Shown here: in pieces, positions 1 through 64,000 of the stretch
How positions within the stretch are numbered: the stretch's first letter is position 1
How the letters are laid out: the number at the start of each line of letters is the position of its first letter
From: Allonocardiopsis opalescens
GTDB taxonomy: Bacteria > Actinomycetota > Actinomycetes > Streptosporangiales > Streptosporangiaceae
Assembly: GCF_003002095.1 (NCBI RefSeq)
Contig: NZ_PVZC01000006.1
Location: 248,001-312,000 of the forward strand
Length of the DNA: 64,000 bases
Direction of reading: 5' to 3'
Notes under the pieces: model-generated
Databases searched by the model: none
Told to the model about the DNA's origin: nothing
What the model saw: the letters and a program-made list of their open reading frames with translations, nothing else
Made by a program: the position numbers and the translations under genes

Positions 1-174
1 CGGGGCTGTGGACGGCGGCGCCGGCGCGCGCCGGCCTGTGGACGAATCGCGGGCGGGGGCGGCCGCGGCCCCGGTGCGGGTGTATGGTGCCCGGCCCGCC
101 GTCGGCCGGCCGGGCGCGCCGGGGGCCGACGGGCCGCGCGCCGCCGCCCGCAGCGCTGGACGGGAGGTCCGGGC

Positions 175-2238
175 GTGAGCTCTTTCCCCTTCGACACGGT
201 GCTGGTCGCCAACCGGGGCGAGATCGCGGTGCGAGTGATCCGCACCCTGCGCGCGCTGGGGCTGCGCTCCGTCGCCGTGTACAGCGCGGCCGACGCGCAG
301 GCGCGCCATGTCCGCGAGGCGGACGCGGCCGTGGCGATCGGACCGGCCGCGGCGGCGCGCAGCTATCTGGACGCCGAGGCGATCCTGCGCGCGGCCGCCG
401 CCTCGGGGGCGCAGGCGGTGCACCCGGGCTACGGCTTCCTGTCCGAGAACGCCGACTTCGCCCGCGCCTGCGCCAAGGACGGCCTGGTGTTCATCGGACC
501 GCCGCCCGCCGCGATCGAGGCGATGGGCGACAAGGTGCGCGCCAAGCGCACCGCCGCCGGCGCCGGGGTGCCGGTGCTGCCCGGCTTCGCCGAGGAGCCG
601 GGGCGGCCGCTGGACGGCGCCGCGCTGGCCGAGCGGGCCGCCGAGGTCGGCTACCCGCTGCTGGTGAAGCCCTCGGCCGGGGGCGGCGGCAAGGGCATGC
701 AGGTCGTGCGCGGGCCCGGTGAGCTGGACGGGGCGGTCGCCACCGCCCGCCGCACCGCGCTGGCCGCCTTCGGCGACGCCACCCTGCTGGTCGAGCGGTA
801 CCTGGAGCGGCCCCGGCACATCGAGGTGCAGGTCTTCGCCGACGCGCACGGCGAGGTGGTGCACCTGGGCGAGCGGGAGTGCAGCCTCCAGCGGCGGCAC
901 CAGAAGATCATCGAGGAGGCGCCCTCACCGCTGCTGGACGCCGCCGCCCGCGCCGCGATGGGCGCGCACGCGGTGGCGGCCGCCCGCGCCTGCGGCTACG
1001 TCGGCGCGGGCACGGTGGAGTTCATCGTCCCCGGCGGCGGTGGCGCGGACGAGTACTTCTTCCTGGAGATGAACACCCGCCTCCAGGTCGAGCACCCCGT
1101 CACCGAGCTGGTCACCGGCCTGGACCTGGTCGAGCTGCAGCTGCGCGTCGCGGCCGGGGAGCCGCTGCCGCCCGGCCTGGCCGACCGCGCCCCGCACGGC
1201 CACGCCGTGGAGGCCCGCCTGTACGCCGAGGACCCCGACCGCGGCTTCCTGCCCTCGGGCGGTCCGGTGCTGCGCTGGCGCGAGCCGCACGCCCCGCACG
1301 TGCGCACCGACGCGGGCATCGACGAAGGCGCCCAGGTGACCAGCGACTACGACCCCATGCTGGCCAAGGTCGTCGCCTGGGGCTCCGACCGCGCCACCGC
1401 GCTGCGCCGGCTGGACGCCGCCCTGGCCGAGACGGTGCTGCTCGGCCTGGCCACCAACCTCGGCTTCCTGCGCTCCCTGCTGGCCGACCCCGACGTGCGC
1501 GCCGGCGCGCTCGACACCGGCCTGGTGGAGCGGCGGCTCGCCGGCACGCGGGCCCGCGGCCAGGACGCTGCCGCCGTGCCTGATGACGTGCTGCTGGCCG
1601 CCGCCCTCGAACGGCAGCTCGCGCTGGAGCCGCCGCCCGGCGCCGCCGACCGCTTCGCGGTCCCCGACGGCTGGCGCCTCGGCGCGCCGCACCCCACCCG
1701 GTGGCGCTTCCGGCTCGCCGACGGGCGGACCGCCGAGGTGGAGCTGACCGGCCGCGCCGCCGGCGCGAGCGCCGCCGTGCAGGGCGCCGGCCCGCGCCGC
1801 GCCGCCGCCCGCCACGAGGGTGACGAGCTGCTGGTCGAGGCCGACGGCGCCACCACCCGCTACGCCCGCGCCCACCACGGCTCCACCCTGTGGATCGGCC
1901 GCGACGGGCTGGCCTGGCCGCTGGCCGAGCAGGAGCCGCTGGAGCGCGCCGCCGGACCCGGCGCCGCCGCCGACGGCCGGCTGCGCAGCCCGATGCCCGG
2001 CACCGTGCTGGAGGTTCGCGCCCGGCCCGGCGAGCGCGTCGCCGCCGGGCAGGTCCTGGTCGTGGTGGAGGCGATGAAGATGGAGCACGCCGTCACCGCG
2101 CCGATCGGCGGCGTACTGGCCGAGGTGCACGCCGTGCCGGGGCGGCAGGTCGCCCTGGACGCCGTGCTGGCCCTGGTGGAGCCCGAGGAACCCGAGCCCG
2201 GACCGGCCGCGCCGGCCGGCCCAGCGGATCAGGAGTGA
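175..2238 (+). CDS. accA1: Acyl-CoA carboxylase alpha subunit (biotin carboxylase + biotinyl domain)
   Basis: Biotin-dependent carboxylase subunit: it carboxylates its own biotin with bicarbonate and ATP in the cytoplasm and passes the carboxyl group to a separate carboxyltransferase (beta) subunit, which is not in the window and may lie just to the left. The 687 residues run as biotin carboxylase N-domain (from about residue 5, [10 protein letters not shown]), ATP-grasp domain with glycine loop GGGGKGM near 168-174, C-domain to about 450, a linker/BT region, and a biotinyl domain whose EAMKMEH motif carries biotin on Lys635. The GTG start is supported by GGGAGG 7 bases upstream. The acyl-CoA dehydrogenase starting 5 bases after the stop suggests branched-chain amino acid or propionyl-CoA metabolism; the exact acyl substrate cannot be read from sequence. 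Confidence 0.93.
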
Positions 2239-2243
2239 GCACC

Positions 2244-3428
2244 ATGTCCGACGCACCCGGCTACGGCCTGGCCGACGAGCACGAGTCGCTGCGCCGCGCC
2301 GTGCGCGAGTTCGCCCGCGCCGAGGTGGCGCCGGTGATCGGCGACTACTACGAGCGCGCCGCCTTCCCCTACGACATCGTCGCCAAGATGGGCGCGATGG
2401 GCCTGTTCGGCCTGCCCTTCCCCGAGGAGTACGGCGGGATGGGCGGCGACTACTTCGCGCTCTGCCTGGCCCTGGAGGAGCTGGCGCGGGTCGACTCCTC
2501 GGTGGCGATCACCCTGGAGGCCGGGGTCTCGCTGGGCGCGATGCCGGTCTACCGCTTCGGCACCGAGGAGCAGCGCGGCCGCTGGCTGCCCGACCTGTGC
2601 GCCGGCACCCGGCTGGGGGCCTTCGGACTGACCGAGCCGGGCGGCGGCACCGACGCGGGCGCCACCCGCACCACGGCGCGGCTCGACGGCGGCCAGTGGG
2701 TGATCGACGGCACCAAGGTGTTCATCACCAACTCCGGCACCGACATCACTGCGCTGGTCACGGTGACCGCGGTGACCGGCCGCGGTCCCGAGGGCCGCCC
2801 GGAGATCTCGGCCATCGTGGTGCCCTCGGGCACCCCGGGCTTCACCGTCGGCCAGAAGTACTCCAAGGTCGGCTGGAGCGCCTCGGACACCAATGAACTG
2901 GTCTTCGCCGACTGCCGGGTGCCCGCGGACCACCTGCTCGGCGAGCGCGGCCGCGGCTACGCGCAGTTCCTGCGCACCCTGGACGAGGGCCGCGTCGCGA
3001 TCGCCGCGCTGTCGGTGGGGCTGGCGCAGGGCTGCGTGGACGAGTGCCTGCGCTACTCCGCCGAGCGGACCGCCTTCGGCCGTGCCATCGGCGGCTACCA
3101 GGCCATCCAGTTCAAGATCGCCGATATGGAGGCGCGGGCGCACACCGCCCGGCTGGCCTACTACGACGCCGCCGCCCGGATGCTGGCCGGGCTGCCGTTC
3201 AAGAAGGAGGCGGCCATCGCCAAGCTGGTGGCCTCCAACGCGGCGATGGACAACGCCAGGGACGCCACCCAGGTCTTCGGCGGCTACGGCTTCATGAACG
3301 AGTTCCCGGTGGGGCGCTTCTACCGCGACGCCAAGATCCTGGAGATCGGCGAGGGAACCTCCGAGGTGCAGCGGATGCTGATCGCGCGGGAGCTGGGTGT
3401 GGGCCCCGAGGGCTCCCGCGCGTCCTGA
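2244..3428 (+). CDS. acdA: Acyl-CoA dehydrogenase
   Basis: FAD-dependent dehydrogenase that introduces the alpha,beta double bond into an acyl-CoA and passes electrons to electron-transfer flavoprotein. The 394 residues show the full family: helical N-domain, middle beta-domain with AFGLTEPGGGTDAG and WVIDGTKVFITNSG, and C-terminal helical domain with the FGGYGF and EGTSEVQRMLIAREL motifs; the Glu of EGTS is in the position of the catalytic base of short- and medium-chain enzymes. ATG chosen because AGGAG overlaps the stop of the upstream carboxylase gene at good distance, so the two genes are translationally coupled. Together with the carboxylase it fits a leucine/isoleucine or short-chain acyl-CoA degradation operon; chain-length preference is unknown. 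Confidence 0.93.
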   Translation: MSDAPGYGLADEHESLRRAVREFARAEVAPVIGDYYERAAFPYDIVAKMGAMGLFGLPFPEEYGGMGGDYFALCLALEELARVDSSVAITLEAGVSLGAMPVYRFGTEEQRGRWLPDLCAGTRLGAFGLTEPGGGTDAGATRTTARLDGGQWVIDGTKVFITNSGTDITALVTVTAVTGRGPEGRPEISAIVVPSGTPGFTVGQKYSKVGWSASDTNELVFADCRVPADHLLGERGRGYAQFLRTLDEGRVAIAALSVGLAQGCVDECLRYSAERTAFGRAIGGYQAIQFKIADMEARAHTARLAYYDAAARMLAGLPFKKEAAIAKLVASNAAMDNARDATQVFGGYGFMNEFPVGRFYRDAKILEIGEGTSEVQRMLIARELGVGPEGSRAS

Positions 3429-3472
3429 GCGCTCCGTCGGCCGGGCCCGCCGGCGGGCGGGCCGCCGGACGG

Positions 3473-3498
3473 CGTCCGCCCGCCGCGGCGGGCGGACG
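3473..3498. terminator. Bidirectional hairpin between convergent acdA and cvnD
   Basis: Perfect 12-bp inverted repeat (arm CGTCCGCCCGCC) with almost no spacer, placed between the ends of two convergent genes and 2 bp from the cvnD stop. GC-rich hairpins without a U-tract are the usual terminator type in such genomes. Confidence 0.6.
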
Positions 3499-3500
3499 GG

Positions 3501-4058
3501 TCAGCGCATCACGTGGGCGCTGCGGTTCACCGTCATGGCGTGCTGGACCAGGGTGATCAGCGCCGCCTTGGTGGACTCCCGGTTGCGGGCGTCGCACTGG
3601 ATGATGGGGATGTGCTGGTCGAGGGTGAGCGCGTCCCTGACCTCGTCGACGGAGTGCGGGTACTGGTTGTCGAAGCCGTTCACCGCGATCACGAAGGGCA
3701 GCATGGCCTCTTCGAAGTAGTCGATCGCCGGGAAGCAGTCGGCCAGCCGGCGGGTGTCGACCAGCACCACCGCGCCGATCGCGCCCTTGACGAGGTCGTC
3801 CCACATGAACCAGAAGCGGTGCTGGCCGGGGGTGCCGAACAGGTAGAGGATCAGCTCGGCGTCGAGGGAGACCCGGCCGAAGTCCATCGCCACGGTGGTG
3901 GTGGTCTTGTCCGGGGTCTTGCCGAGGTCGTCCACGCCCGCGCTCGCGCTGGTCATCACGGCTTCGGTCGTCAGCGGCATGATCTCGGAGACCGACCCGA
4001 CGAATGTGGTCTTGCCCACGCCGAAGCCGCCGGCAACGACGATCTTCACCGAAGTCAT
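3501..4058 (-). CDS. cvnD: Conservon GTP-binding protein CvnD
   Basis: Small GTPase-like protein of the actinobacterial conservon, thought to act with CvnA, CvnB and CvnC as a membrane-associated signalling complex resembling eukaryotic G-protein systems. The 185 residues begin TSVKIVVAGGFGVGKTTFVG, with the P-loop GGFGVGKT at about 9-16; a switch-like segment FGTPGQHRFWFMWDDL and VNGFD (weak NKxD equivalent) follow. The ATG at 4058 was preferred because the P-loop then begins nine residues in, as in the family; it sits 29 bp after the cvnC stop. Last gene of the minus-strand cvnABCD operon. Confidence 0.9.
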   Translation of the reverse strand: MTSVKIVVAGGFGVGKTTFVGSVSEIMPLTTEAVMTSASAGVDDLGKTPDKTTTTVAMDFGRVSLDAELILYLFGTPGQHRFWFMWDDLVKGAIGAVVLVDTRRLADCFPAIDYFEEAMLPFVIAVNGFDNQYPHSVDEVRDALTLDQHIPIIQCDARNRESTKAALITLVQHAMTVNRSAHVMR

Positions 4059-4086
4059 CGTGCCGCCCCCGGGATCGGGAGCATGG

Positions 4087-4686
4087 CTAGAGCTTGCGAA
4101 GTCCACTGAGCACCCTTTCGAGCAGGTTGAGGTCGGGGCGACCCTGGTCGAGCGCCGGCTGGCGGACCTGGACCAGGCGCCGGTCCGCCATGTCTCCGAT
4201 GAGGACCCGGGCCACCCCCAGCGGGATGCGCAGCAGCGCCGAGACCTCGGCCACGGAGCGCCACTCACGGCACAGTTCGCTGATGGCGCGCCACTCGGGG
4301 GTCTGGGCCGGACCGGTCACCGGTGGTGCGTCCAAGGACGACACCAGGGTTTCCAGGGCGAGCTCCGAGGTGGGACGCGTCCGTCCGCCGGTGACGGCGT
4401 ACGGGCGGACCAGCGAGCTCGGCGCCTCGCCCGCGTAGGGGTTCTCCTCGGGCCTGGCGCCGCGCTGCGACGCTCCGTCGCCCGGAGGCAGCGGGTCGAA
4501 GAGCGGATCATAGCCCGCGTTTCTGCCCTGCGTTGGCATGACGTACTCCTCGTCAAAGGCCCGGGTCGGGGAAGACGGTGAACCGTTCGCGTATGGGGGC
4601 GGGGGCGCCGACGGCTCGAAGGCCGCGGGCGGGAAGCGGGCAGAGTAACGGGACGGCCGTGAGTCTCCGCCGCTGCGCTGTGCCAT
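4087..4686 (-). CDS. cvnC: Conservon DUF742 protein CvnC
   Basis: 199-residue DUF742 protein, the third conservon component; its family role is in the CvnA-B-D complex, with no known enzymatic activity. The first half (about 1-100) is low-complexity, rich in Pro, Gly and Ser; the conserved part lies at the C-terminus (TPEWRAISELCREWRSVAEV, then a winged-helix-like segment IPLGVARVLIGDMADRRLV). The start is fixed by a perfect AGGAGG (4693-4698) 6 bases upstream of the ATG. Gap to cvnB is 29 bp and to cvnD 28 bp. Confidence 0.88.
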   Translation of the reverse strand: MAQRSGGDSRPSRYSARFPPAAFEPSAPPPPYANGSPSSPTRAFDEEYVMPTQGRNAGYDPLFDPLPPGDGASQRGARPEENPYAGEAPSSLVRPYAVTGGRTRPTSELALETLVSSLDAPPVTGPAQTPEWRAISELCREWRSVAEVSALLRIPLGVARVLIGDMADRRLVQVRQPALDQGRPDLNLLERVLSGLRKL

Positions 4687-4715
4687 CGGACGCCTCCTGG
4701 TGGGTGTGACCGTAC

Positions 4716-5102
4716 CTAGCGTACGGAGGGCGTGAGCGCCCTGCCCGCACGATCGACCAGCAGGGTCATCTCGTAGGCCACCAGGCCCATGTCGCAGTCG
4801 GCCATGGCGAGGACGGCCAGGCACGAACCGTCGCTGATCGCCATGATCAGCAGCAGGCCGTGCTCCATCTCGACCACCGTCTGGTTGACGGCTCCGCCGT
4901 CGAAGACGCGGGCGGCGCCCTGGGTGAGGCTGGCCAGACCGGAGGCGATGGCGGCGAGCTGGTCGGCGCGGTCCTTGGGGAATCCGGTCGACGCCACCAG
5001 AGGAAGGCCGTCGGAGGAGACCACGATCGCGTGCGCGACACCGGGCACTCGCTCGGCGAAACTGGTGATCAGCCAGTTCAAGTCATTCAACGGCTGGCCC
5101 AT
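4716..5102 (-). CDS. cvnB: Conservon roadblock/LC7 protein CvnB
   Basis: 128-residue roadblock/LC7-domain protein (MGQPLNDLNWLITSFAERVP; ISDGSCLAVLAMADCDMGLV). In the MglB-like part of this family the fold regulates a small GTPase, which fits the downstream CvnD. ATG at 5102 is the family-typical start and has AAGGACAGG upstream; a longer reading is possible but would add an unconserved N-terminus. Lies 129 bp after the cvnA stop, a wider gap than elsewhere in the operon, so an internal promoter is possible. Confidence 0.9.
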   Translation of the reverse strand: MGQPLNDLNWLITSFAERVPGVAHAIVVSSDGLPLVASTGFPKDRADQLAAIASGLASLTQGAARVFDGGAVNQTVVEMEHGLLLIMAISDGSCLAVLAMADCDMGLVAYEMTLLVDRAGRALTPSVR

Positions 5103-5231
5103 CGCAGTACCTGTCCTTTGCGTCTCCGGCGGTCGAGCGGCTGCGACCACCAGGTGTCGGGATTTGTGACTCTATTCCGGTTCAATGTCTAAGGGTAGGG
5201 ATACCGTTTGACGTTTCGTCGCGCCACCCCA

Positions 5232-8200
5232 TCACTGAACCCTCTTGATGGGCGTGGTGATGTCGCCGTTGCCGGACTGCGGGCCGCGTCGGCCGCCACC
5301 GGGGCGCGGGCCCTCGCCCGGACCGCCCTGCTGGCCGGCCTCGGCGCGGCCCTGGCGCAGGCCCTGCTGGAAGCTGGCGATCCGGCTGCGGACGCGCTCG
5401 GCGGAGCGGGCGCTCAGCGAGGGCTGGACGGGCGCGACCGTGGGCGCGGCGCCGGGCACCAGGTTGGCCCGGGGCACCCGCTTGGGCAGGCCGGAGTCGG
5501 TGGTGCCGGAGCTGGTGGGCTTGGCGGCCACTCGCGCCTTCTCCCAGCCCTGGTCGGCAGGCGAGGGGCGCCAGGCCGGCGGGGGCTCCACCGGCTCCTG
5601 GGCCCGGGGACGGCGCTCGGGGCGGGCCGGCGGGGCGGCGGCGGGCGGCTCGGGGGCCGGTGCCTCCGGCCGCTCGGTCCGCTCGGGGCGGGTGAAGCCG
5701 CCGGTCTGCGGCCGGGAGAAGCCGCCCGTCTCGGTGGAGGCGGCCGGGTCGGCGGCCAGCGGCTGCCAGCCGCCGTCGGTGCTGTCGGCGGCCGGCTCGG
5801 GGCGCTGCGACATCACCGGCGGCTGCACGGTGCGGCGGCTGAACCAGTCGGACTCGATCGAGTCGAAGATCGGCAGCCGGTCGGAGCTGGAGTCGCGGGA
5901 GGACGGGGGCGGCGGCACGACGGTGGGGGGCGGCGCCTCCCACGCGTTGCGGCTGGGCTGGCGGGTGGAGCCGGCGGTGTGCCGGTACTCGGGGACCGCC
6001 GGGCGCTCGGGCTCGCGCAGAGGTTCGGGCTCGGGCTCGGGCCGCCAGGGCTCGGGGCTAGCGGCGGCCGGGGGCTCGACGGGCTCGGGCGGCTTGGGCG
6101 CCGCGAACTCGTCCTCCTCGGCGCGGCGCTGCGCGGCGGCCAGCTCCCAGGGCGCCGGGGTCTCCTGCTGCGCGCGCTCGTTCTCCATCCGGCGCAGCCA
6201 GGTGCCGGTGTCCTCGACCGGGGAGTCCCCGGTCTGCGGCTCGGCGGGCTGCGCGGCGTCGGGGCCGCCGAAGGCCGACGAGGGGCCGAAGGCGGAGAAG
6301 GGCTCGGCCGCGGGCTCGGCGGCCGGGGGCGGCGGGGTGTGGGCGGTGGGCAGGGCCGGGCGCTCGGCGCTGGGCAGCTCGCGCTCGGGCTGCCTGGCCG
6401 CCTGGCCGCCGTCGCGCCCGCGGGCGGTGGGGTCGGAGACGGGCGGGCTGGCGGCGAAGGCGGCGGTCGCCTCGGCGAAGGTGTCGGGGATGACCGAGGG
6501 CGGCTTGGAGCCGCTCTCGCGCTCCTGCACCAGCAGCTCTTCGGGGACCAGCACCAGCGCGCTGATGCCGCCGGTGGCGGAGCTGCGCAGCTGGACGTGG
6601 ACGCGGTGGCGCTGGGCCAGGCGGCCGACCACGAACAGGCCCATGCGGCGGGAGACGGCGACGTCGATCTCGGGCGGGTTGGCCAGCCGCTCGTTGGCCT
6701 CCTCCAGCTCCTCGGCGGCCATGCCGATGCCCTCGTCGCTGACCTCCAGCATGCAGCCGCCGTTGGCGAGGGTGCGGCCGGACACCGCGACCCGGGTGTC
6801 GTGGGAGGAGAAGGCGGTGGCGTTCTCCACCAGCTCCGCGACCAGGTGCACGAGGTCGTTGACGACCCGGCCGGCCACGGCGAGGCCGGGCTGGGCGGTG
6901 ACGTCGACGCGCTCGTACTGCTCGACCTCCGACAGCGAGGCGCGCAGCACGTCGATCAGCGAGATCGGGGTGTTCCAGCGGCGCGCGCTCTCGTGGCCGG
7001 ACAAGACCAGCAGGTTCTCGTTGTTCCTGCGCATGCGGGTGGCGAGGTGGTCGAGCTTGAACAGGCTGCCCAGGCGGTCGGGGTCGTCCTCGCCCTGCTC
7101 CAGGCCGTCGATCAGCCGCAGCTGCCGCTCCACCAGGGTCTGGCTGCGGCGGGAGAGGTTCACGAACATCGCGTTGACGTTGCTGCGCAGCGCGGCCTCG
7201 TCGCCGGCCAGCCGGAGCGCCACCTGGTGGACCTCGTCGAAGGAGCGCGCCACCTCGCCGATCTCGTCGGTGGAGTGCACGTCGATCGGTTCGACGGAGG
7301 GGACCGAGGCGGCGTCGCCGCTGAGGCGCAGCTCCTGGATCTCGTCGGGCAGCCGCTTCTGGGCGACGTCGAGGGCGCCGGAGCGCAGCCGGCGCAGCGG
7401 GCGCACCATGGAGCGGGCCACGACGGTGGTGACGACCAGGACCAGGGCCAGCAGGCCGACGATGATCGCCGCCTCGACGGCCAGGCGGGCCTGCGCCTCG
7501 CCGCGCAGGGTCTGGGCGCGGTTGAAGATCTGGTCGCCCAGCTGGTCCTCGACGCTGTAGTACATGGCGCCGATCTCGGCCATGTCGGTGACCCACTGGC
7601 TGACGCCGGAGACGTCGGAGGCGCTGCGGAAGGGCTGGTCGTCGCGGACCAGGCCGAGGACGCGCTCGCGCACGGTGGCGGCGCGGTCCAGGGTGCCGCC
7701 GGTGACGGTGTCGTCGAACAGCTCGCGCTGGTCCAGGGAGGCGCTGGCGCGGAAGGCGACCAGCTCGCTGCCGTGCTGGGAGACCGCGTCGACGATCGAG
7801 TTGACCTCGTTGTTGCTCAGCTCGCCGGAGACGAGGCCGGCCAGCAGGATCGCGCCCTCGTGCCCCTGCTGCTCACGGGCGCGGGCCAGGGCGTTCAGCG
7901 CCCGGACGCTCTGCGCGATCTCGGAGTCGTTGGTGGTCTGCGCGATGTCCTCGGTGAGCGCCAGCACGCTGTCGATGACGTCGGAGTAGCGGTTGGTGGC
8001 CGGCAGCGCGGGCATCCGGGTGTCGACCGTGTAGGCGCGCAGCGCGGGCAGCTGGTTCAGCCAGCTGGTGACGGCCCGCATGTTCTGCCGGGTCAGCGCG
8101 GAGAACTCCGCGCCGTTGTCGGTCTCGGCGATCTGCACCTGGAGCTCGTTGGCCGCGGTCAGCACCTCGGTCTGCTGCGCGGTCAGCTCCTCGCGGACCC

Positions 8201-8576
8201 CGGCGTCGCGGTTCTGCGGGTTCGCTGAGGTGGAGACGTACTGGACGACCAGGTTGCGCTCCTGGGCCAGTTCGTCGGCGAGCCAGACCGAGGTGCGCCC
8301 GATCTCGGCGAGCTGCTGGACCCGGTCGTAGTTGTTGAAGTCGTTCAGCGAGGAGGACGCGCGAAGGCCCCCGAGCACGACCGCGACCAGGGTGGGGATG
8401 ATGATCAGCGCCAGGAGTCTGGAGCGGACCCGCCAGTTCTGCAGCTTGAAACGCGACCAACCCGCCCGGTCCTGGGAGGAGGAGGCGGAGAAGCCCGGGA
8501 GCACGGCCGGGACGGGCGGCCGCTTGGCCGCCTCGTTCTGGCCGGTGGTCGATGGTGTGGGCACGGACCTTCGCAA
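5232..8576 (-). CDS. cvnA: Conservon sensor histidine-kinase-like protein CvnA (nitrate/nitrite-sensing type)
   Basis: Membrane sensor of the conservon, 1114 residues. Transmembrane helix at about 53-70 (LLALIIIPTLVAVVLGGL), an extracytoplasmic NIT-type helical sensor region to about 360, second membrane helix near 362-385, HAMP linker, then an HATPase_c domain with N-box LVAELVENATAFS (about 575) and G-box VSDEGIGMA (about 613). I see no clear HisKA phosphoacceptor helix with H-E/D-x-x-R, as usual for CvnA. From about 690 to the end there is a 420-residue Pro/Ala/Glu-rich tail without recognisable domain, long for the family. Start is TTG at 8576; GTG at 8564 with GAAGG in front is an alternative. 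Confidence 0.88.
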   Translation of the reverse strand: MRRSVPTPSTTGQNEAAKRPPVPAVLPGFSASSSQDRAGWSRFKLQNWRVRSRLLALIIIPTLVAVVLGGLRASSSLNDFNNYDRVQQLAEIGRTSVWLADELAQERNLVVQYVSTSANPQNRDAGVREELTAQQTEVLTAANELQVQIAETDNGAEFSALTRQNMRAVTSWLNQLPALRAYTVDTRMPALPATNRYSDVIDSVLALTEDIAQTTNDSEIAQSVRALNALARAREQQGHEGAILLAGLVSGELSNNEVNSIVDAVSQHGSELVAFRASASLDQRELFDDTVTGGTLDRAATVRERVLGLVRDDQPFRSASDVSGVSQWVTDMAEIGAMYYSVEDQLGDQIFNRAQTLRGEAQARLAVEAAIIVGLLALVLVVTTVVARSMVRPLRRLRSGALDVAQKRLPDEIQELRLSGDAASVPSVEPIDVHSTDEIGEVARSFDEVHQVALRLAGDEAALRSNVNAMFVNLSRRSQTLVERQLRLIDGLEQGEDDPDRLGSLFKLDHLATRMRRNNENLLVLSGHESARRWNTPISLIDVLRASLSEVEQYERVDVTAQPGLAVAGRVVNDLVHLVAELVENATAFSSHDTRVAVSGRTLANGGCMLEVSDEGIGMAAEELEEANERLANPPEIDVAVSRRMGLFVVGRLAQRHRVHVQLRSSATGGISALVLVPEELLVQERESGSKPPSVIPDTFAEATAAFAASPPVSDPTARGRDGGQAARQPERELPSAERPALPTAHTPPPPAAEPAAEPFSAFGPSSAFGGPDAAQPAEPQTGDSPVEDTGTWLRRMENERAQQETPAPWELAAAQRRAEEDEFAAPKPPEPVEPPAAASPEPWRPEPEPEPLREPERPAVPEYRHTAGSTRQPSRNAWEAPPPTVVPPPPSSRDSSSDRLPIFDSIESDWFSRRTVQPPVMSQRPEPAADSTDGGWQPLAADPAASTETGGFSRPQTGGFTRPERTERPEAPAPEPPAAAPPARPERRPRAQEPVEPPPAWRPSPADQGWEKARVAAKPTSSGTTDSGLPKRVPRANLVPGAAPTVAPVQPSLSARSAERVRSRIASFQQGLRQGRAEAGQQGGPGEGPRPGGGRRGPQSGNGDITTPIKRVQ

Positions 8577-9129
8577 CCTCTCGTCTGAACGGGTCCGGAA
8601 TCGCCAACGCTCTTCAAGCCACGGCCCGTGGGTCGCCGCGGTCTGATGTCGTTCGCTTCAGCACTCGATCGCTGCACGGTAGCGTAGCTCTCACAGCAGG
8701 GCGAAGCGTACCGAATCCGCCAAGCGGATCAAGGCGCGCGGAGTTTCCCAAATCACCCTACACACCATGGAGTGGCCAAACCCGCTGCGCTAGGCTTCCG
8801 TCGCCATCGGCAAAAGTCCTCGTCCGCAAGCGAATCGTCGCGGCGGACCCGACGGCGGCGGGCGATCCGGTGGCGTCGTGCGACACTTCGGACTCCGGTC
8901 GCCGCACCGGCCCGATCAGGTGCCGCCCGGCCGAAAAGCCGTATCGGGCCGTCCCCCCGGACGCTTCGGCCGGACCGCTCCGCTCCATCCAGCCGCATAT
9001 CCCCTGACATCCCCCGAATTTCGTTTTTGAACGGGAGCGTTCGGTGAATCCCTACACCGTACCGATACCGATCGTCTCGATCCCGGCCGCGCGGTGCGCC
9101 GCCGTCCGCCGCGGCACCGGGGGGCGCGG
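8577..9129. other. Divergent intergenic region between cvnA and the ABC transporter
   Basis: 553 bp without a supportable gene. It holds the putative cvnA promoter and, on the plus strand, an extended -10 like element TGCGCTAGGCT ending at 8796; the same 11-mer precedes the binding-protein gene at 13999-14009, which hints at shared sigma-factor use. The short inverted repeat GAACG-GGAG-CGTTC at 9029-9042 lies about 90 bp before the permease gene and could be an operator. Confidence 0.4.
8705..8732 (-). promoter_or_regulatory. Putative cvnA promoter with inverted repeat in the spacer
   Basis: On the minus strand TTGATC (8732-8727) and TACGCT (8710-8705) are 16 bp apart, about 130 bp upstream of cvnA. 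The spacer contains the perfect inverted repeat ATCCGC-CAA-GCGGAT (8715-8729), placed where a repressor could block RNA polymerase. Motif match only. Confidence 0.35.
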
Positions 9130-9903
9130 ATGAACCGGCGACTGGTCCGCGGGGCCTGCGGCGTGGCCGGCTTCCTGGTGCTCGCGGAGGTGGCGAGCCG
9201 GACCGGCCTGGTCGATCCCGACCACATCCCCCCGGTGAGCACCGTCCTGCTGCGCGCCGTGCAGCTCGCCGCCGACGTCGAGTTCCTGGGGCACGTCGGC
9301 ACCACCCTCACCGCCTGGGCGCTCGGCCTGGCGGTGGCCATCGCGGTGGCGGTGCCGCTCGGCCTGCTGATCGGCTCGCTGCCGTGGGTGGACAAGGCCA
9401 CGCAGCCGCTGGTGGAGTTCCTGCGGCCGATCCCCTCGGTCGCGCTGATCCCGCTGGCGATCATGCTGCTGCCCGACACCCTCCAGATGAAGACCTCGGT
9501 CATCGTCTACGCCTCGATGTGGCCGATCCTCATCAACACCGTCTACGCGCTGCGCGATGTGGACCCGGTGGCCAAGGAGACGCTGCGCAGCTTCGGCTTC
9601 AACCCCTTCGCGGTGCTGTGGCGGGTCTCGCTGCCGAGCGCGGCGCCGTTCATCGCCACCGGCGTGCGGGTGGCGGCGGCCACCGCGCTGGTGCTGACGG
9701 TGAGCGCGGAGATAATCGCCGGCCGCGGCGGCGGCATCGGCTTCTACACGATGCTGGTGCGCAGCGGCGGCATCAACACCGACCTGCTGCTCGGCGCGAT
9801 CGTGTGGGCCGGGGTGATCGGAATTCTCATCAACTTCCTGCTGGTGCGGATGGAGCGACGTGTGTTCCGCTGGCACTCGGCACGCGCGGAGGTGGGCGCA
9901 TGA
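9130..9903 (+). CDS. ABC transporter permease, nitrate/sulfonate/taurine family
   Basis: Inner-membrane permease of the SsuC/TauC/ThiX-like family, 257 residues with about six hydrophobic helices. The cytoplasmic coupling (EAA-like) loop is seen at KETLRSFGFNPFAVLWRVSLP. ATG at 9130 chosen for a membrane-proximal N-terminus; a GTG at 9094 would add 12 Arg-rich residues. It overlaps the next permease gene by ATGA, so the two probably form a heterodimeric channel. Substrate is not evident: nitrate, alkanesulfonates and pyrimidine precursors are all carried by this family. Confidence 0.85.
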   Translation: MNRRLVRGACGVAGFLVLAEVASRTGLVDPDHIPPVSTVLLRAVQLAADVEFLGHVGTTLTAWALGLAVAIAVAVPLGLLIGSLPWVDKATQPLVEFLRPIPSVALIPLAIMLLPDTLQMKTSVIVYASMWPILINTVYALRDVDPVAKETLRSFGFNPFAVLWRVSLPSAAPFIATGVRVAAATALVLTVSAEIIAGRGGGIGFYTMLVRSGGINTDLLLGAIVWAGVIGILINFLLVRMERRVFRWHSARAEVGA

Positions 9904-10784
9904 GCACGAGTACGGCGACCCGGCCGGCGGCTCCGGCCGAGGACGGCGACCCGGCCGGGGGCGGCTCCCCCGGCGGGGCGGCCCGGGTGGGTCGCGCCGT
10001 CCTGGCGGTGCTGAGCCGGTCCTGGCTGGTGGTGCTGGTCCTGGTGGCGTGGGAGGCGGTGACGGTCGCCGTCGACGACCACTTCTTCCCGCCGCCGTCG
10101 CAGATCGCGGTCCGCATGTACGAGCTGTGGTTCTCCGGCCCGGCCTCGTCGGCCTTCCTCACCCAGGAGGCGCTGGACCACTTCGTGCCCGGAATCGGCA
10201 GGCTGCTGCTGGGCTGGGCGCTGGCCGCCGTGGTGGGGGTGGTGCTCGGCGTGGCGCTGGGCCGCAGCGAGCTGCTGCACGACCTGCTCGACCCGCTGCT
10301 CCAGTTCTTCCGGGCGATCCCGCCGCCCGCGCTGCTGCCGGTCTTCCTCATCCTGTTCAGCATCGGCCCGCGGATGCAGCTGGCCACGATCGTCTTCGGC
10401 ATCATCTGGCCGATCCTGCTGAACACGATGGACGGCGCCAGGAGCGTGGACCGGCTGCACCTGGACACCGCGCGGGTCTTCGGCCTGTCGGCGCCGCGCC
10501 GCCTGGTCCGGATCATCCTGCCCTCGGCGGCGCCGAAGATCTTCGCCGGGCTGCGGATCAGCCTGGCGATGGCGCTCATCCTGATGGTCATCTCCGAGCT
10601 GGTCGGCGCCACCAACGGCATCGGCTACCTGATGCAGACCGCCCAGTTCGGCTTCGACTACCAGGCCGTCTGGGGCGCGGTCATCGTGCTGGGCGTGCTC
10701 GGCAACGTACTGAACCTCCTGTTCACGCTGGTCGAGCGGCAGGTGCTCGGCTGGCAGCACGGCGCCAGGCAGCTGAACTCCTGA
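9900..10784 (+). CDS. ABC transporter permease, nitrate/sulfonate/taurine family
   Basis: Second permease of the pair, 294 residues. An Ala/Gly/Pro-rich cytoplasmic N-terminus of about 35 residues precedes six hydrophobic segments; the coupling loop is LDTARVFGLSAPRRLVRIILP. The start overlaps the previous stop (ATGA), indicating translational coupling. The gene is followed by a hairpin and then the ATPase gene. The presence of two different permeases in one system, rather than a homodimer, is the less common layout for this family. Confidence 0.85.
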   Translation: MSTSTATRPAAPAEDGDPAGGGSPGGAARVGRAVLAVLSRSWLVVLVLVAWEAVTVAVDDHFFPPPSQIAVRMYELWFSGPASSAFLTQEALDHFVPGIGRLLLGWALAAVVGVVLGVALGRSELLHDLLDPLLQFFRAIPPPALLPVFLILFSIGPRMQLATIVFGIIWPILLNTMDGARSVDRLHLDTARVFGLSAPRRLVRIILPSAAPKIFAGLRISLAMALILMVISELVGATNGIGYLMQTAQFGFDYQAVWGAVIVLGVLGNVLNLLFTLVERQVLGWQHGARQLNS

Positions 10785-10793
10785 CGCGCCCGC

Positions 10794-10819
10794 GCGGGCC
10801 GGGGGGCGCCCCGGCCCGC
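10794..10819 (+). terminator. Intercistronic hairpin between permease and ATPase genes
   Basis: Perfect 11-bp inverted repeat (arms GCGGGCCGGGG / CCCCGGCCCGC, loop 4) 10 bp after the permease stop and 48 bp before the ATPase gene. It may attenuate transcription or protect the upstream mRNA rather than end the operon. Confidence 0.4.
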
Positions 10820-10867
10820 ACCTCCCCCGCTCCCCTGGCCCGCCCGCCCCTTCCCCGAAGGAACGCC

Positions 10868-11635
10868 ATGCTGGAAATCGTCAAACTGGGACACGTCTAC
10901 GGCACCGGCCCCACCGCCCACCAGGCCATCGCCGACATCAACCTGGAGGTCGCCCAGGGCGAGCTCGTCAGCCTGGTCGGCCCCTCGGGCTGCGGCAAGT
11001 CCACCCTGCTGCGCTGCGTCGCCGGGCTGATCCAGCCCACCGAGGGCGAGGTGCGGCTGGACGGCACCCCCATCAGCGGGGTGCCCGACAACCTCGCCGT
11101 GGTCTTCCAGGACTACAGCCGCTCGCTGTACCCGTGGCTGTCGGTGCGCGACAACGTCGCGCTGCCGCTGAGCCGCAAGGGCGCCGGCCGGGCCGAGGCG
11201 CGGGAGGCGTCGGAGCGCGCGCTGGGCGAGGTCGGGCTGGCCGGGGCGGGCGAGAAGTACCCCTGGCAGCTGTCGGGCGGTATGCAGCAGCGCGTCTCCA
11301 TCGCGCGGGCGCTCGCCTACACCCCGTCGCTGCTGCTGCTGGACGAGCCCTTCGGCGCGCTGGACGCGCAGACCCGCGAGGACCTGGAGGACCTGGTCCT
11401 GCGGCTGCGCACCGAGCACACCATGACGATCCTGCTCATCACGCACGACATCGACGAGAGCGTTTACGTCGGCGACCGCGTCGTGGTGCTCGGCCGCAAC
11501 CCCGGCCACATCGTCGCGGACCTTCCGGTGGTGCTGGAGGGCCCGCGGGAGCAGATCTCCACCCGCGCCACCCCGGAGTTCGTCGCGCTGCGGGCGCAGG
11601 TCGCCCAGTTGGTGCGGGAGCAGATCAACTCCTGA
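10868..11635 (+). CDS. ABC transporter ATP-binding protein, nitrate/sulfonate family
   Basis: Cytoplasmic ATPase that powers the preceding permeases; 255 residues, standard length for SsuB/TauB-like proteins. Walker A GPSGCGKST (about 38-46), Q-loop VVFQDYSRSLYPW, signature LSGGMQQRVSIARAL, Walker B LLLLDEPFGALD and switch histidine in LLITHDIDE are all intact. AAGGA 8 bases before the ATG supports the start. Same strand and spacing suggest one operon with the two permeases; the binding protein is not adjacent but lies 2.5 kb downstream. Confidence 0.9.
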   Translation: MLEIVKLGHVYGTGPTAHQAIADINLEVAQGELVSLVGPSGCGKSTLLRCVAGLIQPTEGEVRLDGTPISGVPDNLAVVFQDYSRSLYPWLSVRDNVALPLSRKGAGRAEAREASERALGEVGLAGAGEKYPWQLSGGMQQRVSIARALAYTPSLLLLDEPFGALDAQTREDLEDLVLRLRTEHTMTILLITHDIDESVYVGDRVVVLGRNPGHIVADLPVVLEGPREQISTRATPEFVALRAQVAQLVREQINS

Positions 11636-11762
11636 TCTTGCCGGGCCCACCGTCCCCGACCGGCCGTTGTCACTTTCGGTAGACACGCGCGCCAATACCG
11701 TGACATTCGGTTACTGCGTGGCATCCTCGCAGGTGACGGCACGGTTACCGGGGGGTGCGCAC

Positions 11763-13004
11763 GTGCGTGGGCGAAACCGTTGCGGAGGGCGGCAAAGGCG
11801 GGTGGGGCGGGCCGCGGCGGCCGTGCTGGTGGGCGGGGCGGTGCTGATGCCGGCCTACGCCTGGGCCGAGCCGCCCAGTGAGTCCGAGATCGCGCAGAGC
11901 CGGCGGGAGGCCCGCGAGCGGGCCGAGGACGTCGGGGCGGTGCGCGCGGAGCTGGCGCGGGTCAGGGCGCGCCTGGACCGGCTGCAGGAGGAGGCCCAGC
12001 AGGCCCTCGCCGCCTACGGCAGGGAGCGGACCGAGCTGGAGCGGGCCCAGCGCGAGCAGGAGTCGGCGCAGGAGCGGGCCGAGCAGGCCGCCCGGCGGCT
12101 GGAGGAGTCGCGCTCGGAGGTCGCCCGCTACGCCGTCGCCGCCTACAAGGGCGCCGATCTCGGCCTGGTGTCGGCCTTGGCCGGCGGCCCGCAGGCGGCG
12201 CTGGACCGCGCCGCGACCCTGGACCACCTGTCCGGGCGCCGCTCCGACCAGATGGACCGGCTCACCGCCGTCGACGTGGTGGCCGAGACGCTGCACGGCA
12301 TGGCCGAGGACGCCCGCGAAGAGCAGGAGCGGGCCGCGGCCGAGGCCGGGCGCGCGGCCGAGGCGGCCGAGGACGCCGTGGCGCGCCAGGAGCACGAGGT
12401 CGGCGAGGTCGCCGCCGAGCAGACCAGGCTCGAAGCCCTGCTGGCCGACTCGCGGCGCGACACCGAGGAGCTGGAGCGTGAGCGCCAGGAGGCGCTGGCG
12501 CAGGCCGAGCAGGCCGCCCAGGCCGCCCACGCGGACGCGGCCGGGCCGGCGGAGCCGGCCGGGGACGGCGGCGGGCCGGTGGTGGCGGAGGGCTGCCACG
12601 ACCGCCCCACCGGGCTCGGCGGCTACGCCAACGGCCAGATCCCCACCTCGGTGCTCTGCCCGCTGCCGCAGGCCGGGGAGTACCTGCGCGCCGACGCGGC
12701 CGCCGCCTTCATCCGGCTCGACGGCGCCTTCCGCGAGCGCTTCGGCCGCCCGATCTGCGTCACCGACTCCTACCGGCCCTACGCCGAGCAGCAGCACCTG
12801 TACGCCGTGATGCCGCCGGGCATGGCGGCGGCGCCGGGCACCAGCACGCACGGCCTGGGCGTCGCCGTGGACCTGTGCGGCGGGATCGAGCGGCTGGGCA
12901 CGCCCGAGCACGCCTGGATGCTGGCCACCGCGCCGAGCTTCGGCTGGGACAACCCGCCGTGGGCGCGCGGCGGCTTCGAGCCGTGGCACTGGGAGTACGG
13001 CTGA
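11763..13004 (+). CDS. Secreted coiled-coil M15 (VanY-like) D-Ala-D-Ala carboxypeptidase
   Basis: Probable peptidoglycan carboxypeptidase acting outside the membrane. 413 residues: signal peptide 1-35 (cleavage after AYAWA), a long heptad-type helical region about 38-265 very rich in Glu, Arg and Ala, a short linker, and a C-terminal M15B domain (about 290-413). The zinc motif STHGLGVAVDL gives ligands His363 and Asp370, and EPWHWEY gives the third ligand His409. GTG at 11763 is chosen because GGGGGGTG sits upstream and the signal peptide then starts correctly. The coiled coil may tie the enzyme to division or septal machinery, as in RipA/EnvC-type proteins (inference). Confidence 0.85.
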   Translation: MRGRNRCGGRQRRVGRAAAAVLVGGAVLMPAYAWAEPPSESEIAQSRREARERAEDVGAVRAELARVRARLDRLQEEAQQALAAYGRERTELERAQREQESAQERAEQAARRLEESRSEVARYAVAAYKGADLGLVSALAGGPQAALDRAATLDHLSGRRSDQMDRLTAVDVVAETLHGMAEDAREEQERAAAEAGRAAEAAEDAVARQEHEVGEVAAEQTRLEALLADSRRDTEELERERQEALAQAEQAAQAAHADAAGPAEPAGDGGGPVVAEGCHDRPTGLGGYANGQIPTSVLCPLPQAGEYLRADAAAAFIRLDGAFRERFGRPICVTDSYRPYAEQQHLYAVMPPGMAAAPGTSTHGLGVAVDLCGGIERLGTPEHAWMLATAPSFGWDNPPWARGGFEPWHWEYG

Positions 13005-13039
13005 CCCGAACCGGCCCCGGGGCGCGCTAACGTCGGGCT

Positions 13040-13819
13040 ATGCGCTGGGTCAGCTACCTCTCCCCGAGCGACGGCCGCACCCGGGCCGGTCTCCTCGGCG
13101 ACGACGAGTACGTCTACGGCCTGGCCGAGCCGCGCCGGCTCACCGACCTGCTCGGCGACGACGGCGCGCTGATGCGCTCGGCGGCCCGCCGCGCCCAGGC
13201 CGAGCCCGCCGACCTCATCTTCGGCTTCGAGGCGCGGCTGCGCGCGCCGGTGCCCGACCCGCCGCGGATCCGCTGCGCCGCGCCGGAGGCGGCGCCGGGG
13301 GTCCCACCCGCCGTGCTGCGCCCCTCGGCGGTGCACGGCCCCGACGACGGCTACGCGCACGAACTGGAGCCGGGTGCGCACCCGCTGCCCGGGCTCGCGG
13401 TGGCGGCCGTGGTGGGCCGCGCCGCGCAGGACGTGACCGCCGAGGAGGCGGCGGCGGTCGTGGCCGGATACCTCATCATGCTGGTCTGGCGCGACCTCGC
13501 CCGCCCGGAGCGGGCGCCCACCGTCGTGCTGGGGCCCGCGCTGGTCACCCCCGACGAACTTGCCGGGGCCGCGGCGGGCGGCGAGATCGCGACGGTGAGC
13601 GTCAACGACGCCGAACTGGCGCGCTTCGGCGGCCCGCCGCCCTGGCTGCGGCTGCCCGCGCTGGTGGCCGCGGCCGCCGCCGACGGCGGCGTGCTCCCCG
13701 GCGAGGTGGTCGGCGATCCGCTACGCGGGGCGCCGGTGGACTGGCCCCGGCTGGCGCCGGGCGACGAGGTGCGCACGGACGTGGCCGGGCTCGGCGAGAT
13801 CAGCGTGTCATTGCGCTGA
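13040..13819 (+). CDS. Degenerate fumarylacetoacetate-hydrolase-fold protein
   Basis: 259-residue protein whose N-terminus (MRWVSYLSPSDGRTRAGLL) and C-terminus (LAPGDEVRTDVAGLGEISVS) match the FAH family of metal-dependent C-C bond hydrolases, with the expected order GLAVAAVVGR, VVAGYLIM, VLGPALVTPDEL between. The acidic metal-binding positions of active members (E-x-E before VIG, and the Asp in the ND-S-RD and KSFD blocks) are not recognisable; only WRDL recalls the second block. It may be catalytically dead or use another chemistry. It lies between the ABC ATPase and the binding-protein gene on the same strand, 35 bp after the carboxypeptidase. Confidence 0.6.
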   Translation: MRWVSYLSPSDGRTRAGLLGDDEYVYGLAEPRRLTDLLGDDGALMRSAARRAQAEPADLIFGFEARLRAPVPDPPRIRCAAPEAAPGVPPAVLRPSAVHGPDDGYAHELEPGAHPLPGLAVAAVVGRAAQDVTAEEAAAVVAGYLIMLVWRDLARPERAPTVVLGPALVTPDELAGAAAGGEIATVSVNDAELARFGGPPPWLRLPALVAAAAADGGVLPGEVVGDPLRGAPVDWPRLAPGDEVRTDVAGLGEISVSLR

Positions 13820-14138
13820 AGCCGTTTTTTCGCGCTACCGAAATGTGATCGTGACCGAGCGTCCACCTGTACTCCACCCGCGTCCCGCACGAGTGTGCAA
13901 CCGCGCTGAGCTGGGCAGACATCAGGGAACCAGACATTCGCCCCACACGGCCCACCCGGGCAGCAAAGCCGGATTTCATTGCTTCTCCCCGAAGGGATTG
14001 CGCTAGGCTGCCCGAATTGATGGCAGGTAACGTCACCGACGCACAACATCGCGCGCCTTCCCCCGCTCGGCGACAATCCCTGTCCATCCCCTGTTCATGG
14101 GTTCGGCCACTCAGCGTCTCAGTGCACCAAGGACATCA
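13820..14138 (+). promoter_or_regulatory. Intergenic region with putative promoter for the binding-protein gene
   Basis: 319 bp without a gene. TAGGCT (14004-14009), preceded by TGCGC, is a good actinobacterial -10; TTGCTT at 13979-13984 is a weak -35 with a 19-bp spacer. No riboswitch pattern was recognised. Confidence 0.35.
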
Positions 14139-15158
14139 ATGAAATCCCCTGGCTCCACTCAGCTCCGGCTGTTCGCCCTGCTCGCCACGGCATCCCTCGC
14201 CCTGACCGCCTGCGGGTCCGGAGAGACCCCCGCGGAAACCGGGTCCGGCGAACTCGAGGTCACCGAAATCGCGGTCGGCGCGATCCCCATCGTCGACGCC
14301 GGCGCCGTCCACGTCGCGGTGGCCAACGGCTACTTCGAGGAGGAAGGGCTCACGGTCACCGTCGAGCCCATCGAGGGCGGCGCCGCCGGCCTCCCCGCGC
14401 TGCTCAACGGCACCTACCAGGTGATCCACGGCAACAACGTCTCCAGCATCAACGCGATCACCTCCGGAGCGGGCGAGATCGTCTGGCTGGCCGAGATGTT
14501 CCAGGCCGGTCCCGACACCTTCCCGATCATGGTCGCCGAGGACTCCGAGATGGACGCCGTCGAGGACCTCGAAGGCGCCACCATCGCGGTGAACACCCTG
14601 GAGAACATCGGCACCCTGGCCGTCGAGGCGACCCTGCGCACCGCCGGCCTGACCGCCGAGGACGTCGAGTTCGTCGCGGTCCCGTTCCCGGAGATGCCCG
14701 CCGCGCTCGACAGCGGCGACGTCGACGCCGCCTGGATCACCGAGCCCTTCGTCACCCAGGCCCACGCCGAACTGGGCGCGCGCATCCTGGCCGACTCCAT
14801 GTCCGGCCCCACCGCCGACTTCCCGATCGCCGGCTGGATGGCCACCCAGGAGTGGGTGGAGGAGAACCCCAACTCCGCCGCCGCCTTCCAGCGCGCCATC
14901 CTGCGCGGCCAGCAGGCCGCGGCCGAGGACCGCAACGCGGTCGAGTCGCTGCTCCCCGAGTACGCGGGCATCGAGCCCGAGACCGCCGCGGCCATCACCT
15001 TCGGCACCTTCCCGACCACCATGGAGGCCGAGCGCATCCAGCGGGTCGCCGACCTGATGTTCGAACTCGGTTACCTGGAGGAGGAGTTCGTGGTCGACCC
15101 CTACCTGCTGGCCCCGCCCGAGGGCGCCGAGCCCTCCGCCTCGGCCAGCCCCGAGTAG
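14139..15158 (+). CDS. ABC transporter substrate-binding lipoprotein, NMT1/THI5/SsuA type
   Basis: Extracellular lipoprotein that probably delivers substrate to the permeases encoded at 9.1-10.8 kb. 339 residues: signal peptide with lipobox ALTAC (lipid-bearing Cys25), then the two-lobed type II fold with family blocks IPIVDAGAVHVAVANGYFEE, LLNGTYQVIHGNN, LEGATIAVNT and DAAWITEPFV. ATG at 14139 is preceded by AAGGA at 6 bases; a longer start would put charged residues before the signal. The family takes nitrate, sulfonates, taurine or HMP-like pyrimidines; none can be singled out. Its separation from the transporter genes and its own promoter are unusual. Confidence 0.85.
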   Translation: MKSPGSTQLRLFALLATASLALTACGSGETPAETGSGELEVTEIAVGAIPIVDAGAVHVAVANGYFEEEGLTVTVEPIEGGAAGLPALLNGTYQVIHGNNVSSINAITSGAGEIVWLAEMFQAGPDTFPIMVAEDSEMDAVEDLEGATIAVNTLENIGTLAVEATLRTAGLTAEDVEFVAVPFPEMPAALDSGDVDAAWITEPFVTQAHAELGARILADSMSGPTADFPIAGWMATQEWVEENPNSAAAFQRAILRGQQAAAEDRNAVESLLPEYAGIEPETAAAITFGTFPTTMEAERIQRVADLMFELGYLEEEFVVDPYLLAPPEGAEPSASASPE

Positions 15159-15178
15159 CGGACCCGGTCGCCGGATGA

Positions 15179-15223
15179 GACGGCGGTGCCCGGGACGCCT
15201 GAGGCGTCCCGGGCACCGCCGTC
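15179..15223. terminator. Strong bidirectional terminator
   Basis: Perfect 21-bp inverted repeat (arm begins GACGGCGGTGCCCGGG) with a TGA loop, between the convergent binding-protein and celR genes, followed by CTTT on the plus strand. Confidence 0.8.
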
Positions 15224-15239
15224 CGGCTTTCGCACCGCC

Positions 15240-16259
15240 TCAGGCCGAGGCCCGCACCACCAGGTGGGTGTCGAGCAGCACCTCGATCTTCTCCCGCTCG
15301 CCGTGCACCCGGTCGACCAGCAGCCGGGCCATCTCCGAGCCCATCAGCTCGATCGGCTGGTGCACGGTCGTCAGCGGCGGCTCGGCGTGCAGGGCGAGGT
15401 CGGAGTCGTCGAAGCCGACCACCGCCACGTCGTCGGGCACCCTGCGGCCCCGGTCGCGCAGCACCCGGATCGCCGCCATCGCCATCGGGTCGGAGGCGGC
15501 GAAGACGGCGTCCAGCTCCGGTTCGGTCTCCAGCAGCTGGCGCATGCCGTCCAGCGCGCTGGCGTAGCTGTAGTCGCCGGTGGCCACCAGGTCCGCCGGG
15601 AGGTCGGCCTCCTCCAGCACCGCCTGGTAGCCGCGCAGCCGCTCCAGGCCGCTGAGCATGTCGAGCGCACCGGTGATCGTGGCGATCCGGCGCCGGCCGG
15701 TGCCGATCAGGTGCTGCACGGCCGAGCGCGCCCCGCCGTTGTTGTCGACGTCGACCTGGCTGAGCGTGCCGGGCTCGATGTCGATCAGCTGGCCGCCGAG
15801 CACGCACGGCACCCCGGCCGCCTCCAGCCGCTGCGGCAGCCGGTCGCTGCGGTGCAGCGACAGCAGCATCGCCCCGGCGACGTGCTGGGCGGTCAGGTAG
15901 TTCTCCATCCGGGCCAGCTCCGCCGAGGAGGAGGCCAGCATCAGCAGCAGCTGGAGGTCGGCGGCGGCCAGCGTGGCCGAGATGCCCCGCACGATGCCGG
16001 CGTAGAAGGGCTCCGCGAACAGCCGCTCGCCCGACTGCGACACCACCAGCGCCACGGTGTCGGACTGGCGGGTGACCAGGGTCCGCGCGGCCCTGTTCGG
16101 TACATAGCCGAGGTCATCGATCGCCTTCAGCACCGCGGTGCGCGCCCGCTCGCTGACCCGAGGCGACCCGTTGATGACCCGGGACACGGTGCCGCGGCCC
16201 ACCCCTGCGCGTACCGCGACCTCTTCCAGGGTCGGCGGCCGCCCTTGCCGCGTCGTCAT
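15240..16259 (-). CDS. celR: LacI-family repressor of cellobiose/beta-glucoside use (CelR/CebR type)
   Basis: 339-residue transcriptional repressor. N-terminal LacI helix-turn-helix (TLEEVAVRAGVGRGTVSRVI, hinge region to about 60), then a periplasmic-binding-protein-like effector domain. Placed after bglC in the same direction with a strong hairpin between, as in the bglABC-celR locus of Thermobifida; the CelR/CebR consensus operator TGGGAGCGCTCCCA is present once in the window, at the promoter of this transporter operon. Known members release DNA on binding cellobiose; that inducer is inferred here from family and context. The ATG lies upstream of MTTRQGRPPTLEEV, the usual N-terminus. Confidence 0.85.
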   Translation of the reverse strand: MTTRQGRPPTLEEVAVRAGVGRGTVSRVINGSPRVSERARTAVLKAIDDLGYVPNRAARTLVTRQSDTVALVVSQSGERLFAEPFYAGIVRGISATLAAADLQLLLMLASSSAELARMENYLTAQHVAGAMLLSLHRSDRLPQRLEAAGVPCVLGGQLIDIEPGTLSQVDVDNNGGARSAVQHLIGTGRRRIATITGALDMLSGLERLRGYQAVLEEADLPADLVATGDYSYASALDGMRQLLETEPELDAVFAASDPMAMAAIRVLRDRGRRVPDDVAVVGFDDSDLALHAEPPLTTVHQPIELMGSEMARLLVDRVHGEREKIEVLLDTHLVVRASA

Positions 16260-16306
16260 GTCGGTCCGTCCTTCCGTTCCAGGGCACGGGTCCGTGCCCG
16301 GCGCGC

Positions 16307-16342
16307 GTGCGCCGCCGCGGGTAGCGGACCGCGGCGGCGCAC
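16307..16342 (-). terminator. Terminator of the ceb-bglC operon
   Basis: Perfect 14-bp inverted repeat (arms GTGCGCCGCCGCGG / CCGCGGCGGCGCAC, loop 8) in the 98-bp gap between bglC and celR. A second short hairpin (GGGCACG-GGTC-CGTGCCC) follows at about 16283-16299. These would separate repressor expression from the operon. Confidence 0.65.
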
Positions 16343-16357
16343 ACCTTCGTCGGCTTG

Positions 16358-17817
<1,460 letters not shown>

Positions 17818-17821
<4 letters not shown>

Positions 17822-18771
17822 GCTTTGATCGCACCTTCCATGATGCCGCCGATGAGCTGGCGGCCGAAAATGATGAAGACGATGATCAGCGGCACGGTCG
17901 CGAAGGTGGCGCCGGTGAACATCAGGGCGTAGTCGTTGAAGTAGGCGTTGGCGAGCTGCCGGATGGACATCTGGACCGTGGGGTTCTCCGCGGTGAGCAC
18001 CGCCAGCGGCCAGATGAAGTCGTTCCAGCTCTGCATGAAGCTGAGCAGGGCCAGCACCACCATCGCCGGGCGCAGCGCGGGCAGCACTACGCTCCAGTAG
18101 ATGCGGAAGGTGGAGCAGCCGTCGACGCGCGCCGCCTCGATCAGCTCGTCCGGGATGGCCTGCAGGGCGTACTGGCGCATCATGAAGACGCCGAAGCCGG
18201 TCACCATGAACGGCACGATGATGGCCTGGAGCTGGTTCACCCAGCCGAGCTGGTTCATCACGATGTACATCGGGATGAGGCCCATCTGCACCGGCACCGA
18301 CATGGTCAGGATGATCAGCACCAGCACCGCGTTGCGGCCGCGGAACGGCAGCTTGGCCAGCGCGAAGCCGGCCAGCGAGCAGAACAGGATCATGCTGAAG
18401 GCCACCACGGTGGCCGCGACCAGCGAGTTGATCAGCCCCAGGGTGAAGTTGGCCTCCGGGTTGGCGAAGAGCCGCCCGGTGTTCTCCACGAAGTTCGCGC
18501 CCGGGAAGATGGGCGGCGGCCGCATCGCGATCACGTCGTTGCCGCGGGTGGCGACCACGAACATCCAGTAGATCGGGAAGGCCGACAGCAGGGCGGTGAA
18601 GATCAGCGCGAAGTAGGTCAGCGGTGTCGCGTCGCGCATCGTGCTGAGCCGGCGTGCGGCGCGGCCCATCGGGCCGCGGCGCCGCCGGTCGCGCTGCGAG
18701 CGGCGGGGTGCGCCCGGCCGGTCCGGCCGCGGGCGCGCGGTGGTTCCGGGTACGCCCGGAATGGTCGCCAT
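17818..18771 (-). CDS. cebG: CUT1 sugar ABC transporter permease (CebG/MalG type)
   Basis: Inner-membrane permease of a cellobiose-type importer, 317 residues. A basic N-terminal extension of about 45 residues precedes six membrane helices (first at LTYFALIFTALLSAFPIYWM); the EAA loop reads IEAARVDGCSTFRIYWSVVLP. GGGAGGGAG before the ATG supports this start over an internal one. It begins 13 bp after the cebF stop and overlaps bglC. As usual for actinobacterial CUT1 systems no ATPase gene is present, so a shared MsiK-like ATPase encoded elsewhere is needed. Confidence 0.87.
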
Positions 18772-18784
18772 GGGTCTCCCTCCC

Positions 18785-19789
18785 TCACACGGCCGAGCGG
18801 ATGCGCTGGACGAACAGGACGTTGATCAGCGAGAACAGGATGATCACCACGAAGATGATCCAGGCGACGGCCGAGCCGTAGCCGTAGTCCTGCCTGCCGA
18901 AGGCCTCGGAGAACATGTACATCGCGATGGTCTGGAACTCCGCCTGGCTGCCGCCGTCGTAGTCGCCGCCGCCGAACATGACGGGCTCGGTGAACAGCTG
19001 CATGCCGCCGATGGTCGAGATGATCACCGTGAAGAGGATGGTCGGCTGGAGCATCGGGATGGTGATCTGCCAGAACTGGCGCATCCGCGACGCGCCGTCG
19101 ATGGCCGCCGCCTCGTACAGGTCCTTCGGGATCGCCTGCATCGCCGCCAGGTAGATCAGCGTGTTGTAGCCGATCCAGCGCCAGTCGACCATGATCGACA
19201 CCGCGGACCAGGAGGCCAGCCGGCCCGACTGCCAGTTCACCGGCGGCAGCCCGACCAGTTCGATGACGTAGTTGATCAGGCCGTAGTCCCGGCCGAACAG
19301 CTGCCCGAAGACCAGCGCGGTGGCGGCGACGGAGGTGACGTAGGGGAAGATCACGCTCACCCGGAAGAAGCCGCGGAACCGGATGCGCCGGTTCAGCAGG
19401 TCGGCCAGCAGCAGCGCGATCAGCAGCTGGGGCACGGTGGCCAGCACGAACATGCCGAGCGTGTTGAACAGCGCGTTGTAGAAGCGCGTGTCCTCGAACA
19501 GCAGGTAGGCGTAGTTGTCCAGGCCGACGAAGGCCTCCTGGCCGCCGAGCAGCGTCCAGTCGTGCAGGGAGATCCACAGCGTGTAGATCACCGGGAACAG
19601 GCCGAAGATCGCGAACAGCACGAAGAACGGCGCGACGTACAGGTACGGCGAGTAGCGCATGTCGGCTTTGGTGAGCCGCACGCGCCAGCCCGCGGACCCG
19701 TCGCGCGCCTTGGAGCTCGTCCTGGTGCGATGTGAGGGGCGTGGCCGCTCGTGGGTCTCGCCCGGTGTCGGGGGACCGGTCGTTCTCAT
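18785..19789 (-). CDS. cebF: CUT1 sugar ABC transporter permease (CebF/MalF type)
   Basis: First permease of the importer, 334 residues; cytoplasmic N-terminus of about 45 residues, then YLYVAPFFVLFAIFGLFPV and five further helices. EAA motif YEAAAIDGASRMRQFWQITIP is intact. GGAG lies before the ATG. Follows the binding-protein gene after 111 bp that contain a stable hairpin, so its transcript level is probably lower than that of cebE. Confidence 0.87.
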   Translation of the reverse strand: MRTTGPPTPGETHERPRPSHRTRTSSKARDGSAGWRVRLTKADMRYSPYLYVAPFFVLFAIFGLFPVIYTLWISLHDWTLLGGQEAFVGLDNYAYLLFEDTRFYNALFNTLGMFVLATVPQLLIALLLADLLNRRIRFRGFFRVSVIFPYVTSVAATALVFGQLFGRDYGLINYVIELVGLPPVNWQSGRLASWSAVSIMVDWRWIGYNTLIYLAAMQAIPKDLYEAAAIDGASRMRQFWQITIPMLQPTILFTVIISTIGGMQLFTEPVMFGGGDYDGGSQAEFQTIAMYMFSEAFGRQDYGYGSAVAWIIFVVIILFSLINVLFVQRIRSAV

Positions 19790-19832
19790 GCGGTAACTCC
19801 GTTGTGTGGACGGTGGAATGCGGGCGGACGGA

Positions 19833-19874
19833 CGCCCCGATCACGCACTGCCGCGCAGTGCCGTGATCGGGGCG
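19833..19874 (-). terminator. Intercistronic hairpin after the cebE gene
   Basis: Perfect 13-bp stem (arm CGCCCCGATCACG) extended by an inner 5-bp stem CACTG/CAGTG, between the binding-protein and permease genes. Such elements typically stabilise the binding-protein mRNA or cause partial termination so that it is made in excess. Confidence 0.6.
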
Positions 19875-19900
19875 CCGTTACCGGAGGGGGCCGACGGGCC

Positions 19901-21214
19901 TCAGCGGGCTTCCGCCTCTGCCTCGGCGACGGCCTGCTCCCAGGCCTCGTCGGGAGTCAGGTCCCCGTTCTCCACCGCCCGCAGCTGGTTCTGGATCGCG
20001 GTCCGGACCGGGACCTCCAGGGTGCCCAGGTAGACGGGCTCGAGCTCCAGCGCGGTGGTCCCGTAGATCTCACCGACCGGCGCGTCGCTGAAGTACTCGT
20101 TGGTGTACTCCAGCACCTCGGGGCTCTGCAGCGCCTCAGGCGAGGTCGGCAGCGTGTTGGCCTCCTGGAAGGCCGAGATGTGCCCCTCGGGGCTGGTCAG
20201 GAACTGCGCCAGCGCGGCCGCCTCTTCGGGGTGCTCGCTCTGCGCGGGCACGCCGAGCCACGAGCCGCCCCAGTTGCCGCCGCCGCCGGGCACGGTCGCG
20301 GCCACGTCCCACGAGCCGGCCAGGTCCTCGCCGGCGCCGTCCTGGATCTGGCCGAGCATCCACGCCGGGCAGGTGGTGACGGCGAAGGCGCTCTGCTGGA
20401 GGCCGGCCGTCCAGTCCTCGGTGAACTCCTCCAGGTTCGCGGAGATGCCCGCCTCGCCGATCGCGACGGCCTGGTCGAAGGCCTGCCGGATGACCGGGTT
20501 GGTCTCGACGACCAGCTCGCCGCTGGGGTCGAAGTGGGTGTAGCCGCCCTGCTGGCCGCCCAGCTGGTTCACGATGGTGGAGTACGGGATCGTGGTGTTG
20601 TCCACGAAGGCCGCGTCGGAGTTCTCCACGAACTCCTCGCCCATCGCGATGAAGTCGTCCCAGGTCGCCCACTGCTCGCCGACCTCTTCGCGGTCGGTCG
20701 GCAGGCCGGCCGCCTCGAACAGGTCCGCCCGGTAGCACATCGCCAGGCCGCCCATGTCGGTGCCCAGGCCCACCAGGTAGTCGCCCTCCTGGGTGAGCGC
20801 GCGCTCCCACTTCCAGGACAGGAAGTTGCCCTGGAGCTCGCCCGCGCCGTGGTCGAGGAGGTTCACGAACTGCTCGTTCGCGGCCATGATCTGCTCGATC
20901 TGGCCCTCCTCGATCGCGACCACGTCGCCGGCGCCCGATCCGGCGGCGAGGTTCTGCAGCAGCTGGGGACCGTAGTCCTCAAGGCGCTGGGTGTTGCGCT
21001 CCTCGACCGTGATTCCCGGGTTCTCCTCCATGTACTGCTGAATGAGCGCGTCGTACCCGAAGTTGCCGAATGTCTCGACGACGAGGGTGATCTCGCCGCT
21101 CTCGCCTTCTTCGCCCGCGCCACCGCCGCACGCGGTAACCGCAGCCAGCACGCCGGCCAGCCCCGCCGCGAGCGCTATGGTGCGCGCGCGACGGCGTCCA
21201 ATGGTCGCCATCAT
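19901..21214 (-). CDS. cebE: Sugar-binding lipoprotein of cellobiose-type ABC importer
   Basis: 437-residue extracellular lipoprotein of the MalE/CebE class. Signal sequence with Arg-rich start and lipobox AVTAC (lipid-bearing Cys29), then the type I solute-binding fold starting ITLVVETFGNFGYDALIQQY; conserved blocks WKWERALTQEGDYLVGLG and PEEAAALAQFLTSPEGH. First gene of the operon; promoter and CelR operator lie 60-100 bp upstream. Tandem ATGs at 21214 and 21211 make the exact start uncertain by one residue. Cellobiose/cellotriose as ligand is inferred from operator and bglC. Confidence 0.88.
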   Translation of the reverse strand: MMATIGRRRARTIALAAGLAGVLAAVTACGGGAGEEGESGEITLVVETFGNFGYDALIQQYMEENPGITVEERNTQRLEDYGPQLLQNLAAGSGAGDVVAIEEGQIEQIMAANEQFVNLLDHGAGELQGNFLSWKWERALTQEGDYLVGLGTDMGGLAMCYRADLFEAAGLPTDREEVGEQWATWDDFIAMGEEFVENSDAAFVDNTTIPYSTIVNQLGGQQGGYTHFDPSGELVVETNPVIRQAFDQAVAIGEAGISANLEEFTEDWTAGLQQSAFAVTTCPAWMLGQIQDGAGEDLAGSWDVAATVPGGGGNWGGSWLGVPAQSEHPEEAAALAQFLTSPEGHISAFQEANTLPTSPEALQSPEVLEYTNEYFSDAPVGEIYGTTALELEPVYLGTLEVPVRTAIQNQLRAVENGDLTPDEAWEQAVAEAEAEAR

Positions 21215-21271
21215 CAGATTCGATCCCTCTCATGACCATGTCGCTGAAGCCGCGTCCCCGACCCCGATTCA

Positions 21272-21285
21272 TGGGAGCGCTCCCA
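21272..21285. promoter_or_regulatory. CelR/CebR operator
   Basis: Perfect 14-bp palindrome TGGGAGCGCTCCCA, identical to the consensus known for CelR (Thermobifida) and CebR (Streptomyces). It starts 2 bp downstream of the -10 of the cebE promoter, so bound repressor would cover the transcription start. Confidence 0.9.
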
Positions 21286-21287
21286 CC

Positions 21288-21317
21288 ATCGTGGCGCCGC
21301 TCACAGGTCCGCGTCAA
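21288..21317 (-). promoter_or_regulatory. Promoter of cebEFG-bglC
   Basis: Minus-strand TTGACG (21317-21312) and CACGAT (21293-21288) with an 18-bp spacer, directly followed by the CelR operator. Confidence 0.55.
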
Positions 21318-21359
21318 TCCCCGGTCATGGCGGCGAAATCCAACCGTTACCGCCGGGAC

Positions 21360-23201
21360 TCAGTCCCGACCGTGCCATGACCTCCACAAAGCGGCATAGG
21401 AGCCGTCGCGGGCGACAAGTTCTTCGTGGCCGCCCAATTCGGTGATCCGGCCCCCTTCGACCACCGCGACGCGGTCGGCGTCGTGCGCGGTGTGCAGCCG
21501 GTGCGCGATCGCGATCACGGTTCGGCCGCGCAGCACGGCGGCGAGCGAGCGCTCCAACTGCCGGGCGGCGCGCGGGTCGAGCAGCGAGGTCGCCTCGTCC
21601 AGGATGAGGGTGTGCGGGTCGGCCAGCACCAGCCGGGCCAGCGCCAGCTGCTGCGCCTGCGCCGGGCTGAGCGAGCGGCCGCCCGAGCCGACCGCGGTGT
21701 CCAGCCCCTCAGGCAGCTCGCGCACCCAGCCGGCCGCCTCCACCGCCTCCAGCGCGGCCCAGACCGCGGCGTCGTCGGCGTCGCCCGCGCGGACCATGGC
21801 GACGTTGTCGCGGAGGCTGGTGCGGAAGACGTGGTGCTCCTGGCTGACCAGCGCGATCCGCGAGCGCAGCTCCTCGGGCGGCCAGGAGCCCAGCTCGCGG
21901 CCGTCCAGGGTGATGGCGCCCTCGCGCGGGGTGTGGATGCCGGCCAGCAGCCGGCCCAGGGTGGACTTGCCCGCGCCGCTGGGCCCGACGACCGCCAGCC
22001 GCTCGCCCGGACGCACGTCCAGGTCGATGCCGTGCAGCACGTCGGCGCCGGCCCGGTAGCCGAAGCGCAGCCCGCGCACGCGCAGCTCGCCGCCCCGGGC
22101 GGCGGCGTCGGCCGGGGCGGCCTCGGCGCTTTCGGCGGCCGGGGCGGCGGGGGCGTCGTCGACGGCGGCCACGCCCAGCAGCCGGCGCAGCGCGGCGGCG
22201 CCGACCTGGAGGGTGTCGATCTGGGAGACGAAGCGGTCCAGCGGCTCGATCACCTGCTGGAAGTACAGCGTGGCGGCCACGGCCTGCCCGAGGGTGAGCA
22301 CGTCGGCGAAGTACAGCCAGCCGCCGCCGAGCAGCGCGGCCACGGTCGGGATGACGTAGCCGATCTCCAGCGCCGGGAACCACAGGCTGCGCAGCCACAG
22401 GGTGTAGCGCTCGGCGGTGTAGGAGCCGGCGATGTCGGCGTCGGTGCGCTCGCGGCGCAGCCGGACGCGGCCGAGCGCGACCACCGTCCTGGCCCCCTCG
22501 ACCGTGTCGGCCAGGCCCTGGGTGAGGGTGGAGTAGGCGGCCATCTCGCGCTGGTAGCCGGTGCCGGCCCGCCGCAGGTACCAGCGGGTCGACAGCACCA
22601 GCAGCGGCGCCGCGGGCAGCACGGCCAGCAGCAGCACCGGGTGCACCAGCGCGATGGCGCCGAGGGTGAACACGAGCGTGACACCGGCGATCACCGTGTC
22701 GGGCGCGGCGAAGCGCACGGCGCGGGCGAGCTGGTCGAGGTCGCGGGAGGTGCGCGAGACGAGGTCGCCGGTGCCGGCCCGCTCCACCACGGCCAGCGGC
22801 AGCCGCAGCACCCGGGAGACGAAGTCCTCGCGCAGTTCGGCGAGCACCCGCTCCCCCAGCCGCGCGGAGGCGGCCACCGCGGCGTAGGTGATGGCGGCGT
22901 GCAGCACGACGGCGCCGGCCACCAGCGCGACCAGCAGGTCGGCCCGGGCCGGCGCCATTCCGCCGGCCAGGCCGTCGACCACCAGCCCGACCAGGTACGG
23001 CACGCAGAGTCCCGCCACGGTGGCGGCGCCGTGCACCGAGACGACGCGGGCCAGCCGCGCCCGGTGCCGGCGCACGATGCGGCGCGTCTCGGCCAGCATC
23101 CGGGCGCGGTCGGCGACCGGCAGCGCCCGCGCGGGCGCGGCGGGCGCCGACGGTGCCGGGGCGGGATCGTCGGCCCGCTCGGCGACGGAGAGGTCGGTCA
23201 T
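21360..23201 (-). CDS. ABC exporter half-transporter, subunit B (catalytic Walker motifs)
   Basis: 613-residue half-transporter: about 80 cytoplasmic residues, six-helix exporter domain (SVHGAATVAGLCVPYLVGLV onward), and a C-terminal nucleotide-binding domain with intact Walker A GPSGAGKST (about 404), Walker B TLILDEATSLLD and switch His in AIAHRLHTA. Its signature is LSPAQAQQ instead of LSGGQ. ATG overlaps the stop of the partner gene (ATGA). Paired with the degenerate partner this makes one full ATP site (its Walker motifs plus the partner FSGGQ) and one degenerate site, as in asymmetric heterodimeric exporters. Substrate unknown; multidrug or lipid-type cargo is possible. Confidence 0.87.
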   Translation of the reverse strand: MTDLSVAERADDPAPAPSAPAAPARALPVADRARMLAETRRIVRRHRARLARVVSVHGAATVAGLCVPYLVGLVVDGLAGGMAPARADLLVALVAGAVVLHAAITYAAVAASARLGERVLAELREDFVSRVLRLPLAVVERAGTGDLVSRTSRDLDQLARAVRFAAPDTVIAGVTLVFTLGAIALVHPVLLLAVLPAAPLLVLSTRWYLRRAGTGYQREMAAYSTLTQGLADTVEGARTVVALGRVRLRRERTDADIAGSYTAERYTLWLRSLWFPALEIGYVIPTVAALLGGGWLYFADVLTLGQAVAATLYFQQVIEPLDRFVSQIDTLQVGAAALRRLLGVAAVDDAPAAPAAESAEAAPADAAARGGELRVRGLRFGYRAGADVLHGIDLDVRPGERLAVVGPSGAGKSTLGRLLAGIHTPREGAITLDGRELGSWPPEELRSRIALVSQEHHVFRTSLRDNVAMVRAGDADDAAVWAALEAVEAAGWVRELPEGLDTAVGSGGRSLSPAQAQQLALARLVLADPHTLILDEATSLLDPRAARQLERSLAAVLRGRTVIAIAHRLHTAHDADRVAVVEGGRITELGGHEELVARDGSYAALWRSWHGRD

Positions 23202-24913
23202 GACGGCTCGGCTCCACGGGTGACGGTGCGGGCGTACTCGGGTTCGGTGCGCAGCAGCTCGCCGTGGCGGCCGCTCGCGCGGGCGCGGCCGCCGGAGACG
23301 AAGACGACCCGGTCGGCGCGGGCGAGCAGCAGCGGGCTGGTGGTGAGCACCACGGTGGTGCGCCCGGCGCGGGCGCGGCCCAGCCGCTCGGCCACCGCCG
23401 CCTCGGTGTGCGCGTCGACGGCCGAGGCGGGCTCCACCAGCACCAGCACCTCGGGGTCGGCCAGCAGCGCCCGGGCCAGCCGCAGCCGCTGCTGCTGGCC
23501 GCCGGAGAACTCGCGGCCGCGGTCGGTGACGGCGCCGTCCAGGCCGGCCGGTAGGGCGGCCACGATGTCGTCGGCGCAGGCGGCGTGCACGGCGGCGCGC
23601 ACCCGGGCCTCCCCCTCGGGGCCGGCGGCGCCGGGGTCCAGCTCGGTGCGCAGGGTGCCGGGGAAGAGCCAGGCGTCGTTGTCGGCGACCAGGATGCGGC
23701 GGCGCAGCTCGGCCTCTGACAGCTCGGCGAGGTCGGTGCCGCCGTAGTCGACGCGGCCGGGCTCGTAGCCGCCCAGCCGCTCGGCCAGCCTGAGCATGTC
23801 GTCGGGGTCGGTGCCGGCCACCGCGGTGACCACGCCGGGCTCGATCCGGACGCCGCTGCCGGCGTCGTACAGCGCGGCCGGGCCGCTCGGCCCGGGTGCG
23901 GGCCGCCGCGGCTCGGTCCGGTCGGGCGGCAGCGCCAGGATGCGCACCACCCGTCCGGCCGCGACCCGGGCCGCGACGTAGCGGCGGACCATGTCGGTGA
24001 GGAAGTGCACCGGGATGGCGAGATAGCCGGCGTAGCCGTAGAAGGCGACCAGCTGCCCGGGGGTGATCTCGCCGGCCAGCGCCAGCCGGGCGCCGAGCCA
24101 GATGACGGCGACGGTCAGCAGCCCCGGCAGCAGGGTGCCCACCGCCTGGAGCAGCGCCTCGGACCGGCCCACCCGCTCCCCGGCCGCGCGCACGGCCTGG
24201 GACTCCTCGCGGTAGCGGGCGCCGAACAGCGACTCGCCGCCGACGCCGCGCAGCACCCGCAGGCCCGACACGATGTCGACGGCGCGGGAGCTGAGCTTGG
24301 ACTGGAGTTCGCGCTGGCCGTGCTGGCGGCGCTGGAGCGGGCGCATCAGCGGCCCGATGCCGAGCATCATCAGCGGCACGCCGATGACCACCAGCAGCCC
24401 GAAGGGCGGCGACACGTACAGCAGCCAGCCGCCGACGGCCGCCACGACCACGGCGGAGGAGACGGCGTAGCCGGTGTGCTCGGCCAGTTCGCCGATCTCG
24501 TCGATGTCGTGCGCGCCCACCGCGACGACCTCGCCCGAGGGGATGCGGCGGGTGAGGGCGGCGCCGAGCCGGGCGGCGCGGTCGGCCACCACCTGCGCGG
24601 AGCGGTAGGTGGCGGCGCACCAGTTGAAGACGGAGGCGCGGTGCGCGACCACGCCGAGCACGGCCTGGACGCAGCCGACCGCCATCAGCAGGCCGGCCCA
24701 GCCGGCCAGCGCGGGCGGCTCGCCGCGGGTGAGCCCGGCGTCGACGGCGGCGCCGACCACGGCGGGCAGCACCGCCTGCGCCCCCTGCCACAGGGTCATC
24801 GCCACGGTGGCGAAAGCGATCGAGCCCGCCTGGGTGCCCAGCACCCACCGCAGGTACCCGGCGGGTCCGCGGTGGTCAGGGGTTCCGGGGTCGGTCACCG
24901 GCAAGTCGCGCAC
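23198..24913 (-). CDS. ABC exporter half-transporter, subunit A (degenerate ATP site)
   Basis: 571-residue half-transporter with six-helix exporter domain (GSIAFATVAMTLWQGAQAVL onward) and an NBD in which several catalytic motifs are lost: the Walker A position reads AVAGTDPDDMLRLAER (about 364-380) without GKS/T, Walker B is VLVLVEPASAVD (Asp to Val), and the switch His region is VLTTSPLLL. The signature FSGGQQQRLRLARALL is canonical. So it supplies a working signature to subunit B but cannot hydrolyse ATP itself. GTG start with AGGAC upstream; first gene of the two-gene unit. Confidence 0.85.
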   Translation of the reverse strand: MRDLPVTDPGTPDHRGPAGYLRWVLGTQAGSIAFATVAMTLWQGAQAVLPAVVGAAVDAGLTRGEPPALAGWAGLLMAVGCVQAVLGVVAHRASVFNWCAATYRSAQVVADRAARLGAALTRRIPSGEVVAVGAHDIDEIGELAEHTGYAVSSAVVVAAVGGWLLYVSPPFGLLVVIGVPLMMLGIGPLMRPLQRRQHGQRELQSKLSSRAVDIVSGLRVLRGVGGESLFGARYREESQAVRAAGERVGRSEALLQAVGTLLPGLLTVAVIWLGARLALAGEITPGQLVAFYGYAGYLAIPVHFLTDMVRRYVAARVAAGRVVRILALPPDRTEPRRPAPGPSGPAALYDAGSGVRIEPGVVTAVAGTDPDDMLRLAERLGGYEPGRVDYGGTDLAELSEAELRRRILVADNDAWLFPGTLRTELDPGAAGPEGEARVRAAVHAACADDIVAALPAGLDGAVTDRGREFSGGQQQRLRLARALLADPEVLVLVEPASAVDAHTEAAVAERLGRARAGRTTVVLTTSPLLLARADRVVFVSGGRARASGRHGELLRTEPEYARTVTRGAEPS

Positions 24914-24980
24914 AAGTCCTGGACACTAACCGGACGTAGCCGGCCGGACCACCGATTTTTCCGGTGGGCGCGGACGTGCG

Positions 24981-25016
24981 GCCGCCCCCGGCGCGGTTGC
25001 CGCGGCCGGGGGCGGC
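24981..25016. terminator. Terminator after metQ
   Basis: Perfect 12-bp inverted repeat (GCCGCCCCCGGC / GCCGGGGGCGGC) with a 12-base, itself self-complementary loop, 14 bp after the metQ stop and upstream of the ABC exporter genes. Confidence 0.65.
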
Positions 25017-25030
25017 GGGGTTCCGCGAGC

Positions 25031-25924
25031 TCAGCCGCCGTACACGTACAGGCCGAGCGGTTCGACGTGCACGTCGGTCAGGTACTGGAAGTCCTCGCCC
25101 TCGCCCTGCCCGGCCAGGAACTCCGCCAGGTAGGGGCGGTGCTGGAAGAAGTTGGCGTCCAGTTCGCCGTCGGCCAGCTGGAGGTTGGGCTGCACGTAGT
25201 CGCTGAACTCGATGATCTCCAGGTCGAGTCCGGCGTCGGCGGCCAGCTCCGAGTCGACGTAGCCGAGGATCTCGCCGTGCGGCACCGGGCTCACGCCGAC
25301 CCGCAGCGGCTCGCCCGGGTCGTCCAGCGGCTGCACGTCGGCGGCCGGCCCCGTCGGGGTGAACGCGGGCACCACCGAGCCGTTGGTGTAGGTCTCGGCG
25401 ATGAAGTCGTGCACCTCCTGGGTGTTGAGCAGGGCGCCCAGCTGCTCCACCCGCGGGTCGTCGGCGTTCTCGCCCTGGGCCACCAGGCCGTTGGCGTAGG
25501 GGTTGTCCTCGCCGGACTCCAGCACGATGGCGTCCTCGGCCGGGTTGAGGCCGGCCTCGATGGCGTAGTTGCCGTTGACGATCGCGGCGTCGAAGTCCTG
25601 CAGCGAGCGGGGCAGCTGGGCCGCCTCCAGCGGGACGAACTGGATGCCGCGCGGGTTCTCGGCGATGTCCTGCTCGGTGACGCTGCCCTCGACCTCGGGG
25701 TCGAGGGTGATCAGCCCCTCCCCGGCCAGCAGCTGCAGCGAGCGGCCCAGGTTGGCGGGGTCGTTGGGCACGCCGATCTGGGCGCCGTCGGGCAGCTCGT
25801 CCACGCTGGTGACCGGGCCGGCCGACTCGCCGCCGCCGTCCACGGGATCGCCCGGGGCGCCGCAGGCCGCGAGCAGGGCGAGCACGGCGATTCCCCCGGT
25901 CACGGCGCCTGGATACGTACGCAC
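25031..25924 (-). CDS. metQ: Methionine-binding lipoprotein MetQ, circularly permuted
   Basis: Substrate-binding lipoprotein of the methionine importer, 297 residues. Signal peptide with lipobox LLAAC (Cys21). The NLPA/MetQ blocks appear in permuted order: the normally C-terminal half comes first (VDELPDGAQIGVPNDPAN at 41-58, LEAAQLPRSL at 99-108, AAIVNGNYAIEAGLNP at 113-128, GSVVPAF at 182-188), then a 19-residue linker rich in Pro and Asp (189-207), then the normally N-terminal half (RVGVSPVPHGEIL from 208, FSDYVQPNLQLADGELDANF 240-259, VHVEPLGLY 285-293). All blocks are present, so the fold may be preserved. GTG start with AAGGAG 7 bases upstream. Last gene of metNIQ. Confidence 0.85.
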   Translation of the reverse strand: MRTYPGAVTGGIAVLALLAACGAPGDPVDGGGESAGPVTSVDELPDGAQIGVPNDPANLGRSLQLLAGEGLITLDPEVEGSVTEQDIAENPRGIQFVPLEAAQLPRSLQDFDAAIVNGNYAIEAGLNPAEDAIVLESGEDNPYANGLVAQGENADDPRVEQLGALLNTQEVHDFIAETYTNGSVVPAFTPTGPAADVQPLDDPGEPLRVGVSPVPHGEILGYVDSELAADAGLDLEIIEFSDYVQPNLQLADGELDANFFQHRPYLAEFLAGQGEGEDFQYLTDVHVEPLGLYVYGG

Positions 25925-25992
25925 GGTGTTCTCCTTGTCTCGATGGTGTCGCCCGGGCGGGGTCGCCGCCCGGACCGTGGTGTCCGGCCGCC

Positions 25993-26667
25993 TCAGCGGT
26001 GGGAGAGCCGGCGCGCCGCCAGGTCGCCGAGCGACTGCAGCAGCTGGACGACGACGACCAGCAGCACGACGCACAGCAGCAGCACGAGTTCGTCGAAGCG
26101 CTGGTAGCCGAAGCGGATCGCGACGTCGCCGAGGCCGCCGCCGCCGATGGCCCCGGCCATGGCCGAGTACGACACCAGCGCGACGACGGTGACGGTCAGC
26201 CCGGCGATCAGCCCGGGCAGCGCCTCGGGCAGCAGCACCTTGGCCACGATCGTGCCGCGCCCGGCGCCCATGGCCTCGGCCGCCTCGATGACGTCGCGGC
26301 CGACCTCGCGCAGCGAGGTCTCGACCAGCCGGGCGTAGAACGGGATGGCGCCCAGGGTGAGCGGCACGATGGCGGCGGTGGGGCCGATGGTGGTGCCGGT
26401 GATGAAGCGGGTGAAGGTCAGCACCGCCACCATCAGCACGATGAACGGCACCGAGCGGCCGATGTTGACGATCGCGCCGAGCACCGCCCGCAGCCAGGGC
26501 GCCGGCAGCAGCCGGCCGCGCTCGGTGGCGTAGAGCAGCACGCCGAGCGGCAGCCCGAACAGCGCGGTGAACAGGGTGGACCAGCCGACCATGTACAGGG
26601 TGGCGTAGGTGCCGTCGAAGAGCAGCGGGCCGAGCTCGTCCCAGCGTTCGGCCAGTTCGGTGAGCAT
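25993..26667 (-). CDS. metI: Methionine ABC transporter permease MetI
   Basis: 224-residue inner-membrane permease with five or six hydrophobic helices and the coupling loop IEAAEAMGAGRGTIVAKVLLP, followed by the family block SYSAMAGAIGGGGLGDVAIR. Size and motifs are standard for MetI. Its ATG overlaps the metN TGA by one base (TGATG), giving translational coupling. Confidence 0.92.
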   Translation of the reverse strand: MLTELAERWDELGPLLFDGTYATLYMVGWSTLFTALFGLPLGVLLYATERGRLLPAPWLRAVLGAIVNIGRSVPFIVLMVAVLTFTRFITGTTIGPTAAIVPLTLGAIPFYARLVETSLREVGRDVIEAAEAMGAGRGTIVAKVLLPEALPGLIAGLTVTVVALVSYSAMAGAIGGGGLGDVAIRFGYQRFDELVLLLCVVLLVVVVQLLQSLGDLAARRLSHR

Positions 26668-27680
26668 CAGGCACCCTCTCCGGTGGGCTCGGCGCCGTCG
26701 GCGGCGAGCGGGTCGCCGGCGGTCCGCACGGCCAGGCCGCGGGCGCGCAGGTACTCCAGCGCCTCGGCGGTGCGCTCGCCGGTGAGCTGTACCTTCAGCC
26801 GCCCGTACGGCGCGCCGGCCACGGTCTCGACCGTACCGGCCAGGATGTTGACGTCCACGTCGAACTCGCGGGTGAGCGCCGACAAGACCGGTTCGGTGGC
26901 GCGTTCGGCGTAGCTCAGGGTGACCACCCCGGGCAGGTCGACGGTGGGCAGCGGGAAGAGCGCGTCGGCGAGCCGGGAGTCGGGGGCGGCCAGCAGCTCG
27001 GGCAGCGGCCCGGACTCCAGGAAGCGGCCGTCGTGCATGACGGCGGCGGAGTCGCAGACCCGCTTGATCACGCCCATCTCGTGGGTGATCAGCAGGACGG
27101 TGAGGCCCAGTTCGCGGTTGAGCCGGCGCAGCAGGTCGAGGATGGACCCGGTGGTCTCGGGGTCCAGCGCGGAGGTCGCCTCGTCAGAGAGCAGCACCTT
27201 GGGGCCGGCGGCCAGCGCGCGGGCGATGCCCACCCGCTGCTTCTGCCCGCCGGACAGCTGCGCCGGGTAGGAGCCGCCGCGGTCGCCCAGCCCCACCACG
27301 TCGAGCAGTTCGGCCACCCTGCGGGCGCGCTGCGCGCGGGGGGTGCCCATGACCTCCAGCGGGAAGGCGACATTGCCCGCCACCGTGCGCGAGGACAGCA
27401 GCGCGAAGTGCTGGTGGATCATGCCGATGCCGCGCCGGGCCCGGCGCAGCGCGGCGCCGCGCAGGGCCGTCATGTCCTGGCCGTCGACGCGCACCGAGCC
27501 GGAGGTGGGGCGCTCCAGCAGGTTGACGCAGCGCAGCAGGGTGCTCTTGCCGGCGCCGCTGCGGCCGAGGATGCCGAAGACCTGCCCCTGCGGCACGTGC
27601 AGGTCGACGCCGTCGAGGGCCTGGACGGTCCGGCCGCGGCCCAGGTCGTAGACCTTGGTCAGGTTCTGGACGTCGATCAA
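26667..27680 (-). CDS. metN: Methionine ABC transporter ATPase MetN
   Basis: 337-residue cytoplasmic ATPase of D/L-methionine import. Walker A GRSGAGKST (39-47), Q-loop region MIHQHFALLSSRTV, signature LSGGQKQRVGIARAL, Walker B VLLSDEATSALD (Ser where Met or Leu is common), switch His in LLITHEMGVI, and a C-terminal NIL regulatory domain (about 265-337) that in the family binds methionine to shut off transport. TTG at 27680 is chosen because it starts at the family N-terminus (IDVQNLTKVY) and follows AAAGGGAG; a longer reading to 27881 is open but unconserved. No SAM riboswitch was recognised upstream. Confidence 0.9.
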   Translation of the reverse strand: MIDVQNLTKVYDLGRGRTVQALDGVDLHVPQGQVFGILGRSGAGKSTLLRCVNLLERPTSGSVRVDGQDMTALRGAALRRARRGIGMIHQHFALLSSRTVAGNVAFPLEVMGTPRAQRARRVAELLDVVGLGDRGGSYPAQLSGGQKQRVGIARALAAGPKVLLSDEATSALDPETTGSILDLLRRLNRELGLTVLLITHEMGVIKRVCDSAAVMHDGRFLESGPLPELLAAPDSRLADALFPLPTVDLPGVVTLSYAERATEPVLSALTREFDVDVNILAGTVETVAGAPYGRLKVQLTGERTAEALEYLRARGLAVRTAGDPLAADGAEPTGEGA

Positions 27681-28000
27681 GGGCTCCCTTTCGCGGACGT
27701 GCCGCGCCACCGGCGGCAGGTATGGGTCCACGCGTGCAACGGCGCGCCGCCGCACGATATTGCCGCGGCCGGTGAGATGTCGACCACCCGGCGTCGCGCA
27801 CCGCCGCCGCGCCGCCCCGCCCCTCTGCGCACTCCCGACATTCCCTACTTTTCCGATATTCCTTGCTGAGAACTCGGCCATCTTAGCGCGGTGGCGAGGG
27901 CTTCCGGCCCGCGCGGCGCACCGTTACCGGACGGGCCTTGGGCGGCGGCCCGGCGGCCGGTAGCGTGGCGGTCCACCACGGTGACGAACGGAGTACCCGC

Positions 28001-29452
28001 ATGCCCGAAGCGCTACGAAGATCCTCTGGCACCGGACCGGCGGGGAGGCTCCGCCGCGCGGTGCTCCCCGCCGCCGTGGCCCTCGGCCTGCTGGCCGGGG
28101 CCGCCCCCGCCGCAGCCGAGCCCGAGCCCGACCCGGTGGACGAGCTGGCCGCCGCCTTCGAGGCGCTCCCCGGCCTCACCGTGGTCTCGGCCGAGCCGGC
28201 GCCCGGCGGAGCGCACATCTTCCTGACGCTGAGCTTCACCCAGCGGGTCGACCACACCGACCCCTCGGCGGGCACCTTCGAACAGCGCCTCACCGTGCTG
28301 CACCGCGGCTTCGACCGGCCCACCGTGCTGCACACCACCGGGTACGGGCTGGTGGAGCGGCCGTTCCGCGACGAGCCGACCGTCATGCTCGACGGCAACC
28401 AGGTGCACACCGAGCAGCGCTTCTTCAGCCCCTCGCGCCCCGACCCGGCCGACTGGTCCGATCTGGACATCTGGCAGGCCGCCACCGACCACCACCGCAT
28501 CGTGGCCGCGATCGACGACCTGTACGAGGGCGCGTGGATCTCCACCGGCGCCTCCAAGGGCGGCATGACCTCGGTCTACCACCGCCGCTTCTACCCCGGC
28601 GACGTCGACGGCACGGTCGCCTATGTGGCGCCCAACGACGTGCACGACCGGCACGACGCCGCCTACCTGGACTTCTTCGAGACCGTCGGCACCGATCCCG
28701 CCTGCCAGGAGTCGCTGGCGGCGCTGCAGCACGAGGCGCTGGAGCGCCGCGGCGAGCTGCTGGAGCGCTACGAGGCGGCGGCCGCGGCCGAGGGCTGGAC
28801 CTTCACCCAGACCCTGGGCAGCGCCGACCGGGCGCTGGAGATGCTGATCCTGGACACGCCGTGGGCCTTCTGGCAGTACCAGGAGGAGTCGGCCTGCGCC
28901 GCGGTGCCGGCCGCGGACGCGTCCACCGACGAGATCTACGCCTTCCTGGACGAGATCTCCGGCTTCGCCTTCTACACCGACCAGGGCACGATCCCCTACA
29001 TCCCGTACTACTACCAGGCGGGCACCCAGCTGGGTTCGCCGTCGGTGCCGACCGGGCACGTCGAGGAGCTGCTGCGCTACCCCGGGCTGTTCGGCCCGCG
29101 CTCCTACGTGCCGCGCGAGATCCCGATGCGCTTCGACCACCGGGCCATGCCCGACATCGACCGCTGGGTGCGCACCCAGGGCAGTGAGCTGCTCTTCGTC
29201 AACGGCGAGTTCGACCCCTGGGCCGCGGAGCCGTTCCGGCTCGGCCACCGCACCCGCGACTCGCTCAGCCTGGAGGTGCCCCGCGGCAACCACGGCGCCG
29301 ACATCGCGCAGCTGCCCGCCGCCGACCGCGAGCGCGCCGGCGAGGCGCTGCTGCGCTGGGCCGGACTCGACGGCGTGGCGGCGCTGAGCACTCCGGCGCC
29401 GGCCATTCCCGAGCTGGACGAGGTCGAGATCGACCGGGGGCCGACCCGCTGA
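28001..29452 (+). CDS. Secreted S37-family serine aminopeptidase
   Basis: Probable exported tripeptidyl-aminopeptidase-like hydrolase of peptidase family S37 (alpha/beta-hydrolase fold). 483 residues: signal peptide about 1-40 (Arg-rich start, LPAAVALGLLAGAAPAAA), then the family core. Nucleophile Ser lies in STGASKGGM; the Asp in NGEFDPW and His in RGNHGAD fit the rest of the triad. ATG at 28001 has GAACGGAG 8 bases upstream. Single-gene unit ending at a strong terminator; likely supplies peptides during growth on protein. Confidence 0.8.
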   Translation: MPEALRRSSGTGPAGRLRRAVLPAAVALGLLAGAAPAAAEPEPDPVDELAAAFEALPGLTVVSAEPAPGGAHIFLTLSFTQRVDHTDPSAGTFEQRLTVLHRGFDRPTVLHTTGYGLVERPFRDEPTVMLDGNQVHTEQRFFSPSRPDPADWSDLDIWQAATDHHRIVAAIDDLYEGAWISTGASKGGMTSVYHRRFYPGDVDGTVAYVAPNDVHDRHDAAYLDFFETVGTDPACQESLAALQHEALERRGELLERYEAAAAAEGWTFTQTLGSADRALEMLILDTPWAFWQYQEESACAAVPAADASTDEIYAFLDEISGFAFYTDQGTIPYIPYYYQAGTQLGSPSVPTGHVEELLRYPGLFGPRSYVPREIPMRFDHRAMPDIDRWVRTQGSELLFVNGEFDPWAAEPFRLGHRTRDSLSLEVPRGNHGADIAQLPAADRERAGEALLRWAGLDGVAALSTPAPAIPELDEVEIDRGPTR

Positions 29453-29470
29453 CCCCGCCCGCACGGCGAA

Positions 29471-29506
29471 AGGACGCCGGCGCCCCCCTTGGGGCGCCGG
29501 CGTCCT
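29471..29506. terminator. Strong bidirectional terminator
   Basis: Perfect 16-bp stem (arm AGGACGCCGGCGCCCC, loop CCTT) between the convergent S37 peptidase and MFS genes, flanked by an outer CGCACGG/CCGTGCG pair. Confidence 0.8.
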
Positions 29507-29526
29507 CGTGTGTCCGTGCGGCGGCG

Positions 29527-30861
29527 TCAGCGCGCGGTCGGCTCGGCCGCCACCGCCTGCGCGACCTCCAGCTCGGGCTCGGCGACGGGGGCCACCGCGG
29601 CGGCCGTGTCGGCGACCTTCGCGGTGCGCTTGGCCGAGCCCAGCATGAAGGCGGTCACCGCGGCGACCGTGCCGAGGGCCATCACCGCGCTCATGCTGAC
29701 CATGGTCGGCGTGCCCTGGGCGCTGAACACGCCACCCAGCGCGCCGATCGTGCCGCCCAGGCCGAACTGGAGCGAGCCCATCAGCGCCGAGGCGCTGCCC
29801 GCGACGCTGGGCCGCTGGCTGGTGATGGCCAGCGTGGTCGCGTTGGTGAACACGAAGCCCTGCGCGAAGACCGAGACGAACAGCAGCGCGATGGCCAGCC
29901 ACAGCGGCGGGGTGCCGAACAGGCTGGCCAGCAGCAGCCCGCCGGTGCCGGCCACCGCCACGACCAGGCCGAACATCAGCAGCCGCTCGGTGGAGACCCG
30001 GCCGATCAGGAAGCCGTTGATCTGGGTGGCCGCCACCAGGCCGATGGAGTTCAGCCCGAACAGCAGGCTGAAGGTCTGCGGGCTGACCCCGTAGACGGCG
30101 TCGGAGATGAACGGGAAGGACGAGATGTAGGCGAACATCACCGAGAAGCCGAGGCTCAGCGCCAGCGTAAAGCCCATGAAGCGCCGGTCGCGCAGCAGGC
30201 CGCCGAAGTTGCGCGCCAGGGTGCCGGCCCGCGCCGGGCTGCGCTGCTCGGCCGGCAGGCTCTCCGGCATGCCGAACAGGATGGCGGCGAAGCTCACCGC
30301 GCCCGCCGCGCCGAGCACGACGAAGCTCAGGTGCCAGGAGCCGACCAGCAGCAGCTGGCCGCCGAGCACCGGGGCGAGGATCGGGGCGAGGCCGACCACC
30401 AGCATCAGCCGGGAGAAGAACCGGGCCGCGTCGTCGCCCTCGAAGAGGTCGCGCACGATCGCCCGCGAGATGACCGCGCCGGCCGCGCCGGCCAGGCCCT
30501 GGACGAAGCGCAGCGCGATGAAGGCCTCCACCGTCGGCACGATGACGATCAGGAAGGAGGTGAGGGTGAACGCGGCCACCCCGATGAGCAGCGGCCGGCG
30601 GCGCCCCCAGGCGTCGCTCATCGGGCCGATGATGATCTGCCCGACCGCGAGCCCGATCATGATCGCGGTGAGGGTCAGCTGGATCTGCGACTCCGGCGCG
30701 CCGAGGTCGGCGGCGATCTGCGGGAACGCGGGGAGGTAGAGGTCGACGGAGAGCGGGCCGGTGGCGGCCAGCGCTCCCAGTACCAGGACGAGCAGCAGAA
30801 CCGACTTCTTCGGGCGCCGAGCCGCGGTGGTCTCGGCAGGTCTGGAAGGTTCTTCTGGCAC
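29527..30861 (-). CDS. Bcr/CflA-type MFS multidrug efflux transporter
   Basis: 444-residue major facilitator with 12 predicted membrane helices; drug:proton antiporter of the Bcr/CflA branch (DHA1). N-terminal block GPLSVDLYLPAFPQIAADLG and motif A GPMSDAWGRRRPLLIG are diagnostic; the second half begins after LPAEQRSPARAGTLARNFGG. The C-terminus is an Ala/Val/Glu-rich tail of about 45 residues. GTG at 30861 is preferred because AAGGAG lies 6 bases upstream; an ATG at 30894 would add 11 residues. Drug specificity cannot be inferred. Confidence 0.87.
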   Translation of the reverse strand: MPEEPSRPAETTAARRPKKSVLLLVLVLGALAATGPLSVDLYLPAFPQIAADLGAPESQIQLTLTAIMIGLAVGQIIIGPMSDAWGRRRPLLIGVAAFTLTSFLIVIVPTVEAFIALRFVQGLAGAAGAVISRAIVRDLFEGDDAARFFSRLMLVVGLAPILAPVLGGQLLLVGSWHLSFVVLGAAGAVSFAAILFGMPESLPAEQRSPARAGTLARNFGGLLRDRRFMGFTLALSLGFSVMFAYISSFPFISDAVYGVSPQTFSLLFGLNSIGLVAATQINGFLIGRVSTERLLMFGLVVAVAGTGGLLLASLFGTPPLWLAIALLFVSVFAQGFVFTNATTLAITSQRPSVAGSASALMGSLQFGLGGTIGALGGVFSAQGTPTMVSMSAVMALGTVAAVTAFMLGSAKRTAKVADTAAAVAPVAEPELEVAQAVAAEPTAR

Positions 30862-31406
30862 GCTCGACTCCTTGATGATCGTTCTGGACACCATGACTCC
30901 AACGCGGGCGCCGCCGTTGGTAATCCTGTCATCCGACCTATTTTTCGGCCGTTCACTCCGGCGTCCACCGGGCTCCTGAGGCACATATCCGCCCTCCCGA
31001 CCTGGCCGGACCACGCCGGGCACAGCTCACCGCGGCACGGATCGCCAGGTTCCGCCGATGTCGGTCAAGGGGCTGCGCTACTCTGAGCGGCCAGCGGCGT
31101 GACTGCCGGTGGGGCCGTGCCCGGACCCGGCCGGGCGCCCCCGTGACCGGGGCCGCCAGGGCCGGCCGCCGTGGCCGCCGCTCCCCGCCGCCGTCGCGCC
31201 GCCCGCCGTGCGGGCCATCAGGTCGGGCACCAGCCTACTGAGCGGCCCTGTCGGCTGTACAACGGTTTTGCCGCGGCCGCCGGTACTGCGTGAGGACGAG
31301 GACCCGGCGGCGGCCGATTGGCAATGCCCGGCCCGGTCTCCTAGAGTGCACGAGGTTTCGAGTGCCCCCATCCGAATCCGACCAGCCGCCGAGGAGTACG
31401 ACGAGA
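30862..31406. other. Divergent intergenic region
   Basis: 545 bp between the efflux pump and the secreted peptidase. Apart from the promoter at 31318-31347 I see no gene with credible codon use; short open frames here lack a ribosome site and homology. Confidence 0.5.
31318..31347 (+). promoter_or_regulatory. Promoter of the coiled-coil peptidase gene
   Basis: TTGGCA (31318-31323) and TAGAGT (31342-31347) with an 18-bp spacer; one of the best housekeeping-type promoters in the window, about 55 bp upstream of the GTG start. Confidence 0.55.
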
Positions 31407-32342
31407 GTGGATTCGTCCACGCCGGACCCCGGCTCCCCCGCCCCGCGCCGCCGCACCCGCCGCGTCAGCGCCCTGGCCGCCGTCGTCGCCGCCGGGCTCG
31501 TGCTCCCCTCGGCCACCGCGGGCCACGCGGATCCGGAGTCCACCGACGACATGCTGGCCGATATCGAGGAGCTGGAGGAGCAGTACGACGGCGAGCTGTA
31601 CGAGCTGCGCACGCTCCGCGACAACGCCGAGGCGGCCCAGGAGCGCGCCGATGAGGCGCAGCAGGAGCTGGAGACCGCCCGCGAGGAGGTCACCCAGCTG
31701 GCCGTCTCCAGCTACCAGGACGGCTCGCTCGACCCCGTCGCGACCCTGTTCCTGGAGGACGACCCCCAGGACATCCTGGACCGCGCCTCGATCGTGAACT
31801 ACCTCACCGAGACGAACGCCGCGCAGCTGGACGAGCTGGAGCTGCTGGCCGAGCGGGCGGCGGAGTCGGAGGAGGCGGCGGCGGCCGAGGTCGAGGCGAT
31901 GCAGGCGGAGGTCGACGAGCTGGAGGAGAACCTCGGCGCCGTCCAGGCCCGCGTCGCCGAGCTCAGCGACCACACCATGCGCCCGCCCGACAACATCACC
32001 CTGCGCATGGAGATGGTGCGCGACGCCATCACCGAGGAGTTCGGCACCGGCAACGGCGTCGGCTGCTACCGGCCCAACGGCGGCTGGGTGGTGGGCGAGC
32101 ACCCGCTGGGCCGCGCCTGCGACTGGATGGTCAGCTCCGGCTACCCCAGCGCCGAGCAGCAGGCCCGCGGCGACGCCATCGCCCAGTGGGCCATCGACAA
32201 CGCCGACCGCCTCGGCATCATGTACATCATCTGGCGGCAGCGCATCTGGGACACCCGCACCGGCGGCGGCTGGTCCATGATGTCCGACCGCGGCAGCATC
32301 ACCGAGAACCACTACGACCACGTGCACGTGTCGGTGTTCTGA
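31407..32342 (+). CDS. Secreted coiled-coil protein with M15-like (ARB_07466-type) C-terminal domain
   Basis: 311 residues: signal peptide about 1-42 (RRVSALAAVVAAGLVLPSAT), a Glu-rich coiled coil about 45-200, and a C-terminal domain (about 205-311) of the ARB_07466 type found at the end of many actinobacterial cell-wall proteins. That domain has RACDWM and the closing HYDHVHVS, which match the Asp and His metal-ligand positions of M15-like peptidases. GTG start with GAGGAG 10 bases upstream. Architecture parallels the peptidase at 11763-13004, so both may act in septal or lateral wall remodelling. Confidence 0.78.
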   Translation: MDSSTPDPGSPAPRRRTRRVSALAAVVAAGLVLPSATAGHADPESTDDMLADIEELEEQYDGELYELRTLRDNAEAAQERADEAQQELETAREEVTQLAVSSYQDGSLDPVATLFLEDDPQDILDRASIVNYLTETNAAQLDELELLAERAAESEEAAAAEVEAMQAEVDELEENLGAVQARVAELSDHTMRPPDNITLRMEMVRDAITEEFGTGNGVGCYRPNGGWVVGEHPLGRACDWMVSSGYPSAEQQARGDAIAQWAIDNADRLGIMYIIWRQRIWDTRTGGGWSMMSDRGSITENHYDHVHVSVF

Positions 32343-32344
32343 GC

Positions 32345-32992
32345 TCAGGCGCCGCGGCGGTCGTCGAAGGCCGCGAGGAAGCGCCGCAGCAGCGCGGTGT
32401 CGCCTTCGGCCGACGCGTCCCCCGAGCGGACCGCGTCATCGAGTCCGCGCCCGTCGAACACCAGGTCCTGGACCACGCGCACGGTGGTGGTGAGGACCGC
32501 GTCGGCGGCGGCCTCGCGCCGCTCGGCGGCGAGCCCGCCGCCGTCCACGGCGAGCCGGAAGGCGTCACCGGGCAGGCGGAGCTGAACGGCTGCGCGCAGG
32601 CCGGCCGCCGCGGACGGGTCGAAGGTGGTGCGCAGGGCGACGATCAGGGCGTCCGGGCTGAGTTCGGCGGCCGAGTCCGGACCGGGCGGCAGCGGGCTCC
32701 CCCAGCGCCCGAGCGCCAGCAGGACCGGTTCGAGGGCGCGGCCCCGGTCCGTCAGCCGGTAGACCAGCCCGGCCGCCGGCGGCAGCGTGCGGCGCCGGGT
32801 CAGCACACCGGACTCCTCCAGCTCGCGCAGCCGCTGGGTCAGCACGTTCTGGCTCATACCGGGCAGTCCGCGATGCAGGTCGGCGAAGCGCTTCGGACCG
32901 AACAGCAGCTCCCGCACGACCAGCAGGGCCCACCGCTCCCCGACCACGTCGAGGGCGCGGGCGATACCGCACAGATCCCGGTAGCTCCTCAT
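32345..32992 (-). CDS. HxlR-family regulator with C-terminal SCP2-like domain
   Basis: 215-residue DNA-binding protein. Winged-helix HxlR domain about 1-100 (CGIARALDVVGERWALLVVR; GMSQNVLTQRLRELEESGVL) followed by an SCP2-like sterol/ligand-carrier domain (about 105-210), a fusion common in actinobacteria where the second domain may sense a hydrophobic ligand. Start set at the family-typical MRSYRDLCGIAR; a GTG at 33019 with AGGAG 5 bases upstream is a real alternative, adding nine residues. Divergent from a hydrolase gene only 71 bp away with a dyad between them, so it probably controls both. Confidence 0.83.
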   Translation of the reverse strand: MRSYRDLCGIARALDVVGERWALLVVRELLFGPKRFADLHRGLPGMSQNVLTQRLRELEESGVLTRRRTLPPAAGLVYRLTDRGRALEPVLLALGRWGSPLPPGPDSAAELSPDALIVALRTTFDPSAAAGLRAAVQLRLPGDAFRLAVDGGGLAAERREAAADAVLTTTVRVVQDLVFDGRGLDDAVRSGDASAEGDTALLRRFLAAFDDRRGA

Positions 32993-33013
32993 GGCCCGAT
33001 GGTACTTCTCCAC

Positions 33014-33052
33014 TGACACTGGTTACTCCTACATTAGGAGAACCATTAGTCA
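33014..33052. promoter_or_regulatory. Dyad operator between hxlR-type gene and hydrolase
   Basis: Perfect core inverted repeat CTCCTA-CAT-TAGGAG (33026-33040) inside a larger dyad with TGGTT/AACCA and TGAC/GTCA half-sites at near-symmetric positions around 33033. It lies in the divergent promoter gap and overlaps the alternative GTG start of the regulator. Confidence 0.6.
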
Positions 33053-33063
33053 GGGAGACTCCT

Positions 33064-33867
33064 ATGCCCCATGTGACCTCGGCCGACGGCACGCCCATCG
33101 GCTACGACCGGCTCAGCGGCGACGGCCCCGCCCTGGTGCTCGTCAGCGGCGGACTGGACGACGGCACCGAGAACATCCCACTGGGCGAACAGCTGGCCGG
33201 CGACTTCGCCGTCGTCACCTACCGGCGCCGCGGCAGGGGCGACAGCGGCGACACCGCCCCCTACGCCGTGCGGCGGGAGATCGAGGACCTCGCCGCGGTC
33301 ATCGACGCCGCCGGCGGCCGGGCGCACCTGTTCGGCGCCTCCTCCGGCGGCGCGCTCGCCCTGGAGGCGGCCGCCGCCGGACTTCCCGTCGACCGGATCG
33401 CCGTCCACGAGGTCCCGTACCTGCTCGGGGACGAGATGCTCGCCGCCTGGCGCGCCTACCGGGCCGAACTGGACGCCGCGCTCGACGCCGGCGACCGCGA
33501 CCGGGCGCTGCGCCTGTTCATGCGGCTGGCCGGCTCGTCCGACGACGACATCGCCGCCGCCGAGACCGCCCCGGTCTGGCCGGCCCTGCGGGCCCTCGCG
33601 CCGACGCTGCGCTACGACGCCGCCTGCCTCGGCGACGGGCCGCCCCCCGCGGACCGGCTGGCCGCGGTGCGCCGGCCGGTGCTGCTGACCACCGGGGTGA
33701 CCATCGATCCGCACTCCGCCGGCCTCCCCGTCGACTTCTTCGGCGCCGCCGCCGACGCGGCCGCCGCCCAGCTGCCCGACGGCCGGCGGAGCACCGTCGA
33801 AGTGCCGGGCCACGTCCCCGACCCGGCCCGGCTCGGCCCCGTCCTGACCGCCTTCTACACCGGCTGA
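33064..33867 (+). CDS. Alpha/beta hydrolase
   Basis: 267-residue cytoplasmic alpha/beta-hydrolase. Oxyanion region SGGLDDG, nucleophile elbow GASSGG (Ser about 97), and C-terminal His in EVPGHVPDP; the acid is probably the Asp in TIDPHS. No signal peptide. GGGAG precedes the ATG. Divergent from, and probably regulated by, the HxlR protein; in similar pairs the hydrolase handles the inducing compound, but the substrate is unknown. Confidence 0.8.
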   Translation: MPHVTSADGTPIGYDRLSGDGPALVLVSGGLDDGTENIPLGEQLAGDFAVVTYRRRGRGDSGDTAPYAVRREIEDLAAVIDAAGGRAHLFGASSGGALALEAAAAGLPVDRIAVHEVPYLLGDEMLAAWRAYRAELDAALDAGDRDRALRLFMRLAGSSDDDIAAAETAPVWPALRALAPTLRYDAACLGDGPPPADRLAAVRRPVLLTTGVTIDPHSAGLPVDFFGAAADAAAAQLPDGRRSTVEVPGHVPDPARLGPVLTAFYTG

Positions 33868-33895
33868 ACGCCTCAGCGACCGCCGCCGGGGCCGG

Positions 33896-35014
<1,119 letters not shown>

Positions 35015-35183
35015 CACATCCCGTCACGCTAGCAGCCCGCTGACCGGGAGCGGAGCCCGGCCGGTCACCGCCCCCGGCACCACGGCCCGGCGCCCCGGCG
35101 GCGCCGGTCGGCCCCGCACCTGGCCGATCCGGCGCCGCCGCCGAAGGGGGCGCCGTCCTGTCGGGTCTTCGCGTTCCGCGCGC

Positions 35184-38740
<3,557 letters not shown>

Positions 38741-40519
38741 TCAGCGCGACTGCCGCGCCACCCGCAGGGTGCGCAGCCGGTTCAGGGCGGCCGCGGTGTC
38801 GTGCCGGCGGGGCGGCGCGAAGTCGCCCAGGTAGCCGTCGTCCAGCGCGTCGGGCCCCTCGGCGAGTTCGGCGTCGAGCAGGTCGAGGGCGGCGGCCAGG
38901 GTGCGGTGGCCGTCGAGGTGGCCGCGGCGCACCAGCGCGGTGAGCGCCAGGCCGAGTCCGGGCACCTGGCTGGGGTCGACCAGCTGTTCGAGCGCGCGCA
39001 GGTCGATCTCGGTCTCGCCGAAGACGAGCGCGTCGGTGCCGCGCCCCTTGATCCGGCGGCGCCCGCGCGCCTGGGCCGATATCGATCCGGGGTCGGGGGC
39101 GCGGTGGGCGACGGCGGGGAAGGGCGCGTCGTCGCGCGGCGCGGCCAGCGCGCGGGCGGCGGCGGTGACGTCGTGGGGGCGGTAGGCGTCGAGCAGCACC
39201 ACCTGGTCGGCGACGTCGAAGTAGTCGCCGCTGGCGCCCATGACCAGCACGCAGGACACGCCGTGGGAGCGGCGCAGCGGCCGGACCAGGTCGACGAACG
39301 GGGTCAGCGGCTCGCGGTCGGGGGCGACCAGCGCCTGCATGCGGGCGTCGCGGATCATCAGGTTGGTGGCGGTGGTGTCCTCGTCCACCAGCAGCACCCG
39401 GGCCCCGGCCTCGACCGCCTCCACGATCGCGGCGGCCTGGGAGGTGGAGCCCGAGGCGTTGTCGGTGCGGAAGTCGCGGGTGTCGGCGCCGCTGGGCAGC
39501 TCGCCGACGAAGGCCGAGATGTCGGTCCGCTCCACCCGCCGCCCCTCCTCGGCGCGGATCTTCACCGCGTCGGCGCGGGTGACCACCAGCTCGCGGCCGT
39601 CGCCGGGGACGTGGTCGTAGACGCCGCGCTCCAGGGCGTGCAGCAGGGTGGACTTGCCGTGGAATCCGCCGCCGACGATCAGGGTGATGCCCTCGGGCAC
39701 CCCCATGCCGGCGACCCGGCCCCGGTGCGGAAGCTCGAGTTCGACCCGCAGCGGCTCCGGCGCCGCGAAGGGCACCGCTCCCGGGCCGGTCAGCGGGAGG
39801 TCGCTGACGCCGCTGCGGCGCGGCAGCACCGAGCCGTCGGCCACGAAGGCGACCAGCCCGCGCTCGGCCAGCTGCTCGCGGGCGGCCACGCTGTCGGAGA
39901 CGGTGTCGGCGAAGGCCCGCACCTCCTCGGCGGGCAGCGCCTGCGCGCGCAGCGAGGACGCGACCGCGGCCGGCAGCAGCTCGCACAGCTGGCGGGCGGC
40001 CTCGCGCCCGGCGATCCGGCGGCCGTGGCCGGGCAGCTCCACCGCGAACCGCAGCCGTACCGCGCCCTCGCGCACCGCGCACGCGCTGCGCGCCAGCACC
40101 TCCTGGCCGCCGGCGTCCACCCGGAAGCGGCTGCCGGCCAGCGCCTCGGCCGCGCGGCGGGCCAGCAGGTCGGCCAGCGCCCTGGCCCGCACCGGATCGC
40201 GCCACAGCCCGGCGTCGAAGCCGGCGACGGAGGCCGGCACCTCGAGGCTGAGGCGGCTCGGCGGGGCGTAGGGGTCGGCCTGGACGTGCTCGACCGCCAG
40301 CTCGAAGCCGTCGAAGCGCCACCGCCCGGTGAGCGAGCGGTACCGGCCGTAGCCGCTGCCGTCCATGCCCAGCAGCGCGGCGCGCAGCCGCTCGGCGTCA
40401 CCGCCGCCCTGCGCCCGGCCGGACGCCGAGGGCGCACCGAGGTCCTCGCCGCGCTCCACCGGCCCTCCGCTCCACCGCCTGGGCCCGCCGCGCCCGTACC
40501 CGCCGCGCTCCCCCCGCAT
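38741..40519 (-). CDS. Predicted ATPase of the ABC class (PF09818-type)
   Basis: 592-residue cytoplasmic protein of a conserved but poorly understood P-loop family. Residues about 1-40 are Gly/Arg-rich; the middle shows family blocks (DGSGYGRYRSLTGRW; FVADGSVLPRRSGVSDLPL). The ATPase part has Walker A GGGFHGKST and Walker B-like ARVLLVDEDTTATNLMIRD, with CVLVMGASGDYFDVADQVV after it. ATG chosen for GGGAGGGGGG about 8 bases upstream. No membrane segment or partner gene is evident, so it is not a standard transporter ATPase; function unknown. Confidence 0.75.
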   Translation of the reverse strand: MRGERGGYGRGGPRRWSGGPVERGEDLGAPSASGRAQGGGDAERLRAALLGMDGSGYGRYRSLTGRWRFDGFELAVEHVQADPYAPPSRLSLEVPASVAGFDAGLWRDPVRARALADLLARRAAEALAGSRFRVDAGGQEVLARSACAVREGAVRLRFAVELPGHGRRIAGREAARQLCELLPAAVASSLRAQALPAEEVRAFADTVSDSVAAREQLAERGLVAFVADGSVLPRRSGVSDLPLTGPGAVPFAAPEPLRVELELPHRGRVAGMGVPEGITLIVGGGFHGKSTLLHALERGVYDHVPGDGRELVVTRADAVKIRAEEGRRVERTDISAFVGELPSGADTRDFRTDNASGSTSQAAAIVEAVEAGARVLLVDEDTTATNLMIRDARMQALVAPDREPLTPFVDLVRPLRRSHGVSCVLVMGASGDYFDVADQVVLLDAYRPHDVTAAARALAAPRDDAPFPAVAHRAPDPGSISAQARGRRRIKGRGTDALVFGETEIDLRALEQLVDPSQVPGLGLALTALVRRGHLDGHRTLAAALDLLDAELAEGPDALDDGYLGDFAPPRRHDTAAALNRLRTLRVARQSR

Positions 40520-40676
40520 CACGTGCCCCCCTCCCGCAGACCCGCACCGCCTCGATGCCGGCGCGTCAAACGCTAGTGCGCCACACGGTGCGCCCCGACC
40601 ACACCCAAGCGAACCCACCACAACCCCAGCCGCACAAAACAAAAAAATCCCGGAAAAAACCACCCGCGCCGCAGGC

Positions 40677-40948
40677 GCGTCTGCAGGACTCGCCGCGCCG
40701 AAGGGCGCCTCCCGCGCCCGAAGGGCGACAGAGCAGGGGTCTACGCGTCTGCAGGACTCGCCGCGCCGAAGGGCGCCTCCCGCGCCCGAAGGGCGACAGA
40801 GCAGGGGTCTACGCGTCTGCAGGACTCGCCGCGCCGAAGGGCGCCTCCCGCGCCCGAAGGGCGACAGAGCAGGGGTCTACGCGTCTGCAGGACTCGCCGC
40901 GCCGAAGGGCGCCTCCCGCGCCCGAAGGGCGGCAGAGCAGGGGTCTAC
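40677..40948 (+). repeat. 68-bp tandem repeat, four copies, each with two GAA-loop hairpins
   Basis: Four head-to-tail units begin at 40677, 40745, 40813 and 40881; the first three are identical and the fourth differs by one base (GGCAGAG for GACAGAG). Each unit contains GCGCC-GAAG-GGCGC and CGCCC-GAA-GGGCG hairpins and ends GGGGTCTAC. A degenerate partial copy (40949-40980) follows and ends in TGTCTAC just before the start codon of the next gene. There are no spacers, so it is not a CRISPR. Confidence 0.93.
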
Positions 40949-40977
40949 GCGCCCGGAAGGGCGGTAGAGCGGGTGTC

Positions 40978-40983
40978 TACCAT
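40978..40983 (+). promoter_or_regulatory. Possible -10 for a leaderless transcript
   Basis: TACCAT lies 7 bases before the ATG at 40991, which has no Shine-Dalgarno sequence; the position fits transcription starting at the start codon. Weak evidence: no clear -35. Confidence 0.3.
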
Positions 40984-40990
40984 CGACGCC

Positions 40991-41587
40991 ATGACCGCGA
41001 ATCCCGATCCGGCCGGCGCCCCGGGCTCCGGTGAGGTGCCCGAGGACGTGCGGCGGCTGCTGCTGCGCGTGGTGAAGAACTCCGACGCGCGCCTGGAGGA
41101 CGAGGTGCGGGCCTGGGCCGAGGAGGTCGGTCCCGAGCAGGCGGCCGACCGGCTGGCCGCCTTCGTGGAGCTGGCGGACCTCAGCCCGATCCGGCAGCTG
41201 GCCTTCCAGGCGCTCACCTTCGTCGGCGAGCCGGGGGGGGCGGCCGTCCAGCGGCTGCGGGAGCACCCGTTCACCGGGCCGTTCGCCACGGCCTGGCTGA
41301 TCCAGCACGGCCACCTCCCCGACGACGCGCTCGGCCCCTCCGACGAACTGCTGGCGATCGCGGAGAGCCTGGCCGCCATGGCCGCGATCGACGCGGCGAA
41401 CGTGGTGGCCGGGCTGCGCACCACCGGCGACGGCGGCCGCCAGCACGAGGTGGTGGCGCAGCTGTGGCGGGTGCCGCACCCGGGCGTGGCCGACGTGCTC
41501 GACGCGGTGTCGCGGGCGCACCCGGACAAGGGGCTCGCCAAGGAGGCGCGCCGGTCCCTGCACAAGCTGCGCTCCAGCCGGGGCTGA
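40991..41587 (+). CDS. Hypothetical helical (HEAT-like) protein
   Basis: 198-residue acidic, all-helical protein, cytoplasmic; not recognised beyond a HEAT/ARM-like alternation of amphipathic helices (EQAADRLAAFVELADLSPIR; FQALTFVGEPGGAAVQRLR). The C-terminal HPDKGLAKEARRSLHKLRSS is basic. No catalytic motif seen. Its stop is 4 bp from the convergent glutathione peroxidase gene. The upstream repeat array may influence its expression. Confidence 0.7.
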   Translation: MTANPDPAGAPGSGEVPEDVRRLLLRVVKNSDARLEDEVRAWAEEVGPEQAADRLAAFVELADLSPIRQLAFQALTFVGEPGGAAVQRLREHPFTGPFATAWLIQHGHLPDDALGPSDELLAIAESLAAMAAIDAANVVAGLRTTGDGGRQHEVVAQLWRVPHPGVADVLDAVSRAHPDKGLAKEARRSLHKLRSSRG

Positions 41588-41591
41588 GCCG

Positions 41592-42080
41592 CTACTCCAC
41601 CAGCGCCTGCTCGATCGCGTCGATCAGGTCGGGGTCGTCGGGTTCGACACGGGGCCGGAAGCGGGCGAAGGGGCGGCCGTCCGGGCCGACCAGGAACTTC
41701 TCGAAGTTCCACTGCACATCGCCGGCCTGGCCGTCGGCGTCTGGGGTGGTGGTGAGCGCCTCGAAGACGGGGTGCCGGCCGGGCCCGTTGACGTCGAGCT
41801 TCTCCAGCAGCGGGAAGGTGACGTCGTAGCGGGTCGAGCAGAACTCCTGGATCTCCTCGGCCGTGCCCGGTTCCTGGCCCATGAACTGGTTGCAGGGCGC
41901 GCCGACGACGGTGAGGCCCTGCTCGCGGTAGCGGCGGTGCAGCTTCTCCAGTCCTTCGTACTGCGGGGTGAGGCCGCAGCGGGAGGCGACGTTGACGATC
42001 AGCAGCAGCGGGCCGCCCAGCCCGCCGAGGGTGGTGGGGGTTCCGGCCAGGGTGCGGACCGGGATGGAGAGCATGCTCAT
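41592..42080 (-). CDS. Glutathione peroxidase-family thiol peroxidase
   Basis: Cytoplasmic peroxidase reducing hydrogen or lipid peroxides; bacterial members generally use thioredoxin or mycothiol-linked donors rather than glutathione. 162 residues, typical length. Catalytic Cys35 in NVASRCGLTPQY (Cys rather than Sec), Gln65 in APCNQFMGQEP, and Trp124-Asn125 in WNFEKFLV complete the active-site tetrad. AAGGA 6 bases before the ATG. A further Cys81 (EFCSTRYDV) could be the resolving cysteine. Confidence 0.9.
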   Translation of the reverse strand: MSMLSIPVRTLAGTPTTLGGLGGPLLLIVNVASRCGLTPQYEGLEKLHRRYREQGLTVVGAPCNQFMGQEPGTAEEIQEFCSTRYDVTFPLLEKLDVNGPGRHPVFEALTTTPDADGQAGDVQWNFEKFLVGPDGRPFARFRPRVEPDDPDLIDAIEQALVE

Positions 42081-42145
42081 GGGGGTCCTTCGCGCGCTGC
42101 GCCGGCCGGCCTCCGGCGCCCGCGCCGCGGCGCTGTCCGACAGGG

Positions 42146-42844
42146 TCAGTGCGCGAGCCGCACCTGGACGCCTGGAGTGTCCGCCGACGCCCGCAGCTCG
42201 ATCGACCGGGCGTTGACATCGTAGGCAATCTCGAAGACCAACACGCCGTCGCGGCTCTCCCCCGGCGGCACGGCGTCGAACAGGCCGCCGTGGTCGGCCG
42301 CCAGGGACAGCCGGGTGTCGCCTGGGTGGCGTCCGCCGCCGGCGGCCACCAGCGTCTGGAACTCGGCCACGGGCCGGTAGGCCCGCGTCCCGGTGTTGGC
42401 GATCTCCAGGTAGACGAGCACGCACGTGCCCTCGATGTCGTCGATGACGGGGTCCAGCGGCCCGCAGCCGTACTCCACCCCGGTGACGGTGGCCACCAGC
42501 GGTCCGGTCCGCACCGCCTCGCCGAATCCGGGCGCGGAGGCCCGTCCGGCGCCTCCGCCCGCGCGGTCGGCGCCGTCGCCGTCCTGGCGGGCGTGGGCGT
42601 GCGGCCGCTCCGTCCCGCCGGGCGAGGCGGACGCCGCCGCCACCGCGGCGGCTCCGGCGCGCGCCAGGTCGCCGTAGACGTAGCCCACGCAGCCGGCCGC
42701 GAGGACGCCCACGGCGGACAGCGCGAGCAGGAAGACCGTCCAGGACAGCACGCCGTGCCGCCTCGGGTACCGCGGCTCGCCGCGGACGCGCTCGACCCGG
42801 TCGCCGGCCGGTTCCCCACCGCCCCCATCCCCCACAGCACCCAT
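42146..42844 (-). CDS. Membrane-anchored DUF4352-like protein
   Basis: 232 residues: about 32 charged cytoplasmic residues, one membrane helix (LSWTVFLLALSAVGVLAAGCVGYVY, about 33-57, shown in part by its hydrophobic run), a low-complexity Gly/Ala/His linker, and a C-terminal beta-rich domain (about 110-232: FGEAVRTGPLVATVTGVEYG; VLVYLEIANTGTRAYRP) of the DUF4352 immunoglobulin-like type seen in exported actinobacterial proteins. Function unknown. Two Cys (GCGPLDP and GTCVLVY) could form a disulfide outside the cell. Confidence 0.7.
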   Translation of the reverse strand: MGAVGDGGGGEPAGDRVERVRGEPRYPRRHGVLSWTVFLLALSAVGVLAAGCVGYVYGDLARAGAAAVAAASASPGGTERPHAHARQDGDGADRAGGGAGRASAPGFGEAVRTGPLVATVTGVEYGCGPLDPVIDDIEGTCVLVYLEIANTGTRAYRPVAEFQTLVAAGGGRHPGDTRLSLAADHGGLFDAVPPGESRDGVLVFEIAYDVNARSIELRASADTPGVQVRLAH

Positions 42845-43129
42845 TGAGACCCGGGCGCGGGGGCGGGAACAGTCGTGAAAGCGCCAGAAAGACCTAACCT
42901 GGCCATCAATGCAGTGAGATGGTCCCCTGTGCCGGCCGTGCGCGCTGTAGTTTTCCTTCCGTTATCTACGTCGTGCAGCATGGCTGCGTAGAGCGAGCAG
43001 GCTTGCGAGCGTGCCGCCGCACCGACCCCGGCCCGTCCCCTTGGCCCCGTCGGGCGCACGGCCGCTTACCGCCGGATCCGGCCGTGCACCCGCGTTGGTC
43101 CGCACGGCCGGGGTGATGCGAGGGGAACC

Positions 43130-44125
43130 ATGGCGAACAATGGTCCATACGGGGATCACTCCGGCTACCCGCCCGGGGGCGACGGCGGTCAGCCGCCGTA
43201 CCCCGGCCACGGCTCCAGCGGCCCGCAGCCGCCCTACGGGGGCGGACCCGGCCCCTACGGCAGCGGCCCCCAGCCGACCCACCCCCACCACGGCGGGCCG
43301 GAGTTCTACCAGCCGGGCGCGCCCGGCGGCCCCGGCTTCGGCGGCCCGCCGCCGCCCGGCTCGGGCTACCCGTCGGAGAGCGTCGGCTACCCGGCGCCGC
43401 AGCGCAGCAACACCGGCCTGTTCATCGGGCTCGGCGTCGGCGGCCTCGTGCTGGCGCTGGTGGTCATCTTCACGGCGGTGGTGCTGTTCCGCGGCGGCGA
43501 GCCGGCGCCCGCGCCCGTCGGCGGGGAGACCCAGGCGCAGCCGGGCCCCGAGACCCCCGAGGCGCCCCAGCCCTCCGGCGAGACCGGCGGCGAGCAGCCG
43601 GAGGGCACCCCCAACGAGCTGCCCTCCGAGCCCTGCGAGGGGGTGAGCGAGGCCACGCGGGAGGCCAACAACCTGGCCGGGGCCTCGCAGACACAGAACA
43701 TCTCCGACAGCCAGTCGTACTGCACCTTCTCCTCCTACGAGGGCGGCATCTACACGCTGGACATCACCTACCAGCTGCCGTACTCCATCTCCAACGACGC
43801 CGAGGCGGCGGCCCAGGACCTCTTCACCACCACCCGCCAGTCCGAGACCCGCGCCGACAGCATCGACAACCGCGAGATCGCCACCGACGAGGACCTGTCC
43901 GGGCTGGGCGACCAGGCGGCCTACATCGCCTACTCGACCCCCGACTACATCCTCACCCAGGGCGTCGGCGTGGTCATCGTCCGCCAGGGCACCATCGTGA
44001 TGACGATCGAGTACGCGGGCGCCGTCGACGTCGGCGAGTACGGCTACGAGCAGGAGCCCATCGACCTCGCCGAGGTCGAGGTGGTCCAGGACATGGCCGA
44101 AGAGGCGATCCAGCTCATCTCCTGA
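43130..44125 (+). CDS. Single-pass membrane protein with Pro/Gly-rich cytoplasmic region
   Basis: 331 residues. The first 95 are Pro/Gly/Tyr/His-rich (GYPPGGDGGQPPYPGHG-like), typical of cytoplasmic tails of actinobacterial membrane proteins; a single helix at about 99-122 (FIGLGVGGLVLALVVIFTAV); a Pro/Glu linker; and an extracytoplasmic domain from about 165 containing two Cys (EPCEGVSEAT and SYCTFSSYEGG) that resembles DUF3558-type domains. Family not certain. GAGGGGAACC precedes the ATG. Unknown role at the cell surface. Confidence 0.7.
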   Translation: MANNGPYGDHSGYPPGGDGGQPPYPGHGSSGPQPPYGGGPGPYGSGPQPTHPHHGGPEFYQPGAPGGPGFGGPPPPGSGYPSESVGYPAPQRSNTGLFIGLGVGGLVLALVVIFTAVVLFRGGEPAPAPVGGETQAQPGPETPEAPQPSGETGGEQPEGTPNELPSEPCEGVSEATREANNLAGASQTQNISDSQSYCTFSSYEGGIYTLDITYQLPYSISNDAEAAAQDLFTTTRQSETRADSIDNREIATDEDLSGLGDQAAYIAYSTPDYILTQGVGVVIVRQGTIVMTIEYAGAVDVGEYGYEQEPIDLAEVEVVQDMAEEAIQLIS

Positions 44126-44141
44126 GCTCCCGGCCGCTCGT

Positions 44142-44165
44142 GCGGGGCGCCGCGCGGCGCCCCGC
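44142..44165. terminator. Bidirectional terminator
   Basis: Perfect 11-bp stem (GCGGGGCGCCG arm, CG-rich centre) between the convergent genes ending at 44125 and 44187. Confidence 0.65.
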
Positions 44166-44186
44166 CGGCCGCGCGGGCGGTGCGCG

Positions 44187-44984
44187 TCACACCCGGTGCC
44201 GCTCCGCGCGCAGCGCGGCGACCTCGGCGCGCAGTTCGCGCAGCTCGGCCAGGACGGCCTGCTCGGCGGGGGCGCCCGGCGACGGGCGCCCGGGCTGCTC
44301 CTCGTCGCCCTCGTGCTCCAGCGCGTTGACGGCGACGGCGATGAACAGGTTCAGCGCGACGAAGGTCGAGACGAGGATGTAGCCGACGAAGAAGGTCCAG
44401 GCCAGCGGCTGCCGCTCCATGATCGGCCTGGCGATCTCGCCCCAGCCGTCGCCCGTCATGATCTGGAAGAGGGTGAACAGCGAGCTCCACAGATCGCCGA
44501 AGTACTCGGGCGAGGTGCGGTGGAACAGCCGGGTGGCCATCACCCCGGCCACGTACAGCAGCAGGCTCAGCAGCAGCGCGATCGAGGCCATGCCGGGCAG
44601 CGCGGCCAGCAGGCCGGACACGACCTTGCGCAGCGACGGGATGACCGACAGCAGCCGGAGCACGCGCAGCACCCGCAGCACCCGGAAGACCGCGAACGGG
44701 CCGGAGCTGGGCAGCAGCGCGATGCCGACGATCACGATGTCGAACCAGGACCACGGGTCGCGGAAGAAGCGCCGGCCGTGGGCGTAGATCCGCAGTGCGA
44801 TCTCGATCACGAACACCGTCAGCAGCAGCATGTCGAAGGCGTGCAGCACCCCGCCGTGCCGCGCCATGATCTCGGGCGAGGTCTCCAGGCCGAGGATGAC
44901 GGCGTTCAGCAGGATGAGCGTGATGACCGCCTGCTGGAACCGCGGGCCGTCCGTGACCGCCCTGACTCGTTCCCGAAGCGTCAC
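44187..44984 (-). CDS. Voltage-gated ion channel, single-domain NaChBac/CavMr-like
   Basis: 265-residue channel subunit that would form a tetramer. Six membrane helices: S1 FQQAVITLILLNAVILGLET, S4 with repeated arginines (FRVLRVLRVLRLLSVIPSLR), pore helix and filter FQIMTGDGWGE, and S6 LVSTFVALNLFIAVAVNALE, then a cytoplasmic coiled coil (VLAELRELRAEVAALRAER) for tetramerisation. The filter TGDGW differs from the sodium-selective TLESW: Asp replaces Glu and Gly sits at the fourth position, a change linked to calcium selectivity in other prokaryotic channels. Ion selectivity here is inference. Confidence 0.85.
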   Translation of the reverse strand: MTLRERVRAVTDGPRFQQAVITLILLNAVILGLETSPEIMARHGGVLHAFDMLLLTVFVIEIALRIYAHGRRFFRDPWSWFDIVIVGIALLPSSGPFAVFRVLRVLRVLRLLSVIPSLRKVVSGLLAALPGMASIALLLSLLLYVAGVMATRLFHRTSPEYFGDLWSSLFTLFQIMTGDGWGEIARPIMERQPLAWTFFVGYILVSTFVALNLFIAVAVNALEHEGDEEQPGRPSPGAPAEQAVLAELRELRAEVAALRAERHRV

Positions 44985-45325
44985 TGCGAAGCCCTTCCAG
45001 GGTCGGCGGCGGTGTGCGTCACGATGGCGCCGGCCGGGGCGCGACCCGGGCGGAGCCGCGCCCGAGTCGGGCGATTCCGCAGCTTAGCGGCGTGTTAAGG
45101 ACCGATCACGCGAATCGCCGCAAGATCGGCAGACCACGTCCGGCCGCACCGGGGAGCGTTCGCGCCGCCGGCGCGCCGACCCCGGGGATCTTGCGTCCAT
45201 TTCCGGACAAGGCAGCAGGAAACCCGCTCCCATGTGGGCAGACGCGCTGCGGCGGCATTGTCGCGGGGCCGGGGCGCCGTCATGATGGCCTCGGACGTGT
45301 CCTTGCCAGGAAGGTGCCGCGCGCA
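44985..45325. other. Divergent intergenic region
   Basis: 341 bp between the channel gene and the LacI gene. No gene or convincing promoter recognised; GC falls slightly at 45080-45120. Confidence 0.4.
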
Positions 45326-46423
45326 GTGATCGAATCCCCGCCCGCCGGTCGCGGAACCGCGCGCCCGACCATGAAGGACGTGGCCCGCGCGGCAGGGGTC
45401 GGGCTCAAGACGGTGTCGCGCGTGGTCAACGGCGAGCCGGGCGTGAACGAGCCGACGGCCCGCCGGGTGCGGTCGGCCATCGAGCAGCTGGGCTACCGCC
45501 GCAACGACAGCGCCCGGCTGCTGCGCAGCGGGCAGACCGCGAGCATCGGGCTGGTGATCGAGGACGTCGCCGACCCGTTCTACTCGGTGGTCACCCGCGC
45601 GGTGGAGGAGGTGGCCGCCCGCAACGACCTGCTGGTCTTCACCGGCTCCTCCGACGAGCGGCCCGAACGCGAGCGCCGGCTCGGCATGGCCTTCTGCGCG
45701 CGGCGGGTCGAGGGGCTGATCATCGTCCCGGCGGCCGGCGCCCGGCACGAGTACCTGGCGCCGGAGCTGGCGGCCGGGGTGGCGGCCGTGTTCCTGGACC
45801 GCCCGGCCGTGGGGCTGGCCGCCGACACGGTGCTGTCGGCCAACCGCGAGGGGGCGCGCACGGGTGTCGCGCACCTGATCGCGCACGGCCACCGCAGGAT
45901 CGCCTGCCTGGGCGACGTGGCGGAGATCCACACCGCCGAGCAGCGGCGGCAGGGGTACCGCGACGCGCTGGCCGCCGCCGGGATCGGCCACGACCCGGCG
46001 CTGGAGGTGATGCAGGCGCCGCGGATCGAGGCGCTGGCCGCCGCGCTGCGGCGGCTGGCGGCGCTGCCCGAACCGCCCACGGCCCTGTTCACCGGCAACA
46101 ACGTCACCACCGCGCACGCCCTGCGGGCCCTGGCCGCCGACGCCCCCGGCCACCCGCTCGCGCTGGTCGGCTTCGACGACTTCCCCTTCGCCGACCTGCT
46201 CACCCCGGCCGTCACCGTCGTCGCCCAGGACCCCGCCCGGCTCGGCCGCACCGCCGCCGAGCTGCTGCTGCGCCGCCTGGGCCGGGCCGACGGCGTCGAC
46301 CCGGCCCAGGCCGACCCGCTCATCGCGGCCGAGCTGGGCGCGGACCCGGTCCGCGTCGAGCTGCCCACCCGGCTGGTCCCGCGGGGATCGGGCGAGATCC
46401 CGCCGCCGCCCGGCACCCGGTAG
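45326..46423 (+). CDS. LacI-family transcriptional regulator
   Basis: 365-residue sugar-responsive repressor. Helix-turn-helix MKDVARAAGVGLKTVSRVVN at about 16-35, hinge to about 75, then effector domain (TASIGLVIEDVADPFYSVVT; GHRRIACLGDV; ALVGFDDFPFADLLTP). GTG at 45326 is supported by AGGAAGG; an ATG at 45371 would start just at the HTH. Its surroundings (xylanase, sugar kinase, CUT1 transporter) and the orphan LacI-type palindrome at 52268-52283 suggest it controls that transporter, perhaps also the xylanase. Inducer unknown. Confidence 0.87.
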   Translation: MIESPPAGRGTARPTMKDVARAAGVGLKTVSRVVNGEPGVNEPTARRVRSAIEQLGYRRNDSARLLRSGQTASIGLVIEDVADPFYSVVTRAVEEVAARNDLLVFTGSSDERPERERRLGMAFCARRVEGLIIVPAAGARHEYLAPELAAGVAAVFLDRPAVGLAADTVLSANREGARTGVAHLIAHGHRRIACLGDVAEIHTAEQRRQGYRDALAAAGIGHDPALEVMQAPRIEALAAALRRLAALPEPPTALFTGNNVTTAHALRALAADAPGHPLALVGFDDFPFADLLTPAVTVVAQDPARLGRTAAELLLRRLGRADGVDPAQADPLIAAELGADPVRVELPTRLVPRGSGEIPPPPGTR

Positions 46424-46433
46424 CGGCGGCCGA

Positions 46434-46460
46434 GGCGGCGCGGCGGGCCGCCGCGCCGCC
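46434..46460. terminator. Bidirectional terminator
   Basis: 13-bp perfect inverted repeat (GGCGGCGCGGCGG / CCGCCGCGCCGCC) between the convergent LacI and xylanase genes. Confidence 0.65.
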
Positions 46461-46487
46461 GGTTGCGGTGGCCGCGCCGGAGCCGGG

Positions 46488-47471
46488 TCAGCCCGCGCTG
46501 CAGGAGACGGTGGGCCAGGTCGAGTTGCCGTTGCGCTGGATCGTCACGCCCCAGTTGTTGCCGTTGCCGTTGGGCCGGGCGGTCAGCACCTGGGAGCTGG
46601 GATAGCTGGCGCTGATGTTCCACGACGCCATGATCCGCGAGGGCGAGGGCACGTTCATCGTCACGGTCCAGTTGCTCGAACCGCTGACCGCGACGTTGAG
46701 GTTGTACCGGTCGCTCCACTGCTCGCCCGCGGACAGCGTCGCGGTGCAGCCGCCGCCGGTGGGCGGCGGGGTGGTGCCGCCGGAGCCCACGGTGATGTTG
46801 GAGCTGCCGCTGCTCTGGTAGCCCTCGGTCGCCATGATCATGTAGTCGTGGCTGCCCAGGTTCATCCCGCGGCTCGCCCAGGCGTCGAAGTGGTTGCCCG
46901 AGGTGATGGTGCCGCCGGTCCGCCTGGACTGCCGGACGCTCCAGTACTGGTCGAAGGTCCGGGTGCCCTCGATGGACGGGGCGTTGTAGCGCGTCGTCCG
47001 GTAGATGTCGTAGGTGCCGCCGTCGCTGGTGACCGTGCCCATGAAGGTGCCGGTGGGCCGGTAGGTGCCCCAGTTGTCGACGATGTAGTACTCCACGAGC
47101 GGGTTCCTGGTCCACCCGTAGAGCGTCAGGTAGGAGTTGCCGGACGGGTTGAAGCTGCCGGAGTAGGTGACGGTCCTGCGCCCGCCGGTGCTCCAGCCCT
47201 TGCCGGCGACGAAGTTGCCGGTGTTGCGCCACGAGGTGCTGTAGCTGCCGCCGGAGCCCAGCTCCATGGAGACCGTGCCCTGGCTGTCGGTCCAGAACGA
47301 GTAGAAGTAGCCGTTGTTGGTGCCGGTCTGGTTGGTGGTGACGGCCGCGTTGGCGGTGCCGTGCGGCGCCGTCATGGCCGCGACCATCACCAGGACCGCG
47401 CAGGCGCGGGCGATGATCAGGCGGGTGCGGCCGCGGCCGCGCCCGCCGGGGCGTCGGGATGCGTCGTTCAT
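46488..47471 (-). CDS. xyl11A: Secreted GH11 endo-1,4-beta-xylanase with CBM2
   Basis: Extracellular xylanase cutting the beta-1,4-xylan backbone. 327 residues: long Arg-rich signal peptide (about 1-43, cleavage near ANA), GH11 jelly-roll about 44-228 with nucleophile Glu127 ([13 protein letters not shown]) and acid/base Glu216 ([14 protein letters not shown]), a Gly/Thr/Pro linker (229-240), and a family 2 carbohydrate-binding module (242-327) bounded by Cys242 and Cys324. Architecture and length match Thermobifida and Streptomyces xylanases. AAGGAGG upstream of the ATG. The promoter region carries palindromes that may bind a xylan- or cellulose-responsive repressor, but not the CelR site. 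Confidence 0.95.
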
Positions 47472-47709
47472 GGGCGTGCTGCCTCCTTGTGAAGGCCGAC
47501 GGGGTTCCGGACGGCGTCGGGCGGGCCGGCGCGGACCGCCGGCGGCCTGGGGGAAGGCCGCCGCGCGCCGGCGTCGCTCGACGCGGCGGAGTACGGACGG
47601 CCGCCGTGCGGGCGGCGGCCGGGGACCGGGTCGTGCGGTCGACCCGGATCGGCGGTGGCGAGATCCGCCGATGCCGTTAGTTTTGGTCGACCCCTGCCAC
47701 TTGTCAATA

Positions 47710-47723
47710 CTTTTCCGGAAAAG
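47710..47723. promoter_or_regulatory. Palindrome upstream of xylanase
   Basis: Perfect 14-bp palindrome CTTTTCCGGAAAAG, 240 bp upstream of the xylanase start. Central CpG and length suit a LacI-type operator. Confidence 0.45.
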
Positions 47724-47856
47724 CTACGGAAACCGCAGACTTGCCCCGATTCGCCGGAAAAGATGTTGATGCTGATCAATGCCGTACCGCGCTCGGCGAC
47801 CCCACGACCGAAGCGCACCGCGCCGCCCGGAATGATCGATTGGCGACTCGCCATTA

Positions 47857-47870
47857 CCGAAAACTTTCGG
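47857..47870. promoter_or_regulatory. Inverted repeat upstream of PfkB kinase
   Basis: CCGAAA-AC-TTTCGG, 88 bp before the kinase start. It resembles the GAAA-N-TTTC inverted repeats described upstream of actinobacterial xylan-utilisation genes. Confidence 0.4.
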
Positions 47871-47958
47871 ACCACTTCCGGATCTCCGGCGCCCGCGCGG
47901 CCGGCGACGCGCCGCGCCCGGGCTGGCGCGGACGGCGCCGGGCCGGGACCATGGGGGC

Positions 47959-48987
47959 GTGATCGTGGTTGTCGGAGAGGCGCTGATCGACCTCATCGGA
48001 TCGGCACCGGCGGACGCCGGTGCGCCCCGCTCCGGCCGCGGGGCGGCCCCGCCCGACCCCGTGTACCGGGCCGTGTGCGGCGGAGCGCCCGCGAACACGG
48101 CGGTGGCGCTGGCCCGGCTGGGGGTGCCCGCCGCCCTGCTCGGCCGGATCGGCGCCGACACCTTCGGGCAGCGGTTGCGGGCGCACCTGGAGCGCAACGG
48201 CGTGCGGCCCGAGCTCCTGGTCGCCGCCGCCGAGCCGACCACCCTGGCGATCGCCACCCTCGACGACGCCGGCCGCGCCCGCTACGACTTCCGGGTCGAC
48301 GGCACCGCCGACTGGCAGTGGACGCCCGCCGAGCTGCCCGACCCGCTGCCCGAGGGCACCGCCGCGCTGCACGTCGGCTCGCTGGCCATGGCCGTGCCGC
48401 CGGGCGCGCGGGTGCTGGAGGAGTGGCTGCACCGGGTTCGGGCGCACTCCGCGGCCACCGTCAGCTACGACCCCAATGTGCGCCCCGCCCTGGCGGGCGA
48501 GCCCGCCGAGGCGGTCGCCCGGGTCGAGCGCCAGCTGGCGCTGGCCGACATCGTCAAGGCCAGCGACGAGGACATCGACCATCTCTACCCCGGCCGCGAC
48601 CCGCTCGACGCGGCCCGCGACTGGCTGGCCCGCGGCCCCGCGCTGGTGGTCGTCACCCGCGGCGCCGCGGGCGCCTTCGCGCTGGCCGGGCCGGGCGAGC
48701 CGCTGCACGCGCCCTTCGTGCCCGTGGACACGGCCGACACGGTCGGCGCGGGCGACGCCTTCGCGGCCGGTCTGCTCGACGCCCTTGGCACGCTCGGCGC
48801 ACTGGCCGACCGCGCCGCGCTGCGCCGGCTGTGCGCCGCCCCGGACCCCGCGAACCGGCTCGGGCCCGTCCTCGCGCACGCCCAGGCCGTGGCCGCGCTC
48901 AGCTGCACCCGGCCCGGCGCCGACCCGCCCTACCGCGACGAGCTGCCGGCCGGGGCCGGCGCGGCCGAGCGCGCCGCCTCCGCCTGA
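47959..48987 (+). CDS. PfkB-family carbohydrate kinase (fructokinase-like)
   Basis: 342-residue cytoplasmic ribokinase/PfkB sugar kinase. N-terminal VVVGEALIDLIG and substrate block CGGAPANTAVALARLG, phosphate/anion-hole region DTADTVGAGDAFAAGLL with the catalytic Asp, and VSYDPNVRP. GTG start with GGGGG upstream. Sequence pattern is closest to fructokinases, but 2-keto-3-deoxygluconate or other sugars are possible. Lies between xylanase and a sugar ABC importer and may phosphorylate an imported or released sugar. Confidence 0.82.
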   Translation: MIVVVGEALIDLIGSAPADAGAPRSGRGAAPPDPVYRAVCGGAPANTAVALARLGVPAALLGRIGADTFGQRLRAHLERNGVRPELLVAAAEPTTLAIATLDDAGRARYDFRVDGTADWQWTPAELPDPLPEGTAALHVGSLAMAVPPGARVLEEWLHRVRAHSAATVSYDPNVRPALAGEPAEAVARVERQLALADIVKASDEDIDHLYPGRDPLDAARDWLARGPALVVVTRGAAGAFALAGPGEPLHAPFVPVDTADTVGAGDAFAAGLLDALGTLGALADRAALRRLCAAPDPANRLGPVLAHAQAVAALSCTRPGADPPYRDELPAGAGAAERAASA

Positions 48988-48991
48988 CCGC

Positions 48992-49052
48992 CGTCCGCCC
49001 CGGCCGGGGTCGCGCACGCCTGCGGGCGCGCGGCGCCCGGCCGGGGCGGACG
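48992..49052. terminator. Bidirectional terminator
   Basis: Perfect 17-bp inverted repeat (arm CGTCCGCCCCGGCCGGG) with a 27-base loop, between the convergent kinase and permease genes. Confidence 0.7.
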
Positions 49053-49060
49053 CATGGGCC

Positions 49061-49921
49061 TCAGCCCTTCAGCGCCCCGGCCATCAGCCCGCGCATGAAG
49101 AAGCGGCCGAGGAACACGTACACCAGCAGCGTCGGCAGCGACGCGAGCAGCGCGGCCGCCATCTGCTGGTTGTAGGGCATCACCATCGACCCGGTCAGGT
49201 TGTTCAGCGCCACGGTCACCGGCCAGTCGCTCGGTCCGGTCAGGAAGACGGCGAACAGGAAGTCGTTCCAGGCCGAGGTGAACTGCCAGATCAGGGTGAC
49301 GGCGAAGGCCGGCGCCGAGTTCGGCAGGATGATCGACCAGTACGTCCGCAGCATGCCGGCCCCGTCGACGCGGGACGCCTCGATCAGCTGGTCCGGCAGG
49401 GTGGCGTAGTAGTTGCGGAAGATCAGCGTGCAGATCGGGATGCCGAACACGACGTGCGCGATCACCAGCGGGGTGATGGTGCCCATCAGGTCCGCCGCCT
49501 GCATCATCTGCACCAGCGGGATCATCACCGCCTGGTACGGGATGAACATCCCGAACAGGAAGAGGGTGAAGACCACGTCGGAGTGCGGGAAGCGCCACTT
49601 GGCCATCACGTAGCCGTTGAGCGAGCCCAGCACGGAGGAGATGATCGAGGCGGGGATCACCATCCGCAGGCTGTTGGCCAGGCTCGGCGCCAGTTCCTGC
49701 CAGGCGAAGACCCAGCCCTCCACGGTCCACACCGTGGGCAGCTGCCAGGCCCGCGCCGCCGTCGCCTCGGCCAGCGGCTTGAAGCTGGTCACCAGCAGCA
49801 CGTACATCGGGATCAGCACGATCAGCGCGAAGACCAGCAGCACGCCGAACTTCAGCCACCGCCCGGCCGCCCCGGCCCGCGCCCTCGGCCGCACCGCCGT
49901 GCGGGCCACCGCCGCCGTCAT
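49061..49921 (-). CDS. CUT1 sugar ABC transporter permease (MalG type)
   Basis: 286-residue permease, six membrane helices; EAA loop IEASRVDGAGMLRTYWSIILP. ATG overlaps the stop of the upstream permease gene (ATGA). Third gene of the binding protein-permease-permease operon; like the ceb system it lacks an ATPase gene. Substrate unknown; the neighbouring xylanase and LacI regulator suggest an oligosaccharide. Confidence 0.87.
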   Translation of the reverse strand: MTAAVARTAVRPRARAGAAGRWLKFGVLLVFALIVLIPMYVLLVTSFKPLAEATAARAWQLPTVWTVEGWVFAWQELAPSLANSLRMVIPASIISSVLGSLNGYVMAKWRFPHSDVVFTLFLFGMFIPYQAVMIPLVQMMQAADLMGTITPLVIAHVVFGIPICTLIFRNYYATLPDQLIEASRVDGAGMLRTYWSIILPNSAPAFAVTLIWQFTSAWNDFLFAVFLTGPSDWPVTVALNNLTGSMVMPYNQQMAAALLASLPTLLVYVFLGRFFMRGLMAGALKG

Positions 49922-50808
49922 GACGCCTTCCTCTCCGACCGCAGCGTCCACACCAGGTACGGCACGATGACGACGGCGACGGCGAGCAGCAGGTAGCTCG
50001 CGGCCGTCGCGCCCATCGCCGGGTCGCGCACCTCGTAGACCTGGTCCCACATGTAGATGGCGGGCACGTCGGCCGCCAGCTGGCGGCCGGCCACCGCCAC
50101 GATCAGGTCGAACACCTTCAGCGACATGTGGCCGATGATGATCACCGCGACCAGGGTGACCGGCCGCAGCTGCGGCAGCACGACGTGCCAGTAGACCTGC
50201 CGCTCCGAGCAGCCGTCCACCCGCGCCGCCTCGCGCAGGTCCTCGGAGACGCCCCGGAAGCCGGCCAGGAAGAGCGCCATCACGTAGCCCGACAGCTGCC
50301 AGATGGCGGGCAGCGCCATCGCGGCCATGCCCCACCGATCGGTCAGCCACCACTCGTTGGCCAGGAAGCCGAGGCCGATGTCCTGGAAGAGCGCGTTCAG
50401 CCCGACGGCGCGGTCGGGCGGCGCCGGGTTCATCAGCCACCGCCACACGATCCCGGTCGCGATGAAGGAGACCGCCATCGGGAACAGGAACACGGTCCGG
50501 AAGCCGGCCTCCCCGCGCACGCCCTTGTCCAGCAGCAGCGCGAGCAGCCAGCCGAGCAGCAGGGCCGTCAGCACGAACACGACGGTGAAGACGAGCGCGT
50601 TCCACACGGCGCCCGGCCAGCGCGCCTCGCTCCAGATGGCGATGAAGTTGTCCAGGCCGACGAACTCCCCGTCGGCGATGTTGGTGTGCTTGTCGGACGT
50701 GGCCAGCTGGAAGTTCCAGCCGATCAGCCCGTAGACGAAGACGCCGATCAGGATGATCGACGGTGAGACCAGCAGCAGGCCCGGCAGCCAGTCGCGTTTC
50801 GCGCGCAT
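49918..50808 (-). CDS. CUT1 sugar ABC transporter permease (MalF type)
   Basis: 296-residue permease beginning MRAKRDWLPGLLLVSPSIIL; six helices and EAA loop REAARVDGCSERQVYWHVVLP. AAAGGGGG upstream of the ATG fixes the start and excludes a longer reading through the intercistronic hairpin. Follows the binding-protein gene after 133 bp. Confidence 0.87.
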   Translation of the reverse strand: MRAKRDWLPGLLLVSPSIILIGVFVYGLIGWNFQLATSDKHTNIADGEFVGLDNFIAIWSEARWPGAVWNALVFTVVFVLTALLLGWLLALLLDKGVRGEAGFRTVFLFPMAVSFIATGIVWRWLMNPAPPDRAVGLNALFQDIGLGFLANEWWLTDRWGMAAMALPAIWQLSGYVMALFLAGFRGVSEDLREAARVDGCSERQVYWHVVLPQLRPVTLVAVIIIGHMSLKVFDLIVAVAGRQLAADVPAIYMWDQVYEVRDPAMGATAASYLLLAVAVVIVPYLVWTLRSERKAS

Positions 50809-50853
50809 GCGCCGCCGCCCCCTTTCTGTACCGCGTTGCTTGCCGCGCCCGCG

Positions 50854-50919
50854 CATGCCGAGGACCCCGCGCGGGCGGCCGAGCCCAGGGCTGGGCCGAC
50901 CGCGAGGGTCCTCGGCGTG
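50854..50919 (-). terminator. Intercistronic hairpin after the binding-protein gene
   Basis: 14-bp stem (CATGCCGAGGACCC paired with GGGTCCTCGGCGTG, one G-T wobble) enclosing smaller self-complementary segments, between binding-protein and permease genes. Same position as the hairpin in the ceb operon. Confidence 0.6.
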
Positions 50920-50941
50920 CAGGCGGGATGGACGGGGTGCC

Positions 50942-52198
50942 TCAGCCGGCCTCGCCGGCCGCGGTGACCAGGGCCTCCTGGAGCGCGGCCACGTCCCCGT
51001 CGCGGATGTAGACGCCCACGGCGTCGTTGATGCCGGACTTCTGCCGGTTGTTGGCGGCGGCACCGTGCTGGTAGGAGGGGGCCATCGTGCTCTCCTGCCA
51101 GTCGGTGAGGGCGTCGGCCAGGTAGCCCTCGTACAGCGAGGCGTCGGCGTCGGTCCGCGCCGGGATCGAGCCCTTGAGCGGGTTGAAGATGTCCTGGCCC
51201 TCCTGGCTGGAGACCAGTTCCAGCCAGGCCTGGGCGCCCTCGGGGTTGGGGGCGTTGACGGGCAGGGTGAAGCTGTCGCTCAGCCACAGGTAGGTGCCGT
51301 CGGTGCCGGGGGTCGGCACGTAGCCGTAGTCCTCGCCCTCGACCGCGCCGACCTCCTGGAAGAGGCTCAGCGCCCAGTCGCCCATGATGTTGAAGGCGGC
51401 GTCGCCGTCCACGACGGCCTGCGACGCCTCCTGCCAGTCGGCGGCGCCGGCGTCGGTGTTGGTGTAGGCGTAGATCCGGTCGAAGGTCTCCAGCGCCTCC
51501 GTCACCTCGGGGGTGCTCCAGTCGGCGCCCGGCTGCCACAGCGCGTTGTAGCCCTCGGTCCCCAGCGAGGCCAGCAGGATGCTCTCCAGCAGGTGGTCGG
51601 CGGTCCACTGCGCGCCCAGCGAGAGCGGGATCGCGTCGGTCTCCTCCTCCACGGTGGCGAGCGCGTCCTCGAACTCCGCCAGCGTGGTGGGCGGCTCGAC
51701 CCCCGCCTCCTCCAGCACGCCGGGGTTGTACCAGAGCACGTTGGAGCGGTGGATGTTCACCGGGACGGAGTAGATCTCGCCGTCCAGGGTGATCTGCTCC
51801 AGCAGTTCGGGCGGGAAGACCTCGTTGAGGCCCTGCTCGGCGTAGAACTCGGTGAGCGGTTCCAAGTAGCCCGCCTCGATGTAGTCCATCAGCTCGGCGC
51901 CGGCGTGCCCCTGGAAGGAGTCCGGCGGCTCGTTGGCCTGCAGGCGCGACTCCAGCACGCCCTGGGCGTTGGTGCCCGAGCCGCCGGCCACGGCGGCGTT
52001 GTTGAAGGCGATGCCGGCGTTGTCGGCCTCGAAGCGCTCGATCAGCGCGTCGAGCCCGGCCGCCTCACCGCCCCCGGTCCACCAGGAGAAGACCTCCACC
52101 GAGCCTTCGGCGTCCTCACCGCCCGACCCTCCGCAGGCGGTCGCGGTCAGCACCCCGGCCAGCGAGATCGCGAGCGCCGCGGTCCATCCTCGTCGCAT
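50942..52198 (-). CDS. Sugar-binding lipoprotein of CUT1 ABC importer
   Basis: 418-residue extracellular solute-binding lipoprotein; signal peptide with lipobox ATAC (Cys22), then the type I fold starting VEVFSWWTGGGEAAGLDALI. Conserved blocks YSVPVNIHRSNVLWYN, FNIMGDWALSLF and PEGAQAWLELVSSQEGQ are typical of the glucose/oligosaccharide-binding branch. AAAGGAGC upstream of the ATG. Promoter with a perfect palindromic operator lies 70-120 bp upstream. Ligand unknown. Confidence 0.87.
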   Translation of the reverse strand: MRRGWTAALAISLAGVLTATACGGSGGEDAEGSVEVFSWWTGGGEAAGLDALIERFEADNAGIAFNNAAVAGGSGTNAQGVLESRLQANEPPDSFQGHAGAELMDYIEAGYLEPLTEFYAEQGLNEVFPPELLEQITLDGEIYSVPVNIHRSNVLWYNPGVLEEAGVEPPTTLAEFEDALATVEEETDAIPLSLGAQWTADHLLESILLASLGTEGYNALWQPGADWSTPEVTEALETFDRIYAYTNTDAGAADWQEASQAVVDGDAAFNIMGDWALSLFQEVGAVEGEDYGYVPTPGTDGTYLWLSDSFTLPVNAPNPEGAQAWLELVSSQEGQDIFNPLKGSIPARTDADASLYEGYLADALTDWQESTMAPSYQHGAAANNRQKSGINDAVGVYIRDGDVAALQEALVTAAGEAG

Positions 52199-52267
52199 CC
52201 TTGCTGCTCCTTTTCAACGGGACCTCGTGTCCTGCGCTCCGCGCCACCCCGCGGCGCACGGGAACCC

Positions 52268-52283
52268 CTGACAACGTTGTCAG
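52268..52283. promoter_or_regulatory. LacI-type operator of the second sugar importer
   Basis: Perfect 16-bp palindrome CTGACAACGTTGTCAG with central CpG, beginning 7 bp downstream of the putative -10, so a bound repressor would block initiation. Seen once in the window. The LacI protein at 45326-46423 is the likely partner (inference). Confidence 0.75.
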
Positions 52284-52290
52284 CTCCAGC

Positions 52291-52320
52291 CATACAGGCA
52301 GGTGGCCGGGCCCCAGTCAA
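52291..52320 (-). promoter_or_regulatory. Promoter of the second sugar importer
   Basis: Minus-strand TTGACT (52320-52315) and TGTATG (52296-52291), spacer 18 bp; the layout with the operator directly behind matches the ceb promoter. Confidence 0.5.
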
Positions 52321-52471
52321 GGTGTGCACACATAACGTCTCCGCATACCGGCTAGTGGGGGCGCGCGGCCGCAGCGGCGGCCGCCGAGCCGAATCCCGGG
52401 ATATATCCGTTTCGTCCTGTATGCCGGAGTGTGATCACCTCCTCACCTCACGGTCGGACGAATTTCATAAT

Positions 52472-52499
52472 TTGAGCCGTTTAACGTCAAAAATAGAAG
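52472..52499 (+). promoter_or_regulatory. Putative promoter of the glycerophosphodiesterase gene
   Basis: TTGAGC (52472-52477) and TAGAAG (52494-52499), spacer 16 bp, in an AT-rich stretch. A near-palindrome TTTAACGTCAAA lies in the spacer. Confidence 0.4.
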
Positions 52500-52595
52500 C
52501 CGAAATGCCATCCGGTCGCAAAATCGTACCTTCCGGTTGGCGTGCATTCAGTTCGGCGAGCGGAGAAATACACTTTCGCAGCTTATTTTGCGATC

Positions 52596-53522
52596 ATGAC
52601 CACTTCTCGTGCGATCGCCTTCGCCTCGCTGTTCGCGCTCACCGCCGCGCTGGTCCCGGCCGTCGCGACGGCCGAGACCGCCGGCACCGCACCGGCCGCG
52701 CCGGCGCCCGTGGCCGTCCGGACCGAGCCGGCGCCGGCGCCGGTCGCCGAGGCCGCCGAGCCGGCCGCGGCCCTGGCGCCCGCCCAGGTGGTGGCGCACC
52801 GCGGCTACTCGGGCCTGGCTCCCGAGAACACGCTCGTCGCGATCGAGGCGGCCCGGCACAGCGGCGCCGACTACATCGAGATCGACATCGACTTCACCGC
52901 CGACGGCGTGCCGGTGGTCATCCACGACGACACCGTCGACCGCACCACCGACGGCACCGGCGCCATCCGCGAGATGGACTACTCCGAGGTGCGCGGGCTC
53001 GACGCGGGCTCGTGGTTCGCGCCGGCCTACGCCGACGAGCCGATGCCCTCCCTGGAGCAGGCGCTGGACTCCTTCGCCGACCAGGGCGGCCGGCTGCTGC
53101 TGGAGTACAAGGGCGGCTGGTCGGCGAACGCGGTCGCCGAGACCGCCGACATGATCCGCGACCGGGGCCTGGCCGACAGCGTCATGGTGCAGAGCTTCGA
53201 CGTGGAGACCGTGCGCAACCTGCGCGCCGAGGCGCCCGAACTGCCGGCCGGGCTGCTGCGCAGCAGGCTGGACGGCGACCCGGTGGCGATCGCCGAGGAG
53301 CTGGGCGTGGACGCCTACAACCCCAACGCCGAGCGGCTGCTGGAGCGGCCCGAGGTGGTCGACGAGCTCCAGGCGGCCGGGATCGAGGTCATGGCCTACA
53401 CCGTCAACGAGGCGGCGGGCTGGCAGCGGCTGACCGAGCTGGGCGTCGACGCGATCATCACCGACCACCCGGCCCAGCTGGCGGGCTGGAACCGGCAGTT
53501 CGCCGCGAGCGGCGCCGCCTGA
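52596..53522 (+). CDS. glpQ: Secreted glycerophosphodiester phosphodiesterase
   Basis: 308-residue exported GDPD enzyme, hydrolysing glycerophosphodiesters (from phospholipids or teichoic acids) to glycerol-3-phosphate. Signal peptide about 1-26 (IAFASLFALTAALVPAVATA), Ala/Pro linker to about 65, then the TIM-barrel core: VVAHRGYSGLAPENT, YIEIDIDF with the metal-binding Glu-x-Asp, VVIHDDTVDRTTDG with the catalytic His, LLLEYKG and AIITDHPAQL. ATG at 52596 gives a clean signal peptide; an upstream GTG at 52542 is possible. No strong ribosome site. Confidence 0.9.
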   Translation: MTTSRAIAFASLFALTAALVPAVATAETAGTAPAAPAPVAVRTEPAPAPVAEAAEPAAALAPAQVVAHRGYSGLAPENTLVAIEAARHSGADYIEIDIDFTADGVPVVIHDDTVDRTTDGTGAIREMDYSEVRGLDAGSWFAPAYADEPMPSLEQALDSFADQGGRLLLEYKGGWSANAVAETADMIRDRGLADSVMVQSFDVETVRNLRAEAPELPAGLLRSRLDGDPVAIAEELGVDAYNPNAERLLERPEVVDELQAAGIEVMAYTVNEAAGWQRLTELGVDAIITDHPAQLAGWNRQFAASGAA

Positions 53523-53539
53523 CGCCCTTCCGCCGAGTG

Positions 53540-53575
53540 AGCGGGCCCGGACCGGTCGACCGGTCCGGGCCCGCT
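53540..53575. terminator. Strong bidirectional terminator
   Basis: 36-bp perfect palindrome (16-bp arms starting AGCGGGCCCGGACC, TCGA centre) between the convergent phosphodiesterase and DUF1707 genes. Confidence 0.8.
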
Positions 53576-53606
53576 GCGATGCGGCGCCGGCGCGGGGCGC
53601 GCCCGG

Positions 53607-54260
53607 CTACTCCTCGATGCCGGGCCGCCCGGACCGGTCGAGTTCGCCGGGCCGCTGCTGCCTTGGCTTGCGGGTGACCGACACGCCCCCCATCAGCGCG
53701 AAGCCCTTGACGACGATGGTGGGGCCGGTACCGGTGCCGGAGCCGGCCGCGCTGCCGAAGCCGCCCATGACGCCGATGCCGCGCATGTCGACCTCGACGT
53801 CCTCGGGGACGATGATGTGGATACCGGCCTGGAAGGCGTAGGCGCTGATGGCGACCGTCTCGGCGGCGAAGTCGGCCTCGCGCAGGTCGATCTCGACACC
53901 GCCCCAGAAGGCGCCGGAGGTGAAGCGCTCGCCGATGGTCCACCGTCCCTTGCGGGCGGCGCCGCTCATGATGGCGAAGGCGGAGCTGGAGGTGGCCCGG
54001 CCGCCGATGCGGCGGGCGGGCGCGGGGTGCGCGGCCGGCCGCGCCGCGGCGGCGCGGCTTTGGGCCGGGAGGTCGCGGGTGATCGGTTCGAGTTCGGCGT
54101 AGGTCCTGGCCCGGTAGAGCGCGTCGATGCGCTCGTCCAGTTCGGCGAGGTCCAGCCGCCCCTCGGCGGCGGCCTCGCGCAGCACCTCGGCCACCTTGTC
54201 CCGGTCGGCGTCCGACGCGCGCATCTGCCGACGGTCGGCCGGCTCGGGAGGCTCGCTCAT
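53607..54260 (-). CDS. DUF1707 protein with LiaF-like C-terminal domain
   Basis: 217 residues. N-terminal DUF1707 domain (RASDADRDKVAEVLREAAAE; RLDLAELDERIDALYRARTY; about 12-65), an Ala/Arg/Pro linker, and a beta-rich C-terminal region (about 95-200: WTIGERFTSGAFWGGVEIDL; EDVEVDMRGIGVMGGFGS) like the cell-wall-active antibiotic response/LiaF C-domain. No membrane helix seen. Start set at MSEPPEPADRRQMRASDAD, with AGGA upstream. Such proteins may sense or modulate envelope stress; role unproven. Confidence 0.83.
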   Translation of the reverse strand: MSEPPEPADRRQMRASDADRDKVAEVLREAAAEGRLDLAELDERIDALYRARTYAELEPITRDLPAQSRAAAARPAAHPAPARRIGGRATSSSAFAIMSGAARKGRWTIGERFTSGAFWGGVEIDLREADFAAETVAISAYAFQAGIHIIVPEDVEVDMRGIGVMGGFGSAAGSGTGTGPTIVVKGFALMGGVSVTRKPRQQRPGELDRSGRPGIEE

Positions 54261-54444
54261 GGCTCGGAATCCTAGTCCCGGTCCGGCCGGTCCGGCGCCA
54301 CCGGCTCCCCGGAAATGGCCGCCCTTTTGCCGACATCGATTGCCTGACATGTCTATGTCGCTGATTGTGACCAAAAGCGGTCAGAAAGCCGACCATCACC
54401 GCCCAGCGCGATGAAAGAGCCGTGAACGGGTGCAAAATCCGGAT

Positions 54445-55161
54445 ATGAACAACCCCTCCCGTCCGACACGGCGCCGGGCTCTCGGCACCGCGCTGTTCGC
54501 CGGCTCATCCGCCTTGCTCGTCACCTCACTCGCCTCCACCTCCGCCCACGCGTCCGGCGGCGACGACACCGAGAACCTGACGCCCGACCAGGCGCTGGCG
54601 CTGCTGCACGAGGGCAACCGCCGCTACCGCCGCGACCGCTCCCGCCAGCCCCATCTCAGCCAGGCCAGGCGCGAGGAGACCGCCGGCGCCCAGCACCCGT
54701 TCGCACTGGTGCTCGGCTGCCTGGACTCCCGCGTGCCGGTCGAGCACGTCTTCGACCGGGGCATCGGCGACCTCGCCGTGGTCCGCACCGGCGGGCAGGT
54801 GCTCGACGCCTCCGTGACGGCCAGCGTCACCTACGGCGGCGCCCACCTGCACGTGCCGCTGATCATGGTGCTGGGCCACAGCTCCTGCGGCGCGGTGACG
54901 GCCGCGGTGCAGTACGTGGAGTCGGGCGAGACGCCGCCCGCCGACATCGAGCCCTTCGTCACCGGCATCCGCCCGGCCGTCGAGGAGGCCATGACGCTGC
55001 CCGGCGACGACCTGGTGGCCAAGACGATCGACGTCAACGCCCGCCAGATCGCCGAGCGGCTGCGCGGCAACGAGTTCCTGGCGCCCTACATCGCCGAGGG
55101 CGCGCTTCGGGTGGTGAGCGCCCGCTACGACCTTGCCAGCGGCAGGGTCCACGACCTGTAG
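54445..55161 (+). CDS. Exported beta-class carbonic anhydrase
   Basis: 238-residue zinc enzyme interconverting CO2 and bicarbonate. N-terminal export signal with twin-arginine pattern TRRRALG followed by a hydrophobic stretch ending ASTSAHA (about 8-36), so it probably leaves the cell folded through Tat. Core has Cys92, Asp94 and Arg96 in GCLDSRVPVE and His145 and Cys148 in GHSSCGAV: all beta-CA zinc and dyad residues are present. A GTG at 54430 is an alternative start. Single-gene unit. Confidence 0.88.
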   Translation: MNNPSRPTRRRALGTALFAGSSALLVTSLASTSAHASGGDDTENLTPDQALALLHEGNRRYRRDRSRQPHLSQARREETAGAQHPFALVLGCLDSRVPVEHVFDRGIGDLAVVRTGGQVLDASVTASVTYGGAHLHVPLIMVLGHSSCGAVTAAVQYVESGETPPADIEPFVTGIRPAVEEAMTLPGDDLVAKTIDVNARQIAERLRGNEFLAPYIAEGALRVVSARYDLASGRVHDL

Positions 55162-55180
55162 CGGCTCCCCCGCGACGCGA

Positions 55181-55227
55181 GGCGCCCGGGGTCCGGCCCG
55201 CTCACGCGGGTCCGGGCGCCGGGCGCC
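55181..55227. terminator. Bidirectional terminator
   Basis: 9-bp outer stem GGCGCCCGG / CCGGGCGCC plus inner CCCGC-TCAC-GCGGG, between the convergent carbonic anhydrase and CDF exporter genes. Confidence 0.6.
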
Positions 55228-55233
55228 AGTGCG

Positions 55234-56145
55234 TCAGGGGTGCTGCTCGCTCTCGTGGCGGCTGTGGTCGGCCGGCTCCAGTTGCAGGGTGGAGTGCTCC
55301 ACGTCGAAGTCGGTGGCCAGGCAGTCGCGCAGCCGGTCCAGCATGTGGGTGCAGTGGCCGAGCCGGTCGTCGTCGACCACGACGTGCGCCGAGAGCACCG
55401 GCACGCCCGAGGTGATGGTCCAGGCGTGCAGGTCGTGCACGTCGATCACGCCGGGCTGGGCGAGCAGCCGGGCCCGCACGTCGGTGATGTCCACGCCCTT
55501 GGGCACCGCCTCCAGCAGCACGTCCAGCGCCTCGCGGAGCAGGCCCCAGGCGCGCGGCACGATGAACAGCGCGATCGCCATGGACACGATCGCGTCGGCC
55601 CGGGTCCAGCCGGTGAACCAGATGATCACGGCGGCGGTGATCGCGGCCAGCGAGCCGAGGGCGTCGCTGAGGACTTCGAGGTAGGCGCCGCGCAGATTGA
55701 GGCTGTCGCGCTGGCCCCGGTACAGCAGCAGCAGGCCGGCGGCGTTGGCGAGCAGGCCGATGACGGCGATGGCCAGCATCAGGCCGCTGGAGACCTCGTG
55801 CGGCTCGGCGAGCCGCAGCACGCCCTGGTAGAGGATGTAGGCGGCCAGCGCGAACAGGACGAGCGCGTTCAGGGCGGCGGCCAGGATCTCGGCGCGCTGG
55901 TAGCCGTAGGTGCGCTTGGCGGTGGCCGGGCGGCCGGCGATCCACACGGCGACCAGCGCCAGCAGCAGGCCGCCCGCGTCGGCGCCCATGTGGGCGCCGT
56001 CGGCGAGCAGCGCGAGGCTGCCGGAGAGCACCGCGCCGACGATCTCGACCGCCATCACGGAGACGGTCAGCACCAGCACCGTGACGAGCCGCCCGCGGTG
56101 CGCGGACGCCGCCGTCGCGTGGCCGTGTCCGTGGCCGGCTCCCAT
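55234..56145 (-). CDS. Cation diffusion facilitator (CzcD-like metal exporter)
   Basis: 303-residue inner-membrane metal/proton antiporter, six membrane helices and a C-terminal cytoplasmic ferredoxin-like domain (about 210-303). N-terminus carries HGHGH. Helix 2 has the metal site ADGAHMGAD (HxxxD); helix 5 reads EVLSDALGS, with Glu where zinc-type CDFs usually have His, which could broaden or shift metal preference. ATG at 56145 is decided by GGGGGAGG 6 bases upstream; a GTG nine codons earlier is less likely. Divergent from a CmtR-like sensor, so probably exports Zn, Cd or related metals under its control. Confidence 0.88.
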   Translation of the reverse strand: MGAGHGHGHATAASAHRGRLVTVLVLTVSVMAVEIVGAVLSGSLALLADGAHMGADAGGLLLALVAVWIAGRPATAKRTYGYQRAEILAAALNALVLFALAAYILYQGVLRLAEPHEVSSGLMLAIAVIGLLANAAGLLLLYRGQRDSLNLRGAYLEVLSDALGSLAAITAAVIIWFTGWTRADAIVSMAIALFIVPRAWGLLREALDVLLEAVPKGVDITDVRARLLAQPGVIDVHDLHAWTITSGVPVLSAHVVVDDDRLGHCTHMLDRLRDCLATDFDVEHSTLQLEPADHSRHESEQHP

Positions 56146-56235
56146 CGCCGCCTCCCCCGTGTCGCGCAGCACGAGCAGCCCTAGGGGTCACGCTGCCCAG
56201 ACGGACGGCCGAACGACTGTTCAGCCGTCACTGTT

Positions 56236-56257
56236 TATACAGCAACGGCTGTCTATA
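56236..56257. promoter_or_regulatory. Putative metal-sensor operator
   Basis: Imperfect dyad TATACAGC-AACG-GCTGTCTATA (two extra bases in the right arm) in the AT-rich gap between CDF exporter and ArsR/CmtR gene. Position fits control of both. Confidence 0.45.
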
Positions 56258-56269
56258 CACCAAACCTTG

Positions 56270-56275
56270 TACAAT
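56270..56275 (+). promoter_or_regulatory. -10 of the CmtR-like gene, leaderless transcript likely
   Basis: TACAAT lies 7 bases before the ATG at 56283, which has no Shine-Dalgarno; transcription would start at or next to the start codon. Confidence 0.4.
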
Positions 56276-56282
56276 GATTCTC

Positions 56283-56729
56283 ATGCTCACCGCCGACGCC
56301 CGACTCGCCTCGATCCGCCGCCTCGGCCGCGCCCTGGCCGACCCCACCCGCTGCCGGCTGCTGCTCGCGCTCGCCGAGGGACCCGCCTACCCCGCGCAGC
56401 TGGCCCGGTCCCTCGATCTGACCAGGCAGAACGTCTCCAACCACCTGTCGTGCCTGCGGGGCTGCGGCCTGGTGCGGGCCCGCCCGGAGGGGCGCCAGAC
56501 CCGGTATGAGCTGATCGACCCCGCGCTCGCGCACGCCCTGGACGACGTGCTGCGCATCGTGTCGGTGGTGGAGGAGCACAGCAGCCCCGACGACGCCGAG
56601 GTGCGCGCCGACGGCGGGCGGCCGGCCGCCATCGGGCCCGACCTGGACCGCGCCCGGATGCACCCGGCGCACACCGCCGCCGCGGACGCGGCGGCCGGGC
56701 TCAGCGGAGCGGCAGGATCCGCACCATGA
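56283..56729 (+). CDS. cmtR: ArsR/SmtB-family metal sensor, CmtR-like
   Basis: 148-residue winged-helix repressor closest in pattern to CmtR, the Cd/Pb sensor of mycobacteria: LGRALADPTRCRLLLAL, then NVSNHLSCLRGCGLV, which keeps the Cys-x3-Cys pair of the CmtR recognition helix. The third CmtR ligand, a Cys in the C-terminal tail, is missing, as is Cys4; instead the tail has RMHPAH. So metal selectivity may differ. ATG at 56283 (MLTADAR) matches the CmtR N-terminus; an ATG at 56274 would add MIL. The last 29 bp overlap the convergent thioesterase gene. Confidence 0.82.
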   Translation: MLTADARLASIRRLGRALADPTRCRLLLALAEGPAYPAQLARSLDLTRQNVSNHLSCLRGCGLVRARPEGRQTRYELIDPALAHALDDVLRIVSVVEEHSSPDDAEVRADGGRPAAIGPDLDRARMHPAHTAAADAAAGLSGAAGSAP

Positions 56730-57357
56730 CGGCGGTGCCCTCGGCGGTCAGCTCCCCGTCGACGCGCACCTCGCCGGCCACGAAGACCTTGCGCCGCTCG
56801 GTGCCCGTCACCCGGCCGGTCACCTCGACCGGGCGGCCCAGCGGCGTGGGCCTGCGGTAGTCGACGCTCAGGTTCGCGGTCAGCCCCGGCATGCCGAGCA
56901 CCACCGCGGCATGGCCCATCGCCTGGTCGAGCAGGGCGGCGATCCAGCCGCCGTGCACCAGGCCGGGCGGCCCTTGATAGGCGCCGCCCAGCACCACCTC
57001 GCCCCGCACGCCCTCGGCCGCGCCGGCCAGCCGCAGCGGCGGCGCCGCCGGGTTCAGCTCGGCGCCCACGGCGTTGGTGAGGGTGGTGTACTCGTCGCGG
57101 CCGTCGACCCGCCGGTGCAGCATCGCGCCGGTCTCGCGCCGGGCGCCTTCCAGCAGCGCGCTGATCCGGTCGACCTCCTCGGCCGCCTCGGCCAGCACGG
57201 CCGGGTCGGCGGTGCTGTGCGCGGTCGCGTCGACCAGCCGCCGGACCCGCTCCGCCAGCGCGGCGTGCTCGGCGGGCAGCCCCGACTCCGCGACCACCGT
57301 GAAGCCGTAGTCGGCCGGGTCGGGCAGCGGCGCGGGCGCGGTCATGTCGACGGTCAT
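56701..57357 (-). CDS. PaaI-type hotdog-fold thioesterase
   Basis: 218-residue cytoplasmic acyl-CoA thioesterase-like protein. The hotdog core is C-terminal (about 110-218): PPGLVHGGWIAALLDQAMGH contains the family His-Gly-Gly block, and LSVDYRRPTPLGRPVEVTGR the central strand. The N-terminal 100 residues are helical. GGGGGGA before the ATG. Its 3' end overlaps cmtR on the opposite strand by 29 bp. Substrate unknown. Confidence 0.8.
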   Translation of the reverse strand: MTVDMTAPAPLPDPADYGFTVVAESGLPAEHAALAERVRRLVDATAHSTADPAVLAEAAEEVDRISALLEGARRETGAMLHRRVDGRDEYTTLTNAVGAELNPAAPPLRLAGAAEGVRGEVVLGGAYQGPPGLVHGGWIAALLDQAMGHAAVVLGMPGLTANLSVDYRRPTPLGRPVEVTGRVTGTERRKVFVAGEVRVDGELTAEGTAVMVRILPLR

Positions 57358-57418
57358 CGGCGGATCCCCCCGGATCGGCGGGCCTGGATGCGCCCGAACC
57401 GAATCCGATTCTAGGGAA

Positions 57419-57445
57419 GGGGCCGCCGCTGCGGCGGGCGGCCCC
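57419..57445 (-). terminator. Hairpin after the PAC2 gene
   Basis: 9-bp perfect stem GGGGCCGCC / GGCGGCCCC, followed by a second CCGCTG/CAGCGG pair, in the gap downstream of the minus-strand PAC2 gene. Confidence 0.45.
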
Positions 57446-57489
57446 GCTGTGAGCTGGGACTCAGCGGGCCGCCCCGTCCGCGGCGGTGC

Positions 57490-58410
57490 TCAGGCGGGGC
57501 CGTCGCCGCCGTCGCGCTCGGCCAGGAAGCGCTCGAACTCCGCGCCGAGTTCGTCGGCGGTGGGGATGGCGCCGAGGTCGGGCGCGAGCAGGTTGCCGCC
57601 CTTGGCCTGGGCCTCCACATAGAGGTCGTACTGGCGCTCCAGGGCGCTGACCACGGACGCGGCGTCCTCGGAGGCGTCGACCTGCTGCTGGATCTCCTGC
57701 CGGGTGCGCTCCGCGGTCTCGACCAGCTCCTCCTCGGGCAGCGACAGGCCCGTGGAGCGCGCCACCGCGCGCAGCGCCGCCACCGTGGCGTCGGGATAGC
57801 CGAGCTGGGCCAGGTAGTGCGGGACGTGCACGGCGAAGCCGAGGGCGTCGCGGCCCTGCTCGCCCAGCCGGAACTCCAGCAGCGCGGCGACGCTGCCGGG
57901 CACCTCGACCTTGTTGAAGAACGAGGTGTGCTCGGCGATCAGCTCCTTGCGGGTGGCGTGGGCGGTCATCCCGACCGGTCGGGTGTGCGGCACCGCCATC
58001 GGGATGCCGTGCGCGGTGACGGTCAGCCGGACGCCGAAGCGCTCGATCAGCCCGGTGAGCGCCGCCACGAAGCGGTTCCACTGCTGGTCGGGCTCGGGGC
58101 CCGTCAGCAGCAGGAAGGGCTCGCCGGCGGCGTCGGTGACCTCGCGCACCACCAGCTCGGGCAGCTTCGCGTCGGCCCAGTGGTCCTCGTCGAAGACCAT
58201 CTGCGGGCGGCGCGAGCGGTAGTCCAGGAGCTGGTCGACGTCGAAGGTGGCCACCACGCGGTGCTCCATCCGCTCGATGAGGTGGCCGCCGAGCAGCTTG
58301 CCGGCCTTGCCCGCGTCGAGGAATCCGTCGAACAGCGCCAGCAGCACCGGCGCTTCGGCCTCCGGCGGCCGGGCGTCCAGCTCGTACAGCTCACGGGGGT
58401 CCAGTGGCAC
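57490..58410 (-). CDS. PAC2-family protein
   Basis: 306-residue cytoplasmic protein of the PAC2 (proteasome assembly chaperone-like) family, conserved in actinobacteria and of unknown function there. Blocks: [72 protein letters not shown] and [20 protein letters not shown]; helical C-terminus with [18 protein letters not shown] at 58410 is chosen because AAGGTGGAG stands 4 bases before it; an earlier GTG five codons upstream has none. Confidence 0.87.
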
Positions 58411-58565
58411 GACTCCACCTTCCACGAAAAGAGTGCGGGCGACATGTTCACGTTAGACAACCGCGCGACGCGTCCCGGCAATCCCCGGATCTCGACCGGG
58501 TCACACCCGGCGCGCCGCACCGGGCCGGGACGGACCGGCCGCCGCCCTCGCGCACAATGGCAGGT

Positions 58566-59282
58566 ATGCGGATTCTGGTGGCTGACGACGACGCCGCGGT
58601 GCGCGCCTCGCTCACACGGGCGCTGCGCTTCAACGGCTACGAGGTCGACACCGCGGCCGACGGCCAGGAGGCGCTGGACCGGATCGCCGCCGACCGCCCC
58701 GACGCGCTGGTCCTGGACATCATGATGCCGCGCCTGGACGGCCTGGGCGCCTGCCGCCGGCTGCGCGCGGGCGGCGACGACCTGCCCGTGCTGATGCTCA
58801 CCGCCCGCGACGCGCTCGGCGACCGGGTGGCCGGCCTGGACGCCGGCGCCGACGACTACCTGCCCAAGCCCTTCGAGCTGGACGAGCTGCTGGCCCGGCT
58901 GCGCGCGCTGCTGCGGCGGGCCCGCGGCTTCGGCCGCACCGAGCGGCGCGAGGTGCTGGAGTTCGCCGACCTCGCCCTGGACGTGGCCGCCCGCGAGGTC
59001 ACCCGCGCGGGCCGCCCGCTCCAGCTCACCCGCACCGAGTTCGACCTGCTGGAGTTCATGATGCGCCACCCGCGCCAGGTGCTGTCGAAGTCGCAGCTGC
59101 TGGAGGAGGTGTGGGGCTACGACTTCGGCCAGGCGTCCAACTCCCTGGAGGTCTACATCGGCTACCTGCGCCGCAAGACCGAGGAGGGCGGCCTGCCCCG
59201 GCTGATCCACACCGTCCGCGGCGTCGGCTACGCGCTGCGGCGGCCCGACCCCTCCGCGGCGGGCGGCGGGCGGCGGACGTGA
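58566..59282 (+). CDS. mprA: OmpR-family response regulator, MprA type
   Basis: 238-residue DNA-binding regulator. Receiver domain 1-115 with phospho-acceptor Asp51 ([12 protein letters not shown]) and Lys101 (YLPKPFEL), then a winged-helix DNA-binding domain ([39 protein letters not shown]). Followed with GTGA overlap by its kinase and then an HtrA protease, the mprA-mprB-pepD order of mycobacteria, where the system answers envelope stress. An in-frame ATG at 58557 would add three residues. Confidence 0.9.
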
Positions 59283-60754
59283 GCCCGCACCCGCCCGCGC
59301 CGCCGACCGGACCGGTCCGGCGCGACGCGGGCTGGACCGAGCTCTCCGGCCGCTACCTGGGCCGGCTGTCGCTGCGGGCCCGGGTCTCGCTGCTGGCCGC
59401 CCTCGCGGTGATCATCACCGTCGCGGTCTCCGGCGTCTTCACCTACCAGCTGGTCCGCACCCAGCTGCGCGAGACCACCGACCAGAGCCTGGCACTCCAG
59501 GCCCAGCAGTTCTCCAACAGCACCTTCGCCCAGGACTCCACCTTCTTCCGGCAGGCCGTCGGCGCCTACCAGGCCCTGGGCGTGAACATGGCCTACGCCG
59601 TACGGGGCGAGCTGCCGATCACCATCGCCGAGATGTCCCCGGCCGTCCCGCTGGACGACCCCGGCGTCCAGTCCGACGTGCGGCTCGCGCAGGCCGGCGT
59701 GAACGGCGTGCTGCTGCGCGACGCCTACTCCGAGGGCGTGCACGTGCGCGTCGCCACCGTCTCGGGGACCCCGGGCGTCGCCCTGGTGCTGATCCAGCCG
59801 CTGACCAGCGTGGACGCCTCACTGGCCCGGCTGGGCTGGCTGATGGTCGGCATCGGCCTGGTCGCGCTGGTCTTCGCGGTCACCGGCGGCTGGGCGATCG
59901 CCCGGGCCGGGCTGGCGCCCGTACGGCGGCTGTCGGAGGCGGCCGGCACCATCGCCCGCACCCAGGAGCTGAGCACCCGCCCCATCGAGGCCGAGGGCGA
60001 CGACGAGATCGCCCAGCTGGCGGCGAGCTTCAACGCGATGGTGAGCGCGCTGGAGCAGTCGCGCCGGCGCCAGCGCCAGCTGGTAGCCGACGCCAGCCAC
60101 GAACTGCGCACCCCGCTGACCAGCCTGCGCACCAACATCAGCCTGCTGCTCCAGTCGCGGCGCGCCCCCGACCGCGAACTCGACCCGGCCGACCTCGACG
60201 CGCTGCTGTGCGATGTCGACGCGCAGCTGGCCGAGCTGTCCCAGCTCATCAACGACCTGGTCGCGCTGGCCAGGGACGAGGAGCAGCCCAGGGAGATGGC
60301 GCCGGTGGACTTCGACGCCGTGGTGGCGGCCGCCGTGGAGCGGGTGCGCAGGCGCGACCCCTCGCGCGTCTTCAAGGTCGACCTGCGGCCGTGGCGGCTG
60401 ACCGGCTCGGCGGCCGAACTGGAGCGCGCCGTGGTGAACCTGCTCGACAACGCGGTGAAGTTCAGCCCGAGCGCGCCCGCCGACCCCTCCGGGGAGGCGA
60501 ACGCCGTCGAGGTGGAGCTGCGGGCCGGCCGGCTCACCGTCTCCGACCGCGGCCCCGGCATCCCCGAGCACGACCTCCCGCACATCTTCGACCGCTTCTA
60601 CCGGTCGGCCGAGGCCCGCTCCCACGCCGGCTCGGGGCTCGGCCTGGCCATCGTCCGGCAGGCCGCCCTCAACCACGGCGGCGACGTGCGGGCCGAGAAC
60701 CGCCCCGGCGGCGGCACCCGGATGTGGATGTACGTGCCCGGCCGGCCCGGCTGA
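59279..60754 (+). CDS. mprB: Sensor histidine kinase, MprB type
   Basis: 491-residue membrane kinase partner of MprA. Helix 1 at about 34-58, extracytoplasmic sensor about 60-180, helix 2 about 185-207, HAMP, HisKA with phospho-acceptor His274 ([13 protein letters not shown]), and HATPase_c with N-box [16 protein letters not shown] and [12 protein letters not shown] start overlaps the mprA stop. In the mycobacterial system the extracytoplasmic loop monitors detergent and wall stress and is restrained by chaperones; the same is likely here. Confidence 0.9.
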
Positions 60755-60936
60755 GCCCTTCCGCCGACCACCGCACCTCGCCTGCCTGCCCTTTCGCATA
60801 TCCGCGCTCCGGCACGGCACCGCGGGCCGCGAGGAGGTTCTTCGCGGCATTTCATGGCGCTCTTACCCATTTCTTAGACCCGCCGGGGAAGCTTGAGGGT
60901 GTCAGCAGGACGACCTGAGGTGAAGAGGCCAGGGCC

Positions 60937-62631
60937 ATGAACGACTCCACTAATCGCGGTGAGGCACCCGACGCGGCGGCTGAGGGTAACGGCGCGGCGA
61001 ACGCACGGCCCGAGCCCCAGCCCACCGACCGCGCGGAGGAGACCGCCCGCATCGACCGGCCCGAGCAGCGGCCCGCGACCGAGTCGCCGGACGCCGCGCA
61101 GGGCCGGCCGGCCGAGCAGGACCGGCAGAGCCACCAGGGCGAGCCGTCCGCCGGTCCGCGGGTCACCGGCGACGGTCCGCACCACACCGGCGCGCACGTC
61201 CGCCCCGACCAGACCCTGGTCGACCGGCCGGCGCCCGCGCACGGCGAGGCCCAGCACGGCTCCCCCGGCCGGCCGCCCGGCGGCCCGGCCTACCACGGCC
61301 AGGGCGGCGCGCCGCAGCACACCCCGGGTTACGGCCCGCCGACGCACACACCGGTCGGCGGTCCGCCGCCGACCGACCCGGTGGGCTGGTTCCACCACTC
61401 CGGAAACGTTCCCCCTGGCGGCACCGGCCTGCCCCCGTCTGGCGAGAGCGCGGGCAGTCCTGGATATCCGCCGCCCGGCGCGGGCCCGGTTGCGCAGCCG
61501 GCGCAACCGCGGTCCCGCCGTCGGCAGACCATCCTGCTGGTCGGCGCCACCGCGCTGGTGACCAGCCTGATCGTCGGCCCCACCGCCGCCTACGTCACGA
61601 CGGAGCTGTCCGGCGACGGCGCGGTCAGCTCGCTCGACCAGCAGCCCGGCGGGGGCGGCGCCCCGGCCGGCGACGTCAGCGAGGTCGCCGACTCGGTGCT
61701 GCCCAGCGTCGTGTCGATCTTCGCCGGGGAGTCCGGCGGCAGCGGTGTGATCATCAGCTCCGACGGCCAGATCATGACCAACAACCACGTGGTGGCCAAC
61801 GCCCGCGACGGCGAGATCACCGTCCAGTTCAACGACGGCAGCACCGCGACCGCGCGGGTGCTGGGCACCGATCCCACCTCCGACCTGGCCGTGATCCAGG
61901 CCGACGGGGTCAGCGAACTCACCCCGGCGCGCCTGGGCGACTCCTCGCAGCTCCAGGTCGGCGACGAGGTGGTGGCGATCGGCTCGCCGCTCGGCCTGAG
62001 CGGCACCGTCACCACCGGCATCGTCAGCGCGGTGAACCGGCCGGTGAACACCACCGCCTCGCAGCAGGAGCAGCAGCAGCCCGAGGACTTCCCGTTCGAC
62101 CTGCCGCAACAGGACGAGGAGCCGCAGACGATCACCCCGACGGTGATCGACGCCATCCAGACCGACGCGCCGATCAACCCGGGCAACTCCGGCGGCGCCC
62201 TGGTGAACATGAGCGGCGAGGTGATCGGGATCAACTCCGTCATCATGTCGGGCGCCCAGGCCGGGTCCATCGGCCTCGGCTTCGCCATCCCGGTGAACGC
62301 GGCGCGGCCCATCGCCGAGCAGCTGATCGACACCGGCACGGCCACCTACACCGTCCTCGGCGTGTCCATCAACGACGCCATCGGCGAGAACGGCCTCGGC
62401 GAGGGGGCCCAGGTCGCGCAGGTGCAGTCGGGCGGCCCCGCCGACGGGGGCGGCCTGCGCGAGGGCGACGTGATCACCCAGGTGAACGACCGAAGAGTGG
62501 CCAACGGCGACGACCTCATCGCGGCGGTGCGCTCGCACCGGCCCGACGACACCGTGACCATCACCTACCAGCGCGGCGGGCACGAGCGCACCGCCGAGGT
62601 GACCCTGGCCGGCGAGACGGTCCCGTCCTAA
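60937..62631 (+). CDS. htrA: Membrane-anchored HtrA/DegP-like serine protease
   Basis: 564-residue trypsin-like protease of the HtrA family, acting outside the membrane on misfolded envelope proteins. About 190 cytoplasmic residues, Pro/Gly/His-rich; one membrane helix (ILLVGATALVTSLIVGPTAA, near 192-214); protease domain with triad His284 (NNHVV), Asp316 (TSDLAV) and Ser418 (NPGNSGGAL); a Gln/Glu/Pro-rich insertion after residue 370 (TTASQQEQQQPEDFPFDL); and one C-terminal PDZ domain (about 470-560, QSGGPADGGGLREGDVITQV). GAAGAGG precedes the ATG. 182 bp after mprB; analogous to pepD of mycobacteria. Confidence 0.92.
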   Translation: MNDSTNRGEAPDAAAEGNGAANARPEPQPTDRAEETARIDRPEQRPATESPDAAQGRPAEQDRQSHQGEPSAGPRVTGDGPHHTGAHVRPDQTLVDRPAPAHGEAQHGSPGRPPGGPAYHGQGGAPQHTPGYGPPTHTPVGGPPPTDPVGWFHHSGNVPPGGTGLPPSGESAGSPGYPPPGAGPVAQPAQPRSRRRQTILLVGATALVTSLIVGPTAAYVTTELSGDGAVSSLDQQPGGGGAPAGDVSEVADSVLPSVVSIFAGESGGSGVIISSDGQIMTNNHVVANARDGEITVQFNDGSTATARVLGTDPTSDLAVIQADGVSELTPARLGDSSQLQVGDEVVAIGSPLGLSGTVTTGIVSAVNRPVNTTASQQEQQQPEDFPFDLPQQDEEPQTITPTVIDAIQTDAPINPGNSGGALVNMSGEVIGINSVIMSGAQAGSIGLGFAIPVNAARPIAEQLIDTGTATYTVLGVSINDAIGENGLGEGAQVAQVQSGGPADGGGLREGDVITQVNDRRVANGDDLIAAVRSHRPDDTVTITYQRGGHERTAEVTLAGETVPS

Positions 62632-62760
62632 GGAACGGACCGTCTCGGCCGACCAGGCCGCAGACGCCGGGCAGGCCGGTGAGGGCCGGCCGCACAGGGC
62701 CCGGCGAAGCCCCGGGAGTGGGCCCCTCCTCTCCCACCCCGGGGATCGGGGGGATGAGAA

Positions 62761-62788
62761 CGGGGGCGGCCCGCACGGGCCGCCCCCG
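62761..62788. terminator. Hairpin 1 between htrA and metE
   Basis: Perfect 13-bp stem CGGGGGCGGCCCG / CGGGCCGCCCCCG with a CA centre. Confidence 0.6.
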
Positions 62789-62794
62789 GCTTCT

Positions 62795-62830
62795 CCCCCG
62801 CCGCCGCGGCAAGCACCGCGGCGGCGGGGG
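62795..62830. terminator. Hairpin 2 between htrA and metE
   Basis: Perfect 15-bp stem (arm CCCCCGCCGCCGCGG) with loop CAAGCA. Confidence 0.65.
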
Positions 62831-62878
62831 ACGCGAGCGGCCCGTCCCGGCACATCGCCTGCCGGACGGGCGCGGAGG

Positions 62879-62934
62879 TGTCCGGCGGGTGACACCGGGG
62901 CACCGACCCCGGTGAACGGGCCACCCGCCGGACA
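62879..62934. terminator. Hairpin 3, nested, directly after metE
   Basis: 13-bp outer stem (TGTCCGGCGGGTG / CACCCGCCGGACA) enclosing an 8-bp inner hairpin CACCGGGG-CACCGA-CCCCGGTG; 16 bp from the metE stop, so the likely metE terminator. Confidence 0.65.
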
Positions 62935-62949
62935 CCCGGCCCTCCCCGC

Positions 62950-64000
62950 TCAGGAGCCCAGCGACTCCCGCACCCGGCGCGCCGCGCTCACCAGGTTGCG
63001 CAGGGCCGGCTCGACCTCGGCGTAGCCGCGGGTCTTGAGCCCGCAGTCGGGGTTCACCCACAGCCGGTCCGGCTCGACCGCGGCCAGCGCCCGGCGCAGC
63101 GCCGCCTCGATCTCCTCCTCCGACGGCACCCGCGGCGAGTGGATGTCGTACACGCCGGGGCCGATCTCCCTGCGGTAGCCGACATCGCGCAGGTCGGCGA
63201 CCAGCTCCATCCGCGAGCGGGCCGCCTCGACGCTGGTGACGTCGGCGTCCAGCTCGCCGATGGCGCCGATGACCTCGCCGAACTCCGAGTAGCACATGTG
63301 GGTGTGCACGGTGGTGGTGTCGGCCACCCCCGAGGTGGCCAGCCTGAAGGCCTCGGCCGCCCAGGCCAGGTAGGCCGGCTGCTCGTCCCGGCGCAGCGGC
63401 AGCAGCTCGCGCAGCGCCGGCTCGTCGACCTGGATGTGCCGGATGCCGGCCGCCTCCAGGTCGCGCACCTCGTCGCGCAGCGCCAGCGCCACCTGCCGGG
63501 CGGTCTCCGCGAGCGGCTGGTCGTCGCGGACGAAGGACCAGGCCAGCATGGTGACCGGCCCGGTCAGCATGCCCTTGACCGGCTTGGCGGTGCGCGACTG
63601 GGCGTAGCGCGCCCACTCCACGGTCATCGGCGCGGGCCGCGACACGTCGCCGAACAGGATCGGCGGCCGCACGTAGCGGGAGCCGTAGGACTGCACCCAG
63701 CCGTGCTCGGTGGCGGCGTAGCCGGCCAGCTGCTCGGCGAAGTACTGCACCATGTCGTTGCGCTCGGGCTCGCCGTGCACCAGCACGTCGAGGCCGATGT
63801 CCTCCTGGAGCGCGATGACGCGGTCGATCTCCGCGCGCATCAGCCGCTCGTACTCCTCCCGTGGCAGCCGCCCGGCCCGCAGCCCGGCGCGGGCCGCCCG
63901 CACCTCGGCCGTCTGCGGGAAGGAGCCGATCGTGGTGGTGGCGAGCGGCGGCAGCGCGCCCGCGCCGCCCTGGCGCTGGGCGCGGACCCGCACGGCGTAG
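62950..64000 (-). CDS. metE: Cobalamin-independent methionine synthase MetE, C-terminal part (cut by window edge)
   Basis: 3' part (about 350 codons) of the enzyme that methylates homocysteine with 5-methyltetrahydropteroyltriglutamate; full proteins are about 750-770 residues, so the start lies right of the window. The catalytic C-terminal barrel is complete: [30 protein letters not shown], and zinc ligands His and Cys in [10 protein letters not shown], Glu in VTSVEAARS and Cys in [10 protein letters not shown]. Isolated from metNIQ (37 kb away) but part of the same methionine economy. Confidence 0.93.

Follow-up and report, generated by a model that had tools for sequence, protein, structure and literature searches.

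Natural circular permutation of a lipid-tethered ABC binding protein has been described for TpMglB-2 (Tp0684) of Treponema pallidum, a Type I glucose-binding protein designated 'Type Ic / Cluster Bc' (PMC4990184). In the passages of that report cited here, the authors proposed a permuted subclass, suggested a link with membrane tethering, placed the relatives of TpMglB-2 mostly in treponemes and Gram-positives, and found that sequence was poorly conserved across the portion that is permuted. For the methionine-binding lipoproteins of the MetQ/NlpA family (PF03180; E. coli 4yah, N. meningitidis 6cva and 6dzx), the titles and abstract openings listed in searches of open-licence PMC papers contained no description of a permuted member.

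We consider it very probable, from the sequence and a predicted structure, that the metQ gene in the 64,000-nucleotide stretch of DNA analysed here (the window; Table 1) encodes a MetQ that is genuinely circularly permuted and most likely works, as a lipid-anchored protein that binds methionine and passes it to the adjoining MetNI importer. The protein shares with other MetQ/NlpA members the family itself, the ligand-contact residues, linkage to metN and metI, and a fold match over its first 150 residues, and its start, read by eye, resembles a lipobox; it differs from them in having the halves of the chain swapped, a different segment as the bearer of the anchor, and the former ends connected by a linker. 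Like TpMglB-2, which keeps ligand binding, it is a natural circular permutation of a lipid-tethered ABC binding protein. Unlike TpMglB-2, as far as the cited passages describe it, it belongs to another fold class, both of its halves are clearly homologous to their family, and the swap, which adds a fourth lobe crossing in TpMglB-2, would remove one in MetQ.

Table 1. Features of the metNIQ locus and its neighbours (positions in the window), and other permuted loci
Feature	Position	Strand	Remarks
Two apparent ABC exporter half-transporters, downstream of metQ	21360..24913	-	23198-24913 Pfam-checked, the other by eye
metQ, circularly permuted putative methionine-binding lipoprotein, 297 aa	25031..25924	-	GTG start; single open frame
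New C-terminal tail VYGG and stop	25031..25045	-	
N-terminal portion of the family (PF03180 1-84), in second place here; residues 207-293	25046..25306	-	Y243, F260, H262 and Y265 inside
Linker from old C-terminus to old N-terminus, residues 189-206, 18 aa	25307..25360	-	Blocks 181-210: mean pLDDT 96
C-terminal portion of the family (PF03180 87-236), in first place here; residues 37-188	25361..25816	-	R61, N117/N119 and N145 inside
Spacer, residues 22-36, Gly/Asp-rich	25817..25861	-	Low pLDDT: 61 (block 21-30), 77 (block 31-40)
Putative signal peptide and lipobox	25862..25924	-	LLAAC ending at Cys21; read by eye
metI, permease, 224 aa	25993..26667	-	212.3 bits (NCBIfam MetI cut-off 212)
metN, ATPase with NIL domain	26667..27680	-	TTG start assumed; best NCBIfam TIGR02314 MetN, 357.4 bits, under cut-off 499.7
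Divergent gene beside metN, PS-10 (S37) peptidase	28001..29452	+	
Permuted MetQ loci besides the source genome			L035, L037, L039, L049, L051; L164-L175, L194-L199, L239, L240

The three genes lie in the order metN-metI-metQ on a single strand, with metN and metI overlapping by 1 base and a gap of 68 bases between metI and metQ; an AAGGAG motif ends 6 bases before the GTG of metQ. The reading frame of metQ runs unbroken from the putative signal peptide through the spacer, the two halves and the linker to the stop, and metN carries ABC and NIL domains (Pfam). When positions 24800-28300 were scanned with Rfam for an upstream SAM riboswitch, the only matches were two to mir-598, far under the gathering score.

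The metQ product scores 257.1 bits against PF03180 (curated cut-off 27), the sole Pfam family found on it at E 0.001, and the match breaks the canonical order: profile positions 87-236 fall on residues 37-188, ahead of profile positions 1-84 on residues 207-293. Both stretches lie above the family cut-off, and chance is excluded as the source of the two half matches because their E values are 5.9e-49 and 9.6e-25 (profile search, one genome). Searched against the PDB with phmmer, the product gave a two-stretch match in 21 of 22 distinct sequences, and the swap is seen in all three alignments inspected (4k3f, 3up9 and 4qhq); for 4k3f, residues 205-293 of the query lie on residues 3-88 of the chain, and 40-188 on 94-240. 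None of the 22 matches is named as a sugar-binding protein, and this search thus gave no homology to the Type I sugar-binding MglB. When a canonical relative (L007) was doubled, as the original prediction had proposed, residues 38-293 aligned with it as one continuous segment (57% identity, 276 bits), whereas against single-copy L007 the alignment split in two (163 + 129 bits); six further canonical relatives behaved in the same way. The best of 238 rotations of L007 was at residue 86, between EPLGLY and SRKIKS (score 708 vs 403 unrotated), and that of L144 was at 92, one point over 86, so that the cut position is known to within a few residues. Between each half and these seven canonical proteins the identity is 49-71%. 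The profile, the PDB alignments and the doubled relatives all agree with the reversed order of halves that had been predicted, and the limits given at the time need only small changes: the first half ends at residue 188 as stated, but family homology starts at 37-38 rather than at 41, and by the PF03180 match limits the linker has 18 residues (189-206) instead of 19. The product also scores 149.4 bits on NCBIfam TIGR00363, under the cut-off of 228.85; the idea that the NCBIfam models miss it owing to the permutation was dropped, since all four canonical actinobacterial relatives scored on these models likewise fall below the cut-off (159.9-203.1), which makes the low TIGR00363 score uninformative on the permutation.

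The genus Allonocardiopsis is represented in the collection by the source genome alone. With the metQ product as query, 242 of 341 genomes of the family matched, and among the matches listed only the source genome had a full-length one, the next-best genome having a half match (E 5.5e-52); in the class (345 genomes, 136 matched) it was again the sole full-length match among those listed. When 200 genomes drawn from the family were searched with PF03180 (134 matched), the listed matches better than 1e-54 were canonical, running from 1-2 to 231-236, and those listed after them were the two halves of the source genome followed by weaker partial matches. Three related genera (G023, G021 and G007) have a canonical metQ directly after metI, with MetI proteins 73-75% identical to that of the source. 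The original prediction had regarded it as an objection if near relatives had the halves of this gene in the usual order. These genera do, but this does not falsify the permutation; on this comparison the permuted state at the metNIQ locus is the derived one, because all three are canonical at the same locus.

The structure of the product was predicted with AlphaFold from an alignment of 66 rows, in which naturally permuted proteins were combined with halves taken unaltered from canonical ones, a composition for which 60 of 60 fragments were correctly aligned in a local test. The resulting model is confident (pLDDT 90.1, pTM 0.83), the linker included (pLDDT 96), and from residue 41 on the ten-residue blocks have mean pLDDT values of 91-98, save for 84 at 271-280 and 88 at the end. 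The fold aligners used are sequential, so the whole permuted fold is not superposed: the MetQ-type chains listed match mostly residues 37-191 (1p99 to 270, 6cvl_E to 215), and 4k3f matches with Z 17.5 and rmsd 2.8 over 150 residues. With some other Type II binding proteins and ATP phosphoribosyltransferases, residues from about 42 to 297 could be aligned without any reordering of the sequence (Z 9-13), which is what the pseudo-symmetry of the lobes would allow.

In the portion of the structural report cited here, the methionine contacts of Neisseria MetQ are R156, N213 and N238 in one domain and Y81, F98, H100 and Y103 in the other (PMC6739813). All seven are matched by the same residues in the metQ product. 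Y243, F260, H262 and Y265 have spacing identical to the second of these sets; R61 is equated with R156 through the residue ranges of the structural alignment, the counterpart of N213 is N117 or N119 and, by alignment, that of N238 is N145; N145 and R61 align with E. coli N229 and R144, respectively. In E. coli MetQ, most of the affinity disappears with N229A. The two lobe-specific sets map to separate contiguous segments, residues 61-145 and 243-265, and the cut falls between them, which is no more than consistent with the earlier placement of the break at a lobe crossing.

The source version is known from a single genome of the family (1 of 341), so that conservation of this event is not demonstrable, and such a distribution is what one might expect if the gene were a permuted relic, or if its product served a different ligand or function and were no working methionine receptor. 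We nevertheless regard that reading as unlikely, since third-position GC is strong in both halves (1.00 and 0.97, vs 0.97 in metN), the contact residues are kept, metN and metI are linked to the gene, and no other PF03180 gene was found in the genome. The genome search at E 0.001 also gave no extra copy of either half, and so no second N-terminal half upstream, a circumstance that had been raised against the permutation. That this is a working protein, as originally proposed, is probably right, given the permutation-aware alignment, the model, the ligand residues, the linkage to metN and metI, and the permuted MetQs found in other bacteria.

These came in part from a scan of named genomes (130 relatives, 80 loci kept), in which a half-order test gave 5 permuted, 74 canonical and 1 single-half locus, the ranking having used the permuted query and thus possibly favouring permuted matches. 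The five belong to a sheep-colon Clostridia bacterium, one Gemmiger, one Faecalibacterium and two Coriobacteriia bacteria, the first of these being of the Eggerthellaceae, and in each of these genomes the permuted gene is the sole source of PF03180 matches. An ABC ATPase lies beside the permuted gene in all five loci and a MetI-like permease (by eye) in four, and the model of the L039 protein (pLDDT 93.5, pTM 0.84) equals that of the source protein in confidence. Permuted forms were found in 13 of 197 genomes (57 with a match) in the order of the Faecalibacterium, which we take to be Oscillospirales, in 7 of 197 Coriobacteriia (97 with a match), and in 3 of 299 genomes (167 with a match; one of the three had been counted before) of the phylum of the Faecalibacterium. 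Among 349 Pseudomonadota genomes, 92 of them with a match, the matches listed include no full-length permuted one. The total is 26 distinct genomes, the source included, and the permuted MetQs of the order of Faecalibacterium and of Coriobacteriia are new here. A fourth long match in the same phylum (G1266) was rejected, as it crosses a stop codon and represents a tandem pair of canonical genes. As a separate observation, the MetN-like ATPases at L037:2392-3129, L039:2302-3072, L049:2336-3085 and L051:2392-3183 are without the Pfam NIL domain at E 0.001, and the domain is present in the MetN of the source genome and of L035.

To assess the number of origins we used a tree of 86 chosen proteins, 24 permuted and 62 canonical, with the halves set in one order. 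The source protein groups with actinobacterial canonical proteins (support 100/92), and the permutation label requires 5 changes on the tree, of which branches with strong support make at least 3 unavoidable. Forcing all 24 permuted proteins into one clade costs 148 log-likelihood units and is rejected by the AU test (p = 7e-5), and it is therefore well supported by the phylogeny that permutation in MetQ arose at least twice. Further tests, designed after the tree was seen, reject the 23 other permuted proteins as one clade (p 0.0046) and do not reject the 8 Coriobacteriia rows (p 0.45) or the remaining 15 rows (p 0.41) as one clade each. Three origins probably fit these data best; in the groups other than the source, one early origin followed by reversals or transfers may also account for the pattern. 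The same comparisons make the finding broader than the original prediction, as permutation is indicated more than once in the family. In trees of the separate halves, the N-terminal half of the source is nearest to members of its own family and the C-terminal half to the actinobacterial L038, both with weak support, and the N-half tree alone (85 columns) contains one forced change only. The permuted metQ of the source genome is possibly a fusion of two diverged copies.

Since permuted MetQs also occur among Coriobacteriia and in the order to which Faecalibacterium belongs, the source metQ might have been acquired from a bacterium of one of these groups. We find this very improbable, because of the rejected single clade, the placement of the whole protein, and with weak support of each half alone, among actinobacterial canonical proteins, and the position of the cut, which lies before the SVDEL helix in the source and after the corresponding SLDEL helix, about 10 residues further on, in the other permuted proteins inspected. 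Misassembly, with the two parts of a canonical gene exchanged, is also very improbable. Although there is one assembly, in 22 contigs, the gene is internal to a contig of 539 kb, the frame is unbroken from signal peptide to stop, searches gave neither a second copy of either half nor long junction repeats to drive a mis-join, and the same kind of permutation occurs in 25 other genomes.

For a genuine, locally derived permutation, the route would begin with a tandem duplication, followed by in-frame fusion, after which the leading copy would lose its first half and the trailing copy its second, the signal peptide being kept; in effect the ancestral protein would have been cut just after EPLGLY and its old ends joined by the 18-residue linker. 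A tandem metQ pair would be the expected and plausible intermediate, and adjacent pairs exist at L033:3743-5320, where the copies are 12 bases apart, and at L241 (G1266). A search of metQ for a duplication scar or long repeat gave only imperfect pairs of 24 and 18 nt inside the gene. Elsewhere, L103 has two metQ copies close together.

The chain crosses twice between the lobes in the Type II topology, and the cut would fall on one of these crossings, leaving one; the bilobed flytrap would still close on methionine, and what would have changed is the segment that bears the lipid anchor and the loss of one crossing. Only the segment carrying the anchor must change in a permuted MetQ, and the turned docking geometry of the original prediction is at most a possibility. 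The moved anchor could matter because lipidated MetQ is, in the passages cited, required for maximal stimulation of MetNI in Neisseria (PMC8416018). We put forward only tentatively, and as something rather less than an even prospect, that selection has repeatedly favoured permutation next to the hinge in membrane-tethered methionine-binding proteins of Gram-positive bacteria, with at least three origins, two neighbouring cut sites, the anchor on the other segment and a single lobe crossing, tuning flytrap closure or MetNI docking.

A natural circular permutation amounts to a natural experiment where close, unpermuted orthologues occur in the same operon. The MetQ family offers several of these, and the two forms are directly comparable because the source halves have kept their identity to canonical relatives. 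They make it possible to test the role of anchor placement and of the number of hinge crossings in binding proteins, a question that was raised and left open for TpMglB-2 in the cited part of its description (PMC4990184). Within the otherwise permuted 16-row group around the Faecalibacterium proteins, we also observed a long-branch canonical MetQ (L220, genome G677), possibly a near outgroup to one of the permutation events.
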